Source: an uncultured bacterium (GTDB lineage Bacteria > Bacillota > Clostridia > Oscillospirales > Oscillospiraceae). Taken from it: a stretch of 55,279 bases of DNA. Below, one piece after another: positions 1 through 55,279 of this stretch. Position numbers and translations under genes: made by a program. The DNA lies in assembly GCA_947643715.1 (NCBI GenBank), contig CANRXB010000015.1, positions 1 to 55,279 of the forward strand, in the 5' to 3' direction. How positions within the stretch are numbered: position 1 is the first letter of the stretch; each line of letters starts with the position of its first letter. The notes beneath the pieces are model-generated. The model saw only the letters and a list, made by a program, of their open reading frames with translations. It was not told where the DNA came from and did no database searches.

Positions 1-275
1 AGCACCTGGGTGGAGTCGGTGATGTCGATCTTCTGGGCGAAGTCGTTGACCACCTTCCGCTCCGCGTCGGTGAGCTGGCTCTCATCCAGTTGGATGGCCT
101 GGGCGTCCCGGGCAGCCTGGACGGCGGCGGCATCATCGGGGCTGATGGCGTTGTCCAAGGTCAGGGCCGGAGACTCCGGCGCTTTGGGGGCCACAGCCTC
201 AGCGGCCGCTGCCGCAGCGGCGGAGCCGGTAGGGTCCAAGGTCAACTCGGGCATCATGTTCAGTTCTTCACTCAT
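1..275 (-). CDS. TelA-like toxic anion resistance protein (N-terminal part, cut by window edge)
   Basis: Only the first 91 codons are inside the window. The protein starts MSEELNMMPELTLDP, has an Ala/Pro-rich stretch, then a helical segment containing DAERKVVNDFAQKIDI that looks like the start of a TelA/YaaN-type protein. These cytoplasmic coiled proteins are linked to tellurite, antibiotic and envelope-stress tolerance, but their biochemical role is not settled. The ATG follows an AGGAG site, and the stop of the upstream small gene overlaps this start by 8 bp (ATGAGTGA), so translation is probably coupled. An XpaC-like gene two positions upstream supports the call, because xpaC and telA homologues commonly sit together in Firmicutes. 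The family call is an inference from a partial protein plus context. Confidence 0.75.
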   Translation of the reverse strand, partial: MSEELNMMPELTLDPTGSAAAAAAAEAVAPKAPESPALTLDNAISPDDAAAVQAARDAQAIQLDESQLTDAERKVVNDFAQKIDITDSTQV

Positions 276-618
276 GGTCGTTCTCCTCCGAATCTTTGTT
301 TGTGTCGCAGCCGGACGGCGCCGGGTCGTCATCGAACAGCACCGTTCCTCCGTTGAACTTAGGCGGGTAGTCGAAAGGGTCCCGACTGCGGTCCTTCTGC
401 GGGACGGCCTTATAGGCCCTCCAGAAATAGACCGCAGCCATCACGCTCCCCGCCAGCAGGCACAGGCTCGACAGCCTGAACTCCGGCAGCCCGCGCACCA
501 CCGCCACCGCCATGGATGCGGCGGCCAGCGCCCAGATGATGGCCAGGACCCGGTAGCCCTTCTTAGGTATCTTCTTGCTCTTCAATACGCTCCACAGCCT
601 CTCTCGCTCAGCTCCCAC
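268..618 (-). CDS. Small two-helix membrane protein of unknown function
   Basis: I do not recognise a family. The 116-residue product has a basic N-terminus, two hydrophobic segments (about residues 22-42 and 50-68) and an acidic, Asp-rich hydrophilic tail. It would be an integral membrane protein with both ends on the same side. The start is a GTG that overlaps the end of the xpaC-like gene by 11 bp, and the stop overlaps the telA start by 8 bp. It is therefore the middle cistron of a translationally coupled three-gene operon. The coupling on both sides is the main evidence that it is a real gene. A role in the XpaC/TelA envelope-stress pathway is inferred from position only. Confidence 0.75.
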   Translation of the reverse strand: MGAERERLWSVLKSKKIPKKGYRVLAIIWALAAASMAVAVVRGLPEFRLSSLCLLAGSVMAAVYFWRAYKAVPQKDRSRDPFDYPPKFNGGTVLFDDDPAPSGCDTNKDSEENDHE

Positions 619-1291
619 CCAGGGTCATGCCGCCCAGTCCCTCCTGGGCCAGCATCTGCTCCATCACGGTGATGTCGGCCGAGATGTCCAGCGCCTCCTC
701 ACCGTAAAGATTGTCCAATTGGCGGCTGAACGCGGTGCAGATGGTGTCCAGCATGTCCTCGATCTTGCCCTTGGTCCCGTCGATGTTGGAGCCGGACACG
801 CCGGTGGAGTCCATCCGGTCGTAGGCGTTGAGTAGCTTCAGGGTGGTGGGCAGGTAGTAGTTCATGAACTTGCGGATCTGGGGCAGCTTGGCGGGCTTCT
901 CCACCACCGCGTTCACGATCTTGTCCGTCGTGGACTCCAGGTGGCTGATCTGCGCGGAGATCTTCTCGTCCTCGATGGAGTCGTTGAGCCTGCGCATCTC
1001 GGACACCGCCCGGCCCCGCTCCACCAGCAGCGCGTCGATCTCCGGGTCCCCGGTGGACTTGGGCGCCTCTTCCCTCTTGGGGGCAGGCCCCGGCTGTGGC
1101 TGGGCGGGCTCCGCCGCCTCGTACCCCCGGTCCGGGAAGAGCATCTTGCCCACATAGTAGGCCACCAGAGAGGCCAACGCCGCCATGATGTAGTGGGTGG
1201 GACGGTACAGCGGGGCCAAGATCGCCCATATCAGCCAGACGCCCCCCACGAAATAGACAGGCAGCACGCTGCGCTTCTTCACATAGGCCAC
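608..1291 (-). CDS. XpaC-like protein (5-bromo-4-chloroindolyl phosphate hydrolysis family)
   Basis: The 227-residue product has two N-terminal membrane segments (about residues 10-28 and 33-50), a Pro/Ala/Glu linker, and a helical cytoplasmic domain of about 140 residues containing KLPQIRKFMNYYLPTTLKLL, a stretch typical of the XpaC family. The family was named from a Bacillus hydrolysis phenotype; its real activity is unknown. It is commonly encoded with TelA, and here it is the first gene of the xpaC / small membrane protein / telA set. A minus-strand promoter lies about 30 bp upstream. The ATG is preceded by AGGAGG. Length is normal for the family. Confidence 0.85.
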   Translation of the reverse strand: MAYVKKRSVLPVYFVGGVWLIWAILAPLYRPTHYIMAALASLVAYYVGKMLFPDRGYEAAEPAQPQPGPAPKREEAPKSTGDPEIDALLVERGRAVSEMRRLNDSIEDEKISAQISHLESTTDKIVNAVVEKPAKLPQIRKFMNYYLPTTLKLLNAYDRMDSTGVSGSNIDGTKGKIEDMLDTICTAFSRQLDNLYGEEALDISADITVMEQMLAQEGLGGMTLGGS

Positions 1292-1323
1292 GGCTCTTGC
1301 CTCCTTTCCAAGCTCTGGCTTTT

Positions 1324-1353
1324 ATTCTACTCCCCTTGGGCGCCCTCTGTCAA
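1324..1353 (-). promoter_or_regulatory. Sigma-A-type promoter for the xpaC-telA operon
   Basis: On the minus strand a perfect -35 TTGACA (1353-1348) is followed after 18 bp by TAGAAT (1329-1324). It is about 30 bp upstream of the xpaC-like start codon and is arranged back to back with the promoter of the threonine ammonia-lyase gene. Confidence 0.75.
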
Positions 1354-1373
1354 GAAGAAGGGTGGCGAAGCGG

Positions 1374-1402
1374 TTGACTTTAACGATCTCTTCATGTAGA
1401 AT
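1374..1402 (+). promoter_or_regulatory. Sigma-A-type promoter for ilvA
   Basis: TTGACT (1374-1379), a 17 bp spacer and TAGAAT (1397-1402), ending 41 bp before the ATG at 1444. The short leader leaves no room for an attenuator or T-box, so control by amino-acid attenuation is unlikely here. Confidence 0.75.
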
Positions 1403-1443
1403 GGAGTGCCAGATCAGAAACAAGACAAGGGAGTCCTTCCAGA

Positions 1444-2667
1444 ATGATGACGTTAGACGATTTCCGCGCCGCCCGAAAGACCCTGGACGGCGTGCTCCAC
1501 CGCACCGACCTGATGTACAGCCCCTTCTTCTCCAAAGCCACCGGCGATCATGTGTACATCAAGCCGGAAAACATGCAGGTCACCGGGGCATATAAGATCC
1601 GCGGGGCCTATTTCAAGTGTTCCACCCTCACCGACGAGGAAAAGGCCCGGGGGCTCGTCACCGCCTCCGCCGGGAACCATGCCCAGGGAGTGGCCTACGC
1701 CGCTCAGGCCGCCGGCGTGCAGGCCACCATCGTCATGCCCACCACCACTCCCCTGGTGAAAGTGAACAACACCAAGGACTATGGCGCCAAGGTGGTGCTC
1801 CACGGCGAGACCTTCGACGACGCGGCGGCGCTGGCCGCCCAGCTCAGCCAGGAGGAAGGGCTCACCTATGTACATCCCTTCGACGACCTCACCGTGTCCA
1901 CCGGCCAGGGCACCATCGCCTATGAGATATTCAAGGACCTGCCCGACGTGGACGTGATCCTGGTGCCGGTCGGCGGCGGCGGTCTGGCGGCAGGCGTGTC
2001 CACCCTGGCCAAGCTGCTCAACCCGTCGGTGGAGGTCATCGGCGTGGAGCCCTCCGGGGCCGCCTCCATGAAGGCCAGCCTGGAGGCCGGCCACGTGGTC
2101 ACGCTGGAGCACATCTCCACCATCGCCGACGGCGTGGCGGTCAAGACCCCGGGGACGCAGGTGTTCCCCTATATCCAGAAGAACCTGGACGGCATCATCA
2201 CCATCGACGACGGCGAGCTGGTGGACGCGTTCCTGGACGTGATGGAAAAGCACAAGATGGTGGTGGAGAACGCCGGGCTGCTCACCATCGCGGCCCTGAA
2301 GCATCTGGAACGCCGGGGCCAGAACGTGGTCAGCGTGCTGTCCGGCGGGAACATGGACGTGATCACCATCTCCTCCCTGGTGCAGCATGGGCTCATCAAC
2401 CGGGGGCGCATCTTCACCTTCTCGGTGCAGCTCCCCGACCGGCCCGGCGAGCTGCTGCGCATCGCCGACCTGGTGGCCAAGCTCAACGGCAACATCATCA
2501 AGCTGGACCACAACCAGTTCGTCAACATCAACCGGCAGGCTGGGGTGGAGCTGAAGGTGACGCTGGAGGCCTTCGGCCTGAGCCACAAAGCGGAGATCCT
2601 GGACAGCCTGAACCGGGAGGGCTATCAGGTCCGGGAGGTCCCGCCCAGCGGCACCATCACCTGCTGA
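1444..2667 (+). CDS. ilvA: Threonine ammonia-lyase with C-terminal ACT domain
   Basis: This PLP enzyme deaminates L-threonine to 2-oxobutanoate and ammonia, the first step toward isoleucine or, in catabolism, toward propionate. The 407-residue protein has the fold-type II PLP lysine in GAYKIRG (K51), the SAGNHAQGVA motif near residue 78, and a Gly-rich phosphate loop VGGGGLA near residue 180. A single ACT domain follows from about residue 330, starting FTFSVQLPDRPGELLRIADL. That arrangement is typical of the roughly 400-residue clostridial and catabolic type, not the longer two-ACT biosynthetic enzyme. The ATG follows GGGAG with good spacing. It has its own promoter and is followed by a hairpin, so it is probably monocistronic. 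No branched-chain amino acid genes are adjacent. Confidence 0.93.
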   Translation: MMTLDDFRAARKTLDGVLHRTDLMYSPFFSKATGDHVYIKPENMQVTGAYKIRGAYFKCSTLTDEEKARGLVTASAGNHAQGVAYAAQAAGVQATIVMPTTTPLVKVNNTKDYGAKVVLHGETFDDAAALAAQLSQEEGLTYVHPFDDLTVSTGQGTIAYEIFKDLPDVDVILVPVGGGGLAAGVSTLAKLLNPSVEVIGVEPSGAASMKASLEAGHVVTLEHISTIADGVAVKTPGTQVFPYIQKNLDGIITIDDGELVDAFLDVMEKHKMVVENAGLLTIAALKHLERRGQNVVSVLSGGNMDVITISSLVQHGLINRGRIFTFSVQLPDRPGELLRIADLVAKLNGNIIKLDHNQFVNINRQAGVELKVTLEAFGLSHKAEILDSLNREGYQVREVPPSGTITC

Positions 2668-2676
2668 TATCACGAT

Positions 2677-2703
2677 CCCCCCGCCGCACGGGGCGGCGGG
2701 GGG
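2677..2703 (+). terminator. Hairpin terminator after ilvA
   Basis: Perfect 11 bp G+C stem (2677-2687 with 2693-2703) and a 5 nt loop, 10 bp after the ilvA stop. It lacks a strong T run (TATT follows), so it could be an inefficient or Rho-assisted terminator. Confidence 0.6.
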
Positions 2704-2893
2704 TATTAAGGTGCGGCGCGCCCTCCGGACGGGACGGCGGGCACGAGCGGGGGACTTTGGGGAGCCTCCCGCCGCAGTCCGGGGCGACCTCCGCGTGTTC
2801 TATCCTATGCGGCCGGGCCGCAGGTGCGCCGGGTCGGCCCCGCGGCGAAACCTGTCCCGGCAGTGGAAATTTGAGAAAATGGGGGAAAAGATC

Positions 2894-3547
2894 ATGGTCA
2901 AAGTGGCCCCTTCCATCCTTTCAGCGGATTTTTGCGATCTGAGCTCAGACATCCGCCGGGTGTCCGGCGCGGACTGGCTCCATGTGGACGTGATGGACGG
3001 GATGTTCGTGCCCAATCTCACCGTGGGCATCCCGGTGGTGCGGTCCATCCGGTCCCACACCGACATGTTCCTAGACGTACACCTGATGATAGACAAGCCC
3101 GCCCGGTACATCGACGCTTTCTGCAAGGCCGGGGCGGATCTGCTCAGCGTCCACCTCGAGGCCGACCACCCTGACCGCATCGCGGACGCCCTGCGGGCCA
3201 TGGAGGCCAACGGCGTGAAAAAAGCGGTGGCCCTGCGGCCCATCACGTCGGCCAGGGCCATCCTGCCCTACATCGAGCAGTTGGACATGGTGCTGGTGAT
3301 GACCGTGGAGCCCGGCTTCGGCGGCCAGCGGTTCCTGGAGGACCAGCTCGCCACCATCCGGGAGGTGCGGGCCATCATCGACGAGCGCCGGCCCGGCTGC
3401 GAGCTGGAGGTGGACGGAGGCATCGGCCCCGACAACGCCCCGGCGGTGGCGGAAGCCGGCGCCACGGTGCTGGTGGCAGGCTCGGCGGTCTACGGCGCAG
3501 CGGATCCCGGCGCGGCCATCGCAGCTTTGCGGCAGGCCGGAAGATAA
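2894..3547 (+). CDS. rpe: Ribulose-phosphate 3-epimerase
   Basis: The enzyme interconverts ribulose-5-phosphate and xylulose-5-phosphate in the pentose phosphate pathway. The 217-residue protein begins MVKVAPSILSADF, the standard start of the family. Metal ligands fit H30 and D32 (HVDVMDG), H63 (DVHLMI) and D174 (ELEVDGGIG). The TIM-barrel phosphate loop appears as VEPGFGGQ near residue 139. An open frame extends further upstream, but that part is basic, low-complexity and unlike any Rpe. The chosen ATG at 2894 has GGGGGA at ideal spacing. The 190 bp between the ilvA terminator and this gene hold no clear promoter. recR follows after 20 bp, suggesting cotranscription. Confidence 0.93.
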   Translation: MVKVAPSILSADFCDLSSDIRRVSGADWLHVDVMDGMFVPNLTVGIPVVRSIRSHTDMFLDVHLMIDKPARYIDAFCKAGADLLSVHLEADHPDRIADALRAMEANGVKKAVALRPITSARAILPYIEQLDMVLVMTVEPGFGGQRFLEDQLATIREVRAIIDERRPGCELEVDGGIGPDNAPAVAEAGATVLVAGSAVYGAADPGAAIAALRQAGR

Positions 3548-3567
3548 CGATCTAGGAGCGTACTGAT

Positions 3568-4170
3568 ATGGAGCATTTCCCTGCGGCTTTGGAGACCCTC
3601 GTGGAGCAATTCGCCAAGCTGCCCGGCGTGGGACGCAAGAGCGCCCAGCGGTTGGCTTTCTACATCCTGGACCAGCCGGAACAGACCGCCAGCGAGTTCG
3701 CCGCCGCCCTGCTGGACGCGAAACGGTCCATCGGCTGCTGCCCGGTGTGCCAGAACCTCACCGACGGGGACGGGAGGTGTCCTTTGTGCGCCTCCTCCAA
3801 GCGGGACCACAGCGTGGTGTGCGTGGTGGCCGACCCCAAGGACGTGATGGCCATGGAACGTTCCCGGGAGTACCAGGGCGTGTACCACGTGCTCCACGGG
3901 GTGATATCCCCCATGAACCATGTGGGGCCGGACGATCTGCGCATCGCCCAGCTCGTGGACCGGGTGGCCGCCGGAGGCGTGGAGGAGGTCATCATGGCCA
4001 CCAACCCGGACACCGAGGGCGAGACCACCGCCATGTACCTGTCCCGGCTGCTCAGGCCCTTCGGGGTGCGGACCACCCGGCTCGCCTACGGCATCCCGGT
4101 GGGCAGCCATCTGGAGTTCGCCGACGACGCCACTTTGATGAGGGCCCTGGAGGGCAGGCGGGAGATCTAG
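3568..4170 (+). CDS. recR: Recombination protein RecR
   Basis: RecR works with RecF and RecO to load RecA on gapped DNA. The 200-residue length is standard. An N-terminal helix-hairpin-helix (LPGVGRKSAQRLAFYIL, about residues 18-34) is followed by a zinc site CPVC...CPLC (residues 58-74) and a Toprim domain starting VCVVADPKDVMAMER. The closing segment, with TNPDTEGETTAMYLSRLL and the C-terminal LAYGIPVGSHLEFAD, is highly typical. It is usually beside dnaX and a YbaB gene, but here it follows rpe and precedes fbp. The ATG is preceded by AGGAG. A 175 bp gap with weak inverted repeats separates it from fbp. Confidence 0.96.
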   Translation: MEHFPAALETLVEQFAKLPGVGRKSAQRLAFYILDQPEQTASEFAAALLDAKRSIGCCPVCQNLTDGDGRCPLCASSKRDHSVVCVVADPKDVMAMERSREYQGVYHVLHGVISPMNHVGPDDLRIAQLVDRVAAGGVEEVIMATNPDTEGETTAMYLSRLLRPFGVRTTRLAYGIPVGSHLEFADDATLMRALEGRREI

Positions 4171-4345
4171 TCCCTTCCTGATGTGATGTGCGGTGAGAGC
4201 AGGATGAGCCGCACGAAAGACCGGAGCGCAAAAACGGGGCATCCCGGTTTTGGGGATTTACGCTTGCCTTTTAAGGGGAGATATTGCAAAAAATAAACAC
4301 CGACATCATCCACATAAATAAGGGGGGCACACGAAGGAACCGACC

Positions 4346-6331
4346 GTGACCTTTTCCCCCCAGCGGCTCGAATATCTGACGCTGCTGGCCCGCCAGTACC
4401 CCACCGTCCAGGCCGCCTGCACCGAGATCATCAACCTGCGGGCCATCCAGAACCTGCCCAAAGGCACCGAGCACTTCCTCTCCGACGTCCACGGGGAGTT
4501 CGAGGCTTTCCAGCATATCCTCAACTCCGCCTCCGGCGTGGTGCGCGTGAAGATCGACGAGCTGCTGGGCTCCACCGTCCCGCGGGCCGATCGGGACCAG
4601 CTCGCCACCCTCATCTACTACCCCGAGGAGAAGCTGGAGGAGATCGAACGGGAGACCGAGGACATGCGGGAATGGTATCGCATCACCTTCCACCGCCTCA
4701 TCGACCTGTGCTGCCTGGTGAGCGCCAAATACACCCGTTCCAAAGTGCGCAAGGCCATGCCCAAGGAATACGCTTACATCATCGACGAGCTCATCCACAC
4801 CCACTATGAGAAGAACGAAGCGGACAAGCGGGACTACTACGAGAACATCATCAACACCATCATCGATCTGGACCGGGCCTCCAACTTCCTCGTCCAGCTC
4901 TGCGAGCTCATCAAACGCCTGGCCGTGGACCACCTCCACCTGGTGGGCGACATCTTCGACCGCGGCCCCGGGGCCGATGTGATCATGGACAGCCTGATGG
5001 ACTATCACAGTGTGGACATCCAGTGGGGCAATCACGACATCCTGTGGATGGGCGCCGCCTCCGGTTCCCGCACGCTGGTGGCCACAGTGCTGGTCAACTC
5101 CCTGCGGTACAACAACCTGGAGGTCATCGAGACGGGATACGGCATCTCCCTGCGGCCGCTGTCCGTCTTTGCCGACGAGTTCTACCGCCGGTGCGACGTC
5201 AGCCGCTTCGAGGTGAAGATCGCCAAAGAGGACGAGGACAGCGTCACCGAACGGGACAAGCTGCTGTGCGCCCGGATGCACAAGGCCATCTCCATGATCC
5301 TGTTCAAGCTGGAGGGGCAAAAGCTCCGGCGCAACCCCTCCTTCGGCATGGACGACCGGCTGCTGCTGGACAAGATCGACTATGAGAACAAGACCGTCGT
5401 CATCGACGGCGTCACCTATCCCATGCTGGATACCGACTTCCCCACCGTGGATCCGGCGGACCCCTATGCCCTCACCCCGGAGGAGGACGTGCTGATCAAC
5501 ACCCTCACCCGCTCCTTCCGCCACAGCGAGAAGCTCCAGCGGCATATCCGCTTCCTCTACTCCAAAGGCAGCCTGTACCGGATCTACAACGACAACCTGC
5601 TCTTCCACGGCTGCATCCCCATGCACGAGGACGGCTCGCTGATGCGCTTCTCCATCGGCTGCGACGGCCTGTCCGGCCGGGCGTTCCTGGACTATGCCGA
5701 CCGGGTGGCCCGCCGGGCTTATTACAACAAGCTCGGCTCCCCGGAGCGGCAGCAGGGCATGGACTTCCTGTGGTGGCTCTGGGCGGGGCGCAACAGCCCC
5801 ATCTTCGGCCGGGACCGTATGACCACCTTCGAGCGGCGGTTCATCGCCGACGAGTCCACCTGGGTGGAGACCAAGAACGCCTACTACCGGCTGTACAACG
5901 ACCCGGCGGTGTGCGAGGGCATCCTGAAGGACTTCGGCCTGGAGGGCCCCCACTGCCATATCATCAACGGTCATGTCCCCGTGAAGTCGAAAAAGGGCGA
6001 GAACCCTGTCAAGGGCAGCGGCAGACTGGTGGTCATCGACGGCGGGTTCTGCAAGGCGTATCAAAAGACCACCGGCATCGCCGGATATACCTTGATCTAC
6101 AACTCCTCCTGCTTCCGCTTGGTGGCCCATGAGCCCTTCGTGGGGCGGGCGGCCGCCATCCACAAGAATTGGGACATCGCCTCCACCTCCCATGTGTTCG
6201 AGCGTTTGGAGAGCCGGGCCATGATCCGCCAGACCGACATCGGCCGCCGGCTCCAGGGGCAGATCGACGAGCTCATCGACCTGGTGGCCGCATTCCGCAG
6301 CGGCGCCATCGTGGAGGGCCACAGCACCTGA
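4346..6331 (+). CDS. fbp: Class III fructose-1,6-bisphosphatase
   Basis: Gluconeogenic hydrolysis of fructose-1,6-bisphosphate to fructose-6-phosphate. The 661-residue protein has calcineurin-like metallophosphatase motifs: LSDVHGEFEAF near residue 44, VGDIFDRGPGAD near residue 207, and WGNHDILWMGAASGS near residue 228. This size and motif set define the FBPase class III of Firmicutes. Translation starts at GTG 4346, because AAGGAA lies about 8 nt before it and the protein then begins like other family members (FSPQRLEYLTLLARQYPT). A T-rich hairpin terminator follows. With PEP carboxykinase at the other end of the window, it shows a complete lower gluconeogenic capacity. Confidence 0.95.
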   Translation: MTFSPQRLEYLTLLARQYPTVQAACTEIINLRAIQNLPKGTEHFLSDVHGEFEAFQHILNSASGVVRVKIDELLGSTVPRADRDQLATLIYYPEEKLEEIERETEDMREWYRITFHRLIDLCCLVSAKYTRSKVRKAMPKEYAYIIDELIHTHYEKNEADKRDYYENIINTIIDLDRASNFLVQLCELIKRLAVDHLHLVGDIFDRGPGADVIMDSLMDYHSVDIQWGNHDILWMGAASGSRTLVATVLVNSLRYNNLEVIETGYGISLRPLSVFADEFYRRCDVSRFEVKIAKEDEDSVTERDKLLCARMHKAISMILFKLEGQKLRRNPSFGMDDRLLLDKIDYENKTVVIDGVTYPMLDTDFPTVDPADPYALTPEEDVLINTLTRSFRHSEKLQRHIRFLYSKGSLYRIYNDNLLFHGCIPMHEDGSLMRFSIGCDGLSGRAFLDYADRVARRAYYNKLGSPERQQGMDFLWWLWAGRNSPIFGRDRMTTFERRFIADESTWVETKNAYYRLYNDPAVCEGILKDFGLEGPHCHIINGHVPVKSKKGENPVKGSGRLVVIDGGFCKAYQKTTGIAGYTLIYNSSCFRLVAHEPFVGRAAAIHKNWDIASTSHVFERLESRAMIRQTDIGRRLQGQIDELIDLVAAFRSGAIVEGHST

Positions 6332-6358
6332 AGTCCGTCCTGTCGCGAAAAAGATCCG

Positions 6359-6395
6359 AAAGCCTCCCGTATCGGCCTCAACGGGAGGCTTTTTT
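6359..6395 (+). terminator. Intrinsic terminator of fbp
   Basis: 12 bp stem AAAGCCTCCCGT / ACGGGAGGCTTT around a 10 nt loop, followed by T6, 28 bp after the fbp stop. Confidence 0.9.
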
Positions 6396-6472
6396 CGGCA
6401 ATATCCAACGTCTTGGGACCCTTTTCCACTAGATCGATACCAAATTGTAACCTTTTTTCTGCATACTTTTCC

Positions 6473-6501
6473 TTGCCCATTTCAATATATAGTGATACAA
6501 T
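6473..6501 (+). promoter_or_regulatory. Promoter for the vanW gene
   Basis: TTGCCC (6473-6478), 17 bp spacer, TACAAT (6496-6501). The transcript would start about 185 nt before the start codon. Confidence 0.6.
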
Positions 6502-6692
6502 ATGACCGATCGCTGCACAGGATGAGGCTACGACCCCGGTCACACGCAGGCCAGAGCCGCGATGTGGAGCGTTTTTTTGATGGGCAGAAGCGACCGGTTT
6601 GCCCATGGGAGGAGGCCGTCTCCTGCGCGACGCCTGCCCGGCGTCCGCCTGGCCTTTTCGAGACGGCCCCATGTTGGGAGGTTTGCAATATC

Positions 6693-8669
6693 ATGGAAGG
6701 TTCCACTCCGAAAAAAGCGGCCCCTGTCGGGCTGATCGCCGGGCTCACCGCAGCCGCCCTGGCCGTCACCCTCACAGGCGGCTATTTCGGCCTTTGCGCC
6801 TGGGTACAGGGCAACGGCCAGCTCCTGCCTGGCGCAGTGGCTACAGACGACAGGGGCCAGGCCATGGTCGAGCTGGGCAAGCTCACCCGGGAGGACGCCT
6901 TGGCCGTGGTCACCCGGGAAATGGACCAGCGGCTGAACGAACGCAAGCTCACCCTCCTCTATGGTGAGGACCAACGAGTGGAGCTCACCGGCGACCTGAT
7001 GGCCTGTTCCCCCGAGGCAGCGGTGGAGGTGGGCTTCGACGCCAAAGAGAACACCCCCTTCTGGAAGCTGGGCGCGCTCTGGCTGGAGCTGGCCGAGGAA
7101 CCCGCCGACCTCCCGCTGTCCGCCGCCGCTTTCACCCCGGAGGGCGAGGCACAGGCGAAAGCGATCATCCAGTCCATCGCAGACGAGCTGTACGTGGCGC
7201 CTGTGGACTTCACCTACGAAGTGGGCGACGAGACCGTCCAGGTCACCCCAGGGATCGACGGGCAGCAGGTGGACACCGCCGCCCTGCTCGCAGCCGTGGA
7301 GGAGGCGCTGGTCCAAGGGGCCGACGAGCTGAGGGTGGAGCCCGATGTCCTGCCCAGCGCGGAGCTCAGCGGAGAGGTGATCAAGCGCCTGGTACACGTA
7401 GAGCCCAAGGCCGCAGGCGTGGACGAGAACGGCAAGCTCACCCCGGCCGTCATCGGGCTGTCCGTCGATGCCGCCGAGGCCCAGGCCATCCTGGACGAAG
7501 CCACCCCCGGGCAGCCCTGCACCATCCCCCTGGAATTCACCCCGCCGGGGACCGACGGGGACGAGTCGCTCTATTACAAAGATCTGCTGGCCTCTGTGGA
7601 CACTTGGCTGGACGGCGTGGCCACCCGGTCCTTCAACGTGGCCCGGGCCGCTTCCTTCTGTAACGGCAAGGTCCTCCAGCCCGGAGAGGTGTTCTCCTAT
7701 CTGGGCACCATCGGCGACCCCAGCGCCCGCAACGGCTACCAGACCAGCACCGGCTACCAGAACGGCGAGACCGTGCCCATGGACGGCGGCGGCGTGTGTC
7801 AGGTGTCGTCCTCCCTCTACTACTGCGCGGTGTACTCCAACCTAGAGATCGTCCGCCGGGCCTGTCACGCGTTCTCCACCGGCTATATCCCCAACGGGCT
7901 GGACGCCACGGTGTACTACCCCAGCCTGGACTTCAAGTTCCGCAACAGCACCGGCTTCCCCATCAAGATCGTGTCCTATGTATCGGACGGCCAGCTCCAT
8001 GTCCAGTTCTACGGCAGCAACCCGGAGGGGATCACCGTGAAAACGGACCGCTACCTCCTGTCCTCCACGCCTTGGACCACCGTGTACGAACCGGACGAGA
8101 CCATCCCCCAGGGCACCACCAAGGTGGACGTCACCCCGTACACCGGCTATGTGGTGGATGTGTACCGCTGCGTGTACGACGCGGACGGCAACCTCATCTC
8201 CCGCACATACGAGAACCACAGCACCTATGCCAAGCGGGACAAGAAGATCCTCTACAACCCCGCTGACGAGGGCCCCTGGGGCCCGGCAGTCACCCCCGGC
8301 GTGGATCCGATCCCCACTGAGGACCCCTCGGTCCTGCCCAGCCAGGACCCCGTCCCCACCGACGATCCCTGGGCTCTGCCCAGCCAGGACCCCGTCCCCA
8401 CCGACGATCCCTGGGCCCTGCCCAGCCAGGACCCCGTCCCCACCGACGATCCCTGGGCCTTGCCCAGCCAGGATCCTGTCCCCACCGACGATCCTTGGGC
8501 CCTGCCCAGTCAGGACCCCGTCCCCACGGAGGATCCTTGGGCCGTGCCCAGTCAGGATCCCTCCCAGGAAAGCGGCGCCCCCTCTGCGGAACCCTCGGCC
8601 AGCCAATATATCGAGCTGCCGTTGCCCGAGGGCGGCTATGGTCCCAACGCTCCCGGCGGTTGGGAGTGA
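6693..8669 (+). CDS. VanW-family membrane-anchored protein with Pro/Asp-rich repeat tail
   Basis: The 658-residue protein has an N-terminal membrane anchor (about residues 12-36), a region of about 280 residues resembling the peptidoglycan-binding domain found in YoaR-like proteins, and a VanW domain (about residues 305-440). Recognisable VanW motifs are SFNVARAASFCNGKVLQPGE, FSYLGTIGDPSARNGY, DGGGVCQVSSSLYYCA and ATVYYPSLDFKFRN. It ends in six tandem 14-residue repeats (DPVPTDDPWALPSQ type) and a short acidic end. VanW function is unknown; cell-wall association is inferred from the anchor and domains. The start at 6693 is chosen because GGGAGG lies about 12 nt upstream and the membrane segment follows at once. 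Upstream in-frame codons lie in leader DNA and are rejected. The DUF2461 gene starts 10 bp downstream. Confidence 0.88.
   Translation: MEGSTPKKAAPVGLIAGLTAAALAVTLTGGYFGLCAWVQGNGQLLPGAVATDDRGQAMVELGKLTREDALAVVTREMDQRLNERKLTLLYGEDQRVELTGDLMACSPEAAVEVGFDAKENTPFWKLGALWLELAEEPADLPLSAAAFTPEGEAQAKAIIQSIADELYVAPVDFTYEVGDETVQVTPGIDGQQVDTAALLAAVEEALVQGADELRVEPDVLPSAELSGEVIKRLVHVEPKAAGVDENGKLTPAVIGLSVDAAEAQAILDEATPGQPCTIPLEFTPPGTDGDESLYYKDLLASVDTWLDGVATRSFNVARAASFCNGKVLQPGEVFSYLGTIGDPSARNGYQTSTGYQNGETVPMDGGGVCQVSSSLYYCAVYSNLEIVRRACHAFSTGYIPNGLDATVYYPSLDFKFRNSTGFPIKIVSYVSDGQLHVQFYGSNPEGITVKTDRYLLSSTPWTTVYEPDETIPQGTTKVDVTPYTGYVVDVYRCVYDADGNLISRTYENHSTYAKRDKKILYNPADEGPWGPAVTPGVDPIPTEDPSVLPSQDPVPTDDPWALPSQDPVPTDDPWALPSQDPVPTDDPWALPSQDPVPTDDPWALPSQDPVPTEDPWAVPSQDPSQESGAPSAEPSASQYIELPLPEGGYGPNAPGGWE
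8304..8555 (+). repeat. Six tandem 42 bp coding repeats in the vanW gene
   Basis: Six in-frame 42 bp units encode DPIPTEDPSVLPSQ, four copies of DPVPTDDPWALPSQ, then DPVPTEDPWAVPSQ. Copies two to five are identical in protein but differ by synonymous changes. Such a proline-rich acidic stalk usually spans or projects from the cell wall. Copy number could vary between strains by slippage. Confidence 0.95.
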
Positions 8670-8679
8670 GGTGGGGACC

Positions 8680-9363
8680 ATGTTCCAAGGTTTTTCTCAA
8701 GAAACGGTGGACTTCATGTGGGGCATCCGCTTCAACAATGAGCGAAGCTGGTTCGAGGCCCACAAGTCGGATTATCAGACCTATTTCCTCGCCCCCATGA
8801 AGGAGCTGGGCGGACAAGTCCAGGGCGCTCTGCTGGACCGCTTTCCCAAGAGCGGCCTGAACCTCAAGATCTCCCGCATCTATCGGGACGCCCGGCGGCT
8901 GTTCGGCCGGGGACCGTACAAAGATCATCTGTGGCTGTCCCTGTTCCGCTGGGGCAATGAGTCCGGCGGCGACCACCCTGTGCTCTGGTTCGAGTTGGCT
9001 CCCGACAAGTGGAGCTACGGCATGGGTTTCTGGTCCGCTCGGGCATCGCTGATGGAAAAGCACAGGGCCCGCATCGACCAGGACCCCAAGCCTCTGCTCA
9101 AGCTGCACGACAAGCTGGCCAAGCAGACCGAGTTCGTCTTGGAGGGCCCGGGGTACAGCCGTCAGAAGTCCTGCGGAGAGCCTAAGCTGACGGAATGGTA
9201 CAACAAAAAGTCCTTGTCCGTGGGCCATGAGGAGGAGCTGTCCGAAGCCATCTACAGCCCGGAGTTTGCAGAGCGTCTGGTGGAGGGGTTCACCTTCCTG
9301 ATGCCATATCTCGATTATTTCGCCACGCTCTGGGCGGACCCGGATCCCAGAAGATCCACTTAG
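8680..9363 (+). CDS. DUF2461 family protein
   Basis: The 227-residue product begins MFQGFSQETVDFMWGIRFNN and contains ERSWFEAHKSDY and the pattern RIYRDARRLFGRGPYKDHLW. This is the hallmark arrangement of DUF2461 proteins (TIGR02453-type), which are soluble and of unknown activity. The ATG at 8680 has GAGGTGGGG just upstream, 10 bp after the vanW stop, so the two are probably one transcript. An open frame continues upstream across the vanW repeats, but that is the repeat DNA read in another frame. The gene ends before a very stable bidirectional terminator. Confidence 0.88.
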   Translation: MFQGFSQETVDFMWGIRFNNERSWFEAHKSDYQTYFLAPMKELGGQVQGALLDRFPKSGLNLKISRIYRDARRLFGRGPYKDHLWLSLFRWGNESGGDHPVLWFELAPDKWSYGMGFWSARASLMEKHRARIDQDPKPLLKLHDKLAKQTEFVLEGPGYSRQKSCGEPKLTEWYNKKSLSVGHEEELSEAIYSPEFAERLVEGFTFLMPYLDYFATLWADPDPRRST

Positions 9364-9409
9364 ACCGGAGCCGGAGCGCCGATAGCGGGCAACTCCACCG
9401 TAAAAGATC

Positions 9410-9450
9410 AAGGGCAAGGCAGGCCATGTGATGGCCTGCCTTGCCCTTTT
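9410..9450. terminator. Bidirectional intrinsic terminator
   Basis: Perfect 18 bp stem (9410-9427 with 9431-9448) with loop GTG, followed by TTCC on the plus strand. It lies between the convergent DUF2461 gene and the minus-strand membrane protein gene and can serve both. Confidence 0.85.
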
Positions 9451-9520
9451 CCTATCGTGCGATCCACCATCCCCCCTTCTCATGGATCGTCTCCTTTCTG
9501 CTCGTGTATCCGCTCCGCGC

Positions 9521-10990
9521 TCAATATTTGACTGGGTCATACTTCCCTTCCGGGGCCAACTGGCCCTCGAAAGCCCATTGATACGTCCGCCAGTCTGGCC
9601 CATGGGAGCCGGCAGCGAGCACATCGGACGGTAAGGTATAGGGATACTGCCATGCGCTGCGGCGGTGGGCGATGGTCACATGATAGTTGTATATCGAAAC
9701 CGTTTCCGGAAGGGATGGCATCGCCTCCCAGAAGAGGTAGCCCTCTACGGGACCGCTGATGTCCTCCGGTAATGAGAAGTCGGCGAAGTAGCAGGACGTC
9801 CCTGCGTCGTCTGTATCGGATCGGAAGTCCAGCGGCATGATATATGAGATCCCGGCGCTGTCCTGCCATTTCAGCACTGCGTCCGGGCAGGTGGTACGGA
9901 CGGTGACGCCCTGCAGATCCGGCACGACTTGGATCCCCTCCATGAAACCGCCCGACGACTCGCCCGAGTCCCAGCGCAGATAGGCCAGGCAGACCACATG
10001 GAACCCATATCGTTCGTCCCGCACCGGGACCTCTATGGTGACGACACTGGGCATCCCGTCCAGATGGGCGCCTCCCCCATCGTGATATCCCTCTTTTTTC
10101 AGGCCATAGGCCCCTTGGAATCTGGACAGCTCACGGTCGCCCAGATCGTCCAGGATGTCCTCCGGGAACCCCAGCTCCAGCAATTCGGCGCGGAGGGGTG
10201 CATCGCCGCCTGGAGCATATGCCGGCGTCTGGCTCTTGACGGGCAGACGGGAAAACAGCAGCGGCAGGACACCGATCCCCAGGAGATGGAGGCCCAGCCA
10301 AAGCCCCAGCGCGAGCCCGCTGGAGACAGGCATCGGAGCGGGCCTCAGGGCATAGCCCACCCGATCCAAGCTTTTGCTGAGCTTGTACAGGCCCACTACC
10401 AGACAGATCCACACGAGCATGACCGGCCCGACCAGCAGCCAGCCCTCCAGTCCAATGAGGGCCAGCAGGATCAGCAGGGCTTCCAGGATCGCCAGCCCTC
10501 CGGCCGCAGCCGTGCGCGGCTCCTGCCCGGCCCGGATGGATACGCCTTTCAGACCTTGCCACAGCCCGCCCACGGCCAAGACCAGCACCGTCTGGACCAG
10601 GACCGTCCGCAACACATGGTAGAGCGGCACCGAGCCTGTGGCCGTGACCCATTCCCGACCGATCAGCTCCGCAAGGCAGCCGTCCATCGGCGTGGCCTGG
10701 AGCAGCACACCGGCCAGACGCAGCACAGCGTACACAGTGGCACAGGCATAGGCGAACCGGAACGCGCCGTTTTCACGCCGCAGGGGACGCAGGCCCAGCC
10801 ACAGCAGCACTGTGCCCACCGCCGGCAAGATGATGTCCAGACCGAGAAGATCCAGGGTGATCGTGATGAGCGCCAGCCCCCAACAGATCAGCCCTATGGG
10901 CTTCCTCCACGGACAGGGCGGTCTCAGTCCAGCCAGCTCCGGCGGGAGTCGATCGGAGCCCGCATAGAGCAGGCGGTCAAATCCATCCAT
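9521..10990 (-). CDS. Polytopic membrane protein of unknown function, paired with an ECF sigma factor
   Basis: I do not recognise a family. The 489-residue protein has about seven hydrophobic segments in its first 250 residues (for example near 30-50, 55-75, 80-105, 145-165, 175-215 and 240-260). A large hydrophilic domain of about 225 residues follows, probably outside the cell, with several beta-strand-like stretches and WDSGESSGG. The ATG at 10990 is preferred because GGGAGG sits 8 nt upstream; it overlaps the end of the sigma factor gene by 14 bp. Translational coupling with a sigma gene suggests a regulatory partner such as an anti-sigma factor or sensor. The layout is unlike the usual one-helix anti-sigma factors, so that role is only an inference. 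Confidence 0.8.
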   Translation of the reverse strand: MDGFDRLLYAGSDRLPPELAGLRPPCPWRKPIGLICWGLALITITLDLLGLDIILPAVGTVLLWLGLRPLRRENGAFRFAYACATVYAVLRLAGVLLQATPMDGCLAELIGREWVTATGSVPLYHVLRTVLVQTVLVLAVGGLWQGLKGVSIRAGQEPRTAAAGGLAILEALLILLALIGLEGWLLVGPVMLVWICLVVGLYKLSKSLDRVGYALRPAPMPVSSGLALGLWLGLHLLGIGVLPLLFSRLPVKSQTPAYAPGGDAPLRAELLELGFPEDILDDLGDRELSRFQGAYGLKKEGYHDGGGAHLDGMPSVVTIEVPVRDERYGFHVVCLAYLRWDSGESSGGFMEGIQVVPDLQGVTVRTTCPDAVLKWQDSAGISYIMPLDFRSDTDDAGTSCYFADFSLPEDISGPVEGYLFWEAMPSLPETVSIYNYHVTIAHRRSAWQYPYTLPSDVLAAGSHGPDWRTYQWAFEGQLAPEGKYDPVKY

Positions 10991-11525
10991 TCGAAACACC
11001 TCCCAGTTCCGACCGCAAACGTTTGCGGATGCGGTATAGCTTGCCCTCCACGGCCCGGACGGTCAGGCCCGATTCCGCGGCGATCTGGCCGGTGGACTGA
11101 TAGTAGTAATATTTGCGCAGGAACAGCTCCCGATCCCTGCGGCCCAGCCGTTCCACCGCGGCCCACATGGCCCGCGCCGTCTCCGCCTTGAGCAAGGACT
11201 GCTCCGGACCATCTCCGGTATCCGGCATGGCCTCGTCCAGACCGCCGCCCTCCCGGCGGCGCTCGTTGGCCCGGCGGCGGTTGAGCGCCGCGTTTCGGGT
11301 CAGGTGGGTGAGCCAGGTGGTCAGGGTGGCCCGCCCCGGGTCGAACGTTCCGATGGAGTCCCACACCCGGAGCAGCACATCGGACAGGCATTCCTCCCGG
11401 TCCCGTTCATCGTCAAGGATAGGGGCGATGACGTACCGGATCAGCGGGCCATACGCCGTCTGGAACCGCTCCATGGCTCCATCCTGCCGGGTCCGCAGGG
11501 CCTGAATCAGTCGCGCGTCCTCCAC
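10977..11525 (-). CDS. ECF-type RNA polymerase sigma factor
   Basis: The 182-residue protein has a sigma region 2 (LRTRQDGAMERFQTAYGPLI to LLRVWDSIGTFDPGRATLTT) and a region 4 helix-turn-helix (YYYYQSTGQIAAESGLTVRA, then VEGKLYRIRKRLRSEL). It would direct RNA polymerase to a small regulon. The start is GTG 11525, because AAGGAGGGAGG lies directly upstream and the sigma-2 domain follows. An open frame extends far upstream but has no sigma character. It overlaps the downstream membrane protein gene by 14 bp. An A+T-rich stretch upstream (TATAGT near 11561) may hold its promoter, but no good -35 box is seen. Confidence 0.88.
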   Translation of the reverse strand: MEDARLIQALRTRQDGAMERFQTAYGPLIRYVIAPILDDERDREECLSDVLLRVWDSIGTFDPGRATLTTWLTHLTRNAALNRRRANERRREGGGLDEAMPDTGDGPEQSLLKAETARAMWAAVERLGRRDRELFLRKYYYYQSTGQIAAESGLTVRAVEGKLYRIRKRLRSELGGVSNGWI

Positions 11526-11746
11526 GATGCCTCCCTCCTTCTTCTTCCTATATCCTACTATACACCGGGAACGGCAAGATCCCACAAAATTTTTTCGAAT
11601 CGTGTTGCGGCATCCAAACGAGGATGCCTGTCCAAGCTCTGGGGTGGGGGGCGGCGTCCGCCGATCCGGCAACACGTAGCTGTGTACTTCCAACGCACGG
11701 TGTCCCGACCGGGCATCGTCCCCAAAAGACCACCTATCCCCATACG

Positions 11747-11776
11747 CTGGACGGCCGCACCGCGCTGGTATATACT
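11747..11776 (+). promoter_or_regulatory. Possible promoter of the radical-SAM pair
   Basis: A good -10 TATACT (11771-11776) lies 35 bp before the ATG at 11812. The best -35 is a poor CTGGAC (11747-11752, 18 bp spacer). The weak -35 leaves room for an activator or an ECF sigma factor. Confidence 0.4.
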
Positions 11777-11811
11777 GAACGATATATCTGATAAAGGGAG
11801 GGAACAGAGCC

Positions 11812-12714
11812 ATGAAGCTGTCATCCTTTGCATACTTCGCCGGCTTCGGTATCAAGACCATCCTTTCCGGCGAGAAAAAGCCCATCCTCGGCACGGTCAT
11901 CCTAACAGACAAATGCAACCTCTCGTGCAAACACTGCTCGGTCAACAACATCACCGCCGCGATCCACCCCTACCAACAGATCCGGGGCGAGATGAGGATG
12001 CTCTACGACATGGGAGTGCGCATCCTGTTTTTCTGCGGCGGCGAGACCTTCTTATGGCGGGACGGAAGCAAAAGCCTGCGGAATCTGGTGATCGAGGCGA
12101 AGCGGATGGGCTTTCTGATCGTCAACGTAGTGACCAACGGCACCTATCCCCTGGATCTGCCGGAGGCCGATCTGATCCTGCTGAGCCTGGACGGGGACCG
12201 GGAACGGCACAACGCCATCCGGGGCGACACCTATGATATCATCATGGAGAACATCCGGCACGCGTCCTCCGACAACATCTGTCTCTATATGGCCATCAAC
12301 CAGATCAACAAGGGCGCCATCCGAGCGGTGTGCCTCACTGCCCGGGATACGAAGAACGTCCGCGCCGTGTCCTTCAACTTCCATACGCCTTATCCCGACA
12401 CCCGGGAACTGGCGCTGTCCAGGCAGGACAAGGCGGCCTGCTGCCGGACGATCGAACAGATGATGAAGGATGGGGCCCCGGTCTTGAATCTGAAAAGCGC
12501 CTTCCCTTACCTGATCGACAACAGCTTCCCTACCCCGTGCCACCAATGCGTGGTAGTGGAAAACGGCAAAGTGAGCACCTGCGGCCGCTGCATCGAGGTG
12601 GAGGGGCTATGCAGCCAGTGCGGTTACTTCTTTGTGGCAGAGTATACGCTTTTGTTCCGTGGGAACGTCAGGATCATCCTGGACATGCTGCGGACCTACC
12701 TGAGATATATATAG
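11812..12714 (+). CDS. Radical SAM protein, first of a tandem pair
   Basis: The 300-residue protein carries the radical-SAM cluster motif CNLSCKHC (C35, C39, C42). The SAM-binding GGE appears in FFCGGETFLW near residue 74, and VVTNGTYPL and LSLDGDRERHNAIRG also fit the family. The C-terminal part has a second cysteine group, PCHQC...TCGRC...LCSQCGY (about residues 243-272), which could hold an auxiliary iron-sulfur cluster, though it is not a clear SPASM domain. It ends with a hydrophobic amphipathic stretch. The substrate is unknown. It starts at an ATG with AAAGGGAGGG upstream and ends 7 bp before a second radical-SAM gene. Similar pairs occur in other clostridia, from memory, so this is a conserved but uncharacterised couple. 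Confidence 0.88.
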   Translation: MKLSSFAYFAGFGIKTILSGEKKPILGTVILTDKCNLSCKHCSVNNITAAIHPYQQIRGEMRMLYDMGVRILFFCGGETFLWRDGSKSLRNLVIEAKRMGFLIVNVVTNGTYPLDLPEADLILLSLDGDRERHNAIRGDTYDIIMENIRHASSDNICLYMAINQINKGAIRAVCLTARDTKNVRAVSFNFHTPYPDTRELALSRQDKAACCRTIEQMMKDGAPVLNLKSAFPYLIDNSFPTPCHQCVVVENGKVSTCGRCIEVEGLCSQCGYFFVAEYTLLFRGNVRIILDMLRTYLRYI

Positions 12715-12721
12715 GTGAGAT

Positions 12722-13975
12722 ATGAGTGTGATGACCAGCTTGACGAGGATGTGGCTGACCCGTTCGCCCAAGCCTTTCGTCTTTACGGACGGATATGACC
12801 AGCAGATCCCCTATGGATCCTGCCCGGACCTGGGATTGTACGTCCACATCCCCTTTTGTGAACGCATCTGCGGCTTCTGCCCCTATTGCAAGACGGTATA
12901 CTCCAAAGACGCCTGCGACCGCTATATCGATACGCTCATCCAGGAGATCCATCTCGTCGGGAATCAGGTCAACGAGAAGAAGGACGTCACCAGCCTGTAT
13001 TTTGGAGGCGGGACGCCCGCCCTCGCCGCGGACCGCATCGCGGAGATCGTACAGGCGGCGGAGGAACACTTCAACATCACCGACGGCATCGGCGTGGAGC
13101 TCCATCCAGACAATGTGACGCCTCCCCTCCTGCAAACGCTGAAGGACGCGGGCGTGACCCGGATCAGCATCGGCATACAGTCCTTCCAGGAAAAATTCCA
13201 GGCGGTGCTCGGGCGCGCCCCGGTGGACCGCGCCGCCCTGGCTGCGGCCCTGGATGCCGTACCTTTCGAGACGGTCTCCATGGACTTCATCTTCGCCCTG
13301 CCCGGGCAGACCTTCGACGACCTGAGATCGGACATCGACGCCGCATTTTCCTGCGGGGCCGATCACATCGCCGTCTATCCCTTCATCGACTTCACCTTCA
13401 CCTCCAGCCAAGTCCCCGCCATGCCCAAGGACGAAAAACGGAAGCTGCTCGACGCCATCACCCAGTATTGTCTGGACAAAGGGTACTTCCGTGACTCCAT
13501 CTGGACCTTCTCCAGCTCGGAGCACGCCAAGTACTCCTCCATGACCCGGAACGATTTCCTTGGCTTCGGCTGCTCCGCTACCACCCTCCTGCGCGATCAG
13601 TTCAAGATCAACACCTTCTCGCTGGAGGGATACCGCCGGCGGATCGAGCAAGGGCTGCTCCCCACTTCCCTCACCCTCCGCTTTTCCCTGCGCCAGCGCA
13701 TGGTGTATTACCTCTTTTGGACCGCGTACAGCACACAGGTCAGCGCCGACGGCTTCGAGCGCTTTTTCGGCGTGCCGCTGAAAAAAGCCTACGGGCTCGA
13801 GTTGGCCATCGCCAAGCTGCTGGGGCTCGTCACAGAAGCGGACGGCATCTACCACATGACCTTGAAAGGTGCGTTCTACTTCCACTATTATGAAAACTTC
13901 TACACCCTGGCCTACATCGACAAGATGTGGGGGATCATGCGCCAGGAGGCGTTCCCGAAGCGCATCACATTTTGA
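12722..13975 (+). CDS. HemN/HemW-like radical SAM protein, second of a tandem pair
   Basis: The 417-residue protein belongs to the coproporphyrinogen-oxidase-like radical-SAM group. It has YVHIPFCERICGFCPYCK (C46, C50, C53, plus an extra C56), the SAM-binding YFGGGTPAL near residue 97, and DFIFALPGQTFDDL near residue 193, a typical HemN/HemW segment. The fourth cysteine spacing (CxxxCxxCxxC) differs from true HemN (CxxxCxxCxC) and from HemW. No other haem biosynthesis genes are nearby, so coproporphyrinogen oxidation is doubtful. The start is an ATG 7 bp after the preceding radical-SAM gene, preceded by TAGGTGAG, so the two are coupled. Joint action on one unknown substrate is inferred from pairing. 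Confidence 0.87.
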   Translation: MSVMTSLTRMWLTRSPKPFVFTDGYDQQIPYGSCPDLGLYVHIPFCERICGFCPYCKTVYSKDACDRYIDTLIQEIHLVGNQVNEKKDVTSLYFGGGTPALAADRIAEIVQAAEEHFNITDGIGVELHPDNVTPPLLQTLKDAGVTRISIGIQSFQEKFQAVLGRAPVDRAALAAALDAVPFETVSMDFIFALPGQTFDDLRSDIDAAFSCGADHIAVYPFIDFTFTSSQVPAMPKDEKRKLLDAITQYCLDKGYFRDSIWTFSSSEHAKYSSMTRNDFLGFGCSATTLLRDQFKINTFSLEGYRRRIEQGLLPTSLTLRFSLRQRMVYYLFWTAYSTQVSADGFERFFGVPLKKAYGLELAIAKLLGLVTEADGIYHMTLKGAFYFHYYENFYTLAYIDKMWGIMRQEAFPKRITF

Positions 13976-14173
13976 ACGCTCCAGCCCCACCAGGAGGTCC
14001 CGGCCGCCACGGATCCACTGTCCCCAAGCCCCCTAGTTGCGACATTATCAGGTATCGGAGTCGTTTCGGGCATGGATCTGGAGATCGGACGCAAGACTTA
14101 GACCTCAGCCCAGTGAGAACGACCCTGGAGGAGCGTATGCCGTCTGCGCCGGCCCCAGGCAGGAGGTGATCGG

Positions 14174-14659
14174 GTGATCTCAAGCGAGCCGTGGAAATCA
14201 GAGATAGGAAACCTATATAAAGAGATGTACCCGGCACTCTACGCCTACGCCCTGCGGATCCTGGGGGACCACGCCCTGGCGGAAGAGGCCATCCAGGACG
14301 CGTTCTGCATCGCCTGCACCAAGCGGGAGCAGCTCCTGTCCGATCCAAAGCCCCAGGCCTGGATCATGCTGACGCTGAAGCATGTGATGCAGAACATGCT
14401 CCGGGCCCAGAGGAAGCTCCAGCGGATGCTGTTCTCCAGCGAAGGCAAGGACCTCCCCATCGAAGGGCCGGAGCTGCTGAGCGTGGACCTGCTGTTCCGC
14501 GACGTGTCGGACAGCGAGGAGTTCCGTCTCCTCAAACGCCTCGCCCTGGAGCGATGCACCATATCGGATCTGGCCCAGGAGCTGGGCATATCCGTAGAAG
14601 CCTGCAAAAAGCGGGTGCAGCGTGCCAGGAAAAGGCTGCAAAAGAGGCTGAAGATTTGA
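14174..14659 (+). CDS. ECF-type RNA polymerase sigma factor
   Basis: The 161-residue protein has sigma region 2 (NLYKEMYPALYAYALRILGD, then AEEAIQDAFCIA) and a region 4 helix-turn-helix (LERCTISDLAQELGISVEAC, then KKRVQRARKRLQKRL). It starts at GTG 14174 with an unusually perfect AGGAGGTGAT Shine-Dalgarno. A membrane protein that looks like a truncated anti-sigma factor starts 27 bp downstream. The protein itself looks full length. If its partner is damaged, its activity may be constitutive or the module may be decaying. Confidence 0.87.
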   Translation: MISSEPWKSEIGNLYKEMYPALYAYALRILGDHALAEEAIQDAFCIACTKREQLLSDPKPQAWIMLTLKHVMQNMLRAQRKLQRMLFSSEGKDLPIEGPELLSVDLLFRDVSDSEEFRLLKRLALERCTISDLAQELGISVEACKKRVQRARKRLQKRLKI

Positions 14660-14686
14660 GGACTCCCAAAGAAAGGGGGAAGCTGT

Positions 14687-15139
14687 GTGCGAATATCGGA
14701 ACATTTGGACCATCCGGAGCCTGCCGGCCTGGAGCGGATGAGCACAGCGGGCTTGGAGGAACTGCTCCTCCTGGACTTCCAGGATGCGGAGAGCGGAGAG
14801 GCCCGTATGGACGAACTCTACCATGCCGCCCGTGTGCTGGCAGAGCGGGGGACGGATCTCAGCGCCGCAGCAGAACGGGCCTGGGAACGCTTCCAGGAGG
14901 AGCACCTCCCTTTTGCTGAGGATCGCAGCGTCTTTTATGAGGACGGTGTGGCACCGTCCTCAAGCGCCGTTCCGGAACGGCGTCGAGTGTCCCTGCGCCG
15001 GTGGGGCGTGTGGGGGACGCTGGCCACTGCGGCACTGTCCATCCTGCTGCTGTCCGCCTCGGTGGCAGCAGCCAACCACTACGATCTCTGGAAACTGTTG
15101 GCCCGGTGGAGTGCGCCATCCGTGGGGGCATCATCCTGA
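14687..15139 (+). CDS. Probable anti-sigma-like membrane protein, apparently lacking its outer domain
   Basis: The 150-residue product has a helical cytoplasmic region with ERFQEEHLPF, which recalls the AWERFQ.. segment of clostridial sigma-linked membrane proteins, one membrane helix (about residues 108-129), and then stops after LWKLLARWSAPSVGASS. Relatives I remember continue for 100-250 residues outside the cell, often as a DUF4367 domain. Here the frame ends at once. In another frame just downstream, residues GGIILKGSTQIIDSIYE resemble the usual C-terminal end of that domain, suggesting an internal deletion. The GTG at 14687 has AAGGGGG upstream. The gene follows the sigma gene by 27 bp. 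Confidence 0.65.
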   Translation: MRISEHLDHPEPAGLERMSTAGLEELLLLDFQDAESGEARMDELYHAARVLAERGTDLSAAAERAWERFQEEHLPFAEDRSVFYEDGVAPSSSAVPERRRVSLRRWGVWGTLATAALSILLLSASVAAANHYDLWKLLARWSAPSVGASS

Positions 15140-15177
15140 AGGGATCGACGCAGATCATCGACTCCATCTACGAATGA
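15106..15177 (+). pseudogene. Possible displaced tail of the truncated sigma-partner gene
   Basis: In a different frame from the gene it overlaps, this stretch encodes a segment ending GGIILKGSTQIIDSIYE then TGA. It resembles, from memory, the last residues of DUF4367 domains (a pattern like ..IIxSI). It would be what remains after deletion of the domain body. The evidence is short and uncertain. Confidence 0.35.
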
Positions 15178-15178
15178 C

Positions 15179-15215
15179 ACAGGACGCCCATGTGCTCGAC
15201 ACATGGGCGTCCTGT
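15179..15215. terminator. Bidirectional hairpin between convergent genes
   Basis: 16 bp perfect stem (15179-15194 with 15200-15215), loop CTCGA. It lies between the plus-strand sigma module and the minus-strand DUF4261 gene. T runs are weak on both sides. Confidence 0.75.
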
Positions 15216-15262
15216 TCCCTATCGCATCTGCTTCCTCCGGCAATGTATCCGTCGATCGTGCC

Positions 15263-16222
15263 CTATCGGCCCTGACGATCCCCAGCGGCGTACTCGTTCA
15301 TGTATATGTCCAGCACGCTTCGAGCCGGTCCGATCATGGCGTCCTCAAAACGGCATCTCCATTGGAGGCTCTGGTCCAGCCGCCCGTCCACCACTCCATC
15401 GATGGTGTCCCCATCCTTGATGGGACGGCGGTTGGCCAGGATATAGGACGCCACGTTGTAGGCGTGGCCCACCACCCAGTTCGGGTCCATGCCGTGGAAA
15501 TGGTATTGCAGGTCCTCCACATACAGCAGGCTCAGCCCTAGGGTGTCCACGACATGGTCGTTGGTGCCGCTGATGTTGAAGAAGCGGGCGTTGACGATGT
15601 AGCGGACGAAGCGGTCCAACCCCTCCGCCGCCCGGCCCCGGATGGTATCCGCCAGGATCAGCTTGCCGGAGTTGAGGGAGTAGACCGCCTCACAGGTGGG
15701 ATACAGCTCCAAAAGCGCCTCCAGATAGTCCATGTCGAAGTCGGCCCGCTCCAGGGGATCCAGCGCCCCGCACAAGATGTCGTTGGCAAAGACGCAATAT
15801 CTGCATTCGGTCAAGATCCGGTCCCGATCCTGGAGGCAGTCCCACATCTGACTGCGCTTCATCTCGTCGATCTTCTCCGGGTAGAACTGCTCACAGGGCA
15901 TGACGGACACCTGCACCGGCAGTTTCTGACCGCCGCTGAAGCTGCCGAGATGCTCCATAGCGGCAAAGACGGCGATATCCGTCATAGCTTCGGCCACCTG
16001 GCCGGAGGGCTCCGCCGCCTCCACCTTGCCGATATGCCGGGACAGCACCTCGGCCATCCGCTCGGCGCTGGGCGTCTCGCACTTGTCTTTCATCAAGAGC
16101 TGCACCATGAACACGCCGCCGGGCCGGATGGATGGCTCCATCTTTGCCATCGGGTCCTCCTGCTGCTGTTCCTTGGAGTCTTGATGCGTCTGTTCCGACT
16201 TCTTTTTCTTGAACAATCCCAT
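15263..16222 (-). CDS. DUF4261 domain protein
   Basis: The 319-residue protein starts MGLFKKKKSEQTHQD, with a basic, Gln-rich hydrophilic N-terminus. It then has a globular domain with YPTCEAVYSLNSGKLILAD, ARFFNISGTNDHVVDTLGL and NWVVGHAYNVASYIL, the conserved pattern of DUF4261 proteins. They are cytoplasmic and of unknown function. The ATG at 16222 has AAGGAG at good spacing; the frame stays open slightly upstream but without a ribosome site. A near-consensus promoter about 190 nt upstream suggests a long leader. It appears monocistronic. Confidence 0.82.
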   Translation of the reverse strand: MGLFKKKKSEQTHQDSKEQQQEDPMAKMEPSIRPGGVFMVQLLMKDKCETPSAERMAEVLSRHIGKVEAAEPSGQVAEAMTDIAVFAAMEHLGSFSGGQKLPVQVSVMPCEQFYPEKIDEMKRSQMWDCLQDRDRILTECRYCVFANDILCGALDPLERADFDMDYLEALLELYPTCEAVYSLNSGKLILADTIRGRAAEGLDRFVRYIVNARFFNISGTNDHVVDTLGLSLLYVEDLQYHFHGMDPNWVVGHAYNVASYILANRRPIKDGDTIDGVVDGRLDQSLQWRCRFEDAMIGPARSVLDIYMNEYAAGDRQGR

Positions 16223-16413
16223 GATCGTACGCTCCTTATATCTATTTTTTCCTTGGGCAGTCATCATATGTATCGCCCGTCAGGGCCCCGTCCATCGTCC
16301 CTCCGGCCGCCGTTCCAGAACACCTCACCGAAGAGATCCACCATGTGTCCGTCCTTGCTTCCATCGCAGCCTTCTGCTCTTATGGGGAAGGTCTCATGGC
16401 TCATCCTCTAAAA

Positions 16414-16442
16414 ATGATATATGTCCCCAACCCCTTTGTCAA
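16414..16442 (-). promoter_or_regulatory. Promoter for the DUF4261 gene
   Basis: On the minus strand a perfect TTGACA (16442-16437), 17 bp spacer and TATCAT (16419-16414). The start site near 16407 gives a leader of about 185 nt. Confidence 0.7.
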
Positions 16443-16521
16443 GGACCAGTTCCATGATAAAGGTCGCCCATGGGCAGAAACGCGCCCCTTCCTCGGGAAG
16501 CGCACTAACGAAGCCGCAATG

Positions 16522-16547
16522 CTCTGAAAAGAAGTTGATTTTCAGAG
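16522..16547. promoter_or_regulatory. Operator-like palindrome overlapping the -35 box
   Basis: Inverted repeat CTCTGAAAA (16522-16530) and TTTTCAGAG (16539-16547), 9 bp perfect arms with an 8 bp centre. The second arm begins inside the -35 box TTGATT of the promoter at 16535-16563, the classic position for a repressor. It has no T run, so a terminator is less likely. Confidence 0.55.
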
Positions 16548-16563
16548 TGCTGCATTTTATAAT
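16535..16563 (+). promoter_or_regulatory. Promoter for the small dimeric-barrel-like gene
   Basis: TTGATT (16535-16540), 17 bp spacer, perfect TATAAT (16558-16563). The ATG is 37 bp downstream. Confidence 0.85.
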
Positions 16564-16600
16564 GAGCTAAGCGGTAAATACCGATCTGAGGAGGGACATC

Positions 16601-16948
16601 ATGTTCTATGAGATATGTATATATGAAGCCAAATCGACCAAGGTGGATGAGATCGAAGCGCTGATGAAAGAAGTAGCTGAGTTCTATTTGCAGCAGGATG
16701 GCGTCATCGATGTACATTACATCAAACGTACCCACCGGCAGAAAGACTTCAATGCGGTCAAAGAAGGAGAACTCCCCATCCGCCTTACAAGAGATACGGG
16801 TAAGGTAACATATGTTTTATATTGGGTGCTGGAAAATGAAGAGGCTCATGCCAGAGTATCGAAGCTTGGCATAGAGAAATTCTATAAGCGCTGGAACCGC
16901 TGCTTGACCACCATGCCGAAGGTGATCCTAGGTGAGAACATCGTCTGA
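16601..16948 (+). CDS. Small protein resembling dimeric alpha/beta-barrel (monooxygenase-like) proteins
   Basis: The 115-residue protein starts MFYEICIYEAKSTKVDEIEA. The alternation of a beta strand, a long helix (DEIEALMKEVAEFYLQQDGV), then VIDVHYIKRTH, VTYVLYWVLENEEAHA and a final helix is like the ferredoxin-like fold of antibiotic-biosynthesis-monooxygenase and stress-response dimeric barrel proteins. No catalytic motif is visible, so function is unknown. AGGAGG precedes the ATG. Base composition is clearly more A+T-rich than the neighbours, which suggests separate acquisition. It has its own strong promoter, an operator-like palindrome and a strong terminator, so it is a self-contained unit. 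Confidence 0.75.
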   Translation: MFYEICIYEAKSTKVDEIEALMKEVAEFYLQQDGVIDVHYIKRTHRQKDFNAVKEGELPIRLTRDTGKVTYVLYWVLENEEAHARVSKLGIEKFYKRWNRCLTTMPKVILGENIV

Positions 16949-17022
16949 CTTGCAGATTGCAGCTCATCAGTTCTCGATAGCCGCTTTCCCTGAAAGTTCA
17001 TGGCAGGTCACGCAAAACGAAG

Positions 17023-17060
17023 AAGGAAAGGCAGACCACAGTGGTCTGCCTTTCCTTTTT
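17023..17060. terminator. Bidirectional intrinsic terminator
   Basis: Arms of 17 bp, AAGGAAAGGCAGACCAC (17023-17039) and its complement (17041-17057), followed by T's on the plus strand. It lies between the small plus-strand gene and the 3' end of minus-strand lysS and can serve both. Confidence 0.85.
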
Positions 17061-17199
17061 GATTTCTATAGAGCCGTACCTCTTGCGGCCCGCACTCCTC
17101 TTGCTATACCAAGATCCTTTTCGTTTGTCGTAAGGTCGTCGTAATGTTTTCAAAAAGTGGGGCTGAGATCCTCTGGAACTCTTGCGGCGCAACGACTTT

Positions 17200-18708
17200 T
17201 CAGTCCAGCGGCTTCATCGTGGGGAAGAGCAGGACCTCCCGGATGGAGTCATTGTTGGTCAGCAGCATCACACAGCGATCGATGCCGATGCCCAGGCCGC
17301 CGGTGGGCGGCATACCGTATTCCAACGCGGTGAGGAAATCTTCATCCATCATCCCGGCTTCATCGTCCCCCTTCTCCCGCAGCTCCACCTGCTTCTGGAA
17401 GCGCTGGCGCTGATCGATCGGGTCATTGAGTTCGGAGAAAGCATTACCCATCTCGCTGCGGCAGATGAACAGCTCAAACCGCTCGGTGAGCCGCGGGTCC
17501 ATCGCAGAGCGCTTGGCCAACGGGGAGACGTCCACCGGGTGCATGGTGATGAAGGTAGGCTGGATCAGCTTGCCCTCTACCCGCTGGTCGAAGCATTCGT
17601 ACAGCGCGTTGCCCCAGGTCTTGTCAGCGGTCTCGGGCAGCTCCACGCCGATGGACTTGGCGGCGGCCACCGCCTCCTCGTCCGTGGCGATGGTCATGAA
17701 GTCCAGGCCGGTATACTGCTTCACCGCCTCGTGCATGGGCAGGCGCGGCCAGCCGGGGGTGAGGTCGATCTGCTCCCCTTGCCACTCCACCTGATACGTG
17801 CCCAAAATCTTTTGGGCCGCAGAGGACAGCAGATCTTCGAACAGGTCCATCATGTCGTTGAAGTCAGCATATGCCTGATAGAGCTCGATGGTGGTGAACT
17901 CCGGATTGTGCCGGTTGTCCATGCCCTCGTTGCGGAAGATGCGGCCTATCTCGTACACCCGCTCCAGACCGCCCACGATGAGCCGCTTCAAAGGCAGCTC
18001 GGTGGCGATGCGCATGTACATATCGATGTCGAGGGTGTTATGGTGGGTGATGAAAGGCCGGGCGGTGGCGCCGCCGGAGATGGTGTTGAGCACCGGCGTC
18101 TCCACCTCCATGAAGCCGCGCCGGTCCATGAAGTCCCGCACATGCTTGATGAACTGGGAACGGATGATGAAGTTCCGCTTCACATCAGGATTCACGATCA
18201 GATCCACATACCGCTGGCGGCAGCGGATCTCCACATCGGTGAGGCCGTGGAACTTCTCCGGCAGGGGCAGCAGGGACTTGGACAGCAGCGTGATGACCTT
18301 CGCCTTGATGGAGATCTCACCCCGCTTGGTGCGGAACACCTCTCCCTCGACGCCCACGATATCGCCGATGTCGTATCTCTTGAACACGGCCAGGGCCTCC
18401 TCGCCCACATCGTCGATGCGGACATAGAGCTGCACCCGGCCCGCGCCGTCCTGGAGGTCGGCGAACACCGCCTTGCCCATCCCCCGCTTGCTCATGATAC
18501 GGCCCGCCGCCCGGACGGTCTGGCCCTCCAGCTCTTCGAAGCGGTCCTTCACCTCGTCGCTGTGATGGGTGACGTCGAACTTGGTGATGACGAACGGGTC
18601 CTGCCCCTGCTCCCGCAGGCTGCTCAACTTGTCCCGGCGGATCTGGAGCAGCTCGGACAGAGAGGGCTCCTCCTGGACAGGCTGCTGATTGTTGGTCTGA
18701 TCGGACAT
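17200..18708 (-). CDS. lysS: Lysine--tRNA ligase, class II
   Basis: It charges tRNA-Lys. The 502-residue protein has an OB-fold anticodon-binding domain (about residues 60-170, with AGRIMSKRGMGKAVFADLQD) and a class II catalytic core. That core includes FMEVETPVLNTISGGATARP (motif 1 region), GRIFRNEGMDNRHNPEFTTI (motif 2) and PPTGGLGIGIDRCVMLLTN (motif 3). It lies 36 bp downstream of greA, with which it is probably transcribed from the consensus promoter at 19313-19341. There is no T-box before it. The ATG follows GGAGAG. Confidence 0.97.
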   Translation of the reverse strand: MSDQTNNQQPVQEEPSLSELLQIRRDKLSSLREQGQDPFVITKFDVTHHSDEVKDRFEELEGQTVRAAGRIMSKRGMGKAVFADLQDGAGRVQLYVRIDDVGEEALAVFKRYDIGDIVGVEGEVFRTKRGEISIKAKVITLLSKSLLPLPEKFHGLTDVEIRCRQRYVDLIVNPDVKRNFIIRSQFIKHVRDFMDRRGFMEVETPVLNTISGGATARPFITHHNTLDIDMYMRIATELPLKRLIVGGLERVYEIGRIFRNEGMDNRHNPEFTTIELYQAYADFNDMMDLFEDLLSSAAQKILGTYQVEWQGEQIDLTPGWPRLPMHEAVKQYTGLDFMTIATDEEAVAAAKSIGVELPETADKTWGNALYECFDQRVEGKLIQPTFITMHPVDVSPLAKRSAMDPRLTERFELFICRSEMGNAFSELNDPIDQRQRFQKQVELREKGDDEAGMMDEDFLTALEYGMPPTGGLGIGIDRCVMLLTNNDSIREVLLFPTMKPLD

Positions 18709-18744
18709 TGATCTTCTCTCCTTTGTATCGTGACGGGACCGCCC

Positions 18745-19218
18745 TCACCGCTGGATGGCGACCACCTCATATTCGATGTTGCCTGCGGGAGCCTCCACCA
18801 CCGCGATCTCGCCGATGGCTTTTCCCAGCAGGGCTCTGCCGAAGGGCGATTCCTCGGATATCCGGCCGTTCATGGGGTCGGCCTCCTGAGAACCCACCAC
18901 CTGATAGGTCTCCTCGTCGCCGGTGGCCGCATCTTTGACCGTGATACGGCTGCCCATGCGCACGGTGTCGGTGTCGTCGGTGTTCTCCTCGATGACCACA
19001 TAGTTGGCCAAGATGTTCTCCACCTCGGCGATGCGGGAATACAGCTTCCCCTGCTCGTTCTTCGCCTCGTCGTACTCGCTGTTCTCCGACAGATCGCCGA
19101 AAGACCGGGCCTCCTTGATAAGATCGGCCACCTCTTTCTCTTTCACGGTCTTGAGATACGTCAGTTCCTTCTTCAGTTCTTCCAGCCGCTCAGCACTCAG
19201 CTTATATTCCTTGGCCAT
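18745..19218 (-). CDS. greA: Transcription elongation factor GreA
   Basis: GreA rescues backtracked RNA polymerase by stimulating transcript cleavage. The 157-residue protein has an N-terminal coiled coil whose tip holds the conserved acidic residues in ARSFGDLSENSEYDEAKNEQ (about residues 36-55), and a C-terminal FKBP-like domain ending SPFGRALLGKAIGEIAVVEA. Start is placed at ATG 19218 (MAKEYKLS), which has GGAG six bases upstream; an ATG 12 bases earlier has the ribosome site too close. It is the first gene before lysS, and the pair is common in Firmicutes. Confidence 0.95.
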   Translation of the reverse strand: MAKEYKLSAERLEELKKELTYLKTVKEKEVADLIKEARSFGDLSENSEYDEAKNEQGKLYSRIAEVENILANYVVIEENTDDTDTVRMGSRITVKDAATGDEETYQVVGSQEADPMNGRISEESPFGRALLGKAIGEIAVVEAPAGNIEYEVVAIQR

Positions 19219-19312
19219 CTTTTGCTCCATTCCTTTCTTCCCCGCCAGGGCGGCAGACCGGGCCGCCGCCCACAGGATGCGGGCAGATCTGCTGTAACAG
19301 TCATTCTATGGA

Positions 19313-19341
19313 ATTATAGATACTTTCTCCACCTTTGTCAA
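19313..19341 (-). promoter_or_regulatory. Full-consensus promoter for greA-lysS
   Basis: On the minus strand TTGACA (19341-19336), exactly 17 bp, TATAAT (19318-19313): a perfect sigma-A consensus, about 95 nt before the greA start. Strong constitutive transcription is expected. Confidence 0.92.
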
Positions 19342-19371
19342 GTGCCTCCCGGCACACGGTCCGCGATCCGG

Positions 19372-19794
19372 TCATTTTTTTCGGGCAGATGTACGTTTTT
19401 TTCGCCCGCCGCCTCCCAGAAGGCCGGCCAGCGCGCCGCCGCACAGGCATCCCGCCAGCTCGATGAGCGCCTGGGTCCCCAGCGCCAGCCCATCGCTCAT
19501 GAGCAGCCCCACCGCCACGATCAGCAGATAGCATACGACCCCCGTCGCCACGCCGCCCAGCAGCCGCTTCGAGCGCCACCGCATACAGGCCAGCAGACCG
19601 CCCACGAAGCACCCCAGGACACAGGCCGCCGCCGTCAATTGGGCCGCCGCGTCCTCCTTCAAGATACCATTCGACACTGCCAGGGCCCCTAAAAGCAAGA
19701 TCGACAGCTCTACCCCCAGCGCCAGCAGGCCACCCAGCGCCACCCCCGTCGCCATCTGTACGGCGTTGGTCCCCTGCGCCTCCGCCTTACCCAT
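19372..19794 (-). CDS. TIGR04086 family membrane protein
   Basis: The 140-residue protein has four hydrophobic segments (about residues 12-36, 50-72, 77-98 and 104-126) and a basic C-terminus RKKRTSARKK. This size and topology beside yajC fit the TIGR04086 family of clostridial membrane proteins, whose function is unknown. The start is ATG 19794 (MGKAEAQG), because AAGGGG lies 7 nt upstream. That ribosome site is part of a strong hairpin listed separately. Transcription probably comes through from yajC. Confidence 0.78.
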   Translation of the reverse strand: MGKAEAQGTNAVQMATGVALGGLLALGVELSILLLGALAVSNGILKEDAAAQLTAAACVLGCFVGGLLACMRWRSKRLLGGVATGVVCYLLIVAVGLLMSDGLALGTQALIELAGCLCGGALAGLLGGGGRKKRTSARKK

Positions 19795-19796
19795 AA

Positions 19797-19845
19797 AAGC
19801 ACCCCTTTTCACATGGTTTCTATACCATATGCAAAAGGGGTGCTT
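19797..19845 (-). promoter_or_regulatory. Hairpin that both follows yajC and buries the next gene's ribosome site
   Basis: Perfect 13 bp arms (19797-19809 and 19833-19845) with an inner imperfect stem. Read on the minus strand the 3' arm is AAAAGGGGTGCTT followed by TTATGG. The AAGGGG Shine-Dalgarno of the TIGR04086 gene is therefore inside the stem, and the arm ends in a short T tract. It may act as a terminator after yajC, a translational brake, or both. Confidence 0.7.
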
Positions 19846-19866
19846 GTCATTCCGATCCGACCTAGC

Positions 19867-20178
19867 TCACTTGTCGGCCTTTTTGTCCTTCTTGTCCTCT
19901 TTCTCGGTGACGGGCGCATCCTCCGTGCTCTGGGTCCCCTTGCTGGAGATCGCCCATTTGGTGAATTCGATGCGGACCCGATCGGCGCCGGTCTCCATCA
20001 CGACGGTCTGCTCCTTCACCGCGCAGATGGTGCCCACGATACCGCCGATGGTGGTGATGGTGTCGCCCACCTTCAGATTACTGCGCATCTCCTCGGCTGC
20101 TTTTTTCTTCTTGTTCTCCGGCCGGATGAGCATGAAGTACATGATAGCTATCATGACCACGATCATAATGATTTCCAC
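19867..20178 (-). CDS. yajC: Preprotein translocase subunit YajC
   Basis: YajC is a small Sec-translocase accessory protein. The 103-residue product begins with one membrane helix (MEIIMIVVMIAIMYFMLIRP), followed by the typical basic ENKKKKAAEEM and the conserved VGDTITTIGGIVGTI. It ends in a highly charged Lys/Asp/Glu tail. The start is GTG 20178 with GGAGGAG 8 nt upstream. It lies downstream of tgt, a common neighbour, but has its own promoter with a palindrome inside the spacer. The usual secDF genes are not adjacent. Confidence 0.93.
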   Translation of the reverse strand: MEIIMIVVMIAIMYFMLIRPENKKKKAAEEMRSNLKVGDTITTIGGIVGTICAVKEQTVVMETGADRVRIEFTKWAISSKGTQSTEDAPVTEKEDKKDKKADK

Positions 20179-20225
20179 TTGACGATCTCCTCCAATGTAA
20201 AGATTTTATGATGACTCATTGGACC

Positions 20226-20254
20226 ATTATAACTGTTTCCGACAGGAAACACAA
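20226..20254 (-). promoter_or_regulatory. Promoter of yajC with palindromic spacer
   Basis: On the minus strand TTGTGT (20254-20249), 17 bp, perfect TATAAT (20231-20226). Within the spacer and -35 edge lies the inverted repeat TGTTTCC (20234-20240) / GGAAACA (20245-20251) with a 4 bp centre, a plausible repressor site. Confidence 0.7.
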
Positions 20255-20405
20255 CCCCCATTTTCCACGCTCCCTTTGAGGAACGCGTCATCGAGGTACG
20301 ACTCCGTTCGATCTTCGAATATGACAGCTCTTGCTCCATACCACATATCCGTCAGGGCAGCGCCACTTTGAAAAAGAGGCTTCCCACCATGCGCAAGCAG
20401 GCCGT

Positions 20406-21539
20406 TCACTCCGCCCGCCCGGCCAGCCGCTCCGAATATTCCGCGCGGAAAGCCTCGAACTGCCCCGCGTCCAAAGCCTCCCGGATGCGGCGGAGCAGGT
20501 CGTTATAGAAATAGAGATCGTGCATCACCGCCAAGCGCATGGCCAGCATCTCCCCCGCCACGAACAGGTGGCGCAGGTATGCCCGGGAGAAGTGGCGGCA
20601 CACCGGACAATCACAGCTCGGATCGATGGGGCGCTCGTCCAGCTTGAACCGCTCGTTCTTGATGTTCAGCGTCCCGTCCCAGGTGAATAGCTTCCCATGC
20701 CGGGCGTTGCGGGCCGGCATCACACAGTCGAAGAAGTCCACTCCCCTGGCCACGCTCTCGATGATGTTGGAGGGCGTGCCCACCCCCATGAGATACCGGG
20801 GCTTGTCCTGCGGCATATGGGGCTCCACCGCTTCGATGATCTGATACATCACCTGCGTGGGCTCCCCCACCGCCAACCCGCCGATGGCATAGCCGCCGCA
20901 GTCGATCTTGGCAGTCTCCTTCATGTGCCACACCCGCAGGTCCTCATAGGTGGCGCCCTGGTTGATGCCGAACAGGACCTGCCCCGGGTTCACACAGCCC
21001 TCCAAGGCGCAAAGCCTGTCATGCTCCCGCTTACAGCGCTCCAGCCACCGCAGGGTGCGCTCACAGGACGCCTTGGCGTAGTCATACGGCGCGGGGTTCT
21101 CCACGCACTCATCGAACGCCATGGCCACGTCGCTGCCCAGGTTGGACTGGATCTTCATGGACTCCTCCGGCCCCATGAAGATCCGCTTGCCGTCGATGTG
21201 GGAGGAAAAGGTCACCCCCTCCTCCGTGATCTTCCGCAGACCTGCCAGCGAAAAGACCTGGAAGCCGCCTGAATCGGTGAGCATCGGCCCGTCCCACCGC
21301 ATGAAGCGGTGCAGCCCTCCCATCTGCCGTACCGTCTCATCTCCGGGACGCAGATGCAGATGGTAGGTGTTGGACAGCTCCACCTGACAGCCGATCTCCT
21401 TCAAGTCGAGGGCGGACAGCCCGCCCTTGATGGCCCCCTGGGTCCCCACGTTCATAAAGACCGGAGTCTGTACCACGCCGTGGGGGCAGGTGAATTCTCC
21501 CCGGCGGGCCGCTCCTTCGGTCCTGATCACTCGAAACAT
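20406..21539 (-). CDS. tgt: Queuine tRNA-ribosyltransferase
   Basis: It exchanges guanine-34 of certain tRNAs for the queuosine precursor. The 377-residue protein has the substrate-binding LTDSGGFQVFSLAGLRK near residue 88 and the active-site stretch GVDFFDCVMPARNARHGKLF near residue 264. The zinc site is CDCPVCRHFSRAYLRHLF (about residues 304-321). Length and motifs are standard. The ATG is preceded by AAGGAGGAAACG. Its promoter is at 21622-21650. yajC follows 227 bp downstream, but queA and ruvAB are not in the window. Confidence 0.96.
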   Translation of the reverse strand: MFRVIRTEGAARRGEFTCPHGVVQTPVFMNVGTQGAIKGGLSALDLKEIGCQVELSNTYHLHLRPGDETVRQMGGLHRFMRWDGPMLTDSGGFQVFSLAGLRKITEEGVTFSSHIDGKRIFMGPEESMKIQSNLGSDVAMAFDECVENPAPYDYAKASCERTLRWLERCKREHDRLCALEGCVNPGQVLFGINQGATYEDLRVWHMKETAKIDCGGYAIGGLAVGEPTQVMYQIIEAVEPHMPQDKPRYLMGVGTPSNIIESVARGVDFFDCVMPARNARHGKLFTWDGTLNIKNERFKLDERPIDPSCDCPVCRHFSRAYLRHLFVAGEMLAMRLAVMHDLYFYNDLLRRIREALDAGQFEAFRAEYSERLAGRAE

Positions 21540-21621
21540 CGTTTCCTCCTTATAGTTCCCGATACCATGCCTTCAGCGCCGTTTTGCGCTGCGCCGGCAT
21601 ACTCAGCCCAGTCGTTTTTTC

Positions 21622-21650
21622 ATTATGACATATATCGGCAGTCAAGTCAA
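21622..21650 (-). promoter_or_regulatory. Promoter for tgt
   Basis: On the minus strand TTGACT (21650-21645), 17 bp spacer, CATAAT (21627-21622), about 80 nt before the tgt start. Confidence 0.65.
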
Positions 21651-21722
21651 TGCCCGCCCACCGCCGCCCGAGCGCGCTGAGGCCGGCACACGCTCCGGCT
21701 CAGGCCCATATGCTCCCCTCAC

Positions 21723-21756
21723 AAAAAGGGATGCAGGGAGGAAATCCCTGCATCCC
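21723..21756 (-). terminator. Intrinsic terminator of the ridA operon
   Basis: 12 bp stem GGGATGCAGGGA / TCCCTGCATCCC (21728-21739 with 21745-21756) and, on the minus strand, a following T5 (21727-21723). It lies 18 bp after the ridA stop. Confidence 0.9.
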
Positions 21757-21773
21757 CTTTCTTTTTGCTGTGC

Positions 21774-22151
21774 TCAGAGAACGGCCACACACTCGATCTC
21801 CACCCGTGCGTCCTTGGGCAGCGCGGCTACCTGGAAAGCGGCACGGGCAGGATATGGGGCGGTGAAGAACTCGGCGTACACCTCGTTCATAGCGGCAAAG
21901 TCAGCGATATCCTTCAGCATGACGGTGGTCTTGACCACCTTGGACATGTCCAAACCGCCAGCTTCCAGGATGTTCCTGATATTGGTCAGGGACTGCCGGG
22001 TCTGAGCCGCCACGTCCTCACCGGCGAAGCTGCCGGTGGCCGGATCGATCGGAAGCTGCCCGGACACATAGACCACGTTCCCGGCCTGGATGGCCTGAGA
22101 ATAGGGACCGATGGCCGCAGGGGCCTTATCGGTATGGATGGCTTGGTTCAT
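21774..22151 (-). CDS. ridA: RidA family enamine/imine deaminase
   Basis: RidA proteins hydrolyse reactive enamine/imine intermediates such as 2-aminoacrylate made by PLP dehydratases. The 125-residue protein has the family signature: [31 protein letters not shown], and near the end [20 protein letters not shown] with the conserved substrate-binding Arg. It is a cytoplasmic trimer in studied cases. It is the last gene of a four-gene minus-strand operon and ends at a strong terminator. The threonine ammonia-lyase gene at 1.4 kb is a likely source of its substrates, although unlinked. Confidence 0.94.
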
Positions 22152-22175
22152 TTCGTTCGTTCTCCTTCCTTCAGC

Positions 22176-23054
22176 TCAGCGGAGCTCTACGGTATAGCTC
22201 AGTTTCTTCACTTCGCCGGGGGCCAGACGTATGACGTGGGGCTTGTCCGCAAAGTCCCCGCTCTCGTCCTCCCACGCGGCGCAGCCGTGCCAAGGCTCCA
22301 GGCAGAGATATGGGGCCCCGGCGTTGGGCATGGTCCAAAAAGCGATCATGGGGAACTCTTCGAACTCCATATGGACGCCCCTTCCCCCGTCCTTGTGACG
22401 GAGGGTGACCCCTTTGGACCGCAGCCCCTCGAAGATCAGGGTATCTACGCGGTCGAAAACGGCGTGATCCAGCGGCAGGGTATCGGTGTGGTCCAAGCCG
22501 GGCCCCCGTTCGCCGTCCAGAAGGCCCTGGGCGGTAGGTATCATCGGCTGGATGTCCTCCACCTGGTCGAACACCAGGCGATAGTCCTCGAACCGCTCCC
22601 CCTCCCGCAAGGGGCAATTGATGCCCGTGTGGGCGCCCACACAGAACAGCAGCTCCTCCTCGCCTGGAGCTTGGACCTCGAACTGTGTGGAGAAGCCGGT
22701 CCCAGTGAGCTGGTGCCGCACCCGCAGCACGAACGGATAGGGATAGCGTTCCAGCGTCTCCGGGGAGTGCCGCAGCTCCAAGACCACATGGTCCTCTCCC
22801 TGTTCCGCCACCGTGAACTCGCTCTGCCGGGCGAAGCCGTGGCGGGCCATCTCGTAGCTCCGACCGCCGATCGACACCCGCCCGTCCTTCAGGTTGCCCA
22901 CGATCGGGAACAGGTTGGGATTGCGCCCCTGCCACGACTTGGGGTCGCCTCCCCAGATATATTCGACTCCCTGCTCGTCCCGGAAGGAGACCAGCTCGCC
23001 GCCCTTGGTCTCCACAGCGGCGGTATGCGCCCCCCGCTTCAGTTCGATCCTCAT
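22176..23054 (-). CDS. Aldose 1-epimerase family protein (LacX-like)
   Basis: The 292-residue protein begins MRIELKRGAHTAAVETKGGELVSF and has NPNLFPIVGNLKDG and GRSYEMARHGFARQSEF, the start of the aldose-epimerase beta-sandwich. The catalytic-type His (HGFAR near residue 72) and the AHTGINCPL segment near residue 144 are present. The overall pattern is closer to LacX/YeaD-like hexose-6-phosphate epimerase relatives than to GalM. The substrate is unknown; a sugar is likely given the nucleotidyltransferase 13 bp upstream. The ATG has GGAGGG before it. Confidence 0.88.
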   Translation of the reverse strand: MRIELKRGAHTAAVETKGGELVSFRDEQGVEYIWGGDPKSWQGRNPNLFPIVGNLKDGRVSIGGRSYEMARHGFARQSEFTVAEQGEDHVVLELRHSPETLERYPYPFVLRVRHQLTGTGFSTQFEVQAPGEEELLFCVGAHTGINCPLREGERFEDYRLVFDQVEDIQPMIPTAQGLLDGERGPGLDHTDTLPLDHAVFDRVDTLIFEGLRSKGVTLRHKDGGRGVHMEFEEFPMIAFWTMPNAGAPYLCLEPWHGCAAWEDESGDFADKPHVIRLAPGEVKKLSYTVELR

Positions 23055-23067
23055 GCTCCGTCCCTCC

Positions 23068-23994
23068 TCACTTCTCCGGCCACAGCTCGTCCGGATACAG
23101 CCCGGCCTTGGTCATCTCCGCGATGGCGGCGATCACGGTGGGCTTGTCCTCCCGGTAAGTGACGCCATACCACTTGTCCTCGCTGAGCAGCACCTGCACC
23201 CGGGCCTTGCCCTCGCCGATGAGCTGATCCACTACGCTGGGCAGGAAATATTCCGCTTTGGCGGGGGACTCTGCCAGGGCTTTGTCCAGGAACGCGGGGA
23301 ACCTGTCCTGTGTCTGCGTCAGGAAGCTGCGGTTGAACCCCCACAGGTTCATGGACACCAGGGTGTCCCCAGGGACGGACGTCCAGGTCTGCCCGCCGTC
23401 CTCGGTGAACCTGGCGTCGTCCCCGTCCTTCTCGATACAGGTACGCTCGTGGATGTCCCGCAGGGTCCCCTCGGGCCCCACCATACATACGCCCCGGGCC
23501 ACGGAACCGTTCTCCGTCACGGTGTTGCGCAGCCGGTAGCCCACCATGGCATACTCATATACCTCTCCGTCCGGATGGCTGCACAGATAGTCGTAGATCT
23601 TCTGGTATCCCTCCCGGCCATAGTAATCGTCGGCGTTGATGATGGCAAAGGGGCCGTCCACCACGTCCCGGGCGGCAAGCGCCGCCTGAGCGGTGCCCCA
23701 GGGCTTCGTGCGTCCCTCCGGCACAGTATAACCGTCGGGCAGATCGTCCATGCGCTGGAACGCGTATCGTACCTGCATATGCCGGGCCACCCGCTGGCCC
23801 ACCCGCTGTTTGAACTCCTCCTCGATCTCCTTCTTGATCACGAACACCACCGTTTTGAACCCCGCCCGCTGGGCGTCATAGATGGAGTAGTCCAAGATCA
23901 CCTGATCGTGTCCTCCCACCGGATCCAACTGCTTGAGACCGCCGTACCGGCTCCCCATCCCCGCGGCCATGATGACCAACACTGGTTCGTTCAT
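23068..23994 (-). CDS. Sugar-phosphate nucleotidyltransferase
   Basis: The 308-residue protein has the nucleotidyltransferase signature near the N-terminus (VLVIMAAGMGSRYGGLKQLD), where GMGSRYG binds the nucleotide, and INADDYYGREGYQKIYDYL near residue 125, where the aspartates would bind metal. It should make an NDP-sugar from a sugar phosphate and NTP; the exact sugar cannot be read from sequence. ATG 23994 is chosen because AAGGAG lies about 9 nt upstream; an ATG seven codons earlier is too close to its ribosome site. Neighbours are DUF3842 (47 bp upstream) and an aldose-epimerase-like gene (13 bp downstream). Confidence 0.88.
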   Translation of the reverse strand: MNEPVLVIMAAGMGSRYGGLKQLDPVGGHDQVILDYSIYDAQRAGFKTVVFVIKKEIEEEFKQRVGQRVARHMQVRYAFQRMDDLPDGYTVPEGRTKPWGTAQAALAARDVVDGPFAIINADDYYGREGYQKIYDYLCSHPDGEVYEYAMVGYRLRNTVTENGSVARGVCMVGPEGTLRDIHERTCIEKDGDDARFTEDGGQTWTSVPGDTLVSMNLWGFNRSFLTQTQDRFPAFLDKALAESPAKAEYFLPSVVDQLIGEGKARVQVLLSEDKWYGVTYREDKPTVIAAIAEMTKAGLYPDELWPEK

Positions 23995-24041
23995 CGTCCA
24001 TCGCTCCTTTTCCATCCTTCAAAATTTGAACGGCCACAGCG

Positions 24042-24461
24042 TCACCGGACGCCGTCCGTAAGGACGGCCCCGAGGCGCGCCACCGTTTCCTGCACCATTT
24101 GCCCCATGCTCAGCTCCTTCGTCCCCACCACGATGTTGTCGCAGTGCCCGATGGGCAGCAGGATGCGCTTCGCCCTGCTCTGCCCCGCCGCCAGCGCCAT
24201 GGCGGGGGTGATCTCCCCCAGCATGGCGTCGGCGATGACCACACCGATGGGCGCGACGATCACGTCCGCCCTCCGGCAGCACACCACCACGGCGTTCTCC
24301 CCCGTTGCCACATGGTCGGCTCCCGCCTTCAGCATGGCGGAGGCAGCCAAACTATTGGTGCCCACCGCCGTCACGGTCTCGCTTGGGAAAGCCTTTTTCA
24401 CAGCAGCCACAAGCTGCTTGCCGATGCCGCCTCCTTGGGCATCGATGATCAGGATATCCAT
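24042..24461 (-). CDS. DUF3842 family protein
   Basis: The 139-residue protein begins MDILIIDAQGGGIGKQLVAA and continues with AVGTNSLAASAMLKAGADHV, ATGENAVV and IVAPIGVVIADAMLGEITP. This is the strongly conserved pattern of DUF3842, which looks like a small Rossmann-type nucleotide or sugar-binding fold. No function is known. An AAGGAG site is 11 nt before the ATG. It is the first gene of an operon with a nucleotidyltransferase, an aldose-epimerase-like gene and ridA, so a link to sugar-nucleotide metabolism is possible. Confidence 0.85.
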   Translation of the reverse strand: MDILIIDAQGGGIGKQLVAAVKKAFPSETVTAVGTNSLAASAMLKAGADHVATGENAVVVCCRRADVIVAPIGVVIADAMLGEITPAMALAAGQSRAKRILLPIGHCDNIVVGTKELSMGQMVQETVARLGAVLTDGVR

Positions 24462-24494
24462 ACTCGCTGCGTCTCCTTGAAAGTCCTTTTCACA

Positions 24495-24523
24495 AATATA
24501 CCACATGAGTCGGAAAAAGTCAC
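24495..24523 (-). promoter_or_regulatory. Promoter for the DUF3842-ridA operon
   Basis: On the minus strand GTGACT (24523-24518), 17 bp, TATATT (24500-24495), about 34 nt before the DUF3842 start. Confidence 0.6.
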
Positions 24524-24796
24524 GCCAAAAAATAGCAGATCGCCAAAAACTCCAAGACCCGAGGCCCACACACCGTTTCAGGACCATGACGGGCTTTCCA
24601 GATCGCCCGCATCGTGGCGAGATGGAAAGGGCATATCGGAACAGGAGGCCGCCTCCATGCCCGTCAAGATCGTCCGGGGATGTACCGCCGCGGGCGGCGA
24701 ACTGCCGCAGCGGCAGTGGGGACATGCAGACGGATCATGAGGCGCTCAGTCAGGCGGTGTGCGCCGTGCGGGCAGGATCGCCCCTGGACGCAGCCA

Positions 24797-24836
24797 TCAA
24801 AAACAGCCGCATGATGCCAAAGCATCATGCGGCTGT
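24797..24836 (-). terminator. Intrinsic terminator of the M23 gene
   Basis: 15 bp perfect stem ACAGCCGCATGATGC and its complement (24803-24817 with 24822-24836), loop CAAA. On the minus strand it is followed by TTTTTG. It lies 50 bp past the M23 stop. Confidence 0.88.
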
Positions 24837-24886
24837 CTCCATTTTTTGGGGCTCGGCCCTATCAGGGCCCGTCCCTTCTATCGATC

Positions 24887-25672
24887 TTACTGTGCAGGCA
24901 GATAGTCGGCGGGATCCACAGGGTAGCCGTCCTTCAGCAGCGCATAGTGGAGATGGGCCTCCCTGCCGCGCTCAGACGCAGCGGTCTCCCCCACCGAGCC
25001 GATGACCGTCCCGGTCTTGACCCCGTCGCCCACTGCCACAGTGGGCACGGCCGCCAGATTGGCGTACTGGCTCACCAGCCCTTCCCCGTGGTCGATCTCG
25101 ACTACTGTGCCCATGAGGTCGTCCTGGTACATTGCGGACACCGTGCCGTTCGCTGCGGCCAGCACCTGGGATCCGACCGACGCGGCAATATCGACTCCGT
25201 TGTGGGTACGCCAGTCCCCCATCGTCTCATTGTAGGCCAATACCTCCACCGAGAAGCTGGCGATGATCGAGCCCTTCACCGGCCATGTAAAGACCAGCGG
25301 GGCTGGAGCCAGAGTGGGCGCGGGAGTGGGAGTGGGAGCGGGCGTAGGAGCTGCCGAGGGCGTAGGCTGGGCGGAAGGCTCCGGGCTCGCGGAGACCTGC
25401 GGGGACGCGGTGACTTGAGCCGACCCCGTTGCAGGAGGATCGGTGGGTCTGATGGTGGGCCTCACCGAAGGCGCAGCGGAGGGCTGGACCTGGATGGCCG
25501 CAGAGCCGGACGCCGGCTGATCCTCCACATCCGCCAAGCCGCTGCGAACGCCCTGGACCAGATAGTAGCCCGACAGGGCGATGGCCGCCACGCAGATCAG
25601 CACCACAAGATAGAAACCTTTTCCTGAAATGAAATCCCCTGCTTTTTCGATCCATGTTCGTTTGTTGTTCAT
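24887..25672 (-). CDS. Membrane-anchored M23 (LytM) peptidase, SpoIIQ-like
   Basis: The 261-residue protein has a short basic N-terminus, one membrane helix (about residues 21-41), a Pro/Ala/Ser/Thr-rich linker (about residues 50-125), and a LytM domain. The domain contains WRTHNGVDIAA near residue 155 and HLHYALLKDG near residue 240. Both parts of the Zn site (HxxxD and HxH) are kept, so it may be an active peptidoglycan endopeptidase. Topology and KGFYLVVLICVAAIALSGYY resemble SpoIIQ of spore-formers, which clostridia often keep with an intact site. The ATG at 25672 uses a GGAGGTGT site that is buried in a perfect hairpin. It has its own terminator. Confidence 0.83.
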   Translation of the reverse strand: MNNKRTWIEKAGDFISGKGFYLVVLICVAAIALSGYYLVQGVRSGLADVEDQPASGSAAIQVQPSAAPSVRPTIRPTDPPATGSAQVTASPQVSASPEPSAQPTPSAAPTPAPTPTPAPTLAPAPLVFTWPVKGSIIASFSVEVLAYNETMGDWRTHNGVDIAASVGSQVLAAANGTVSAMYQDDLMGTVVEIDHGEGLVSQYANLAAVPTVAVGDGVKTGTVIGSVGETAASERGREAHLHYALLKDGYPVDPADYLPAQ

Positions 25673-25674
25673 AA

Positions 25675-25709
25675 TGACACCTCCGGCCATATTGTGGACG
25701 GAGGTGTCA
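25675..25709 (-). promoter_or_regulatory. Hairpin burying the ribosome site of the M23 gene
   Basis: Perfect 11 bp inverted repeat TGACACCTCCG (25675-25685) / CGGAGGTGTCA (25699-25709). In the transcript the 3' arm contains the GGAGGTGT Shine-Dalgarno of the M23 gene, whose ATG follows 2 nt after the stem. Translation would need the stem to open. Confidence 0.75.
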
Positions 25710-25795
25710 CGATCTATACCAAAGATATGGCAAAAAACTGCCGGATGGTCATTTTATCTCAGCGAAGGCCCAGTTTTCCTCCGATCTCCAGCACT

Positions 25796-26929
25796 CTATC
25801 GCCCCTCCGCCGCAGCTCTGACGGGGAGCAGCTCCTCGTACTGCGCCCAGACGATGGGGAAAACTTCCTCCAAACGATACCCGGCGGCGCTCTTTTGACC
25901 ACGCTCTCCCAACTCTCGCCGCAGGGACTGGGAGCTCAAAAGGCGTAAGATCTGCTTCGCGAAGGCTCCGGCATCCCCATAAGGGTACAGCAGCCCTGTC
26001 TCGCCGTCTACGATCAGGTCCTCATGGCCTTTCACGCTGCTGGCTACCACCGGCAGTCCGGCGGACATCGCCTCCATGACGTTGAACGGCAGACCCTCGA
26101 TCCGGCTGGAGGAGACGGCAGCGTCCGCTGCGGCATACCATGCTCCCACATCGGACACCTGCCCCGGGAACACCACTCGATCGGACACGCCCAAGCGTCC
26201 CGCCAGCTCCTGACACTCCCGGCGCATCGTCCCGTCCCCCGCGAGCACCAGCACGACCTCTCCCGGGAGCTGCTCCATGGCACGGATCAAGACAGACTGG
26301 CTCTTGCGGCCCGAAAACTCCGCCGCATAGAAGAGCATGAACGCCTCCTCCGCAACGCCCGCTCCTTCGCGCACGCGCCGGCGCAGCTCAGAGTCCGGCA
26401 TATACAGCCGCGAGAGATCCACGCCCACCCCGGGGATATGTACCACCTTCCGGCCCAGGGCATAGGCCGACGCCGCGTCATAGTCCCAGCGGTTCATGGT
26501 GAGCAGCAGGTCCGTCACCGAAGCCGTCGATCGCTCCGCAGCCAGCAGCAGGCTCCGCTTGTGCCAGGGCGTCTGGTCGTCGAACAGATACCCATGGACC
26601 ATGTTCGCCACCAGCGGACGTCCCTTCAGCCCCAAAAGCGCCAGCCGTGTGAAAAATGCCGCCAGAGACGTGTGGGTGCTGATCAGATCGTATCCCTCTT
26701 CCCTGATCTTACCGCGCAGGACCGCAGCCGCCTTGAAATTCTTGGGGGAGCTCATGGATTTCTCGAAAGGGAGGTCCAGCGTGAGGTCCGCGTATGGGAT
26801 GGGCATCGGCTGCCCGCCGCAGGCGACGTGGACCGTCCACCCCTCCTCCTGGAAGCGCCGCAGGTAGGGCAGATGGAAATTCACGATATGGGAATATGTA
26901 GAGGCGGTGAACAGAACCTTTCGTCCCAT
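25796..26929 (-). CDS. Glycosyltransferase family 4 protein
   Basis: The 377-residue protein has the GT-B layout: an N-terminal acceptor domain starting MGRKVLFTASTYSHIVNFHL, and a C-terminal nucleotide-sugar domain with VLAGDGTMRRECQELAGRLG, GQVSDVGAWYAAADAAVSSS and the retaining-GT4 motif EGLPFNVMEAMSAGLPVVAS (the two Glu residues seven apart). It should add a sugar to a lipid-linked surface polysaccharide. The start is ATG 26929, where GAAGGGAG lies 5 nt upstream, 14 bp after the polyprenyl-phosphate sugar transferase gene. The last gene of the polysaccharide run. Confidence 0.92.
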   Translation of the reverse strand: MGRKVLFTASTYSHIVNFHLPYLRRFQEEGWTVHVACGGQPMPIPYADLTLDLPFEKSMSSPKNFKAAAVLRGKIREEGYDLISTHTSLAAFFTRLALLGLKGRPLVANMVHGYLFDDQTPWHKRSLLLAAERSTASVTDLLLTMNRWDYDAASAYALGRKVVHIPGVGVDLSRLYMPDSELRRRVREGAGVAEEAFMLFYAAEFSGRKSQSVLIRAMEQLPGEVVLVLAGDGTMRRECQELAGRLGVSDRVVFPGQVSDVGAWYAAADAAVSSSRIEGLPFNVMEAMSAGLPVVASSVKGHEDLIVDGETGLLYPYGDAGAFAKQILRLLSSQSLRRELGERGQKSAAGYRLEEVFPIVWAQYEELLPVRAAAEGR

Positions 26930-26943
26930 GGCCGCTCCCTTCG

Positions 26944-28335
26944 TCATTTGAGGGCCTCGCTGTTCACGAATTTCCCGCGGAACAGCGTGATCAGCAGGAT
27001 CTCGATATCGAACAGCAGGCTCCAATGCTCGATGTAATAGATGTCATGCTCCACACGGGCCTTGATGGAGGTGTCCCCCCGCAGCCCGTTCACCTGGGCC
27101 CAGCCGGTGATGCCCGGCCGGACCTGATGCTTCACCATATACAAAGGCACATCTTGCTTGAATCGCTCCACATAGTAGGGGATCTCCGGCCGCGGGCCCA
27201 CCAGGCTCATGTCCCCTTTGAGCACGTTGAAGAACTGAGGCAGCTCGTCCAGGGACAGCTTGCGCATGAACGCCCCGAACCTGGTCTTACGCCCGTCGTG
27301 GTCCGTGCTCCAGCCGGTGTCCTGCCCGCCGTTCACATGCATGGACCGGAACTTGTACATATAGAACCGTTTTTTCCCCAGCCCTACACGCTCCTGCTTG
27401 AAGATGACAGGTCCAGGCGAGGTCAGCTTCACTCCGACCGCACATAGCAGCATGGCCGGCGAGGACAGGAGGATCAGCACCAGCGATCCGGCGATGTCCA
27501 TGGCGCGCTTGCAGAACGCGTTGGCCCAGTTGTCCAGCGGGATGCGCCGCAGGTTCAGCAAAGGGATGCCCTCCAGCTCATCGAACTGGGGGTTGGAGGG
27601 CATGTATTTGGCATAGAACGGGATGATGGACAGCTTCGTCCCCGTCTTTTCACAGGCGGCGATGATCTCCGGCATCCGCCCATAGTCCTCAACGCTGATG
27701 GCGCAGACCACCTCGTCCGGACGGTGCTTGTTCAAGAGCTGCTCCAGCTTGTCGAAGCCGCCCAGACGCTTGGCCCCCGGCGGATCCACCATCTGCTGGG
27801 ACGCCACATAGCCGGTGGCATGATAGCCCAGCTCCCGCTGGGTATGGATGGTCTCCAGATAGGCCCGCGCCATCTCGCCGCTGCCCAGCACCATCACATG
27901 CTTCTGATTGTAGCCCTGCTGGCGGAAATACCGCAGCACCCCGCGCAGGATCACCCGCTTCCCGCTGAGCAGCCCTGTGCTCAGCAGGCACCAGATGCCC
28001 AGGGTCAGCCGGGAGAAGTCGATATAACGCTGAACGAACAGGATACTGAGCAGCACCGCCATCACCAGTCCGTTGGCCACCCAGAGCCGCTCCAGCTCCC
28101 GGCCCAGGCGGATCCTGCGGAATGACTGATACAGGCCGAAGGTGGCATAGATGAACAGTTGGGCGGCAGTCAAAAGTATGCCCAACAGCATATAATGATA
28201 CAACGGCACCGAGGGGACCCCCCCCTCCAGGATGGAGAAGCGGATCCAGAACGCCAGCGGCAGCGTGGCGTATAAGATGATCCCATCGGTGAGCACATGG
28301 AGCCGGTTCAGCAGCAGTTGATTCTCTTTTATCAT
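26944..28335 (-). CDS. Polyprenyl-phosphate sugar-1-phosphate transferase (WcaJ/WbaP type)
   Basis: This integral membrane enzyme starts surface polysaccharide synthesis by moving a sugar-1-phosphate to undecaprenyl phosphate. The 463-residue protein has four N-terminal membrane helices (within residues 1-130) and a Rossmann-like CoA-binding-type domain (VMVLGSGEMARAYLETIHTQ). A re-entrant helix follows near residue 285, then the catalytic bacterial sugar transferase domain with KRFYMYKFRSMHVNGG, KLSLDELPQFFNVLKGDMSL and VGPRPEIPYYVERF. All catalytic hallmarks are present. The ATG follows GAGAGA; the ligase-like gene ends 25 bp upstream. Confidence 0.93.
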   Translation of the reverse strand: MIKENQLLLNRLHVLTDGIILYATLPLAFWIRFSILEGGVPSVPLYHYMLLGILLTAAQLFIYATFGLYQSFRRIRLGRELERLWVANGLVMAVLLSILFVQRYIDFSRLTLGIWCLLSTGLLSGKRVILRGVLRYFRQQGYNQKHVMVLGSGEMARAYLETIHTQRELGYHATGYVASQQMVDPPGAKRLGGFDKLEQLLNKHRPDEVVCAISVEDYGRMPEIIAACEKTGTKLSIIPFYAKYMPSNPQFDELEGIPLLNLRRIPLDNWANAFCKRAMDIAGSLVLILLSSPAMLLCAVGVKLTSPGPVIFKQERVGLGKKRFYMYKFRSMHVNGGQDTGWSTDHDGRKTRFGAFMRKLSLDELPQFFNVLKGDMSLVGPRPEIPYYVERFKQDVPLYMVKHQVRPGITGWAQVNGLRGDTSIKARVEHDIYYIEHWSLLFDIEILLITLFRGKFVNSEALK

Positions 28336-28360
28336 ATTCTCTCTCTCAGAAGCATCTGTC

Positions 28361-30691
28361 TTACGTCCGCATACGTTCTATGAAAGCCCAGGTCTCGGCG
28401 TCCACATCGATCTGTCCCAGGTTTTCCCGGTTCCAAGCCTCCATCAGCTCCGCGATGTGCGTCACTCCCGCCCGGTAGACCTCTGTGTCCTGCTCGTACC
28501 GCTCCAAAAGATCGAAGGTGTCCTGCCATGCGGCATTGGCCGAGGATACATAGTCCACATACTGCTCCGCCATCTCCATCGCTTTTGGGATCTGCCCCGT
28601 CACCAAGTAATATTCCGCCAGACGGATCGGGATGGTGTTGGAGTGGATCTTTGCCAAACGCTCCGCATATCCGTTCGCCTTCTGCTGGGTCTCCGCATCG
28701 AGGTCCGGTTCTGTGGCCCATACCACATAGGTGAGCATATAATCCGCCCGTTCGAACAGGTCCAGGCCCATGGCCTCTTCCAGCTCCGGCAGCGTCCCGG
28801 CCTGGACCGCGATGCTCTGCGCCGTCATATTGCAGCCCAGCATGACGCCGAACACCACCATCAGCGCCGAGGCGCTCAGGGTCGCTCCGGTCCGGAAGCT
28901 CTGCTTGCCCATCCACGCGGGCACAGGGACCGCACTGCCGCAGCAAAGGTCGATGATCGCGAACACGCCGAACGCCATTGGCAGATACGGATAGGCGGAG
29001 AACACCAGCTCCACCGCGCCGTGCCCCACCATGAAGGCCAGGGCCGCGGCCAGGGCCGGGACGAGAGGCTGCTTCCTCCCCCGCCACACCGCCACGGCCG
29101 ATACCGCCAGGAGCCCCAGCAACAGCACGAGGCCCACGATCCCTGTCTCCGCCATGGTCTGGATATAGTGGTTATGGGCGTATTTGGTGGCATAGTGGAA
29201 GGTCTGCACGCTCCTCACGCCGTTCTCGAACGCCCCCAGCCCCAAGCCGATCACAGGGCTGCGCCGGAACAGCTTCAGCCCGTCCTCGAAAAAGACGAAG
29301 CGCTGGATGGCGTTCTGGTTCGCGAACAGGCCCTGGAGGCGGTTGGCCACGAAGCTGGGCAGGAGCTTGTACCCCAGCGGGATGGCGCCGGCGCCCCCCT
29401 CTCCCTCATAGGCCACCGACTCCAACCTGGACTGCCCGTCGGCCCGGAAGTTGAAATAGACCACCAAGCTGCCCTCGGGCACGGTGAATTCCGCCTGGGA
29501 CAGTGGGCCGGCATACAACTGGGTACTGGTGTGCATCATGGTCGCCGCGCGATCTTGGCTCTCGATGACTACGGACACCTCCCCGTCCGCCTGGGCCGTC
29601 AGGGCATACGTCCCCGGCGCGGGATAGCTGGAACGGCGCAGGGTCTCTCCCGCCTGGAGGGACACGCCGGTGGTCCAGTTGCAGGCCACCACGGCGAACA
29701 CCACCACCGCTGCCAGGACGGCGCCGACGAGGCACAAGACCGCCTTCCCGTGTTCGCTCAATCTGGCGGCTGCGCGCCGCCCGACGAACAGATCCAAAGC
29801 GCACAGGGCCGCAGCAGCGCCGATGGTGCACAGCAGCGGTATGGGCCGGACCCCGTCCCAAGCGGTCATAGAGGTCAGGGATATGGGGAAAGTGGCCAGC
29901 AGTGTCACCGTCAGCGTCTCCAGCATGAGCAACAGCAGGCTCGCCCGGCGCTCGCGGCTCTCGAACGCCAGGAACACCAGGAACGCGGGCACGATCATCA
30001 CGCACGCGCCCATACTGAACGCCAGCATGAACGCCAGAGAGTTGATCGACAGGCAGACCAGATGGACCGCCCGGGCCGCTTTCTTTTCCGTATAGACCGC
30101 CAGCCCCAGGCTCAAGAGCACACCGATGCCCATACAGCCGGCGAACACATTGGGGTTCATGAACACGGAGGTGATCCGCACCCCTTCCTCCACCACGTTC
30201 AGGTCGGTGTAATCGGGGGTGAACAGCTCCAGGAAAGCCAGCACCGGCGTACTGATGTACCGGGTGGACAGCAGATCGATGCTCACCAGCCCGGCGATGG
30301 CGGCGCAGCCTTCCAGGACCACCGCCGCCTGCCTGCCCGGATCGCGCTCTCCGGTGAACGCCAGGAACAGGATCGCCAGGCAAAAGGCGGCCAGCACCTT
30401 CAAGAACTCGTACAGCGCATATTTCCCCGACACTGCATACAGGTTGGACAGACCGTCCATCAGCACCACCAAGCCCAGGGCCACGATGGGCAGCTTGACG
30501 CGGTCCCGCACCTTTTCATAGAACAGGAACACCGCCGACAGCGTCAGCAGGATCAGCAGGATAGCCGTTGATTTGATCGTGGCCGCTGAACACAGGCAAG
30601 CCGTGAAAAAGAACAGCGCGGCGGCCAGGATCAGATCGACAGACTGCCATGCTGTCCGCACGGACGGGGGGATCTTCGTACCACGGGCCAT
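28361..30691 (-). CDS. O-antigen ligase/polymerase-like membrane protein
   Basis: The 776-residue protein has about a dozen membrane segments. The conserved Wzy/O-antigen ligase region is RRSPVIGLGLGAFENGVRSV followed by KYAHNHYIQTMAETGIVGLV (about residues 470-520). A periplasm-like insert of about 110 residues (335-445) separates two membrane blocks. The C-terminal 170 residues are soluble and rich in helices that look like TPR repeats (YYLVTGQIPKAMEMAEQYVD). It likely polymerises or transfers a lipid-linked glycan outside the membrane. The ATG has AAAGGTGAT upstream. It precedes the WcaJ-like and GT4 genes in one transcript. Confidence 0.9.
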   Translation of the reverse strand: MARGTKIPPSVRTAWQSVDLILAAALFFFTACLCSAATIKSTAILLILLTLSAVFLFYEKVRDRVKLPIVALGLVVLMDGLSNLYAVSGKYALYEFLKVLAAFCLAILFLAFTGERDPGRQAAVVLEGCAAIAGLVSIDLLSTRYISTPVLAFLELFTPDYTDLNVVEEGVRITSVFMNPNVFAGCMGIGVLLSLGLAVYTEKKAARAVHLVCLSINSLAFMLAFSMGACVMIVPAFLVFLAFESRERRASLLLLMLETLTVTLLATFPISLTSMTAWDGVRPIPLLCTIGAAAALCALDLFVGRRAAARLSEHGKAVLCLVGAVLAAVVVFAVVACNWTTGVSLQAGETLRRSSYPAPGTYALTAQADGEVSVVIESQDRAATMMHTSTQLYAGPLSQAEFTVPEGSLVVYFNFRADGQSRLESVAYEGEGGAGAIPLGYKLLPSFVANRLQGLFANQNAIQRFVFFEDGLKLFRRSPVIGLGLGAFENGVRSVQTFHYATKYAHNHYIQTMAETGIVGLVLLLGLLAVSAVAVWRGRKQPLVPALAAALAFMVGHGAVELVFSAYPYLPMAFGVFAIIDLCCGSAVPVPAWMGKQSFRTGATLSASALMVVFGVMLGCNMTAQSIAVQAGTLPELEEAMGLDLFERADYMLTYVVWATEPDLDAETQQKANGYAERLAKIHSNTIPIRLAEYYLVTGQIPKAMEMAEQYVDYVSSANAAWQDTFDLLERYEQDTEVYRAGVTHIAELMEAWNRENLGQIDVDAETWAFIERMRT

Positions 30692-30722
30692 ATCGATATC
30701 ACCTTTCCTTTGGAAACTCCCT

Positions 30723-30784
30723 CTCCCAAACCTCCGCCAAACGCCGGAAATTTGGGAGAAGGAGGGGGCCGCAGCCCCCTCCTT
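30723..30784 (-). terminator. Tandem hairpins between the secreted-protein gene and the ligase-like gene
   Basis: Two stems: 11 bp perfect (30759-30769 with 30774-30784, loop CGCA) and 8 bp perfect (30723-30730 with 30751-30758). No T tract follows on the minus strand, so partial termination or RNA processing/stabilisation is as likely as full termination. Confidence 0.5.
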
Positions 30785-30846
30785 CCCGCTGGGTCTACTT
30801 ATCGGCCGGTCCGAAAAGGATCGGCAGGCTCAGGCATCGCCTTCCC

Positions 30847-31410
30847 TTACGGGAACACGACCTCCAGGCCCTTGATATCCTTGACGGCCTTGCCGTCCGC
30901 GCGGATGGTGACGCTGTAAGCGCCCATGATGCTGACCTCAGCCTTGAAGCTCACGGTGGTGGCATCCTTGAACTGGGTCTTGAGGGCCTCGTTAGGCAGA
31001 GTGATGACGGCCAGGTCGCTCTCGATGACCAAGCCCTCGCCGGTCTTCTCGGCCACGGCGACCAGGCTCTTGGCGGGCACGGAGAAGTTGACGGTGGAAG
31101 CGCCCTTAGCGCTGATCTTCAGCACCAGGACCTCGCCCTCCTTCAGCTGCTCGATGATGCTGTCCATGGCCTTCTCGGTCATGGAGACGTTGGCGATGCC
31201 ATTGATGACCTTCGCGCTGATGACGGCCTCGCCGGCCTCCAGGGTGATGTCCTCGTCCTCGACCTTGGTGTCGTTGGCGGTGGTGTCCTCGTAGAAGTTG
31301 TAGTAGTAGTTGTTGTTACCAGTGGTGTTGGCAGCAGCCAGAGCGGTGACAGGCAGCATAGCCAGGACCATGCCGACTGCCAGCAGCTTGGCGATGAGTT
31401 TCTTGTTCAT
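30847..31410 (-). CDS. Secreted protein of unknown function with a single S-layer-protein-like domain
   Basis: The 187-residue product has a clear signal peptide (MNKKLIAKLLAVGMVLAMLP, cleavage after ALA near residue 26) and a short Asn/Tyr-rich segment. One domain of about 140 residues follows (ISAKVINGIANVSMTEKAMD, SAKGASTVNFSVPAKSLVAV, VTIRADGKAVKDIKGLEV). From memory, similar domains occur in large cell-surface proteins of gut Oscillospiraceae, where SLH anchor domains follow. Here the protein ends directly after the domain and has no anchor. It could be a short extracellular protein or a truncated paralogue. AGGAGAC precedes the ATG. A 24-codon frame lies 60 bp upstream. Confidence 0.78.
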   Translation of the reverse strand: MNKKLIAKLLAVGMVLAMLPVTALAAANTTGNNNYYYNFYEDTTANDTKVEDEDITLEAGEAVISAKVINGIANVSMTEKAMDSIIEQLKEGEVLVLKISAKGASTVNFSVPAKSLVAVAEKTGEGLVIESDLAVITLPNEALKTQFKDATTVSFKAEVSIMGAYSVTIRADGKAVKDIKGLEVVFP

Positions 31411-31469
31411 GATGTTTCAGTCTCCTATCTGATTTTTGAGTTCGGTTCTTACCTATGGATGACAACGGT

Positions 31470-31544
31470 TCACTTCGGGGGTGGTCGAGCCTTGCTGCGG
31501 CGCAGAAGCTCCGCGCGGTTGAAGAATTCCCGCTCCTTGCCCAT
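31470..31544 (-). CDS. Possible 24-residue basic peptide
   Basis: A 25-codon frame starts MGKEREFFNRAEL and ends KARPPPK, then TGA. It is rich in Arg, Lys and Glu and could form an amphipathic helix followed by a proline-rich end. Its ATG has the best ribosome site of the area, AAAGGAGGTGAAG, at ideal spacing. No other longer frame uses that site. It lies 59 bp before the secreted-protein gene in the same direction. It could be a small protein or a regulatory upstream frame. I do not recognise a family. Confidence 0.55.
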   Translation of the reverse strand: MGKEREFFNRAELLRRSKARPPPK

Positions 31545-31637
31545 GGCCTCTTCACCTCCTTTCAAGAGGCTTTTCAAGCCTTGAACAGACAATGAACAAT
31601 ACGGCAAAACCTGGGGGTCTGCATACGAGTGGTTCGT

Positions 31638-33239
31638 TTACCCAATGGACGCCGGCGGTGTGGACACGATCTCCCCCGCCTTGTCCAGCGCGGCAGCAAT
31701 GGCCTCATCCATATCATAATGCCGGTGCTCACCCAGTCTCCCACCGAAGGTGACGTTCGGATACGCCTTCGCTAACTCCAGATACTGCTTATAAAGCTCC
31801 CTGTTCCGCTTATCTTCGACGGGATAGTAAAGGCCCCTCCCCGGGATCCATTCCTCCGGGTACTCACGGGTGATCACTGTTTTGGGGCTGCGCGATCCTG
31901 CGATGTGTTTGTGTTCGATGATGCGGGTATAGGGCGTCTCCTCGCCGGGACACTCCACGATCGCCCGCCCTTGGAAGTCCGGCTGCTTCAAGATCTCCTC
32001 TTCGAAGCGCAAGCTGCGGTACTCCAGCCTGCCCAGCTTATACTGGAAGAATTGGTCGATGGGTCCGGTATAGACGATGTGCTCCGCGATCTTCGGGAAC
32101 GCATCCGCCACGCTCTGATAGGACATGCCGGTCACGACGCTCGCGCCATCCAAGAGCCCCTCGATCAGCGGGCCGTAGCCCTGCTCCGGTACGCCTACGT
32201 ATCGATCGGCGAGGCCGCTGCCGTCGAACGGCAGGAGCTCGACATACTGCCCCACCAGATCCCAGATCTTTTTTTCATTCGTATGGAAGATATGTGCGCC
32301 ATATTTATGGACCGGGATGCCCTCCACCTTCTCGCAGTAGAGGTTCCCCCCTGTGTGAGCGCGGCTGTCGATCACCAGGCAGCGCCTCCCCTGGTCCATC
32401 GCTTCCCTGGCGAACACCGCTCCGTACAGCCCCGCGCCGACGACCAGATAGTCGTAGTGGCCGTTCAGGGCCTTCCAGGCGCGCTTGGCCCCATCCAAGG
32501 TGAGCTTCTTGTCCAGGTACTGCTGATACAGCCCGCACAGCACCTGCGCGTCCCCAAAGGCGATCTGCTGTCCTTTCTCCAGCCAGAGCACCTTGTTGCA
32601 CAGCTCCTTGACCTGCTGGATGGAGTGGCTCACCAGGATTGTGGTCGCGCCGCTCTTGATGATCTCCCGCATCTTGGCCTCGCTCTTCTTGCGGAACGCG
32701 CCGTCGCCCACGGAGAGCACCTCGTCCAGGATCAGGATGTCCGGCTGGACGAGGGACGCGATGGCGAAAGCGAGCCGGGACCTCATGCCGGAGGAGAGCT
32801 GCTTGAAGGGCCTGTCCTGGAAATCCTTCAGCTCCGCGAACTCGATGATGCTGTCATAGGTCTCGTCCATGAACTTGCGGGTGTAGCCCAGCATGGCTCC
32901 CCGAAGATACGCGTTCTCCCGCACCGTCAGGTCCCCGTCGAAGCCGCTGGCCAGCTCCAGCAAGGCCGCGACGTTCCCTTCCCGCCTGACCCACCCCTTC
33001 GTAGGTTCCATGATGCCGGAAACGGCCTTCAACAAAGTGGATTTCCCCGCTCCGTTGGTGCCGATGATGCCCAGCATATCTCCCTTCTCCAAGGCGAATG
33101 TGATGTCTCTGTCCGCCCAGAACTCATTGACCTGGTAATTGTGCTTCAGCCTTCGCATCACATATTCCTTCAGGCCGATGTCTTTGAAATCTCCGGTCAT
33201 GTATCGGATCGAGACGTTTTTTACCTCTAAAGTCGTCAT
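31638..33239 (-). CDS. Fusion: polysaccharide-export ABC ATPase joined to a UDP-galactopyranose mutase that lacks its middle domain
   Basis: Residues 1-255 form a complete ABC ATPase of the Wzt/TagH export type: Walker A GTNGAGKST (60-68), signature LSSGM (149-153), Walker B ILILDEV and H-loop SH near 204. From residue 262 the frame continues as UDP-galactopyranose mutase: YDYLVVGAGLYGAVFA (FAD loop), VHKYGAHIFHTNEKKIWD, then abruptly ADRYVGVPEQGY, YTGPIDQFF, LEYRSL, PYTRIIEHKHI and FGGRLGEHRHYDMDE. Compared with Escherichia coli Glf (recalled, 367 residues) about 100 residues after residue 335 are missing. These make up the helical substrate-binding domain with its conserved Trp and Arg. No permease gene is adjacent. 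Start ATG 33239 has GGAG upstream. Mutase activity is doubtful. Confidence 0.85.
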   Translation of the reverse strand: MTTLEVKNVSIRYMTGDFKDIGLKEYVMRRLKHNYQVNEFWADRDITFALEKGDMLGIIGTNGAGKSTLLKAVSGIMEPTKGWVRREGNVAALLELASGFDGDLTVRENAYLRGAMLGYTRKFMDETYDSIIEFAELKDFQDRPFKQLSSGMRSRLAFAIASLVQPDILILDEVLSVGDGAFRKKSEAKMREIIKSGATTILVSHSIQQVKELCNKVLWLEKGQQIAFGDAQVLCGLYQQYLDKKLTLDGAKRAWKALNGHYDYLVVGAGLYGAVFAREAMDQGRRCLVIDSRAHTGGNLYCEKVEGIPVHKYGAHIFHTNEKKIWDLVGQYVELLPFDGSGLADRYVGVPEQGYGPLIEGLLDGASVVTGMSYQSVADAFPKIAEHIVYTGPIDQFFQYKLGRLEYRSLRFEEEILKQPDFQGRAIVECPGEETPYTRIIEHKHIAGSRSPKTVITREYPEEWIPGRGLYYPVEDKRNRELYKQYLELAKAYPNVTFGGRLGEHRHYDMDEAIAAALDKAGEIVSTPPASIG

Positions 33240-33445
33240 ATGTGCTCCAGCATGTTTGATGTGATCGGACGTCGAACAAAAAACGACAGATCGGACCCAG
33301 CCCCAAGCAAAACTCCATCGAACGGCAACCGATCGCGAAGCGTCCCCCGCCTTTGGAGGTCCCTGCGTTCGCGGGCTCTCGTCCGCTGCGGGACAGCTCC
33401 CGCACGCAGGACGGAAAAAAGTTACCATGGCAGTTTTACTTGTAC

Positions 33446-33474
33446 ATGATACCACCTGAAACAAAAAAAAGCAA
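33446..33474 (-). promoter_or_regulatory. Promoter for the ABC-Glf fusion gene
   Basis: On the minus strand TTGCTT (33474-33469), 17 bp (including a T-rich stretch), TATCAT (33451-33446). It gives a leader of about 200 nt. Confidence 0.6.
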
Positions 33475-33705
33475 TAGATTTTTTTCGCGCCGCTCCCCCG
33501 GCCCCTTGGGACGCCGTATCGGCGCGTCGGACGATCGCGGCAAAGTGCTTCCGATACCGGCGAAACGCGGCTCCCCATGTACGAAACCGCCTCGAAACGG
33601 CCTCATCGGGAAAACCAGGAAAGCAGGAGCGTCCTCGGACGGATCGCGGTCGTATCGGAGCGAAAGCGGCCCCCATGCGCCGGGACACGAACGCAGACAT
33701 CTCCG

Positions 33706-33769
33706 CCTTCCCGGCCTCGGCGCACGGCCGCCCCGGGCCGCTGCGCCCAGGGGCCGGCCGCCGGGAAGG
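33706..33769 (-). repeat. Large nested G+C-rich inverted repeat after the phosphoglucomutase gene
   Basis: Outer arms CCTTCCCGGC (33706-33715) and GCCGGGAAGG (33760-33769). The interior holds further GCGCA/TGCGC and CGGCC/GGCCG pairings. It is right after the phosphoglucomutase stop on the minus strand. Without a T run it is more like a 3' stabiliser or weak terminator. Confidence 0.5.
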
Positions 33770-33774
33770 GCCTG

Positions 33775-35463
33775 TCAGCCGGCGCTCCGCTCCTCGATCA
33801 GCGCGCGGGCCGCAGCAGTGAGCTGCTCCAACGCCTGCAAAGCTTCCGCCTCGCCGCTCCCCTTCGCGGACAGATACAGCTTCAGCTTGGGCTCGGTGCC
33901 CGAGGGACGCACGATGAGCTTGGCGTCCCCGCTCAGGCGCAGCTCCAGCACGTCGGCAGGGCCCAGGCCGGTGGGATCGTTCCGATAGTCCACCATCTGG
34001 AGGACGGCCCGGCCGGCCACCTCCCGCGGGGCTTCGCCGCGCAGGGAGGCCATCAGCCCCTCCATGGCCCTCATGCCGTCCTGTCCCTCAAAGGCGATGC
34101 TGACCAAATCGTTTCGGTAAGCTCCGAACCTCTCGTACAAAGCGTCCATCGCGTCCAGCAGGGTCATCCCTTGGGCAGCATACCAAGCGGCGCACTCGCA
34201 GGCCAGCATCACGGCGTTCACCGCGTCCTTGTCCCGGACATGCGCCCCGGACAGGTAGCCATAGCTCTCTTCGAAGCCGAACACGAACCGATCCCTGCTC
34301 CCCTCCGCTTCCAGCAGGGCGATCTGTTCGCCGATGTATTTGAAGCCCGTGAGGGTCCGGCGCAGCTCCACGCCGTATTCCGCGGCCACGGGCGTGGCCA
34401 TGTCGGTGGACACGATGGTGGTGACCGCCACAGGGTCTTTGGGCATCGTCCCCTTTTCGATACGGGTGCGGCACAGGTAGTCCAAGAGCAGCACGCCCAT
34501 CTCGTTCCCGCTGATGAGGCGGTAGCCGCCCTTGCCGTCAGGCACCGCCGCGCCCATGCGGTCGCAGTCCGGGTCAGTGCCCAGCAGCAGATCGGGGCGG
34601 ACCTCATCGCACAGCCGGAGCCCCTCCTCCATGGCCTCCCGGATCTCCGGATTGGGATAGGGGCAGGTCGGGAAATGGCCGTCAGGCTCCTCCTGGGACG
34701 GGACCACAGTGAGGTCCGTGACCCCCATCTTGGCCAGCAGCTTCTTCACGCACTCCAGCCCGGAACCGTTGAGTGGGGTATATACCAGCTTCAGCTCGCT
34801 CACATCGTTGCCCGGGCGCAGGGCCAGCACCGCGTCCACGAAGCCGTCCAGGCACGCATCGCCGATGTACCGGATGGTCCCTGCGGCCACGGCCTCGTCG
34901 AAGCCGATGAGCTTCACGCCGTCGAAGCAGTCCGTTTTTTGGATCGCGGCCAGCACATCGTTCGCCGCCTCCGGTGTGATCTGACAGCCGTCCGCTCCAT
35001 ACACCTTATAGCCGTTGTATTTGGCCGGATTGTGGCTGGCCGTGATGCATATGCCTGCCCCGCAGCCATGATAGCGCACCGCCCAGCTCAGGGCCGGGGT
35101 CGGCTCCAGGCGCGGATAGATCCACACCGTGATGCCGTTCGCCGCGAGCACCCGGGCGGTCTCCCGGGCGAAGAGCTCTCCTTTGATGCGGCTGTCATAG
35201 GCGACGGCCGCAGACTTCGGGAGCCCGCTGGCATTGAGGTAGTCCGCGAGCCCCTGGGTCGCCCTGCGCACCGTATAGATGTTCATGCGATTTTCCCCCG
35301 CGCCGATGACGCCGCGAAGGCCGCCGGTGCCGAACGCCAGTTCCCGATAGAACCGATCGGACACCGCCTCCTGGTCGCCGCGTATCTCGCCGAGCTCCGC
35401 GATGAGGTCGGGATCTTCTCCCGCACGTTCCAGCCAACGCTCCAACTTCGCCTGATGATCCAT
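33775..35463 (-). CDS. Phosphoglucomutase/phosphomannomutase (alpha-D-phosphohexomutase)
   Basis: It interconverts hexose-1- and hexose-6-phosphates, feeding NDP-sugar synthesis for the surface polysaccharide. The 562-residue protein has the four domain signatures of the superfamily: the phosphoserine loop TASHNPAKYNGYK (S143), the metal loop GTDPDCDRMG near residue 297, the sugar-specificity loop FGFEESYGYLSG near residue 403, and the phosphate-binding RPSGTEPKLKLYL near the end. The length fits the bacterial two-specificity or Pgm type found in Firmicutes. ATG 35463 has AAGGAGG 8 nt upstream. It has its own promoter. Confidence 0.94.
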   Translation of the reverse strand: MDHQAKLERWLERAGEDPDLIAELGEIRGDQEAVSDRFYRELAFGTGGLRGVIGAGENRMNIYTVRRATQGLADYLNASGLPKSAAVAYDSRIKGELFARETARVLAANGITVWIYPRLEPTPALSWAVRYHGCGAGICITASHNPAKYNGYKVYGADGCQITPEAANDVLAAIQKTDCFDGVKLIGFDEAVAAGTIRYIGDACLDGFVDAVLALRPGNDVSELKLVYTPLNGSGLECVKKLLAKMGVTDLTVVPSQEEPDGHFPTCPYPNPEIREAMEEGLRLCDEVRPDLLLGTDPDCDRMGAAVPDGKGGYRLISGNEMGVLLLDYLCRTRIEKGTMPKDPVAVTTIVSTDMATPVAAEYGVELRRTLTGFKYIGEQIALLEAEGSRDRFVFGFEESYGYLSGAHVRDKDAVNAVMLACECAAWYAAQGMTLLDAMDALYERFGAYRNDLVSIAFEGQDGMRAMEGLMASLRGEAPREVAGRAVLQMVDYRNDPTGLGPADVLELRLSGDAKLIVRPSGTEPKLKLYLSAKGSGEAEALQALEQLTAAARALIEERSAG

Positions 35464-35512
35464 GACAAAAGCCTCCTTATCCTCAATGACGCTCGATGCC
35501 TTGCTCACGTGG

Positions 35513-35541
35513 ATTATATCACATCCGGATCTCGATTTCAC
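35513..35541 (-). promoter_or_regulatory. Promoter for the phosphoglucomutase gene
   Basis: On the minus strand GTGAAA (35541-35536), 17 bp, perfect TATAAT (35518-35513) with an extended TG just before it, about 50 nt upstream of the start codon. Confidence 0.75.
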
Positions 35542-35620
35542 CATCTTTTTCACCAGATCCTGCCCGGCCTTCCGGTGGCTTTTCTTCCTGAGCGCTATCT
35601 CCCCGCCCTGAAAAGGGAAG

Positions 35621-35649
35621 TTGATTTGCTCACGTCGAGATGATATACT
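35621..35649 (+). promoter_or_regulatory. Promoter for the aldo/keto reductase gene
   Basis: TTGATT (35621-35626), 17 bp spacer, TATACT (35644-35649). The transcript would carry a leader of about 170 nt. Confidence 0.75.
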
Positions 35650-35827
35650 TGCTCATGATGGACAGGCCCACCCACGATCGGATCCCCACCTGTGTATCGC
35701 GCCGAATGGCAGCCACACGCCGAGCGGCGCCGGGATGGACCATATCATCGAAAAGGGATCCTGGTTCTTGAATGCACGATGAACGGTCCGCCGGTAGGAC
35801 CACCACGATCTTGAGGAGGATATCACC

Positions 35828-37018
35828 ATGCTCACCAATGACTTCCAAGGCATCCAACTGCCCCGCCTGGGATTCGGCACCATGCGCCTGCCCCTGCTCC
35901 CCGGCCAGACCGCCGACTCCGCCATCGACGTCGCGCAGGTGGACGAGATGATCGACTACGCCCTGGCTCACGGCGTCGATTATTTCGACACCGCCCACCC
36001 CTATCACAGCGGGATGTCCGAACGGGTGATCGGCCGCTCCCTGTCCCGTCATCCACGGGAGAGCTGGTACTTAGCCGACAAATACCCCGGCCATCAGATC
36101 AGCAGCAGCTACGATCCCGCCGCCATATTCGAGGAGCAGCTCCAGAAATGCGGCGTGGACTACTTCGATTTCTATCTGCTCCACAACGTATATGAGAATT
36201 CCATCCAGGTGTACATGGATCCCCAATGGGGCATCCTGGACTATTTCGTGGAGCAGAAACGCCTGGGCCGCATCCGGCACCTGGGCTTCTCCTGTCACGG
36301 CGACCTCCAGACGCTGGGCACGTTCCTGGACTACTGCGGGGACGAGATGGAGTTCTGCCAGATCCAGCTCAACTACCTGGACTGGACCCTCCAGCAAGGG
36401 AAGGAGAAATACGACCTGCTCACCAGCCGGGGCATCCCCGTCTGGGTCATGGAGCCCATCCGGGGCGGGCGTTTGGCCCGGCTGTCCGAGGCGGAGCTCG
36501 ACGCCCTGCGCCGCTTCCGCCCCCAGGAGAGCGGCGCGGCCTGGGCCCTTCGGTTCCTCCAGGGCCTGCCCAACGTGAAGATGATCCTCAGCGGCATGTC
36601 CGATCTGGCGCAGCTCCGGGAGAACGTGGACACCTTCACCCAAGACCGGCCCCTGAGCGCTGAGGAACGCGGCGCACTGCTCCGGCTGGCCGACGGCATG
36701 AAGGACTCCATCCCCTGCACCGCCTGCCGTTACTGCTGCGACGGCTGCCCCATGGGGCTGGACATCCCCGCCATGATCGCCGCCTGCAACGAGGCCAGGT
36801 TCCAGCTCAGCTCCGGGATCCGGATGCGGTTCGACGCTCTGCCGGAGGACAAGCGTCCCGCCGCCTGCATCGCCTGCGGCAAGTGCTCCCGCACCTGTCC
36901 TCAGGGCATCGACGTCCCCGCGGCCTTGAAGGAGCTGGTCCAGGCCATGGAAAAGATCCCCGACTGGGCCCAGGTGTGCAAGGTCCGGGAGGAGGTCGCC
37001 CGGCAGGATCGGGCATGA
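35828..37018 (+). CDS. Aldo/keto reductase with C-terminal ferredoxin-like clusters
   Basis: The 396-residue protein has an aldo/keto reductase TIM barrel (LPRLGFGTMRLPLLPG, GVDYFDTAHPYHSGMSERVI with Asp/Tyr, YLADKYPG with the Lys, and a region near GFSCHGD where His is expected). A cysteine-rich tail follows with CTACRYCCDGCPMG near residue 297 and CIACGKCSRTCPQG near residue 342. These could bind two [4Fe-4S] clusters. Such fused reductases are widespread in anaerobes, and their substrates are mostly unknown. AGGAGG precedes the ATG. The gene is a single transcription unit with a promoter and a hairpin after it. Confidence 0.9.
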   Translation: MLTNDFQGIQLPRLGFGTMRLPLLPGQTADSAIDVAQVDEMIDYALAHGVDYFDTAHPYHSGMSERVIGRSLSRHPRESWYLADKYPGHQISSSYDPAAIFEEQLQKCGVDYFDFYLLHNVYENSIQVYMDPQWGILDYFVEQKRLGRIRHLGFSCHGDLQTLGTFLDYCGDEMEFCQIQLNYLDWTLQQGKEKYDLLTSRGIPVWVMEPIRGGRLARLSEAELDALRRFRPQESGAAWALRFLQGLPNVKMILSGMSDLAQLRENVDTFTQDRPLSAEERGALLRLADGMKDSIPCTACRYCCDGCPMGLDIPAMIAACNEARFQLSSGIRMRFDALPEDKRPAACIACGKCSRTCPQGIDVPAALKELVQAMEKIPDWAQVCKVREEVARQDRA

Positions 37019-37026
37019 ATGCGCAA

Positions 37027-37054
37027 AGCCCGGCCCACGTATGTGGGCCGGGCT
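37027..37054. terminator. Hairpin between convergent reductase and glucosidase genes
   Basis: 12 bp perfect stem AGCCCGGCCCAC / GTGGGCCGGGCT (37027-37038 with 37043-37054), loop GTAT, followed by CCTTTC on the plus strand. It can act on both convergent transcripts. Confidence 0.75.
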
Positions 37055-37058
37055 CCTT

Positions 37059-38672
37059 TCATGTCGCCTCGTCCTCCAGGATGACCGCTTCCCAAGGGGC
37101 CAGCCTCCCGTCGAAGCCGTCCCGGCGGTAGTTGGAACGCAGCAGCTTCCCTCTGCTCCCCACCCGGGCAGGCCGGTCGCTGAGATCCAGCGCGATCGTC
37201 AGGCTCTCCTCTCCCAAGCGGCGGCGGTAGACGAACACACGGTCGGTGCACTCCAGCCAGAGGAAGTCCCCCCGGCGCAGCGCCTCCCGCTCCCGGCGCA
37301 GCGCCGACAGATCCTTATACCAGTTCCAAATGGAGTCCGGGTCGTTCTCCTGATCCGCCAGATTCACGAAATGGAAATTGCGGTTCACCCCCAGCCAGGG
37401 CCTTCCTGTGGTGAAGCCCGCGTTGGGGCCGTCGTCCCACTGCATGGGCGTGCGGGCGTTGTCCCGGCTGGTGCGGGCGATGATGCGCCAGCGCAGCGCC
37501 TCCGGCACATGCAGTCCCTTCAGCACCCGGTCCACGTTTCGGCTCTCCACGTCGTCGATCTGGTCCAGACCGTCGAAGTCGAAATCCACCATACCGATCT
37601 CCTGGCCTTGATAGAGGAACGGCGTGCCCCGCAGGGTCAGCAGCAGCGTGGCCAGCAGCTTGCCGCTCTCCCGCCAATATCCCTCGCTGCCAAAGCGGGG
37701 GATGGACCGGGGCTGGTCGTGGTTCTCCAGGTATATCGCGTTCCAGGGCAGCTCCTCCTGCCACTTGATGAGGCATTTGAAAAACTTTTTGGGGCGAAGA
37801 TCCCGCTTGAGCCACTTGATGAGATACTGATCGCACTCCATGTGCTCGAAGGAGAACACCATGTCCAGCTCGCCCCGCTCCGGCCCGCACAGGTCCCGGG
37901 CCATGTCCGGCGTGACGAACACCGCCTCCCCCACCGTGAACGCCTTGTACCGGTCCAGCACCTTCCGGAACCGGCGCAGGATGTCGTGGGTCCCCTCCAA
38001 CGACAGATAGTGCTCCATCCCGGTGAGGGCCAGACGCTCCTTCCCGTCGGCCAGGCTGTCCTTCCACAGCAGGTTGATCACGTCGCACCGGAAGCCCGCC
38101 ACGCCCCGGTCCAACCAGAAGCGGAGCACCTGCTCCACCTCGTCCAGCACCTGGGGGCAGCGGTAGTTCAGATCTGCCTGGGTCCTGGCGAACAGGTGGA
38201 GGAAGTACTCCTCCCGCACGTCGTCCCACTGCCAGCAGTCCTCACCGAAGAAGCCCGTCCAGTTGTTGGGCTTGGATCCGTCCGGCCCCGCCGGGGCCCA
38301 GTGATAGTAATCCGTATAGGGCGCGATGCGCCGGCGGCTCTTTTCGAACCATTCGTGCCGGGTGGATGTGTGGTTCACCACCAGGTCCATCAGGATGCGG
38401 ATGCCCCGGCGCCTCGCCTCCAGGATGAGCCGGTCCATGTCCTCCAGCGTACCGTATTCCGGGGCGATGTCTTTATAGTCGCTGATGTCATACCCGTTGT
38501 CGTCGTTGGGGGACGGATACACAGGGCTGAGCCAGATGGCCCCCACTCCCAGCTCCTGCAAGTGGTCCAGCCGACTGGTGATGCCGGGGATGTCCCCGAT
38601 CCCGTCCCCGTTGGAGTCCTGGAAGCTGCGGGGATAGATCTGGTACACGAGCGCGTCCTTCCACCATTCCAT
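37059..38672 (-). CDS. GH13 alpha-glucosidase (oligo-1,6-glucosidase type)
   Basis: A cytoplasmic glycoside hydrolase of 537 residues that should cut terminal alpha-glucosyl residues from short maltose/isomaltose-type sugars. The start YQIYPRSFQDSNGDGIGDIP is typical of the oligo-1,6-glucosidase/trehalose-6-phosphate hydrolase group. The catalytic residues are seen as D197 (GVAGFRCDVINLLW), E249 (FTVGEAVFV) and D319 (LENHDQPRS). There is no signal peptide. Start ATG 38672 has GGAGGG at good spacing. It lies 64 bp after pgsA at the end of a long operon, with a G+C-rich hairpin between, so its expression may be reduced relative to the upstream genes. Confidence 0.92.
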   Translation of the reverse strand: MEWWKDALVYQIYPRSFQDSNGDGIGDIPGITSRLDHLQELGVGAIWLSPVYPSPNDDNGYDISDYKDIAPEYGTLEDMDRLILEARRRGIRILMDLVVNHTSTRHEWFEKSRRRIAPYTDYYHWAPAGPDGSKPNNWTGFFGEDCWQWDDVREEYFLHLFARTQADLNYRCPQVLDEVEQVLRFWLDRGVAGFRCDVINLLWKDSLADGKERLALTGMEHYLSLEGTHDILRRFRKVLDRYKAFTVGEAVFVTPDMARDLCGPERGELDMVFSFEHMECDQYLIKWLKRDLRPKKFFKCLIKWQEELPWNAIYLENHDQPRSIPRFGSEGYWRESGKLLATLLLTLRGTPFLYQGQEIGMVDFDFDGLDQIDDVESRNVDRVLKGLHVPEALRWRIIARTSRDNARTPMQWDDGPNAGFTTGRPWLGVNRNFHFVNLADQENDPDSIWNWYKDLSALRREREALRRGDFLWLECTDRVFVYRRRLGEESLTIALDLSDRPARVGSRGKLLRSNYRRDGFDGRLAPWEAVILEDEAT

Positions 38673-38705
38673 GGCATTTCCCTCCGTTCTCGTCAAGATC
38701 GGATC

Positions 38706-38730
38706 GGGGCGGGCCCATACGGCCCGCCCC
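38706..38730 (-). terminator. Hairpin after pgsA
   Basis: 10 bp G+C stem GGGGCGGGCC / GGCCCGCCCC (38706-38715 with 38721-38730), loop CATAC, 6 bp beyond the pgsA stop. No T tract, so read-through into the glucosidase gene is likely. Confidence 0.5.
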
Positions 38731-38736
38731 ATCGCA

Positions 38737-39273
38737 TCACTTGTTCCAGTTGAGCACGTCCTTGTTCTTCACGAAGTACTCCACGCCGGAGTACAGCGTG
38801 GTGGCGGTGATGACGATCACGCACGTCCAGTCTAGCACCCACAGGGGGATGGGCAGGAACGTCAGGTGCATCAGGCACAGGCACACCATGGTGGAAGCGG
38901 TCTTGACCTTGCCGGACCACCCGGCGGCGATGACCCGGCCGTTGTCCACCGCCACCATCCGCAGCCCGGACACGGCGAACTCCCGGGCCATGACGATGAC
39001 CAGGGCCCAATCCGGGAAGCGGCCCATGGCGCAGAAGCAGGTCATGGCGGTGAGCACCAGCATCTTGTCCGCCAAGGGATCCATGAACTTGCCGAAGTCG
39101 GTGACAAGATCGTATTTCCGGGCGATGTAGCCGTCCAGCAGGTCGGTGAGGCTGGCCACCACGAACACCGCCAGGGCGGCATAGTTGTTTCCTGGGAAAT
39201 CGATATGCCAAAGCACCAGATATATGGGGATCAGGATCACGCGGAGCATGGTCAGCTTGTTTGGTATGTTCAT
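38737..39273 (-). CDS. pgsA: CDP-diacylglycerol--glycerol-3-phosphate 3-phosphatidyltransferase
   Basis: This membrane enzyme makes phosphatidylglycerol-phosphate, the precursor of phosphatidylglycerol. The 178-residue protein has four or more membrane helices and the CDP-alcohol phosphotransferase signature DGYIARKYDLVTDFGKFMDP followed by LAD (about residues 47-69), with all conserved Asp residues. The start ATG overlaps the stop of the upstream unknown gene (ATGA), which itself overlaps rimO in the same way. The three are therefore translationally coupled. rimO-pgsA linkage is common in Firmicutes. Confidence 0.95.
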   Translation of the reverse strand: MNIPNKLTMLRVILIPIYLVLWHIDFPGNNYAALAVFVVASLTDLLDGYIARKYDLVTDFGKFMDPLADKMLVLTAMTCFCAMGRFPDWALVIVMAREFAVSGLRMVAVDNGRVIAAGWSGKVKTASTMVCLCLMHLTFLPIPLWVLDWTCVIVITATTLYSGVEYFVKNKDVLNWNK

Positions 39274-39869
39274 GGTCGTCCTCCTTCAATATTACACACG
39301 ATCCGTTCCTCAACGTCGCCGTCAAGGGCTTCTGCGGCCAAGGCCCAGCTCTTCGGGTACTTCTCCCGCACATAGCGGGCGAAAGGGGAGTCCGGCCGGG
39401 CCAGCAGGTCCTGCTCCCGGATGGTCCGCAGCTCCGCCTCCACCATCCACTCCCGCCGCCGGGCGCTGGCGTCCTCCCAGCGGACGATCTTCAGCGTCCC
39501 CCGCTCCGCCTGCTCCATCAGGGCGGCGTACACGTCCGGGATGGATATCTCACGCTCCACAGGGACCTCCCGCTCCGCCGTATACTCGTTGGGGATCTCT
39601 GTGGTCTCCATGTCCTCCCGGTGGGCACAGACGTACAGGGAAGCGCGCTTCCCCCGGTAGATCTCCTCCAAGGCATTGGGGAAGAATTCCTCATAATATA
39701 GCTCCCCGGCCTTGGTGTAGCCGTAGGTATATTCGAAGTGCCGCACCCCATACATCAGCGCCATGGGCACACTGGCCGCCAAGCATACCTGCCTGGGCTT
39801 GCCGAAGCGGCTCTCACTGGGCCGGAGCTCCTTCAGCCCCGCCGCAGGCGAAGCGTGGTACAGCGTCAT
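39270..39869 (-). CDS. Unknown protein coupled between rimO and pgsA, possibly ADP-ribosyltransferase-like fold
   Basis: The 199-residue product begins MTLYHASPAAGLKELRPSES and has QVCLAASVPMALMYGVRH. The arrangement LYHAS...L.P...LAAS...A..Y is reminiscent of the ADP-ribosyltransferase-like or RNA 2'-phosphotransferase-like fold (a strand with Tyr-His, then a strand and helix lining the NAD site), but this is only a pattern resemblance. The middle is acidic and the end is helical. No signal or membrane segment. The ATG overlaps the rimO stop, and its own stop overlaps the pgsA start (ATGA both times), strong evidence that it is expressed. An in-frame upstream extension lies inside rimO and is rejected. 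Confidence 0.78.
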   Translation of the reverse strand: MTLYHASPAAGLKELRPSESRFGKPRQVCLAASVPMALMYGVRHFEYTYGYTKAGELYYEEFFPNALEEIYRGKRASLYVCAHREDMETTEIPNEYTAEREVPVEREISIPDVYAALMEQAERGTLKIVRWEDASARRREWMVEAELRTIREQDLLARPDSPFARYVREKYPKSWALAAEALDGDVEERIVCNIEGGRP

Positions 39870-41194
39870 CCCTCGATCTCCCCCTTCAGGTCGCCGTCGG
39901 ACACGCCGGTGATGCGCACCCACACGAACTCCCCCGCCGGGACCAGCCCCGCCGCAGTGAACAGCACCCGGCCGTCGATGTCCACCGAATCGGCATAGGT
40001 CCGGCCCACATAGCAGCCGCTATCCCGGTCAAAGCCCTCGCACAGCACCTCCACACAGGTCCCCAGCCTGGCCTCGTTGTACTCGTCCATGATGCGGGAC
40101 TGCAGATCCACCACCAGCTCCACCCGCCGCGCGGCGATCTCCGGCTCCACCTGCCCTTCCATGGCGGCGGCCAGCGTCCCTTCCTCCGGAGAGAACTGGA
40201 ACACCCCCGCCCGCTGGAGCTTCTGTTCCCGCAGGAAATCACACAGCCTTTCGAACTCCTCCTCGCCCTCCCCGGGCAGGCCGCAGATGAGGGAGGTGCG
40301 GATCGCCACGTCCGGCATAGCGGCGCGCAGCTTGGCGAACAGCGCCTCGATCTCCGCCCGGGTGCTGCGGCGGCGCATGGCCTTCAGGATGCCGTCGTCC
40401 GCATGCTGGATGGGGACGTCCACATAATGGACGATCTTCTTTTCCCGGGCCATGACCTCGATCAGCTCGTCCGTCACCGCCTCGGGGTAGAGATAATGGA
40501 GACGTATCCAGTGGACATCCAGCTTACACAGCTCGGTCAACAGCCCCGCCAAAGTAGTGCCGTCCCCCAGGTCCGACCCATACCGGGTGATGTCCTGGGC
40601 GATGACGATCAGCTCCTTCGCCCCCCGGCGGACCAGCTCCTCCGCCTCGGACAAGAGCGCAGGCATGGACCGGCTGCGGTAACGGCCCCGGAGCTTGGGG
40701 ATGACGCAGAACGCGCAGCCGTTGGAGCACCCTTCCGCGATCTTCAGATAGCCGGTCCAAGGCGGCGTGGTCACCCACCGCTCTCCGTCCTCATAGGTGC
40801 GATGGATGTCGCCGAACCGTTCCGGGCGCTCCCCCGCCATGAGCTGCTCCACCGCCGGCACGACATCGGTGTAGCTGCCGGTGCCCAGCATACCGTCCAC
40901 CTCGGGCAGTTCCGTGCGGATCCCGTCCGGATACCGCTGGGCCAGACAGCCTGTCACCAGCAGCTTCTTCAGCCTGCCCGCTTTTTTCAGCTCCGCAAGC
41001 TCCAGGATGCTGTCGATGGCCTCGCTCTTGGCCGACTCGATGAAACCGCAGGTATTGAGCACCGCCACGTCTGCGCCGTCCGGGTCACCAGTGACGGCGT
41101 GGCCCGCGTCCCGGCACAGGGCCATCATCTGCTCGGTGTTCACCAGGTTCTTGGCGCACCCCAAGGAAACGAAAGCCACTTTATAGCTGTCCAA
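39866..41194 (-). CDS. rimO: Ribosomal protein uS12 methylthiotransferase RimO
   Basis: RimO adds a methylthio group to an Asp of ribosomal protein S12. The 442-residue protein has an N-terminal UPF0004/MTTase domain with cluster cysteines in SLGCAKNLVN, NTCGFIESA and VTGCLAQRY, and a radical-SAM domain with CSNGCAFCVIPKLRG (C near residue 155). YVDVPIQHADDGILKAM and a C-terminal TRAM domain follow. RimO-specific features (SLGCAKNLVNTE and GYLKIAEGCSNGCAFC) distinguish it from MiaB. It lies 60 bp after recX and overlaps the next gene by 4 bp. Confidence 0.96.
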   Translation of the reverse strand: MDSYKVAFVSLGCAKNLVNTEQMMALCRDAGHAVTGDPDGADVAVLNTCGFIESAKSEAIDSILELAELKKAGRLKKLLVTGCLAQRYPDGIRTELPEVDGMLGTGSYTDVVPAVEQLMAGERPERFGDIHRTYEDGERWVTTPPWTGYLKIAEGCSNGCAFCVIPKLRGRYRSRSMPALLSEAEELVRRGAKELIVIAQDITRYGSDLGDGTTLAGLLTELCKLDVHWIRLHYLYPEAVTDELIEVMAREKKIVHYVDVPIQHADDGILKAMRRRSTRAEIEALFAKLRAAMPDVAIRTSLICGLPGEGEEEFERLCDFLREQKLQRAGVFQFSPEEGTLAAAMEGQVEPEIAARRVELVVDLQSRIMDEYNEARLGTCVEVLCEGFDRDSGCYVGRTYADSVDIDGRVLFTAAGLVPAGEFVWVRITGVSDGDLKGEIEG

Positions 41195-41254
41195 TCCAGA
41201 TCCCCCCTATCCGCCCTGCTGTGCAGGGCCGCCCGTGACGCCGCCCTGCCGGAG

Positions 41255-41962
41255 TCAGGGCAGGTCGTCCGCTTCCTCCCGGAGCCGCTCCAGGACGGAG
41301 GAGATCTCCTCCCAGCCATAGCCCCGGCGGGCCAGATAGCTGGACACCCGCTTCAACTCCTCCCTGGTGGGCTCGGCCCCCCGGAGCTTTTGCCGGGCCA
41401 GCGCCAGGAGCTGTCCCTCGTCCGGTTCCCGCTCCTCCATGGCCTGCTCCCAATGTTCCCGGGGCACTCCCCGGCGGTACAGCTCGTCCCGGATCTTGCG
41501 CACACCAAAGCCCTTGGCTGCATAGTGGCGCACCACCATGCGGGCATATTCCGCGTCGTCGAGCAGCCCCAGCTCCGTCAAGCGGACGGCCACCTCCTCC
41601 GCCTGTTCCCGCAGGGCCTCGGCCTGGGTCCGCAGCGCCTCCTGGTCCGGCATGTCGGCGGCGTCCAGGCGTTCATAGGGCCATTTCCCCTTCTTTGGCC
41701 GGGGCGGGGCGCACAACCTGTCCAGCAGCTCTTTTCGGGACATCGGCCTCATGGCCAGCAGTCCCACCGCCCGCTCCATCAGCTTGGAACGGGCTCCGGC
41801 AGCGGCCAGCGCCTCTGCCTGCGCGTCGGACAGCTCCTTCCCGGCGTAGAGGCCCAGGGACACCACGTCCCCCTCTCCGACCCGCACGACGCTGGCATCC
41901 TCCAGCCACACCAGCCAGCGGCCCTGCTTGTGCTGGGAGGGCTCCAATCTTTCGATCTTCAT
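41255..41962 (-). CDS. recX: RecX family regulatory protein
   Basis: RecX binds and modulates RecA filaments. The 235-residue protein has the three-helix RecX repeats: LLAMRPMSRKELLDRL (about residues 70-85), AEEVAVRLTELGLLDDAEYA and RMVVRHYAAKGFGVRKIRDE (about 120-160), and VSSYLARRGYGWEEISSVLE near the end. The N-terminal 65 residues form a separate domain, as in many Firmicutes RecX. The ATG shares its A with the stop of the GNAT gene (TGATG). It is two genes downstream of recA, so it is co-regulated with it. Confidence 0.88.
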   Translation of the reverse strand: MKIERLEPSQHKQGRWLVWLEDASVVRVGEGDVVSLGLYAGKELSDAQAEALAAAGARSKLMERAVGLLAMRPMSRKELLDRLCAPPRPKKGKWPYERLDAADMPDQEALRTQAEALREQAEEVAVRLTELGLLDDAEYARMVVRHYAAKGFGVRKIRDELYRRGVPREHWEQAMEEREPDEGQLLALARQKLRGAEPTREELKRVSSYLARRGYGWEEISSVLERLREEADDLP

Positions 41963-42420
41963 CACAGATCCATCCAAACTGCCTCGTCGTGGATCGACGC
42001 GTCCTCTACGGCCCTATAAAAGCGGACAGACTCCGGGTTATGGGCCATGATGGCGATCAGGGTCTCCACGCCCTGCTGCTTCAGCTCCCGGCGCAGCTCC
42101 TTCAACAAGCGTTGGGCCACTTGCCGGTGGCGCTCCTCCTTCAGCACACAGATCCAGTCCAGGTAGGCGCAGCCGCAGCTTGCGTCGCTCCTGGCCGCCA
42201 GGACCACAGCGTCGATCCGGCCCACGACGCGCCCGTCCCGATACGCCAGCAGGGACACCGCGTTGCCGAAGCGGCCGTCGCGGAAGCTGTCCTCCAGCAG
42301 CGCACGGTAGCCCTCCCCGGCATCCATGAAGAAGGTGTCCGGCTCCTGCCTACGCAGCTCCTGCTCGAATCCCATCACATCGTCGATCCTGTCCCTGGTG
42401 AACCGCTCCACGAAGATCAT
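41962..42420 (-). CDS. GNAT family N-acetyltransferase between recA and recX
   Basis: The 152-residue protein has a GNAT fold: N-terminal helix (VERFTRDRIDDVMGFEQELR), the strand RVVGRIDAVVL, and the acetyl-CoA-binding helix region ICVLKEERHRQVAQRLLKEL, where R/Q-x-x-A matches the pyrophosphate loop. It ends with NPESVRFYRAVED, typical of GNATs. The substrate is unknown; it could be a small molecule or protein. The ATG at 42420 has AAGGA 7 nt upstream and lies just after the recA stop. Its stop overlaps recX. A DNA-repair role is only suggested by position. Confidence 0.83.
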   Translation of the reverse strand: MIFVERFTRDRIDDVMGFEQELRRQEPDTFFMDAGEGYRALLEDSFRDGRFGNAVSLLAYRDGRVVGRIDAVVLAARSDASCGCAYLDWICVLKEERHRQVAQRLLKELRRELKQQGVETLIAIMAHNPESVRFYRAVEDASIHDEAVWMDL

Positions 42421-42424
42421 GGCG

Positions 42425-43525
42425 TCATCCTTCAAAATCGTCCGCAGACACGTCCACCGCCCGGCCCGCCGCCTTTGCGGCCACCTGGGACTGGCGGCTC
42501 ATCAGCTTGAAGGCGTTGGTGCGCACCTCCGTCTCCACCTTCTCGGCTACCTCGGGGTTGTCCCGGAAATAGGATTTCACCGCGTCCTTGCCCTGGCCCA
42601 GCCTGGTCTCCCCCATGGAAAACCAGGACCCGGACTTCTGCACGATATCCAGCTTGACGGCCAGATCCACCAGCTCGCCCAGCTTGGAGATGCCCTCGCC
42701 GTACATGATCTCGAACTCCGCCTCCCGGAAGGGGGGCGCGACCTTGTTCTTCACGATCTTCGCCCGGGTGCGGTTGCCGATGATCTCGGTGCCGCTCTTG
42801 ATGGCCTCGATACGGCGCACCTCCATGCGCACGGAGGCGTAGAACTTCAGCGCCCGTCCGCCGGTGGTCACCTCCGGGTTGCCGTACACCACGCCCACCT
42901 TCTCACGGAGCTGGTTGATGAACACCACGATGCAGTTGGTCTTGGAGATGGACCCCGCCAGCTTGCGAAGGGCCTGGCTCATGAGCCGGGCCAGCAGGCC
43001 CACATGGCTGTCGCCCATGTCGCCTTCGATCTCCGCCCGGGGGGTGAGCGCCGCCACCGAGTCTACCACCACCACGTCGATGGCCCCGGAGCGCACCAGC
43101 GCCTCGCAGATCTCCAGGCCCTGCTCGCCGGTGTCCGGCTGAGAGATGAGCATGGAGTCGATGTCCACCCCCAGCGCCCGGGCATAGGTGGGGTCCAGTG
43201 CGTGCTCGGCGTCGATGAAGGCCACCTCGCCGCCCCGCTTCTGGGCCTCTGCCACGATGTGCAGGGCCAGGGTGGTCTTGCCCGAGGATTCAGGGCCATA
43301 GATCTCGATGATACGGCCCTTGGGCACGCCGCCGATGCCCAGCGCGATGTCCAGGGACAACGAGCCGGTGGGGATGGCCTCCACCACGATATGGGCGTTC
43401 TCCCCCAGGCGCATGATAGAGCCCTTGCCGTAATCCTTTTCTATCTGGGCGATGGCAGTGTCCAGCGCTTTCTTCTTGTCCGCAGCCGGCGCTGCCGACT
43501 CCACCTGTTTCTTTTTCTCAGCCAC
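42425..43525 (-). CDS. recA: Recombinase RecA
   Basis: RecA forms filaments on single-stranded DNA for homologous recombination and SOS induction. The 366-residue protein has Walker [10 protein letters not shown] near residue 79, Walker [11 protein letters not shown] near residue 152, the L1/L2 loop regions ([40 protein letters not shown]), and a C-terminal domain with [14 protein letters not shown]. It starts at GTG 43525 with GAGGGA upstream. No Firmicutes LexA box (CGAAC-N4-GTTCG) is visible in the 90 bp before it or further upstream in this operon, so SOS control at this spot is not supported. Confidence 0.97.
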
Positions 43526-43615
43526 AGTCAGTCATCCCTCTTTCTTCCCTGCCTGGTCCAGGATCTTTTTGATATGCTCCCAGCCTGCCGTGAGCGTCCT
43601 CCTCGCGGCCTGTCC

Positions 43616-43963
43616 TCAATCGAAGAACTTCCCCTTGAAGCAGTTCTCGTTCCCCAGCTTCCTGGCTGTCAGCCGGAACATCACGCAGCCGTCCGGACAC
43701 ACGACGGTCTTGCTGTACCGGCCGTCCCCGCCGACGTTCTCCAGGTCGCCGCCGCTGCGCACCGCCTCCATGAGAGGGAAGAGCACCATCATCAGCTTGG
43801 AGCAGATGCCTTGACCGTCCTGGTTCACAGGGCAGCCATAGGTGCAGATGTACTCGTCGCCGATCTCCTCACCGTTGCGGCAATAGCGCTCCGTGTGGTC
43901 GCCGCGCAGGAACCCGATGACCTTGATCGTGAACTCATATTCCTCGTCACACCACTTCTTCAT
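43616..43963 (-). CDS. TIGR04076 family small cysteine-rich protein
   Basis: The 115-residue protein begins MKKWCDEEYEFTIKVIGFLR and has seven cysteines, with YICTYGCPVNQDGQGICSKL, MEAVRSGGD and TVVCPDGCVMFRL. The pattern of a C..GCP stretch, G.C.K and C-terminal CPDG..F.L fits the TIGR04076 family, which is of unknown function and may bind metal. ATG 43963 has GGAGG at good spacing and overlaps the end of prmC by 17 bp. recA follows 90 bp downstream. Confidence 0.78.
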   Translation of the reverse strand: MKKWCDEEYEFTIKVIGFLRGDHTERYCRNGEEIGDEYICTYGCPVNQDGQGICSKLMMVLFPLMEAVRSGGDLENVGGDGRYSKTVVCPDGCVMFRLTARKLGNENCFKGKFFD

Positions 43964-44837
43964 CGCCGACCTCCATCTGTCCCACGTCCCCTTCCACCAC
44001 CCGCTGATGTCCGCCCGGATCTCGGGTGGTCTGGATATCGGTGAAACCGTTCTCCGCCAGGATGCGCTCCACCGCCGGAGCCTGATGGATGCCCACCTCG
44101 AAGGCCAACATGCCCCCGGGCTTGAGGGCGCATCTCCAATCCCTGGCGATGGCCCGATAAAAATCCATGCCGTCCGCGCCGCCGTCCAGCGCCATATGGG
44201 GCTCATAGTCCCGGACGGAGGGCTCCAGTCCCTCCAGGTCGGCGGTGGGGATGTACGGGGGATTGCATAAGATCAGGTCGAAATCCCGCAGGACGTGGGA
44301 GGGCGGTGCCATGGCGTCCGCTTGCGCGGCCTGGACCTGCCCGTTCAGCTCCCGCCGGCGGATGTTCTGCCGGCATACCCGTATGGCGTCCTCCGACCAT
44401 TCCGCCAGCACGACCTGGGTGTTGGGGCAGTTCTCCGCGATCGCCAGGCCCACGCAGCCGCTCCCCGCGCACAGATCCAGCACCCGCGTCCCCTCCGGGA
44501 GATCCCGGACGAACAGGATGCCCCGATCCACCAGGGTCTCGGTGTCCGGCCGGGGGATCAGCACGTCCCGGCACACCTCCAGCGTCAGGCCATAGAACTC
44601 CCACTCGCCGATGAGGTAGGCCACCGGCTCCCCCTTCAAGCGGCGTTCCATCAGCCCCCGGAAGCGGGCCGCCGCCCCGTCGGAGGCGTACAGCGTCAGG
44701 TCCCGGAAGAAGCTCTCCCGGCTCTTGCCCGCGGCGAAGCACAAAAGCTCCCGGGCCTCGAGCTGGGCCTGTTCCACCCCCGCGCCCTTCAGCGCCCGGC
44801 GTGCGTCCAGATATAGATCGTTGTAGGTGACGGGCAT
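43947..44837 (-). CDS. prmC: Peptide chain release factor N5-glutamine methyltransferase
   Basis: PrmC methylates the GGQ glutamine of release factors. The 296-residue protein has the helical N-terminal domain (YNDLYLDARRALKGAGVEQA), the specific IPRPDTETLVDRGI motif near residue 92, the SAM-binding LDLCAGSGCVGLAIAENCP, and the catalytic NPPYIPTADLEGL near residue 190. The C-terminal end is slightly longer than usual (VEGDVGQMEVGDEEVV). It lies downstream of yqhQ (DUF1385), a typical clostridial order in which prfA would follow, but prfA is not in the window. Confidence 0.94.
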   Translation of the reverse strand: MPVTYNDLYLDARRALKGAGVEQAQLEARELLCFAAGKSRESFFRDLTLYASDGAAARFRGLMERRLKGEPVAYLIGEWEFYGLTLEVCRDVLIPRPDTETLVDRGILFVRDLPEGTRVLDLCAGSGCVGLAIAENCPNTQVVLAEWSEDAIRVCRQNIRRRELNGQVQAAQADAMAPPSHVLRDFDLILCNPPYIPTADLEGLEPSVRDYEPHMALDGGADGMDFYRAIARDWRCALKPGGMLAFEVGIHQAPAVERILAENGFTDIQTTRDPGGHQRVVEGDVGQMEVGDEEVV

Positions 44838-44900
44838 GGCCCCACCCCTCCTCTCGACCTCGTCATGCCGCGCCTGTCCGCCGCGGCCATGCGCCCCAAA

Positions 44901-45872
44901 TCACCACTTATCGGCGCCTTTCTCCTGGGGCAATACTCGCTTCAGCGCTTCGATGCCCACCTCGATCATCCCGTCGTCCGGCTCGAAGGTGGTGAAGTTC
45001 TGCATCCACAGACCCGGCGCCCGCAGGGCCCGGCACACCGGACCGTCGTGGCCGCCCACATAGCGGTTGAACTCATAGGTCAGCCCCACGATGATGGGCA
45101 GCATGAGCAGGTGCAGGCCCATGCGCAGGAAGGTGTTCTCGATATCCAGCGGAGTGAACACTACGATGGACAGGAAGATCGACACCGTGATGACCACGAA
45201 CAGGAAGCTGGTGCCGCACCGCGGGTGGTGGCGGGGCTGGCGGCGAACGTTCTCCACCGTCAGCTCCAGGCCGTTCTCATAGCAATAGATTGTCTTATGC
45301 TCCGCGCCGTGATATTCGAACACCCGGTGGATCTCCTTCATCTTGGAACACAGGTAGAGGTAGATCATGAATATGGCCACCTTCAGTACCCCCTCGATCA
45401 CCGAGCGCACCCACAGGGGCATGGTGGTCCACACCAGACCGATCAGCCCCGTCAGGGCGGTGGGCAGCAGGATGAACAGCCCGATGGAGAAGGCCACGCC
45501 CAACACCGCCCCCAACGTGACGATGGCCGTGACGGCCTTCTCCTGCTCCAGATGATCGTTGAGCCATTTATCGATGCCGGTGAGCTCCTCCTCCGGCCCC
45601 GTGCCGTCGTCGGACAGCTCGGCGGAACGCATCAGCGCCCGCATCCCGTGGACCATCGAACCGCCGAACACGAACAGCCCCCGTATGAACGGGAGCTTGG
45701 CCAGCCCCGACTTGGGCTTGACGGCCTCCTCCTCCACGCTCAGCTCACCGTCCGGCTTGCGCACCACGATGGCACGCTTCTCCGGGCCCTGCATGAGGAT
45801 CCCCTCCAGCAGAGCCTGCCCCCCGCAGGTGGTCTTGAACGGGGTGCAGTGATTCTCGTTTCCTTTCGCCAT
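44901..45872 (-). CDS. DUF1385 (YqhQ-like) membrane protein
   Basis: The 323-residue protein starts with CGGQALLEGILMQGPEKRAI, the DUF1385 signature. Several hydrophobic segments follow (about residues 95-125, 135-160, 200-225 and 233-255), with conserved VFEYHGAEHKTIYCYENGLE, HPRCGTSFLF and a C-terminal LQ-type region. YqhQ homologues are membrane proteins of uncertain function, usually next to prmC and rpmE/prfA. ATG 45872 has AAGGAG 8 nt upstream. An open frame upstream belongs to the intergenic DNA and overlaps the kinase gene, so it is rejected. Confidence 0.92.
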   Translation of the reverse strand: MAKGNENHCTPFKTTCGGQALLEGILMQGPEKRAIVVRKPDGELSVEEEAVKPKSGLAKLPFIRGLFVFGGSMVHGMRALMRSAELSDDGTGPEEELTGIDKWLNDHLEQEKAVTAIVTLGAVLGVAFSIGLFILLPTALTGLIGLVWTTMPLWVRSVIEGVLKVAIFMIYLYLCSKMKEIHRVFEYHGAEHKTIYCYENGLELTVENVRRQPRHHPRCGTSFLFVVITVSIFLSIVVFTPLDIENTFLRMGLHLLMLPIIVGLTYEFNRYVGGHDGPVCRALRAPGLWMQNFTTFEPDDGMIEVGIEALKRVLPQEKGADKW

Positions 45873-45985
45873 GGATCCGTCTCCTTTGATGGTGGGGCTC
45901 GCCGCCCTCGAAGCGCAGTATACCAGAGACCGCGCCGATTTGCAACAGGGATCCGGCGCGGCCGGCCGTTCCCTTCCCTCCAGAC

Positions 45986-47497
45986 CTATACGCTCTCCAC
46001 GCCGATCGGCAGCCGGATGGTCGCCGCGCAGCCGCCGCCCGGAGCGTTCATGATCTCCAACGTGCCGTTGTGGCTGTTGACGATCTCGTCGCACACTGCC
46101 AGCCCGATGCCCGAGCCCCTGGCCTTGGACGAGCCCTTATAGAACTTGTATTTGATGAAAGGCAGCTCCTCCTCCGGCACGCCGGGGCCGTGGTCCCGGA
46201 TGCGGATGGCCACCTCGTCCCCGTCCCGGCCCACGGACACCTCCACCCTGCCGCCGGAACCGCCGTGCTTGTCCGCGTTGTCCAGCAGGTTGCAGAACAC
46301 CTGCCGCAGCCGTTCCGGATCCCCGCTGATGATCGGCAGCTCCTCCTCGCACTCGGTGTATATCAGCTCCAGCCCCTTGCGCCGGAAGAACTCCCGATAG
46401 GTGTACACCGCGTCCTCCAGTTCGGCCAGGATGTCGATGGGCTCCACCGACAGGTTGAACCGGCCCGTCTCCATCCGGGAGAACTCCAGCAGCTCCTCCA
46501 CCATGCGGGTGAGGCGCTGGGCCTCGGACACGATGATGCCCATGCCCTTCTTCACATCCGTCGCGTCCCGCACTTCCCCGTTGTACAGCGTCTCCGCCCA
46601 GCCGTTGATGGCGGTGAGGGGGGTGCGCAGCTCATGGGACACCGAAGAGATGAACTCCGACTGGGTGCGTTCGGCCTGGTCGATCTTCATGGACATGTCG
46701 TTGATGCTCTCCACCAGCTCGCCCATCTCGTCGTCCGACCGCTTCTCCATGGTCACGCCGTAGCTGCCCGCGGCGATACGCTTGGCCGTCTCGGTGACCC
46801 GGATCACCGGGTCCAGTACGGAACGGATGAAATACGAGGCGATCATGCCCATCACCACCAGGATCGCCAGCCCGATGGCCGAGGTGACCAGCACGATGCG
46901 CAGCATCTGCTCCTGCACCAGACGCATCGATGTGACCAGCCGCACCACGCCCACCACCGTCCCGTTGTACACCACCGGGGCGGAGGCAGAGATCACATAG
47001 TCCCCGGTATCCGGGTCGGTGCCCACGAAGGGCCGCACCCGCTTCTCGCCGATGGCGTAGGCCACGTCCGGGCTGTGGGCGCTGGCGCCCGATATGTCCA
47101 TCATGGAGGACATGAGCACCCGCCCATTGGCATTGAGGATCTGCACCTCGATGGTGGTCTTTTCCTCGAACTGGTTGACGAACTGCCGGGCGGTGGAGAG
47201 ATAGGTGGTCTCGGTATAGTTGCGGAACATGCCGGCAGCGGTCTGCGCCTTGCTCTCCAGCGTGGCCATGATGGTGGAGCTGTAATAGCTGTACATGGCC
47301 AGGGAGAACGCGCTCACCGCGATGGACACCACCACCAGAGTGACGGCCAGCGTGTTGAGCAGCCAGCGGCGGCGCAGCCGGCCGCGCGGCTTTTTCTTAT
47401 CGGGAGGGGCCGGCTGGACCTCCTCCGCAGGTCTGTCCCCGCGTTTGGACGCCATGGGCGGACGCTTCCCCCGCTTCCGGCGGCTCTCCTGTTCCAT
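45986..47497 (-). CDS. Membrane sensor histidine kinase
   Basis: The 503-residue kinase has a long basic Pro-rich cytoplasmic N-terminus, TM1 (about residues 45-70), an extracellular sensing domain (about 71-200), TM2 (about 201-224), a HAMP linker, a HisKA domain with the phospho-acceptor in SSVSHELRTPL (H288), and a HATPase domain with NLLDNADKH, HGPGVPEE and GSGIGLAV. It pairs with the response regulator 77 bp upstream. The extracellular domain contains Asp-rich PDTGDYVISASAPVVYNGTV, a dCache/sCache-like strand pattern. The signal is unknown. Confidence 0.94.
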   Translation of the reverse strand: MEQESRRKRGKRPPMASKRGDRPAEEVQPAPPDKKKPRGRLRRRWLLNTLAVTLVVVSIAVSAFSLAMYSYYSSTIMATLESKAQTAAGMFRNYTETTYLSTARQFVNQFEEKTTIEVQILNANGRVLMSSMMDISGASAHSPDVAYAIGEKRVRPFVGTDPDTGDYVISASAPVVYNGTVVGVVRLVTSMRLVQEQMLRIVLVTSAIGLAILVVMGMIASYFIRSVLDPVIRVTETAKRIAAGSYGVTMEKRSDDEMGELVESINDMSMKIDQAERTQSEFISSVSHELRTPLTAINGWAETLYNGEVRDATDVKKGMGIIVSEAQRLTRMVEELLEFSRMETGRFNLSVEPIDILAELEDAVYTYREFFRRKGLELIYTECEEELPIISGDPERLRQVFCNLLDNADKHGGSGGRVEVSVGRDGDEVAIRIRDHGPGVPEEELPFIKYKFYKGSSKARGSGIGLAVCDEIVNSHNGTLEIMNAPGGGCAATIRLPIGVESV

Positions 47498-47574
47498 CCT
47501 CTGCCCCCCTTCCTCATGCCTCGCTCATGACCGGCTGATGCCTTGCGGCGCAGAACGTCCCGACGCCGCGTCCC

Positions 47575-48264
47575 CTACGCCTCCCACTCGTACCCATAGC
47601 CCCACACCGTGCTGATGTGGGCCGGGTTCTGAGGGTCGTCCTCCAACTTGATGCGCAGACGGCGGATGTTCACGTCCACGATCTTCAGCTCGCCCAGGTA
47701 CTCCTTCCCCCACACCGCTTCCAGGATCTCCTCCCGAGCCAGGGCCTTCCCCGGGTTCTCCATGAACAGCTTGACGATGGAATACTCCACCTGCGTGAGC
47801 TTCACCCGTTTTCCGTTCTTCTCCAGCGTACGGTTGCGGGTATTGAGCAGGAAGGGAGGCTGGCTGAGCTCGTCCATATCGTGGACGGGCACGCCCCCTG
47901 TACGGCGGAACAGCGCGTCCACCCGGGCCGTGAGCTCCGCCGGAGAAAAGGGCTTGGTCACATAGTCGTCCGCCCCCGTCATCAGGCCGCTCACCTTGTC
48001 CATCTCCTGGGTGCGCGCGGTGAGCATGATGATGCCCAACTGGGCATTGCCCGCCCGGAGGCGGCGGCACACCTCGAAGCCGTCGATCTCTCCGGGGAGC
48101 ATGATATCCAGCAGGGCCACCTTCACGTCCGGGTTCTGCTGGATGAGGGCCAGCGCCTCCTCGCCGGTGCCGGCCTCGATGGTATCATAGCCCGCCCGCT
48201 TCAGGTTGATGACCACGAAGCTGCGGATATTGGTCTCGTCTTCCAAAACAAGGACCTTGCGCAT
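47575..48264 (-). CDS. OmpR/PhoB-type response regulator
   Basis: The 229-residue regulator has a receiver domain with acidic EDE near residue 8, phospho-acceptor D53 (VALLDIMLPG), and the switch residues T and K in MLTAR and VTKPFSPAEL. A winged-helix DNA-binding domain with KLTQVEYSIVKLFMENPGKA and VDVNIRRLRIKLEDDPQNPA ends at YGYEWEA. ATG 48264 is chosen; an upstream GTG is also possible, but GGGAGG spacing favours the ATG. The cognate kinase follows 77 bp downstream and a lipoprotein gene lies 69 bp upstream, all on one likely transcript. Confidence 0.95.
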   Translation of the reverse strand: MRKVLVLEDETNIRSFVVINLKRAGYDTIEAGTGEEALALIQQNPDVKVALLDIMLPGEIDGFEVCRRLRAGNAQLGIIMLTARTQEMDKVSGLMTGADDYVTKPFSPAELTARVDALFRRTGGVPVHDMDELSQPPFLLNTRNRTLEKNGKRVKLTQVEYSIVKLFMENPGKALAREEILEAVWGKEYLGELKIVDVNIRRLRIKLEDDPQNPAHISTVWGYGYEWEA

Positions 48265-48333
48265 GATGGAACGTCCTCCCACTTTCTCAGAATCGTCGCT
48301 CCGGCCGCGCCGGGCACGAGCCCGGGCCAGCGC

Positions 48334-49695
48334 TCACCGGCTGGACCAGGCCGCTGTGATGGGCTTGAAACGTTGGTTCAGCTCGCTCTCGTCCAGGCCG
48401 CAGTCCCATACCTTCGGGTCCAGAGAGGCGCAATAGATGGTCGTGCTGTCGCTGTACAGCACCGTCCGCCCCGGCTGCTTGGACCGGGAGACCCGGTTGC
48501 TGCCCGTCAGCCGGTAGATGGTGAGGAACTTCTCCGGCTCGCCCTCTTCCCGGTCCGGCCAGTAATAGAACGCCACCGCCCGCTCGCCCCGGCCGCTGAG
48601 GCTGTCCTCCCGGGCCACCGTGATGTTGTTGATGTCCCAGCCGTTGGGCAGGGCAAGATACCAGCCGTCGGTGAAGGAGTGATAGGTGATGGCGCTGGTG
48701 GCGCTCTTGCCGTTGGAGTCGATCTGCTGCCAATAGATCAGATGCTGGGCGGGCGCGCTGCTCTCCGGGTCCAGCGGGACGAGCGCCTGCGGCCGGGGGA
48801 TCTCTGGCACGCCGTCGCTGTTGATGTCGCCCGTGGAAGCCTCCGTATTGGACCAGCAGGTGGCCAGGCTCACGCCGCTCTCGTCGTCCCGGGTGACGTT
48901 CACCAGCCCGTCCGGCCCCAAGAGCAACACGTCGGTGAGCCAGCCGTTCTCGATATCCAGCGTGACGTACACGCCTGCGCGCCCGTCGGACAAAAGTCCC
49001 GTCTCCGCCCGGATCACGTCCCGCAGCCCGTCGGACAAGGGCGCGCTGGAGGCCAGCACCATCACGCTGCTCTGGTAGTCGTAATACTCCGCCAGGTTGT
49101 AGCCATCCCCGGTGGTGTCCTGCTGGAACACGATCAGCTCCTTGCTCCCGTCCTGATCCAGATCCGCCGTGGTATAGCCCTCATTATAAGTGGTGTTCAT
49201 CAATTCGTTGGCTCCGCTGCCGTTGAAATTGTACGCGGCCAGGGTATGCACGCCTGCGCTGAGCTGCCAGCTCACGATGAGCTCCCGGCAGCCGTCCCCG
49301 GTGAGGTCCTCATAGGCCACGGAATTGATGGAGGTCCCTTCGCCGGACAGCATGGCGGACTGCCGATAGGTCTGGTTCTCCCCCTGCCGGAACAGACACA
49401 CCCGCATGGGCTTCTCCTCCGCGGAGGTCACCCGCAGGAACACCGCCGCCGTCTCCTGTTCGCCGTCCCCGTCCATGTCCAAGAGCTGGATGGTGGAGGT
49501 ATTGCTGCCATAGTTGATGGTGGCATACTCCGCGCCCAGCTCGCTCATGGTCGCGTCGATGGTGTTCTGGAGGTCCCGATACTCCTGGGGCAGGACGGGC
49601 AGCGCATACAGCTTGTCCACCGGCTGGAACACACAGCCGCTCAAGCTCAGGCCCAGCGCCGCACCCAGGGCCGCCAACACGATCCGCCGCACCAT
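48334..49695 (-). CDS. Lipoprotein with repeated Asp-rich (FG-GAP/EF-loop-like) motifs
   Basis: The 453-residue product has a lipoprotein signal peptide ending LSGC (Cys21). Four spaced Asp loops follow: DMDGDGEQE near residue 73, DLTGDGCRE near 130, DLDQDGSKE near 180 and DINSDGVPE near 293. Each is in a hydrophobic-strand context, as in VCBS/FG-GAP beta-propeller repeats that bind calcium. It would sit on the outer face of the membrane. The function is unknown; encoding with a two-component system suggests it may sense or modulate the signal. ATG 49695 has GGAGGAGAGG upstream. An extended -10 promoter lies about 60 nt before it. Confidence 0.82.
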   Translation of the reverse strand: MVRRIVLAALGAALGLSLSGCVFQPVDKLYALPVLPQEYRDLQNTIDATMSELGAEYATINYGSNTSTIQLLDMDGDGEQETAAVFLRVTSAEEKPMRVCLFRQGENQTYRQSAMLSGEGTSINSVAYEDLTGDGCRELIVSWQLSAGVHTLAAYNFNGSGANELMNTTYNEGYTTADLDQDGSKELIVFQQDTTGDGYNLAEYYDYQSSVMVLASSAPLSDGLRDVIRAETGLLSDGRAGVYVTLDIENGWLTDVLLLGPDGLVNVTRDDESGVSLATCWSNTEASTGDINSDGVPEIPRPQALVPLDPESSAPAQHLIYWQQIDSNGKSATSAITYHSFTDGWYLALPNGWDINNITVAREDSLSGRGERAVAFYYWPDREEGEPEKFLTIYRLTGSNRVSRSKQPGRTVLYSDSTTIYCASLDPKVWDCGLDESELNQRFKPITAAWSSR

Positions 49696-49756
49696 CGCCC
49701 TCTCCTCCTTCGTTCCGGCGTCCGTCCATGCGGGCGCCGCTCCACAGTTAAAGGCT

Positions 49757-49765
49757 ATTATATCA
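49757..49765 (-). promoter_or_regulatory. Extended -10 promoter for the lipoprotein / two-component operon
   Basis: On the minus strand TGATATAAT (49765-49757): a perfect TATAAT preceded by TG. The -35 region (TATGCA, 17 bp upstream) is poor, as is usual for extended -10 promoters. Confidence 0.6.
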
Positions 49766-49823
49766 CGATCTTCTCCGTCTGCATATGGATTTTTTGTGAA
49801 CGAAAAAATTTTCTGGGCAGAGG

Positions 49824-49847
49824 AAAAGCGGCGCTGGTCCGCGCCGC
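49824..49847 (-). terminator. Terminator of the marR-MATE operon
   Basis: 7 bp stem GCGGCGC / GCGCCGC (49828-49834 with 49841-49847), then T4 on the minus strand (49827-49824), 10 bp after the MATE stop. Confidence 0.65.
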
Positions 49848-49857
49848 CTCGAAGCCC

Positions 49858-51186
49858 TCAATAACGATATCTCTTCCGCAGCCCCCACAGGAACGCCGCC
49901 GTCACCGCCACCGCCAGCACCTCCGCCGCTACGATGGACAGCCAGATGCCGTCCACTCCCCAGACCAGCGGGAACAGGAGCACCGCCGCCACCTGGAACA
50001 CCAGCGTGCGCAGGAAGGAGATGGCCGCCGACACCAAGCCGTCGTTCAGCGCCGTGAAGAAAGAGGAGCCGAAGATGGCGAAGCCGGAGAACAGGAAACA
50101 GAAGGAGAAGATGGAGAAGGCGCGGACCGTCATCGACAAGAGCCCTTCGTCATATCCCACGAACAGCAAGGACAAGGGCCGTCCCAGCCACTGGGCCGCG
50201 GCGAACATGGCCGCAGCGAACACGGCGACGATCGCCATGCTCCGCCTGCGCAGGCCCCGCAGCTCCTCATGGTGCTGCGCGCCGTAGTGGTAGCCGATCA
50301 CCGGGGCCGTGCCCACCGCATAGCCGATGAACACCGCTTGGAACACCAGACTGACATACATCAGCACACCATAGGCGGCCACGCCGTCCTCCCCTGCGTA
50401 GCGCAGGAGCTGGGCGTTGTAGAGCATACTGACCACCGACATGGAGATGTTGCTCATCAGCTCCGACGCGCCGTTGGTACACGCCCTCCACAGCGCCCGC
50501 CCGTCGAGATCCGCCCTGCCCAGCCGCAGCAGGCTGCCATTGGGGCGGGCGAAGTAGATCAGCGGCACCGCCCCGCCCACGAATTGGCTCAGCGCGGTGG
50601 CCGCCGCCGCACCCTCCAGCCCCCAGCGCAGCACCGCCACGAACAGCGCGTCCAGCACCATGTTCGTGCAGCCCGCCGCTATCGTCACATACAGCCCCAG
50701 GACCGGCTTTTCCGACGTAGAGAACAGGCACTGGAACTCGAATTGCAGGATATACGCCGGAACGGCCATCAGGACGATCCGGGCATAGGCCACGCTGTCC
50801 TCCAGAAGCTGCCCCTGGGCCCCCAGGGCCGATGCGGCAGGCCAGATCGACACCATCCCCAACACGCCCAGCACCACGCCGCAGGCGGCGGACACATAGA
50901 CGATCAGGGAGAACAGCCCGTTGGCCTTTTCCGGCTTCCCCTCACCCAGCGTCTTGGCAATCAGCGCCCCGCCGCCGGTGCCGAACATGAAGCCGAAAGC
51001 CCCCAAGATCATCAGCACGGGCATGATGAAGTTCACGGCGGTGAACGGGACCTTGCCCACGAAATTGGACACGAAAAAGCCATCGACCACGCCGTAGATC
51101 GAAGTGAACACCAGCATCACGATGGACGGCAAGGTGTAACGCAGCAATTTCCCATAAGTAAAATGGTCTGACAACTGGATCTTCAT
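49858..51186 (-). CDS. MATE family efflux transporter
   Basis: The 442-residue protein has twelve predicted membrane segments. It begins HFTYGKLLRYTLPSIVMLVF and has DGFFVSNFVG, FTAVNFIMPVLMILGAFGFM with FGTGGGALIAKTLGE, and in the second half AVGTAPVIGYHYGAQHHEEL. This is the pattern of MATE drug/sodium antiporters (the clostridial MepA-like branch). It should export cationic compounds. ATG 51186 has GGGAGGATG upstream, with only 1 nt between it and the stop of the MarR gene, so they form a tightly coupled operon controlled by the MarR operator. Confidence 0.93.
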   Translation of the reverse strand: MKIQLSDHFTYGKLLRYTLPSIVMLVFTSIYGVVDGFFVSNFVGKVPFTAVNFIMPVLMILGAFGFMFGTGGGALIAKTLGEGKPEKANGLFSLIVYVSAACGVVLGVLGMVSIWPAASALGAQGQLLEDSVAYARIVLMAVPAYILQFEFQCLFSTSEKPVLGLYVTIAAGCTNMVLDALFVAVLRWGLEGAAAATALSQFVGGAVPLIYFARPNGSLLRLGRADLDGRALWRACTNGASELMSNISMSVVSMLYNAQLLRYAGEDGVAAYGVLMYVSLVFQAVFIGYAVGTAPVIGYHYGAQHHEELRGLRRRSMAIVAVFAAAMFAAAQWLGRPLSLLFVGYDEGLLSMTVRAFSIFSFCFLFSGFAIFGSSFFTALNDGLVSAAISFLRTLVFQVAAVLLFPLVWGVDGIWLSIVAAEVLAVAVTAAFLWGLRKRYRY

Positions 51187-51187
51187 A

Positions 51188-51673
51188 TCATCCTCCCGGG
51201 CCGGACGCCCCATCGCGTCCCGTCCCTCCTCCTTTTTGGAATCGTCCCGCTTTTTCGCGGAACGCGGTCAGATAGCGCTCCGTCAGCCGGACATATCGCT
51301 CCACCTCGTCCGGGGACCAGTCGGAGAAGATCTCGTCCTCCAGCGCTATCAACGGTGCGGCGGTGCGCCCGGCCAGCTCCTTGCCCGCCGGGGTGAGGCA
51401 TACGTCCTTGCTCCGGGCCCCCGACGCCTCCAGCCGGACCATCCCCTCCCCCTCCAGCTTGCGGATGGCTGAGTTGATGGTCTGCTTGCTGGAGCCGGAC
51501 CGGCGGCAGATCGTCTGGAGCGCACAACGCTCCCCAGAGCAGCAGATGGCGTACAGCACCTTCATCACGCTGTCCGACAAGCCCATCCGTACCGCTGTGT
51601 CGTGGTACGCCGCGTCGATCTCCCCCAGCAAATGGTTGAAGCGTTTCAGCTCCTTGGATATCCGGACATCCAT
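51188..51673 (-). CDS. MarR family transcriptional regulator of the MATE pump
   Basis: The 161-residue protein has an N-terminal dimer helix (ISKELKRFNHLLGEIDAAYH), a winged helix-turn-helix (LQTICRRSGSSKQTINSAIR, KLEGEGMVRLE), and the MarR wing SGARSKDVCLTPAGKEL. As usual it should repress itself and the downstream pump until a ligand binds. Two adjacent Cys (AICCSGERCAL) near residue 44 could sense oxidation. The promoter has a perfect 6+6 palindrome at the start site. The ATG is preceded by AAGGGGGC. Confidence 0.93.
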   Translation of the reverse strand: MDVRISKELKRFNHLLGEIDAAYHDTAVRMGLSDSVMKVLYAICCSGERCALQTICRRSGSSKQTINSAIRKLEGEGMVRLEASGARSKDVCLTPAGKELAGRTAAPLIALEDEIFSDWSPDEVERYVRLTERYLTAFREKAGRFQKGGGTGRDGASGPGG

Positions 51674-51687
51674 AGCGCGCCCCCTTA

Positions 51688-51701
51688 GTACGAAATCGTA
51701 C
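51688..51701. promoter_or_regulatory. MarR operator palindrome
   Basis: GTACGA AA TCGTAC (51688-51701), perfect arms, at the predicted +1. A related half site TAGTACGATATTTCG (51711-51725) overlaps the -10 and spacer. Both share TAGTACGA, as expected of a dimer binding twice. Confidence 0.65.
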
Positions 51702-51706
51702 CCGAT

Positions 51707-51735
51707 ATCATAGTACGATATTTCGAGATCGTCAA
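51707..51735 (-). promoter_or_regulatory. Promoter of the marR-MATE operon
   Basis: On the minus strand TTGACG (51735-51730), 17 bp, TATGAT (51712-51707), about 35 nt before the marR start. The operator overlaps it. Confidence 0.85.
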
Positions 51736-51822
51736 GCCGTCGTTTTCCACAAAGATAGCTTCATCTCCTGTACCCGAGATACGAACTATTTCCCGCCCTA
51801 CCGGCAGGGAAAAAGCACGCAG

Positions 51823-51852
51823 AAAAACGCAAGGGGCATCGATCCCCTTGCG
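51823..51852 (-). terminator. Intrinsic terminator of the Clp ATPase gene
   Basis: 9 bp stem CGCAAGGGG / CCCCTTGCG (51828-51836 with 51844-51852), then T5 on the minus strand (51827-51823), 23 bp after the stop. Confidence 0.9.
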
Positions 51853-51874
51853 CTTTTCCCTTGCCGGTCCGCGC

Positions 51875-53968
51875 TCACACCTGCCGCTTTTCCGTGCGCA
51901 GCACGATATCCTCCCGCTCCACGGCCAGACACAGGGTGTCCCCCGCCGTCAGCCGTTCGGACAGCAGCAGGTCGGCGGCAGGCTCCTCCACCCACCGGCG
52001 TACCGCACGGCGGATCGGACGGGCCCCCTGCTCCCGCTCGCTGCCCGGGTCGGCCAGCCGGGACACCGCCTCCCAGCGCGCGTCCAGGTCCACGCCCAGC
52101 GCGGACAACCGCCCCCGCACGCCGCCCAACATCCGCAGCGCGATGCGCTCCAGGTCCCTGCGCTCCAGGCGGTCGAACAAGATCACCTCGTCCAGACGGT
52201 TGAGGAACTCCGGCTTGAAGCGGCCCTTCAGCTCTGCCATGACCTCTTCCTTGCGCTTGTCGTCCGAGCTGCCTCCGGCGAAGCCCAACGGGGGCGACTT
52301 GCTCACGATCTTCCTGGCCCCCACGTTGGAGGTCATCACCACCACCGTATTGCGGAAGTCCGCCTTCCGGCCCTGGCCGTCGGTGAGCTGGCCGTCCTCC
52401 ATCACCTGCAGCAAGATGTTCTGCAAGTCGTCGTGGGCCTTCTCCATCTCGTCGAACAGCACCACCGACCAGGGACGTCGGCGGACCTGTTCTGTGAGCT
52501 GTCCGCCCTCCTCATGGCCCACATAGCCGGGAGGCGAGCCCACCAGCCGGGAGGCGGCATGTTTCTCCATATACTCGGACATGTCGAAACGGATCAGCGC
52601 GTCCTCGCTGCCGAACAACGCCGCCGCCAGCGCCCGGCACAGCTCCGTCTTGCCCACGCCGGTGGGGCCTAGGAACAGGAACACCCCGATGGGCCGGTCG
52701 GGCTCTTTCAGCCCCACCCTGCCCCGGCGGATGGCGGCCGCTACGGCGGACACCGCCTGATCCTGTCCCACCACACGGCGATGGAGCTCGCCTTCCAGCT
52801 CCAACAGCCGGCGGGCCTCCCCTTTGGTGATGGACTCCAGCGGGATCCCCGTCCACTGGGCCAACACCGCCGCCACGTCCTCTTTTTCCAGGCAGCGCTG
52901 GCCGCTCCCCTTCTGACGGCTCTGCTTGCGGTCCAGCTCCCGGCGGAAATCCGCCTCCGCGTCCCGGAGGATGGCCGCGCGCTCGAAATCCTGGACCGCG
53001 ATGGCCTGGGCCTTCTCCCGCGCCGCCCGCTCCGCCCGGTCGGACAGCGCCCGCAGGGCCACGGGCACCTCTTCTTCCATGCGCAGCCGCGCCGCGCCCT
53101 CGTCGATGAGGTCGATGGCCTTGTCCGGCAGGAACCGGTCCGGGAGATAGCGCCGGGAGAGCTCCACAGCCGCGTCGATGGCCCCGTCGGAGATGCTCAG
53201 GCCATGGTGCTCCTCATACCTGCGGCGCAGCCCCCGGAGGATGGCCCTGGCCTGATCCGCCGTAGGCTCCCCCACCCGCACCGGCTGGAACCGGCGCTCC
53301 AGCGCCGCGTCCTTCTCGATATATTTGCGGTATTCCTCCAAGGTGGTGGCCCCCACCACCTGGATCTCGCCCCGGCTCAGGGCCGGCTTGAGGATGTTGG
53401 CCGCATCGATGGCCCCCTCGGCGGAGCCGGCCCCCACGATGTTGTGCAGCTCGTCCAGGAACAGGATGACGTTCCCCGCCCGGCGCACCTCCGCCAGCAC
53501 CTGGTTCACCCGTTCCTCGAACTCGCCCCGGTACTTGGTGCCCGCCACCATGGACACCAGGTCCAGGCTCAGCAGGCGCTTCCCCCTCAGGGGCTCGGGC
53601 ACCGCGCCGGAGGCCATGCGCAGGGCCAGCCCCTCCGCCACCGCCGTCTTGCCCACGCCCGGCTCGCCGATCAGAGCGGGGTTGTTCTTGGTCCGCCGGG
53701 CCAGGATCTGGATCACCCGGCCCACCTCCTGCTCCCGGCCCACCAGGGGGTCCAGCGCGCCCAGCGCCGCCATCCTGGTCAGATCCCGGGAGAACCGGTC
53801 GGTGAGGCGGGTGTCCGCTCCCTCCCGGGTCCTGGGCCGCTCGTCCCGGTAAAGGGCCTGGGGGTCCCCTCCAGGCCGTCCGGCACTGTTCTGAGGCGTC
53901 TGCCGCCCTTTGTCCCGATCCATCATAAAAAAACCCCGCAATCTTTGAAAAATGCTCAACCGCTCCAC
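51875..53968 (-). CDS. ClpC/ClpE-like AAA+ ATPase without the usual N-domain
   Basis: The 697-residue Clp/Hsp100 ATPase has two AAA+ domains. D1 shows Walker [16 protein letters not shown] near residue 105 and [21 protein letters not shown]2 shows [15 protein letters not shown] near residue 430, [33 protein letters not shown] and the sensor [10 protein letters not shown] short middle segment with [19 protein letters not shown] fits the UVR-like part of ClpC/ClpE. About 65 residues of polar sequence replace the normal 140-residue Clp repeat domain that binds adaptors. It would unfold proteins, perhaps for ClpP. GTG 53968 has GGGAG upstream. No CtsR direct repeat is seen. Confidence 0.92.
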
Positions 53969-54292
53969 ACGATCACTCCCAGCTCGTCGAAAGAATCATC
54001 TCGCCGATCTGCCGGCGCCCTGTACGAAGCCGCCCCCGTAACGCTCGATCGGACGAAGGGACGCGCCTCTCCCGGCCCTTCCACACGTCCTTCCCATCCG
54101 GCGCCGGAAGGGAGCGCCATCCCGACAGGCTGGCTCCCATCGTTCTCCGGTGGCGACAGTCCTCTTGGCAAGGATGGGAAATTTTAGCCGAATTTATACA
54201 TCTCCACCATCCAAAATTTCGTATTGCATTTTTCGTGAGATGTGGTAAAATGGGAGACGGTTTCAAAACATTACTTTGGAGGTGTATGTTAC
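53969..54292. other. Divergent intergenic region between the Clp and ferredoxin genes
   Basis: 324 bp. The right end holds the ferredoxin promoter. The rest holds no supported gene. A 71-codon minus-strand frame here overlaps the Clp start and lacks a ribosome site. No CtsR (GGTCAAA repeats) or CIRCE element was found, and no clear clp promoter. Confidence 0.5.
54224..54251 (+). promoter_or_regulatory. Promoter for the ferredoxin gene
   Basis: TTGCAT (54224-54229), 16 bp spacer, TAAAAT (54246-54251), about 41 nt before the ATG. Confidence 0.7.
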
Positions 54293-54463
54293 ATGGCACG
54301 TAAGATCAGTGACGCTTGCGTTTCCTGCGGCGCCTGTGAGAGCTCCTGCCCCGTGGGCGCGATCTCTATGGGCAGCGATCACATGGAGATCGACGCTGGC
54401 GCCTGCATCGACTGCGGCGCTTGCGAGGGCACCTGCCCCACCGGTGCGATCTCTGCGGAGTGA
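54293..54463 (+). CDS. 2[4Fe-4S] ferredoxin
   Basis: A 56-residue clostridial-type ferredoxin, the low-potential electron carrier of anaerobic metabolism. It has the two cluster motifs CVSCGACESSCP (about residues 9-20) and CIDCGACEGTCP (about residues 38-49), each with the final Cys-Pro, in the usual pseudo-symmetric arrangement. It starts MARKISDACVSC and ends GAISAE. GGAGGTG lies about 12 nt before the ATG. It has its own promoter and terminator and was too short for most automatic calls. Confidence 0.96.
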   Translation: MARKISDACVSCGACESSCPVGAISMGSDHMEIDAGACIDCGACEGTCPTGAISAE

Positions 54464-54479
54464 ACTGACTGCAGCGCAA

Positions 54480-54514
54480 AGATCCCCTGCTCCCCCTTCG
54501 GGAAGCGGGGGATC
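54480..54514 (+). terminator. Terminator of the ferredoxin gene
   Basis: 8 bp outer stem AGATCCCC / GGGGATCT (54480-54487 with 54507-54514) plus inner G+C pairs, followed by CCTTTTG. Confidence 0.75.
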
Positions 54515-54679
54515 TCCTTTTGTCCTCCTTTTTCCAATCATTGGATGGGAACGGCGCTCTCTATGCGCGCCGGACGGCCCCCGTTCGTCAAAGTGCCCCC
54601 ATTCTCCCGCACCGCCCCAAAAGAGGTTGGGCAAATCGCCGATTTTGTTAGATCTATCACGAATGACTCCAAAATGTCA

Positions 54680-54708
54680 TGGAATTAGGTGGGCATCCAT
54701 GCTATACT
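54680..54708 (+). promoter_or_regulatory. Putative pckA promoter
   Basis: Good -10 TATACT (54703-54708); the -35 TGGAAT (54680-54685, 17 bp spacer) is weak. An inverted repeat ATGAC/GTCAT overlaps its upstream edge and could be a regulatory site for a carbon-responsive protein. Confidence 0.45.
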
Positions 54709-54819
54709 GTGCAATTGGTGGGAGCTGTTTTCCTGCCAGTACCATCAGCCCGCGCCTACATCTTTTTTTGCCTGGGCAGGCGCTGCAGTGATACACCATT
54801 ATTTGAGGAGGAACTATCT

Positions 54820-55279
54820 ATGGAAACCTACGGTCTGGAACAGTACGGCATTACCGGGATCAAAGAAATCGTATACAATCCCACCTATGAGCAGCTTTTC
54901 GAGGCGGAGATGGACCCCACCCTGGAGGGCTATGAAAAGGGACAGATGACCGAGCTGGGCGCGGTCAATGTGATGACCGGCATCTACACGGGCCGCTCCC
55001 CCAAGGACAAGTTCATCGTGATGGACGAGAACTCCAAAGACACCGTCTGGTGGACCTCCGACGAGTTCAAGAACGACAACAAGCCCGCTTCTCAGGAAGC
55101 CTGGGCGGCCTGCAAGGCCCTGGCCATCAAGGAGCTGTCCAACAAGAAGCTCTACGTGATGGACGTCTTCTGCGGCACCAACCCCGACTCCCGCATGGCC
55201 ATCCGCTTCATCATGGAGGTGGCTTGGCAGGCCCACTTCGTCAAGAACATGTTCATCGCCCCCACCGAGGAGGAGCTGA
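54820..55279 (+). CDS. pckA: Phosphoenolpyruvate carboxykinase (ATP), N-terminal part
   Basis: Only the first 153 codons are inside the window; the gene runs off the right edge. The protein starts [20 protein letters not shown] and has [20 protein letters not shown] with KFIV, the conserved N-terminal substrate-binding loop with the oxaloacetate-binding Arg (TGRSPKDK). [20 protein letters not shown] and [14 protein letters not shown] also fit the ATP-dependent family. The enzyme interconverts oxaloacetate and PEP; in gut anaerobes it often runs in the carboxylating direction to make succinate or propionate. GAGGAGG precedes the ATG. Confidence 0.95.

Follow-up and report, generated by a model that had tools for sequence, protein, structure and literature searches.

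A predicted glycan-exporter ATPase fused to a UDP-galactopyranose mutase-like tail that lacks domain 2

In a 55,279-nucleotide stretch of DNA from an uncultured member of the Oscillospiraceae (hereafter the window), a single open reading frame joins an ABC ATPase to a protein resembling UDP-galactopyranose mutase (UGM, or Glf) from which the substrate-binding domain is missing. Is this gene a relic left by two deletions or a new protein that couples an export ATPase to an FAD module, the two options raised by an earlier sequence-only reading, and what might its product do?

Translation of the minus strand from 33239 to 31638 gives 533 residues and a stop, with no internal stop codons; the open frame runs on upstream of 33239, but this start matches those of relatives and is preceded by a GGAG-like ribosome site. 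The proposal of a single frame in which a Wzt/TagH-type ATPase gives way to a Glf-like tail at residue 262 is borne out by the translation, by the match to E. coli UGM (1i8t) and by Pfam, which assigns ABC_tran to residues 45-174 (E 1e-23), NAD_binding_8 to 266-331 (E 7.8e-18) and only the later part of the GLF profile (positions 36-203 of 203) to 342-507 (Table 1). The ATPase, up to 88% identical to the corresponding modules of relatives, contains intact in translation what we take to be its Walker A (GTNGAGKST), signature (LSSGM), Walker B (ILILDE) and H-loop (SHS) motifs. Its best matches among solved chains include TarH, TagH (6jbh, 7dd0) and chains named ABC transporter or RfbE, and its top NCBIfam models are TagH and Wzt/RfbE, all scoring below cut-off (the TagH models at 191 of 538 and 179 of 320 bits); the TagH/TarH chains and models match residues ~24-245.

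Table 1. Positions of the fusion gene, its parts and neighbours in the window, and of related genes elsewhere (contig or locus given where outside the window)
Feature	Position	Strand	Basis or remark
Fusion gene, ABC ATPase plus short UGM (533 codons and a stop)	31638..33239	-	stop-free translation; Pfam; relatives with same architecture
ATPase module, residues 1-243	32511..33239	-	translation; ABC_tran E 1e-23
Linker, residues 244-261 (KKLTLDGAKRAWKALNGH)	32457..32510	-	alignment with other fusions
Tail, residues 262-335 (UGM domain 1, first Rossmann part)	32235..32456	-	E. coli UGM match from residue 2
Internal join, UGM domain 2 missing; 6+6 inverted repeat coincides	32218..32234	.	E. coli 79-177 absent (alignment)
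Tail, rest of domain 1 plus domain 3 of UGM, residues 342-533	31641..32217	-	Pfam GLF 342-507; E. coli UGM 175-366
Upstream gap, site of partner permease in relatives	33240..33774	.	no convincing permease remnant (tblastn)
Phosphoglucomutase/phosphomannomutase, upstream neighbour	33775..35553	-	
187-aa protein, signal-like start, no Pfam family; between fusion and Wzy_C gene	30847..31410	-	
Wzy_C-type membrane protein (O-antigen ligase/polymerase family)	28361..30691	-	E 9.6e-10
Bacterial sugar transferase (Bac_transf + CoA_binding_3)	26944..28335	-	
Unpaired full-length Wzm/TagG-type permeases (L095-L099)	C56:11585-12346, C23:12091-12855, C47:16102-16857, C39:16327-17088, C13:48670-49431		
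Standalone domain-2-less UGM-like proteins, genome G030	L082:8451-9332, L083:6235-7122, L081:5522-6505	- (all three)	few Pfam matches among neighbours
L146 fusion, another exporter ATPase subfamily plus full-length UGM	2168-4084		genome G1278, contig C19; own permease upstream

UGM binds FAD through domain 1 and substrate through domains 2 and 3, and a mobile loop closes as part of the mechanism (section 3.2 of PMC3624792). The window tail matches the E. coli enzyme in two pieces, residues 262-344 to E. coli 2-84 and 336-527 to E. coli 175-366, and its first part (262-335) includes the GxGxxG motif and the conserved histidine loop. In the multiple alignment the gap spans E. coli 79-177, so that the ~100-residue domain 2 is absent and with it N80, Y151, W156 and R170 (contact residues after Table 3 of PMC3624792, converted here from Klebsiella to E. 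coli numbering); the earlier suggestion that the middle domain is gone together with its conserved Trp and a substrate-binding Arg is thus upheld. On the curated UGM equivalog TIGR00031 the tail scores 252.3 of 303.75 bits, under the cut-off. The jump in sequence after the first FAD region is likewise confirmed, with the correction that the ADRY segment starts at residue 344 and not immediately after 335. The inverted repeat CTGCCG/CGGCAG noted at the join does lie at 32218-32234, on the codons of residues 336-341. It says nothing about how the join arose, since exact 6+6 inverted repeats with loops of 3-8 are ordinary in the window (168, or one per 329 bp), and we reject it as a deletion scar on that ground.

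Relatives were collected by a scan of one genome per species (37 loci) and by further genome searches, and on its sequences the short fusion appears to be a genuine protein family, not a damaged gene. It has twelve members in nine assemblies: the window protein, L034 and L035 (both from strain 1XD42-1), L036, L037, L039, L042, L074, L076, and L038, L040 and L041 from one assembly, the last two cut by contig ends. The same ATPase bears a full-length UGM tail in six relatives (L043, L044, L045, L046, L048 and L077), in which W156 is kept in 6/6 and R170 in 5/6; a seventh long fusion, at a contig end in G1280, lies outside the alignments. Three mini forms (L073, L078, L079) retain ~110 tail residues, comprising the first beta-alpha-beta of the Rossmann fold and one later segment, for which Pfam finds a trace of NAD_binding_8 in two (E 0.0025-0.003, under the cut-off) and nothing in the third. 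Tail-less versions of the same ATPase are common, and the forms coexist: strain 1XD42-1 has two short, one long and two tail-less, and Lapin-026 bin114 three, one and two.

At E ≤ 1e-140 the fusion was found in 4/400 sampled genomes of the family and 1/394 of the order, and at 1e-130 in 1/391 of the class, the order and class matches being the window genome itself; in these larger samples the three best candidates per genome were scored. The genus of G330 has it in 8/35 genomes, the matches being three short, three long and three mini, and the genus of G337 in 1/102 (both at E ≤ 1e-140), while in the window's own genus it occurs in one of 42 genomes, namely that of the window. UGMs without domain 2 also stand alone, without an ATPase, in G030 (three, L028, L030 and L032). 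Searches of viral contigs returned no related fusion, and among plasmids only two records matched, covering 44-45% of the query. UGM is known already, as are ATPases that carry accessory domains at the C-terminus; the fusion of the two and a lidless UGM are apparently new in the open literature searched, as no paper in open PubMed Central was found to describe an ATPase-UGM fusion or a UGM without domain 2, a search by residue likewise turned up none, and the portion of PMC7478625 covered holds nothing on such a fusion.

Domain 2 was probably lost more than once, in frame and at about the same structural boundary. The short tails as one clade are rejected by the AU test on either half of the tail (p 0.00048 for E. 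coli 2-78; p 0.0108 for 185-340), with the standalone short UGMs left out, and also on the joint tail alignment (p 0.003), a test tilted towards rejection because it placed the three standalone short UGMs with the other rows; a single origin of the short tail is therefore rejected on the tail alignments. The ATPase tree likewise rejects one short clade (p 9e-64), a result given no weight because ATPase and tail can recombine, as in L042 and L046. The window tail groups with the long L043 and with L034/L035 (support 99/90 in the joint tree, weaker in the half-alignment trees), and the remaining nine short tails group near the long L046; the standalone proteins of G030 fall within the short group on long branches. 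In all twelve fused short tails the gap starts at E. coli 79, and it ends at 177-182, with an extra small gap reaching 188 in three rows. This shared boundary in tails that do not form one clade suggests repeated loss of the lid, for which recombination between copies is an alternative. L042 and L046, short and long fusions of one genome, have ATPase modules identical over 243 codons (L042:6001-6729, L046:6001-6729) and diverged tails, a pattern that suggests cassette exchange or gene conversion. Two more fusions of an ATPase to UGM appear, on sequence, to have arisen separately. In L077 the UGM falls among standalone ones; in L146 a full-length UGM is joined to an ATPase that shares 45% identity with that of the window.

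What remains of the tail is unevenly conserved. Among the FAD-associated sites of the twelve short tails, 115/118 cells are kept (allowing Y/F at 12 and D at 31), and all ten are present in the window tail, where Y stands in place of F12 and D in place of E31, just as in the long fusions. Of the substrate sites that survive the gap, R278 is kept in 12/12, Y346 in 7/10, Y311 in 3/12 (the window, L034 and L035) and Y181, at the join, in 0/12; the window has G, R, Y and H at the positions of Y181, R278, Y311 and Y346. That FAD sites are kept while the remaining substrate residues erode suggests that, once catalysis had gone, the tail was retained as a body that binds flavin. In strain 1XD42-1 the long tail (L043:6001-7893) keeps its lid, yet has N39K and R340M at FAD contacts and R170K at a substrate site, and possibly represents a different route to a non-catalytic tail.

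Across 18 chosen pairs, tail dN/dS is 0.10-0.19 in seven of eight short-short pairs, the exception being L074/L076 (0.38), and 0.12 and 0.16 in two long-long pairs; it reaches 0.39-0.48 in three pairs of mini tails and, in mixed pairs, 0.49 (L042-L046, short-long) and 0.23 (L034-L043). For the window the ratio is uninformative, dS being saturated to L034, L035 and L043, and its tail has changed ~4x faster than its ATPase (dN 0.29-0.33 versus 0.075-0.080), compared with tail/ATPase dN ratios of 1.4 and 0.8 in the two long-long pairs.

The genomic setting of the window gene is atypical. Among fused relatives a permease gene lies upstream in 20/20, within ~20 bp of the ATPase start in 19 and at ~2 kb in L039, and the loci of the mini forms carry one as well. 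The earlier statement that no permease adjoins the window fusion holds, the best tblastn match to the permeases of five relatives within the window having E 0.2. The genome as a whole holds six related permeases and two related ATPases: one permease (67%) is paired with an ATPase on C71 (68%), and the other five, intact and 69-82% identical to the L034 permease, have no related ATPase within 6.5-11.5 kb downstream, the sole matches to the fusion on their contigs being generic ABC proteins of 25-29% identity on C23 and C47. Their surroundings differ, with RgpF, RmlD and MBOAT on C23, a Glyphos_transf protein on C47, DegT and ATP-grasp proteins on C39 and acyltransferases on C56 and C13. Four ATPases of other subfamilies (38-47% identical) each sit beside their own permease. 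In seven other genomes of the genus the count is one such permease to one such ATPase. The nine genomes with fused relatives total 23 permeases against 21 ATPases and a further one truncated at the end of its contig, so the six-to-two count of the window genome is the exception among those compared. G1279 was considered as a second genome with unpaired permeases and rejected: beside one of its candidates an ATPase begins at the end of the contig, and the other candidate is truncated by a contig end.

Taken together, the missing permease beside the fusion and the five permeases without a related ATPase, absences judged in a draft of 93 contigs that is 96% complete, indicate that the window fusion probably serves several permeases and may be their common motor. 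The generic ABC proteins on C23 and C47 and the four ATPases of other subfamilies weigh against it. MceG offers a partial parallel, as one ATPase described as common to two transporters (PMC9947336) and likewise proposed to act with permeases encoded elsewhere; Mce systems differ in importing lipids, and for the window fusion sharing is read from gene arrangement.

Which protein, then, does the locus encode? The account we favour, with somewhat better than even confidence, is an exporter ATPase whose pseudo-UGM tail binds FAD without catalysis and acts as an accessory or regulatory module. Architecture, recurrence, the residues missing or kept and the arrangement of permeases and ATPases are sequence-based, and from them we infer that the tail has lost mutase activity, binds FAD and plays an accessory part, and that several permeases share the ATPase. 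The fusion is predicted to be the subunit that hydrolyses ATP in a Wzm-Wzt/TagGH/RgpCD-type exporter for lipid-linked surface glycans, dimerising on the permease and powering export. Its tail would be a UGM cut down to FAD-binding domain 1 and domain 3, placed where some Wzt proteins carry a carbohydrate-binding domain and probably descended from a full-length, probably active UGM tail of the kind still found in relatives. Lacking domain 2, it cannot close over UDP-galactose and most likely no longer isomerises sugar nucleotides; with its FAD contacts kept, it would most likely hold or regulate the ATPase dimer. A bolder form of this account, a flavin-gated common motor in which one ATPase with a pseudo-UGM sensor drives at least five glycan-export permeases from separate clusters and the flavin or sugar-nucleotide state that the tail senses sets their export jointly, is compatible with the sequences and in our judgement unlikely.

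Among known systems, the fusion shares with TagH/TarH and RgpD, the latter being the ATPase of rhamnan export (RgpCD), the match of its ATPase to TagH/TarH and partner-type permeases that adjoin RgpF, Glyphos_transf or MBOAT genes, and differs in falling under the NCBIfam TagH cut-offs and in its UGM-like tail. With Glf (E. coli 1i8t) it has in common the sequence of domains 1 and 3, GxGxxG, the FAD contacts and R278, whereas it lacks domain 2 and the lid (N80, Y151, W156, R170), is fused to an ATPase and scores under the TIGR00031 cut-off. Like Wzt of ABC-dependent O-antigen export, which occurs with or without a C-terminal carbohydrate-binding domain of described role (PMC9445017, PMC11231755), it is predicted to be a polysaccharide-export ATPase with a Wzm-type permease partner, and it has an extra C-terminal domain; unlike in Wzt, that domain is UGM-derived, Pfam matching NAD_binding_8 and GLF and no jelly-roll carbohydrate-binding domain at the C-terminus, and the window gene has no adjoining permease.

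An assembly or binning artefact is practically negligible as an explanation: the window does come from a 93-contig draft, but a search for the same fusion and the same deletion, as the sequence-only reading had proposed, found both in eight other assemblies, and the join lies mid-contig in one open frame. Assembly error is rejected on these grounds, and by the criterion which that reading set the eight assemblies equally refute a unique decay event. Of the two original options, the new protein combining an ATPase with an FAD module is thus the better supported, and the relic survives in part, as stepwise reduction of the tail with a relaxed look in one lineage (L074/L076 and the mini forms). 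Because that lineage appears relaxed, drift towards tail loss is a serious rival, to which we give a real if minority chance. It holds that UGM activity became unneeded after fusion and that the tail is a passenger being lost in frame, from long through short and mini to none, stepwise because a deletion survives only if the ATPase can still fold. The graded series of tails on the same ATPase, the commonness of tail-less ATPases, the dN/dS of 0.38-0.48 in L074/L076 and the mini tails, the fast change along the window branch and the substitutions of L043 (N39K, R340M, R170K) at FAD and substrate sites would all follow. Yet a stop codon after the ATPase would drop the tail in one step, and the reduced tails are in frame; the low ratios of most short-short pairs, the retention of FAD sites as substrate sites go and the repetition of the loss at one structural boundary also speak for a tail that is kept.

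The tail might instead read a glycan or its carrier and so choose the export cargo, much as Wzt uses its C-terminal domain to recognise the capped end of an O antigen. Its position in the protein is that of the Wzt carbohydrate-binding domain as presented in PMC9445017 and PMC11231755, 12/12 short fused tails keep R278, which contacts the diphosphate in UGM, and paralogues within one genome carry differing tails. This is nonetheless quite unlikely, given the missing jelly-roll match and an ATPase that may serve five permeases in differing clusters (RgpF, Glyphos_transf, MBOAT, DegT, acyltransferase), since a motor common to several different glycans would be better suited by a general regulatory tail than by one that reads a single glycan. 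Least plausible among the functional readings, and very doubtful, is an active new enzyme whose flavin, with the lid gone, is open to larger substrates, so that it acts next to the export channel, isomerising or reducing a sugar attached to a lipid carrier or to the growing chain. The persistence of the FAD contacts, histidine loop and R278, of Y311 in the window, L034 and L035, and the rise of full-length UGM fusions to exporter ATPases more than once are in keeping with it; set against them are the absence of R170, W156, Y151 and N80, the replacement of Y311 in 9/12 short tails and the closing of the lid as part of the UGM mechanism set out in PMC3624792 (section 3.2).

If the pseudo-UGM accessory module is borne out, it would be a new kind of accessory module for polysaccharide-export ATPases, an enzyme turned into a non-catalytic tail. 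The stages of reduction (full, lidless, Rossmann remnant, none) occur on the same motor and sometimes in one genome, which would make the turn from enzyme to accessory testable by tail swaps. Should the ATPase be common to several permeases, glycan-export clusters without an ATPase would need a different reading.

Directly downstream of the mini form in L085 lies a protein with the two families, Bac_transf and CoA_binding_3, of the sugar transferase at 26944..28335 in the window. In the assembly that holds L040 and L041, the two contigs concerned both stop at fusion residue ~499, as if a repeated 3' end had broken the assembly.
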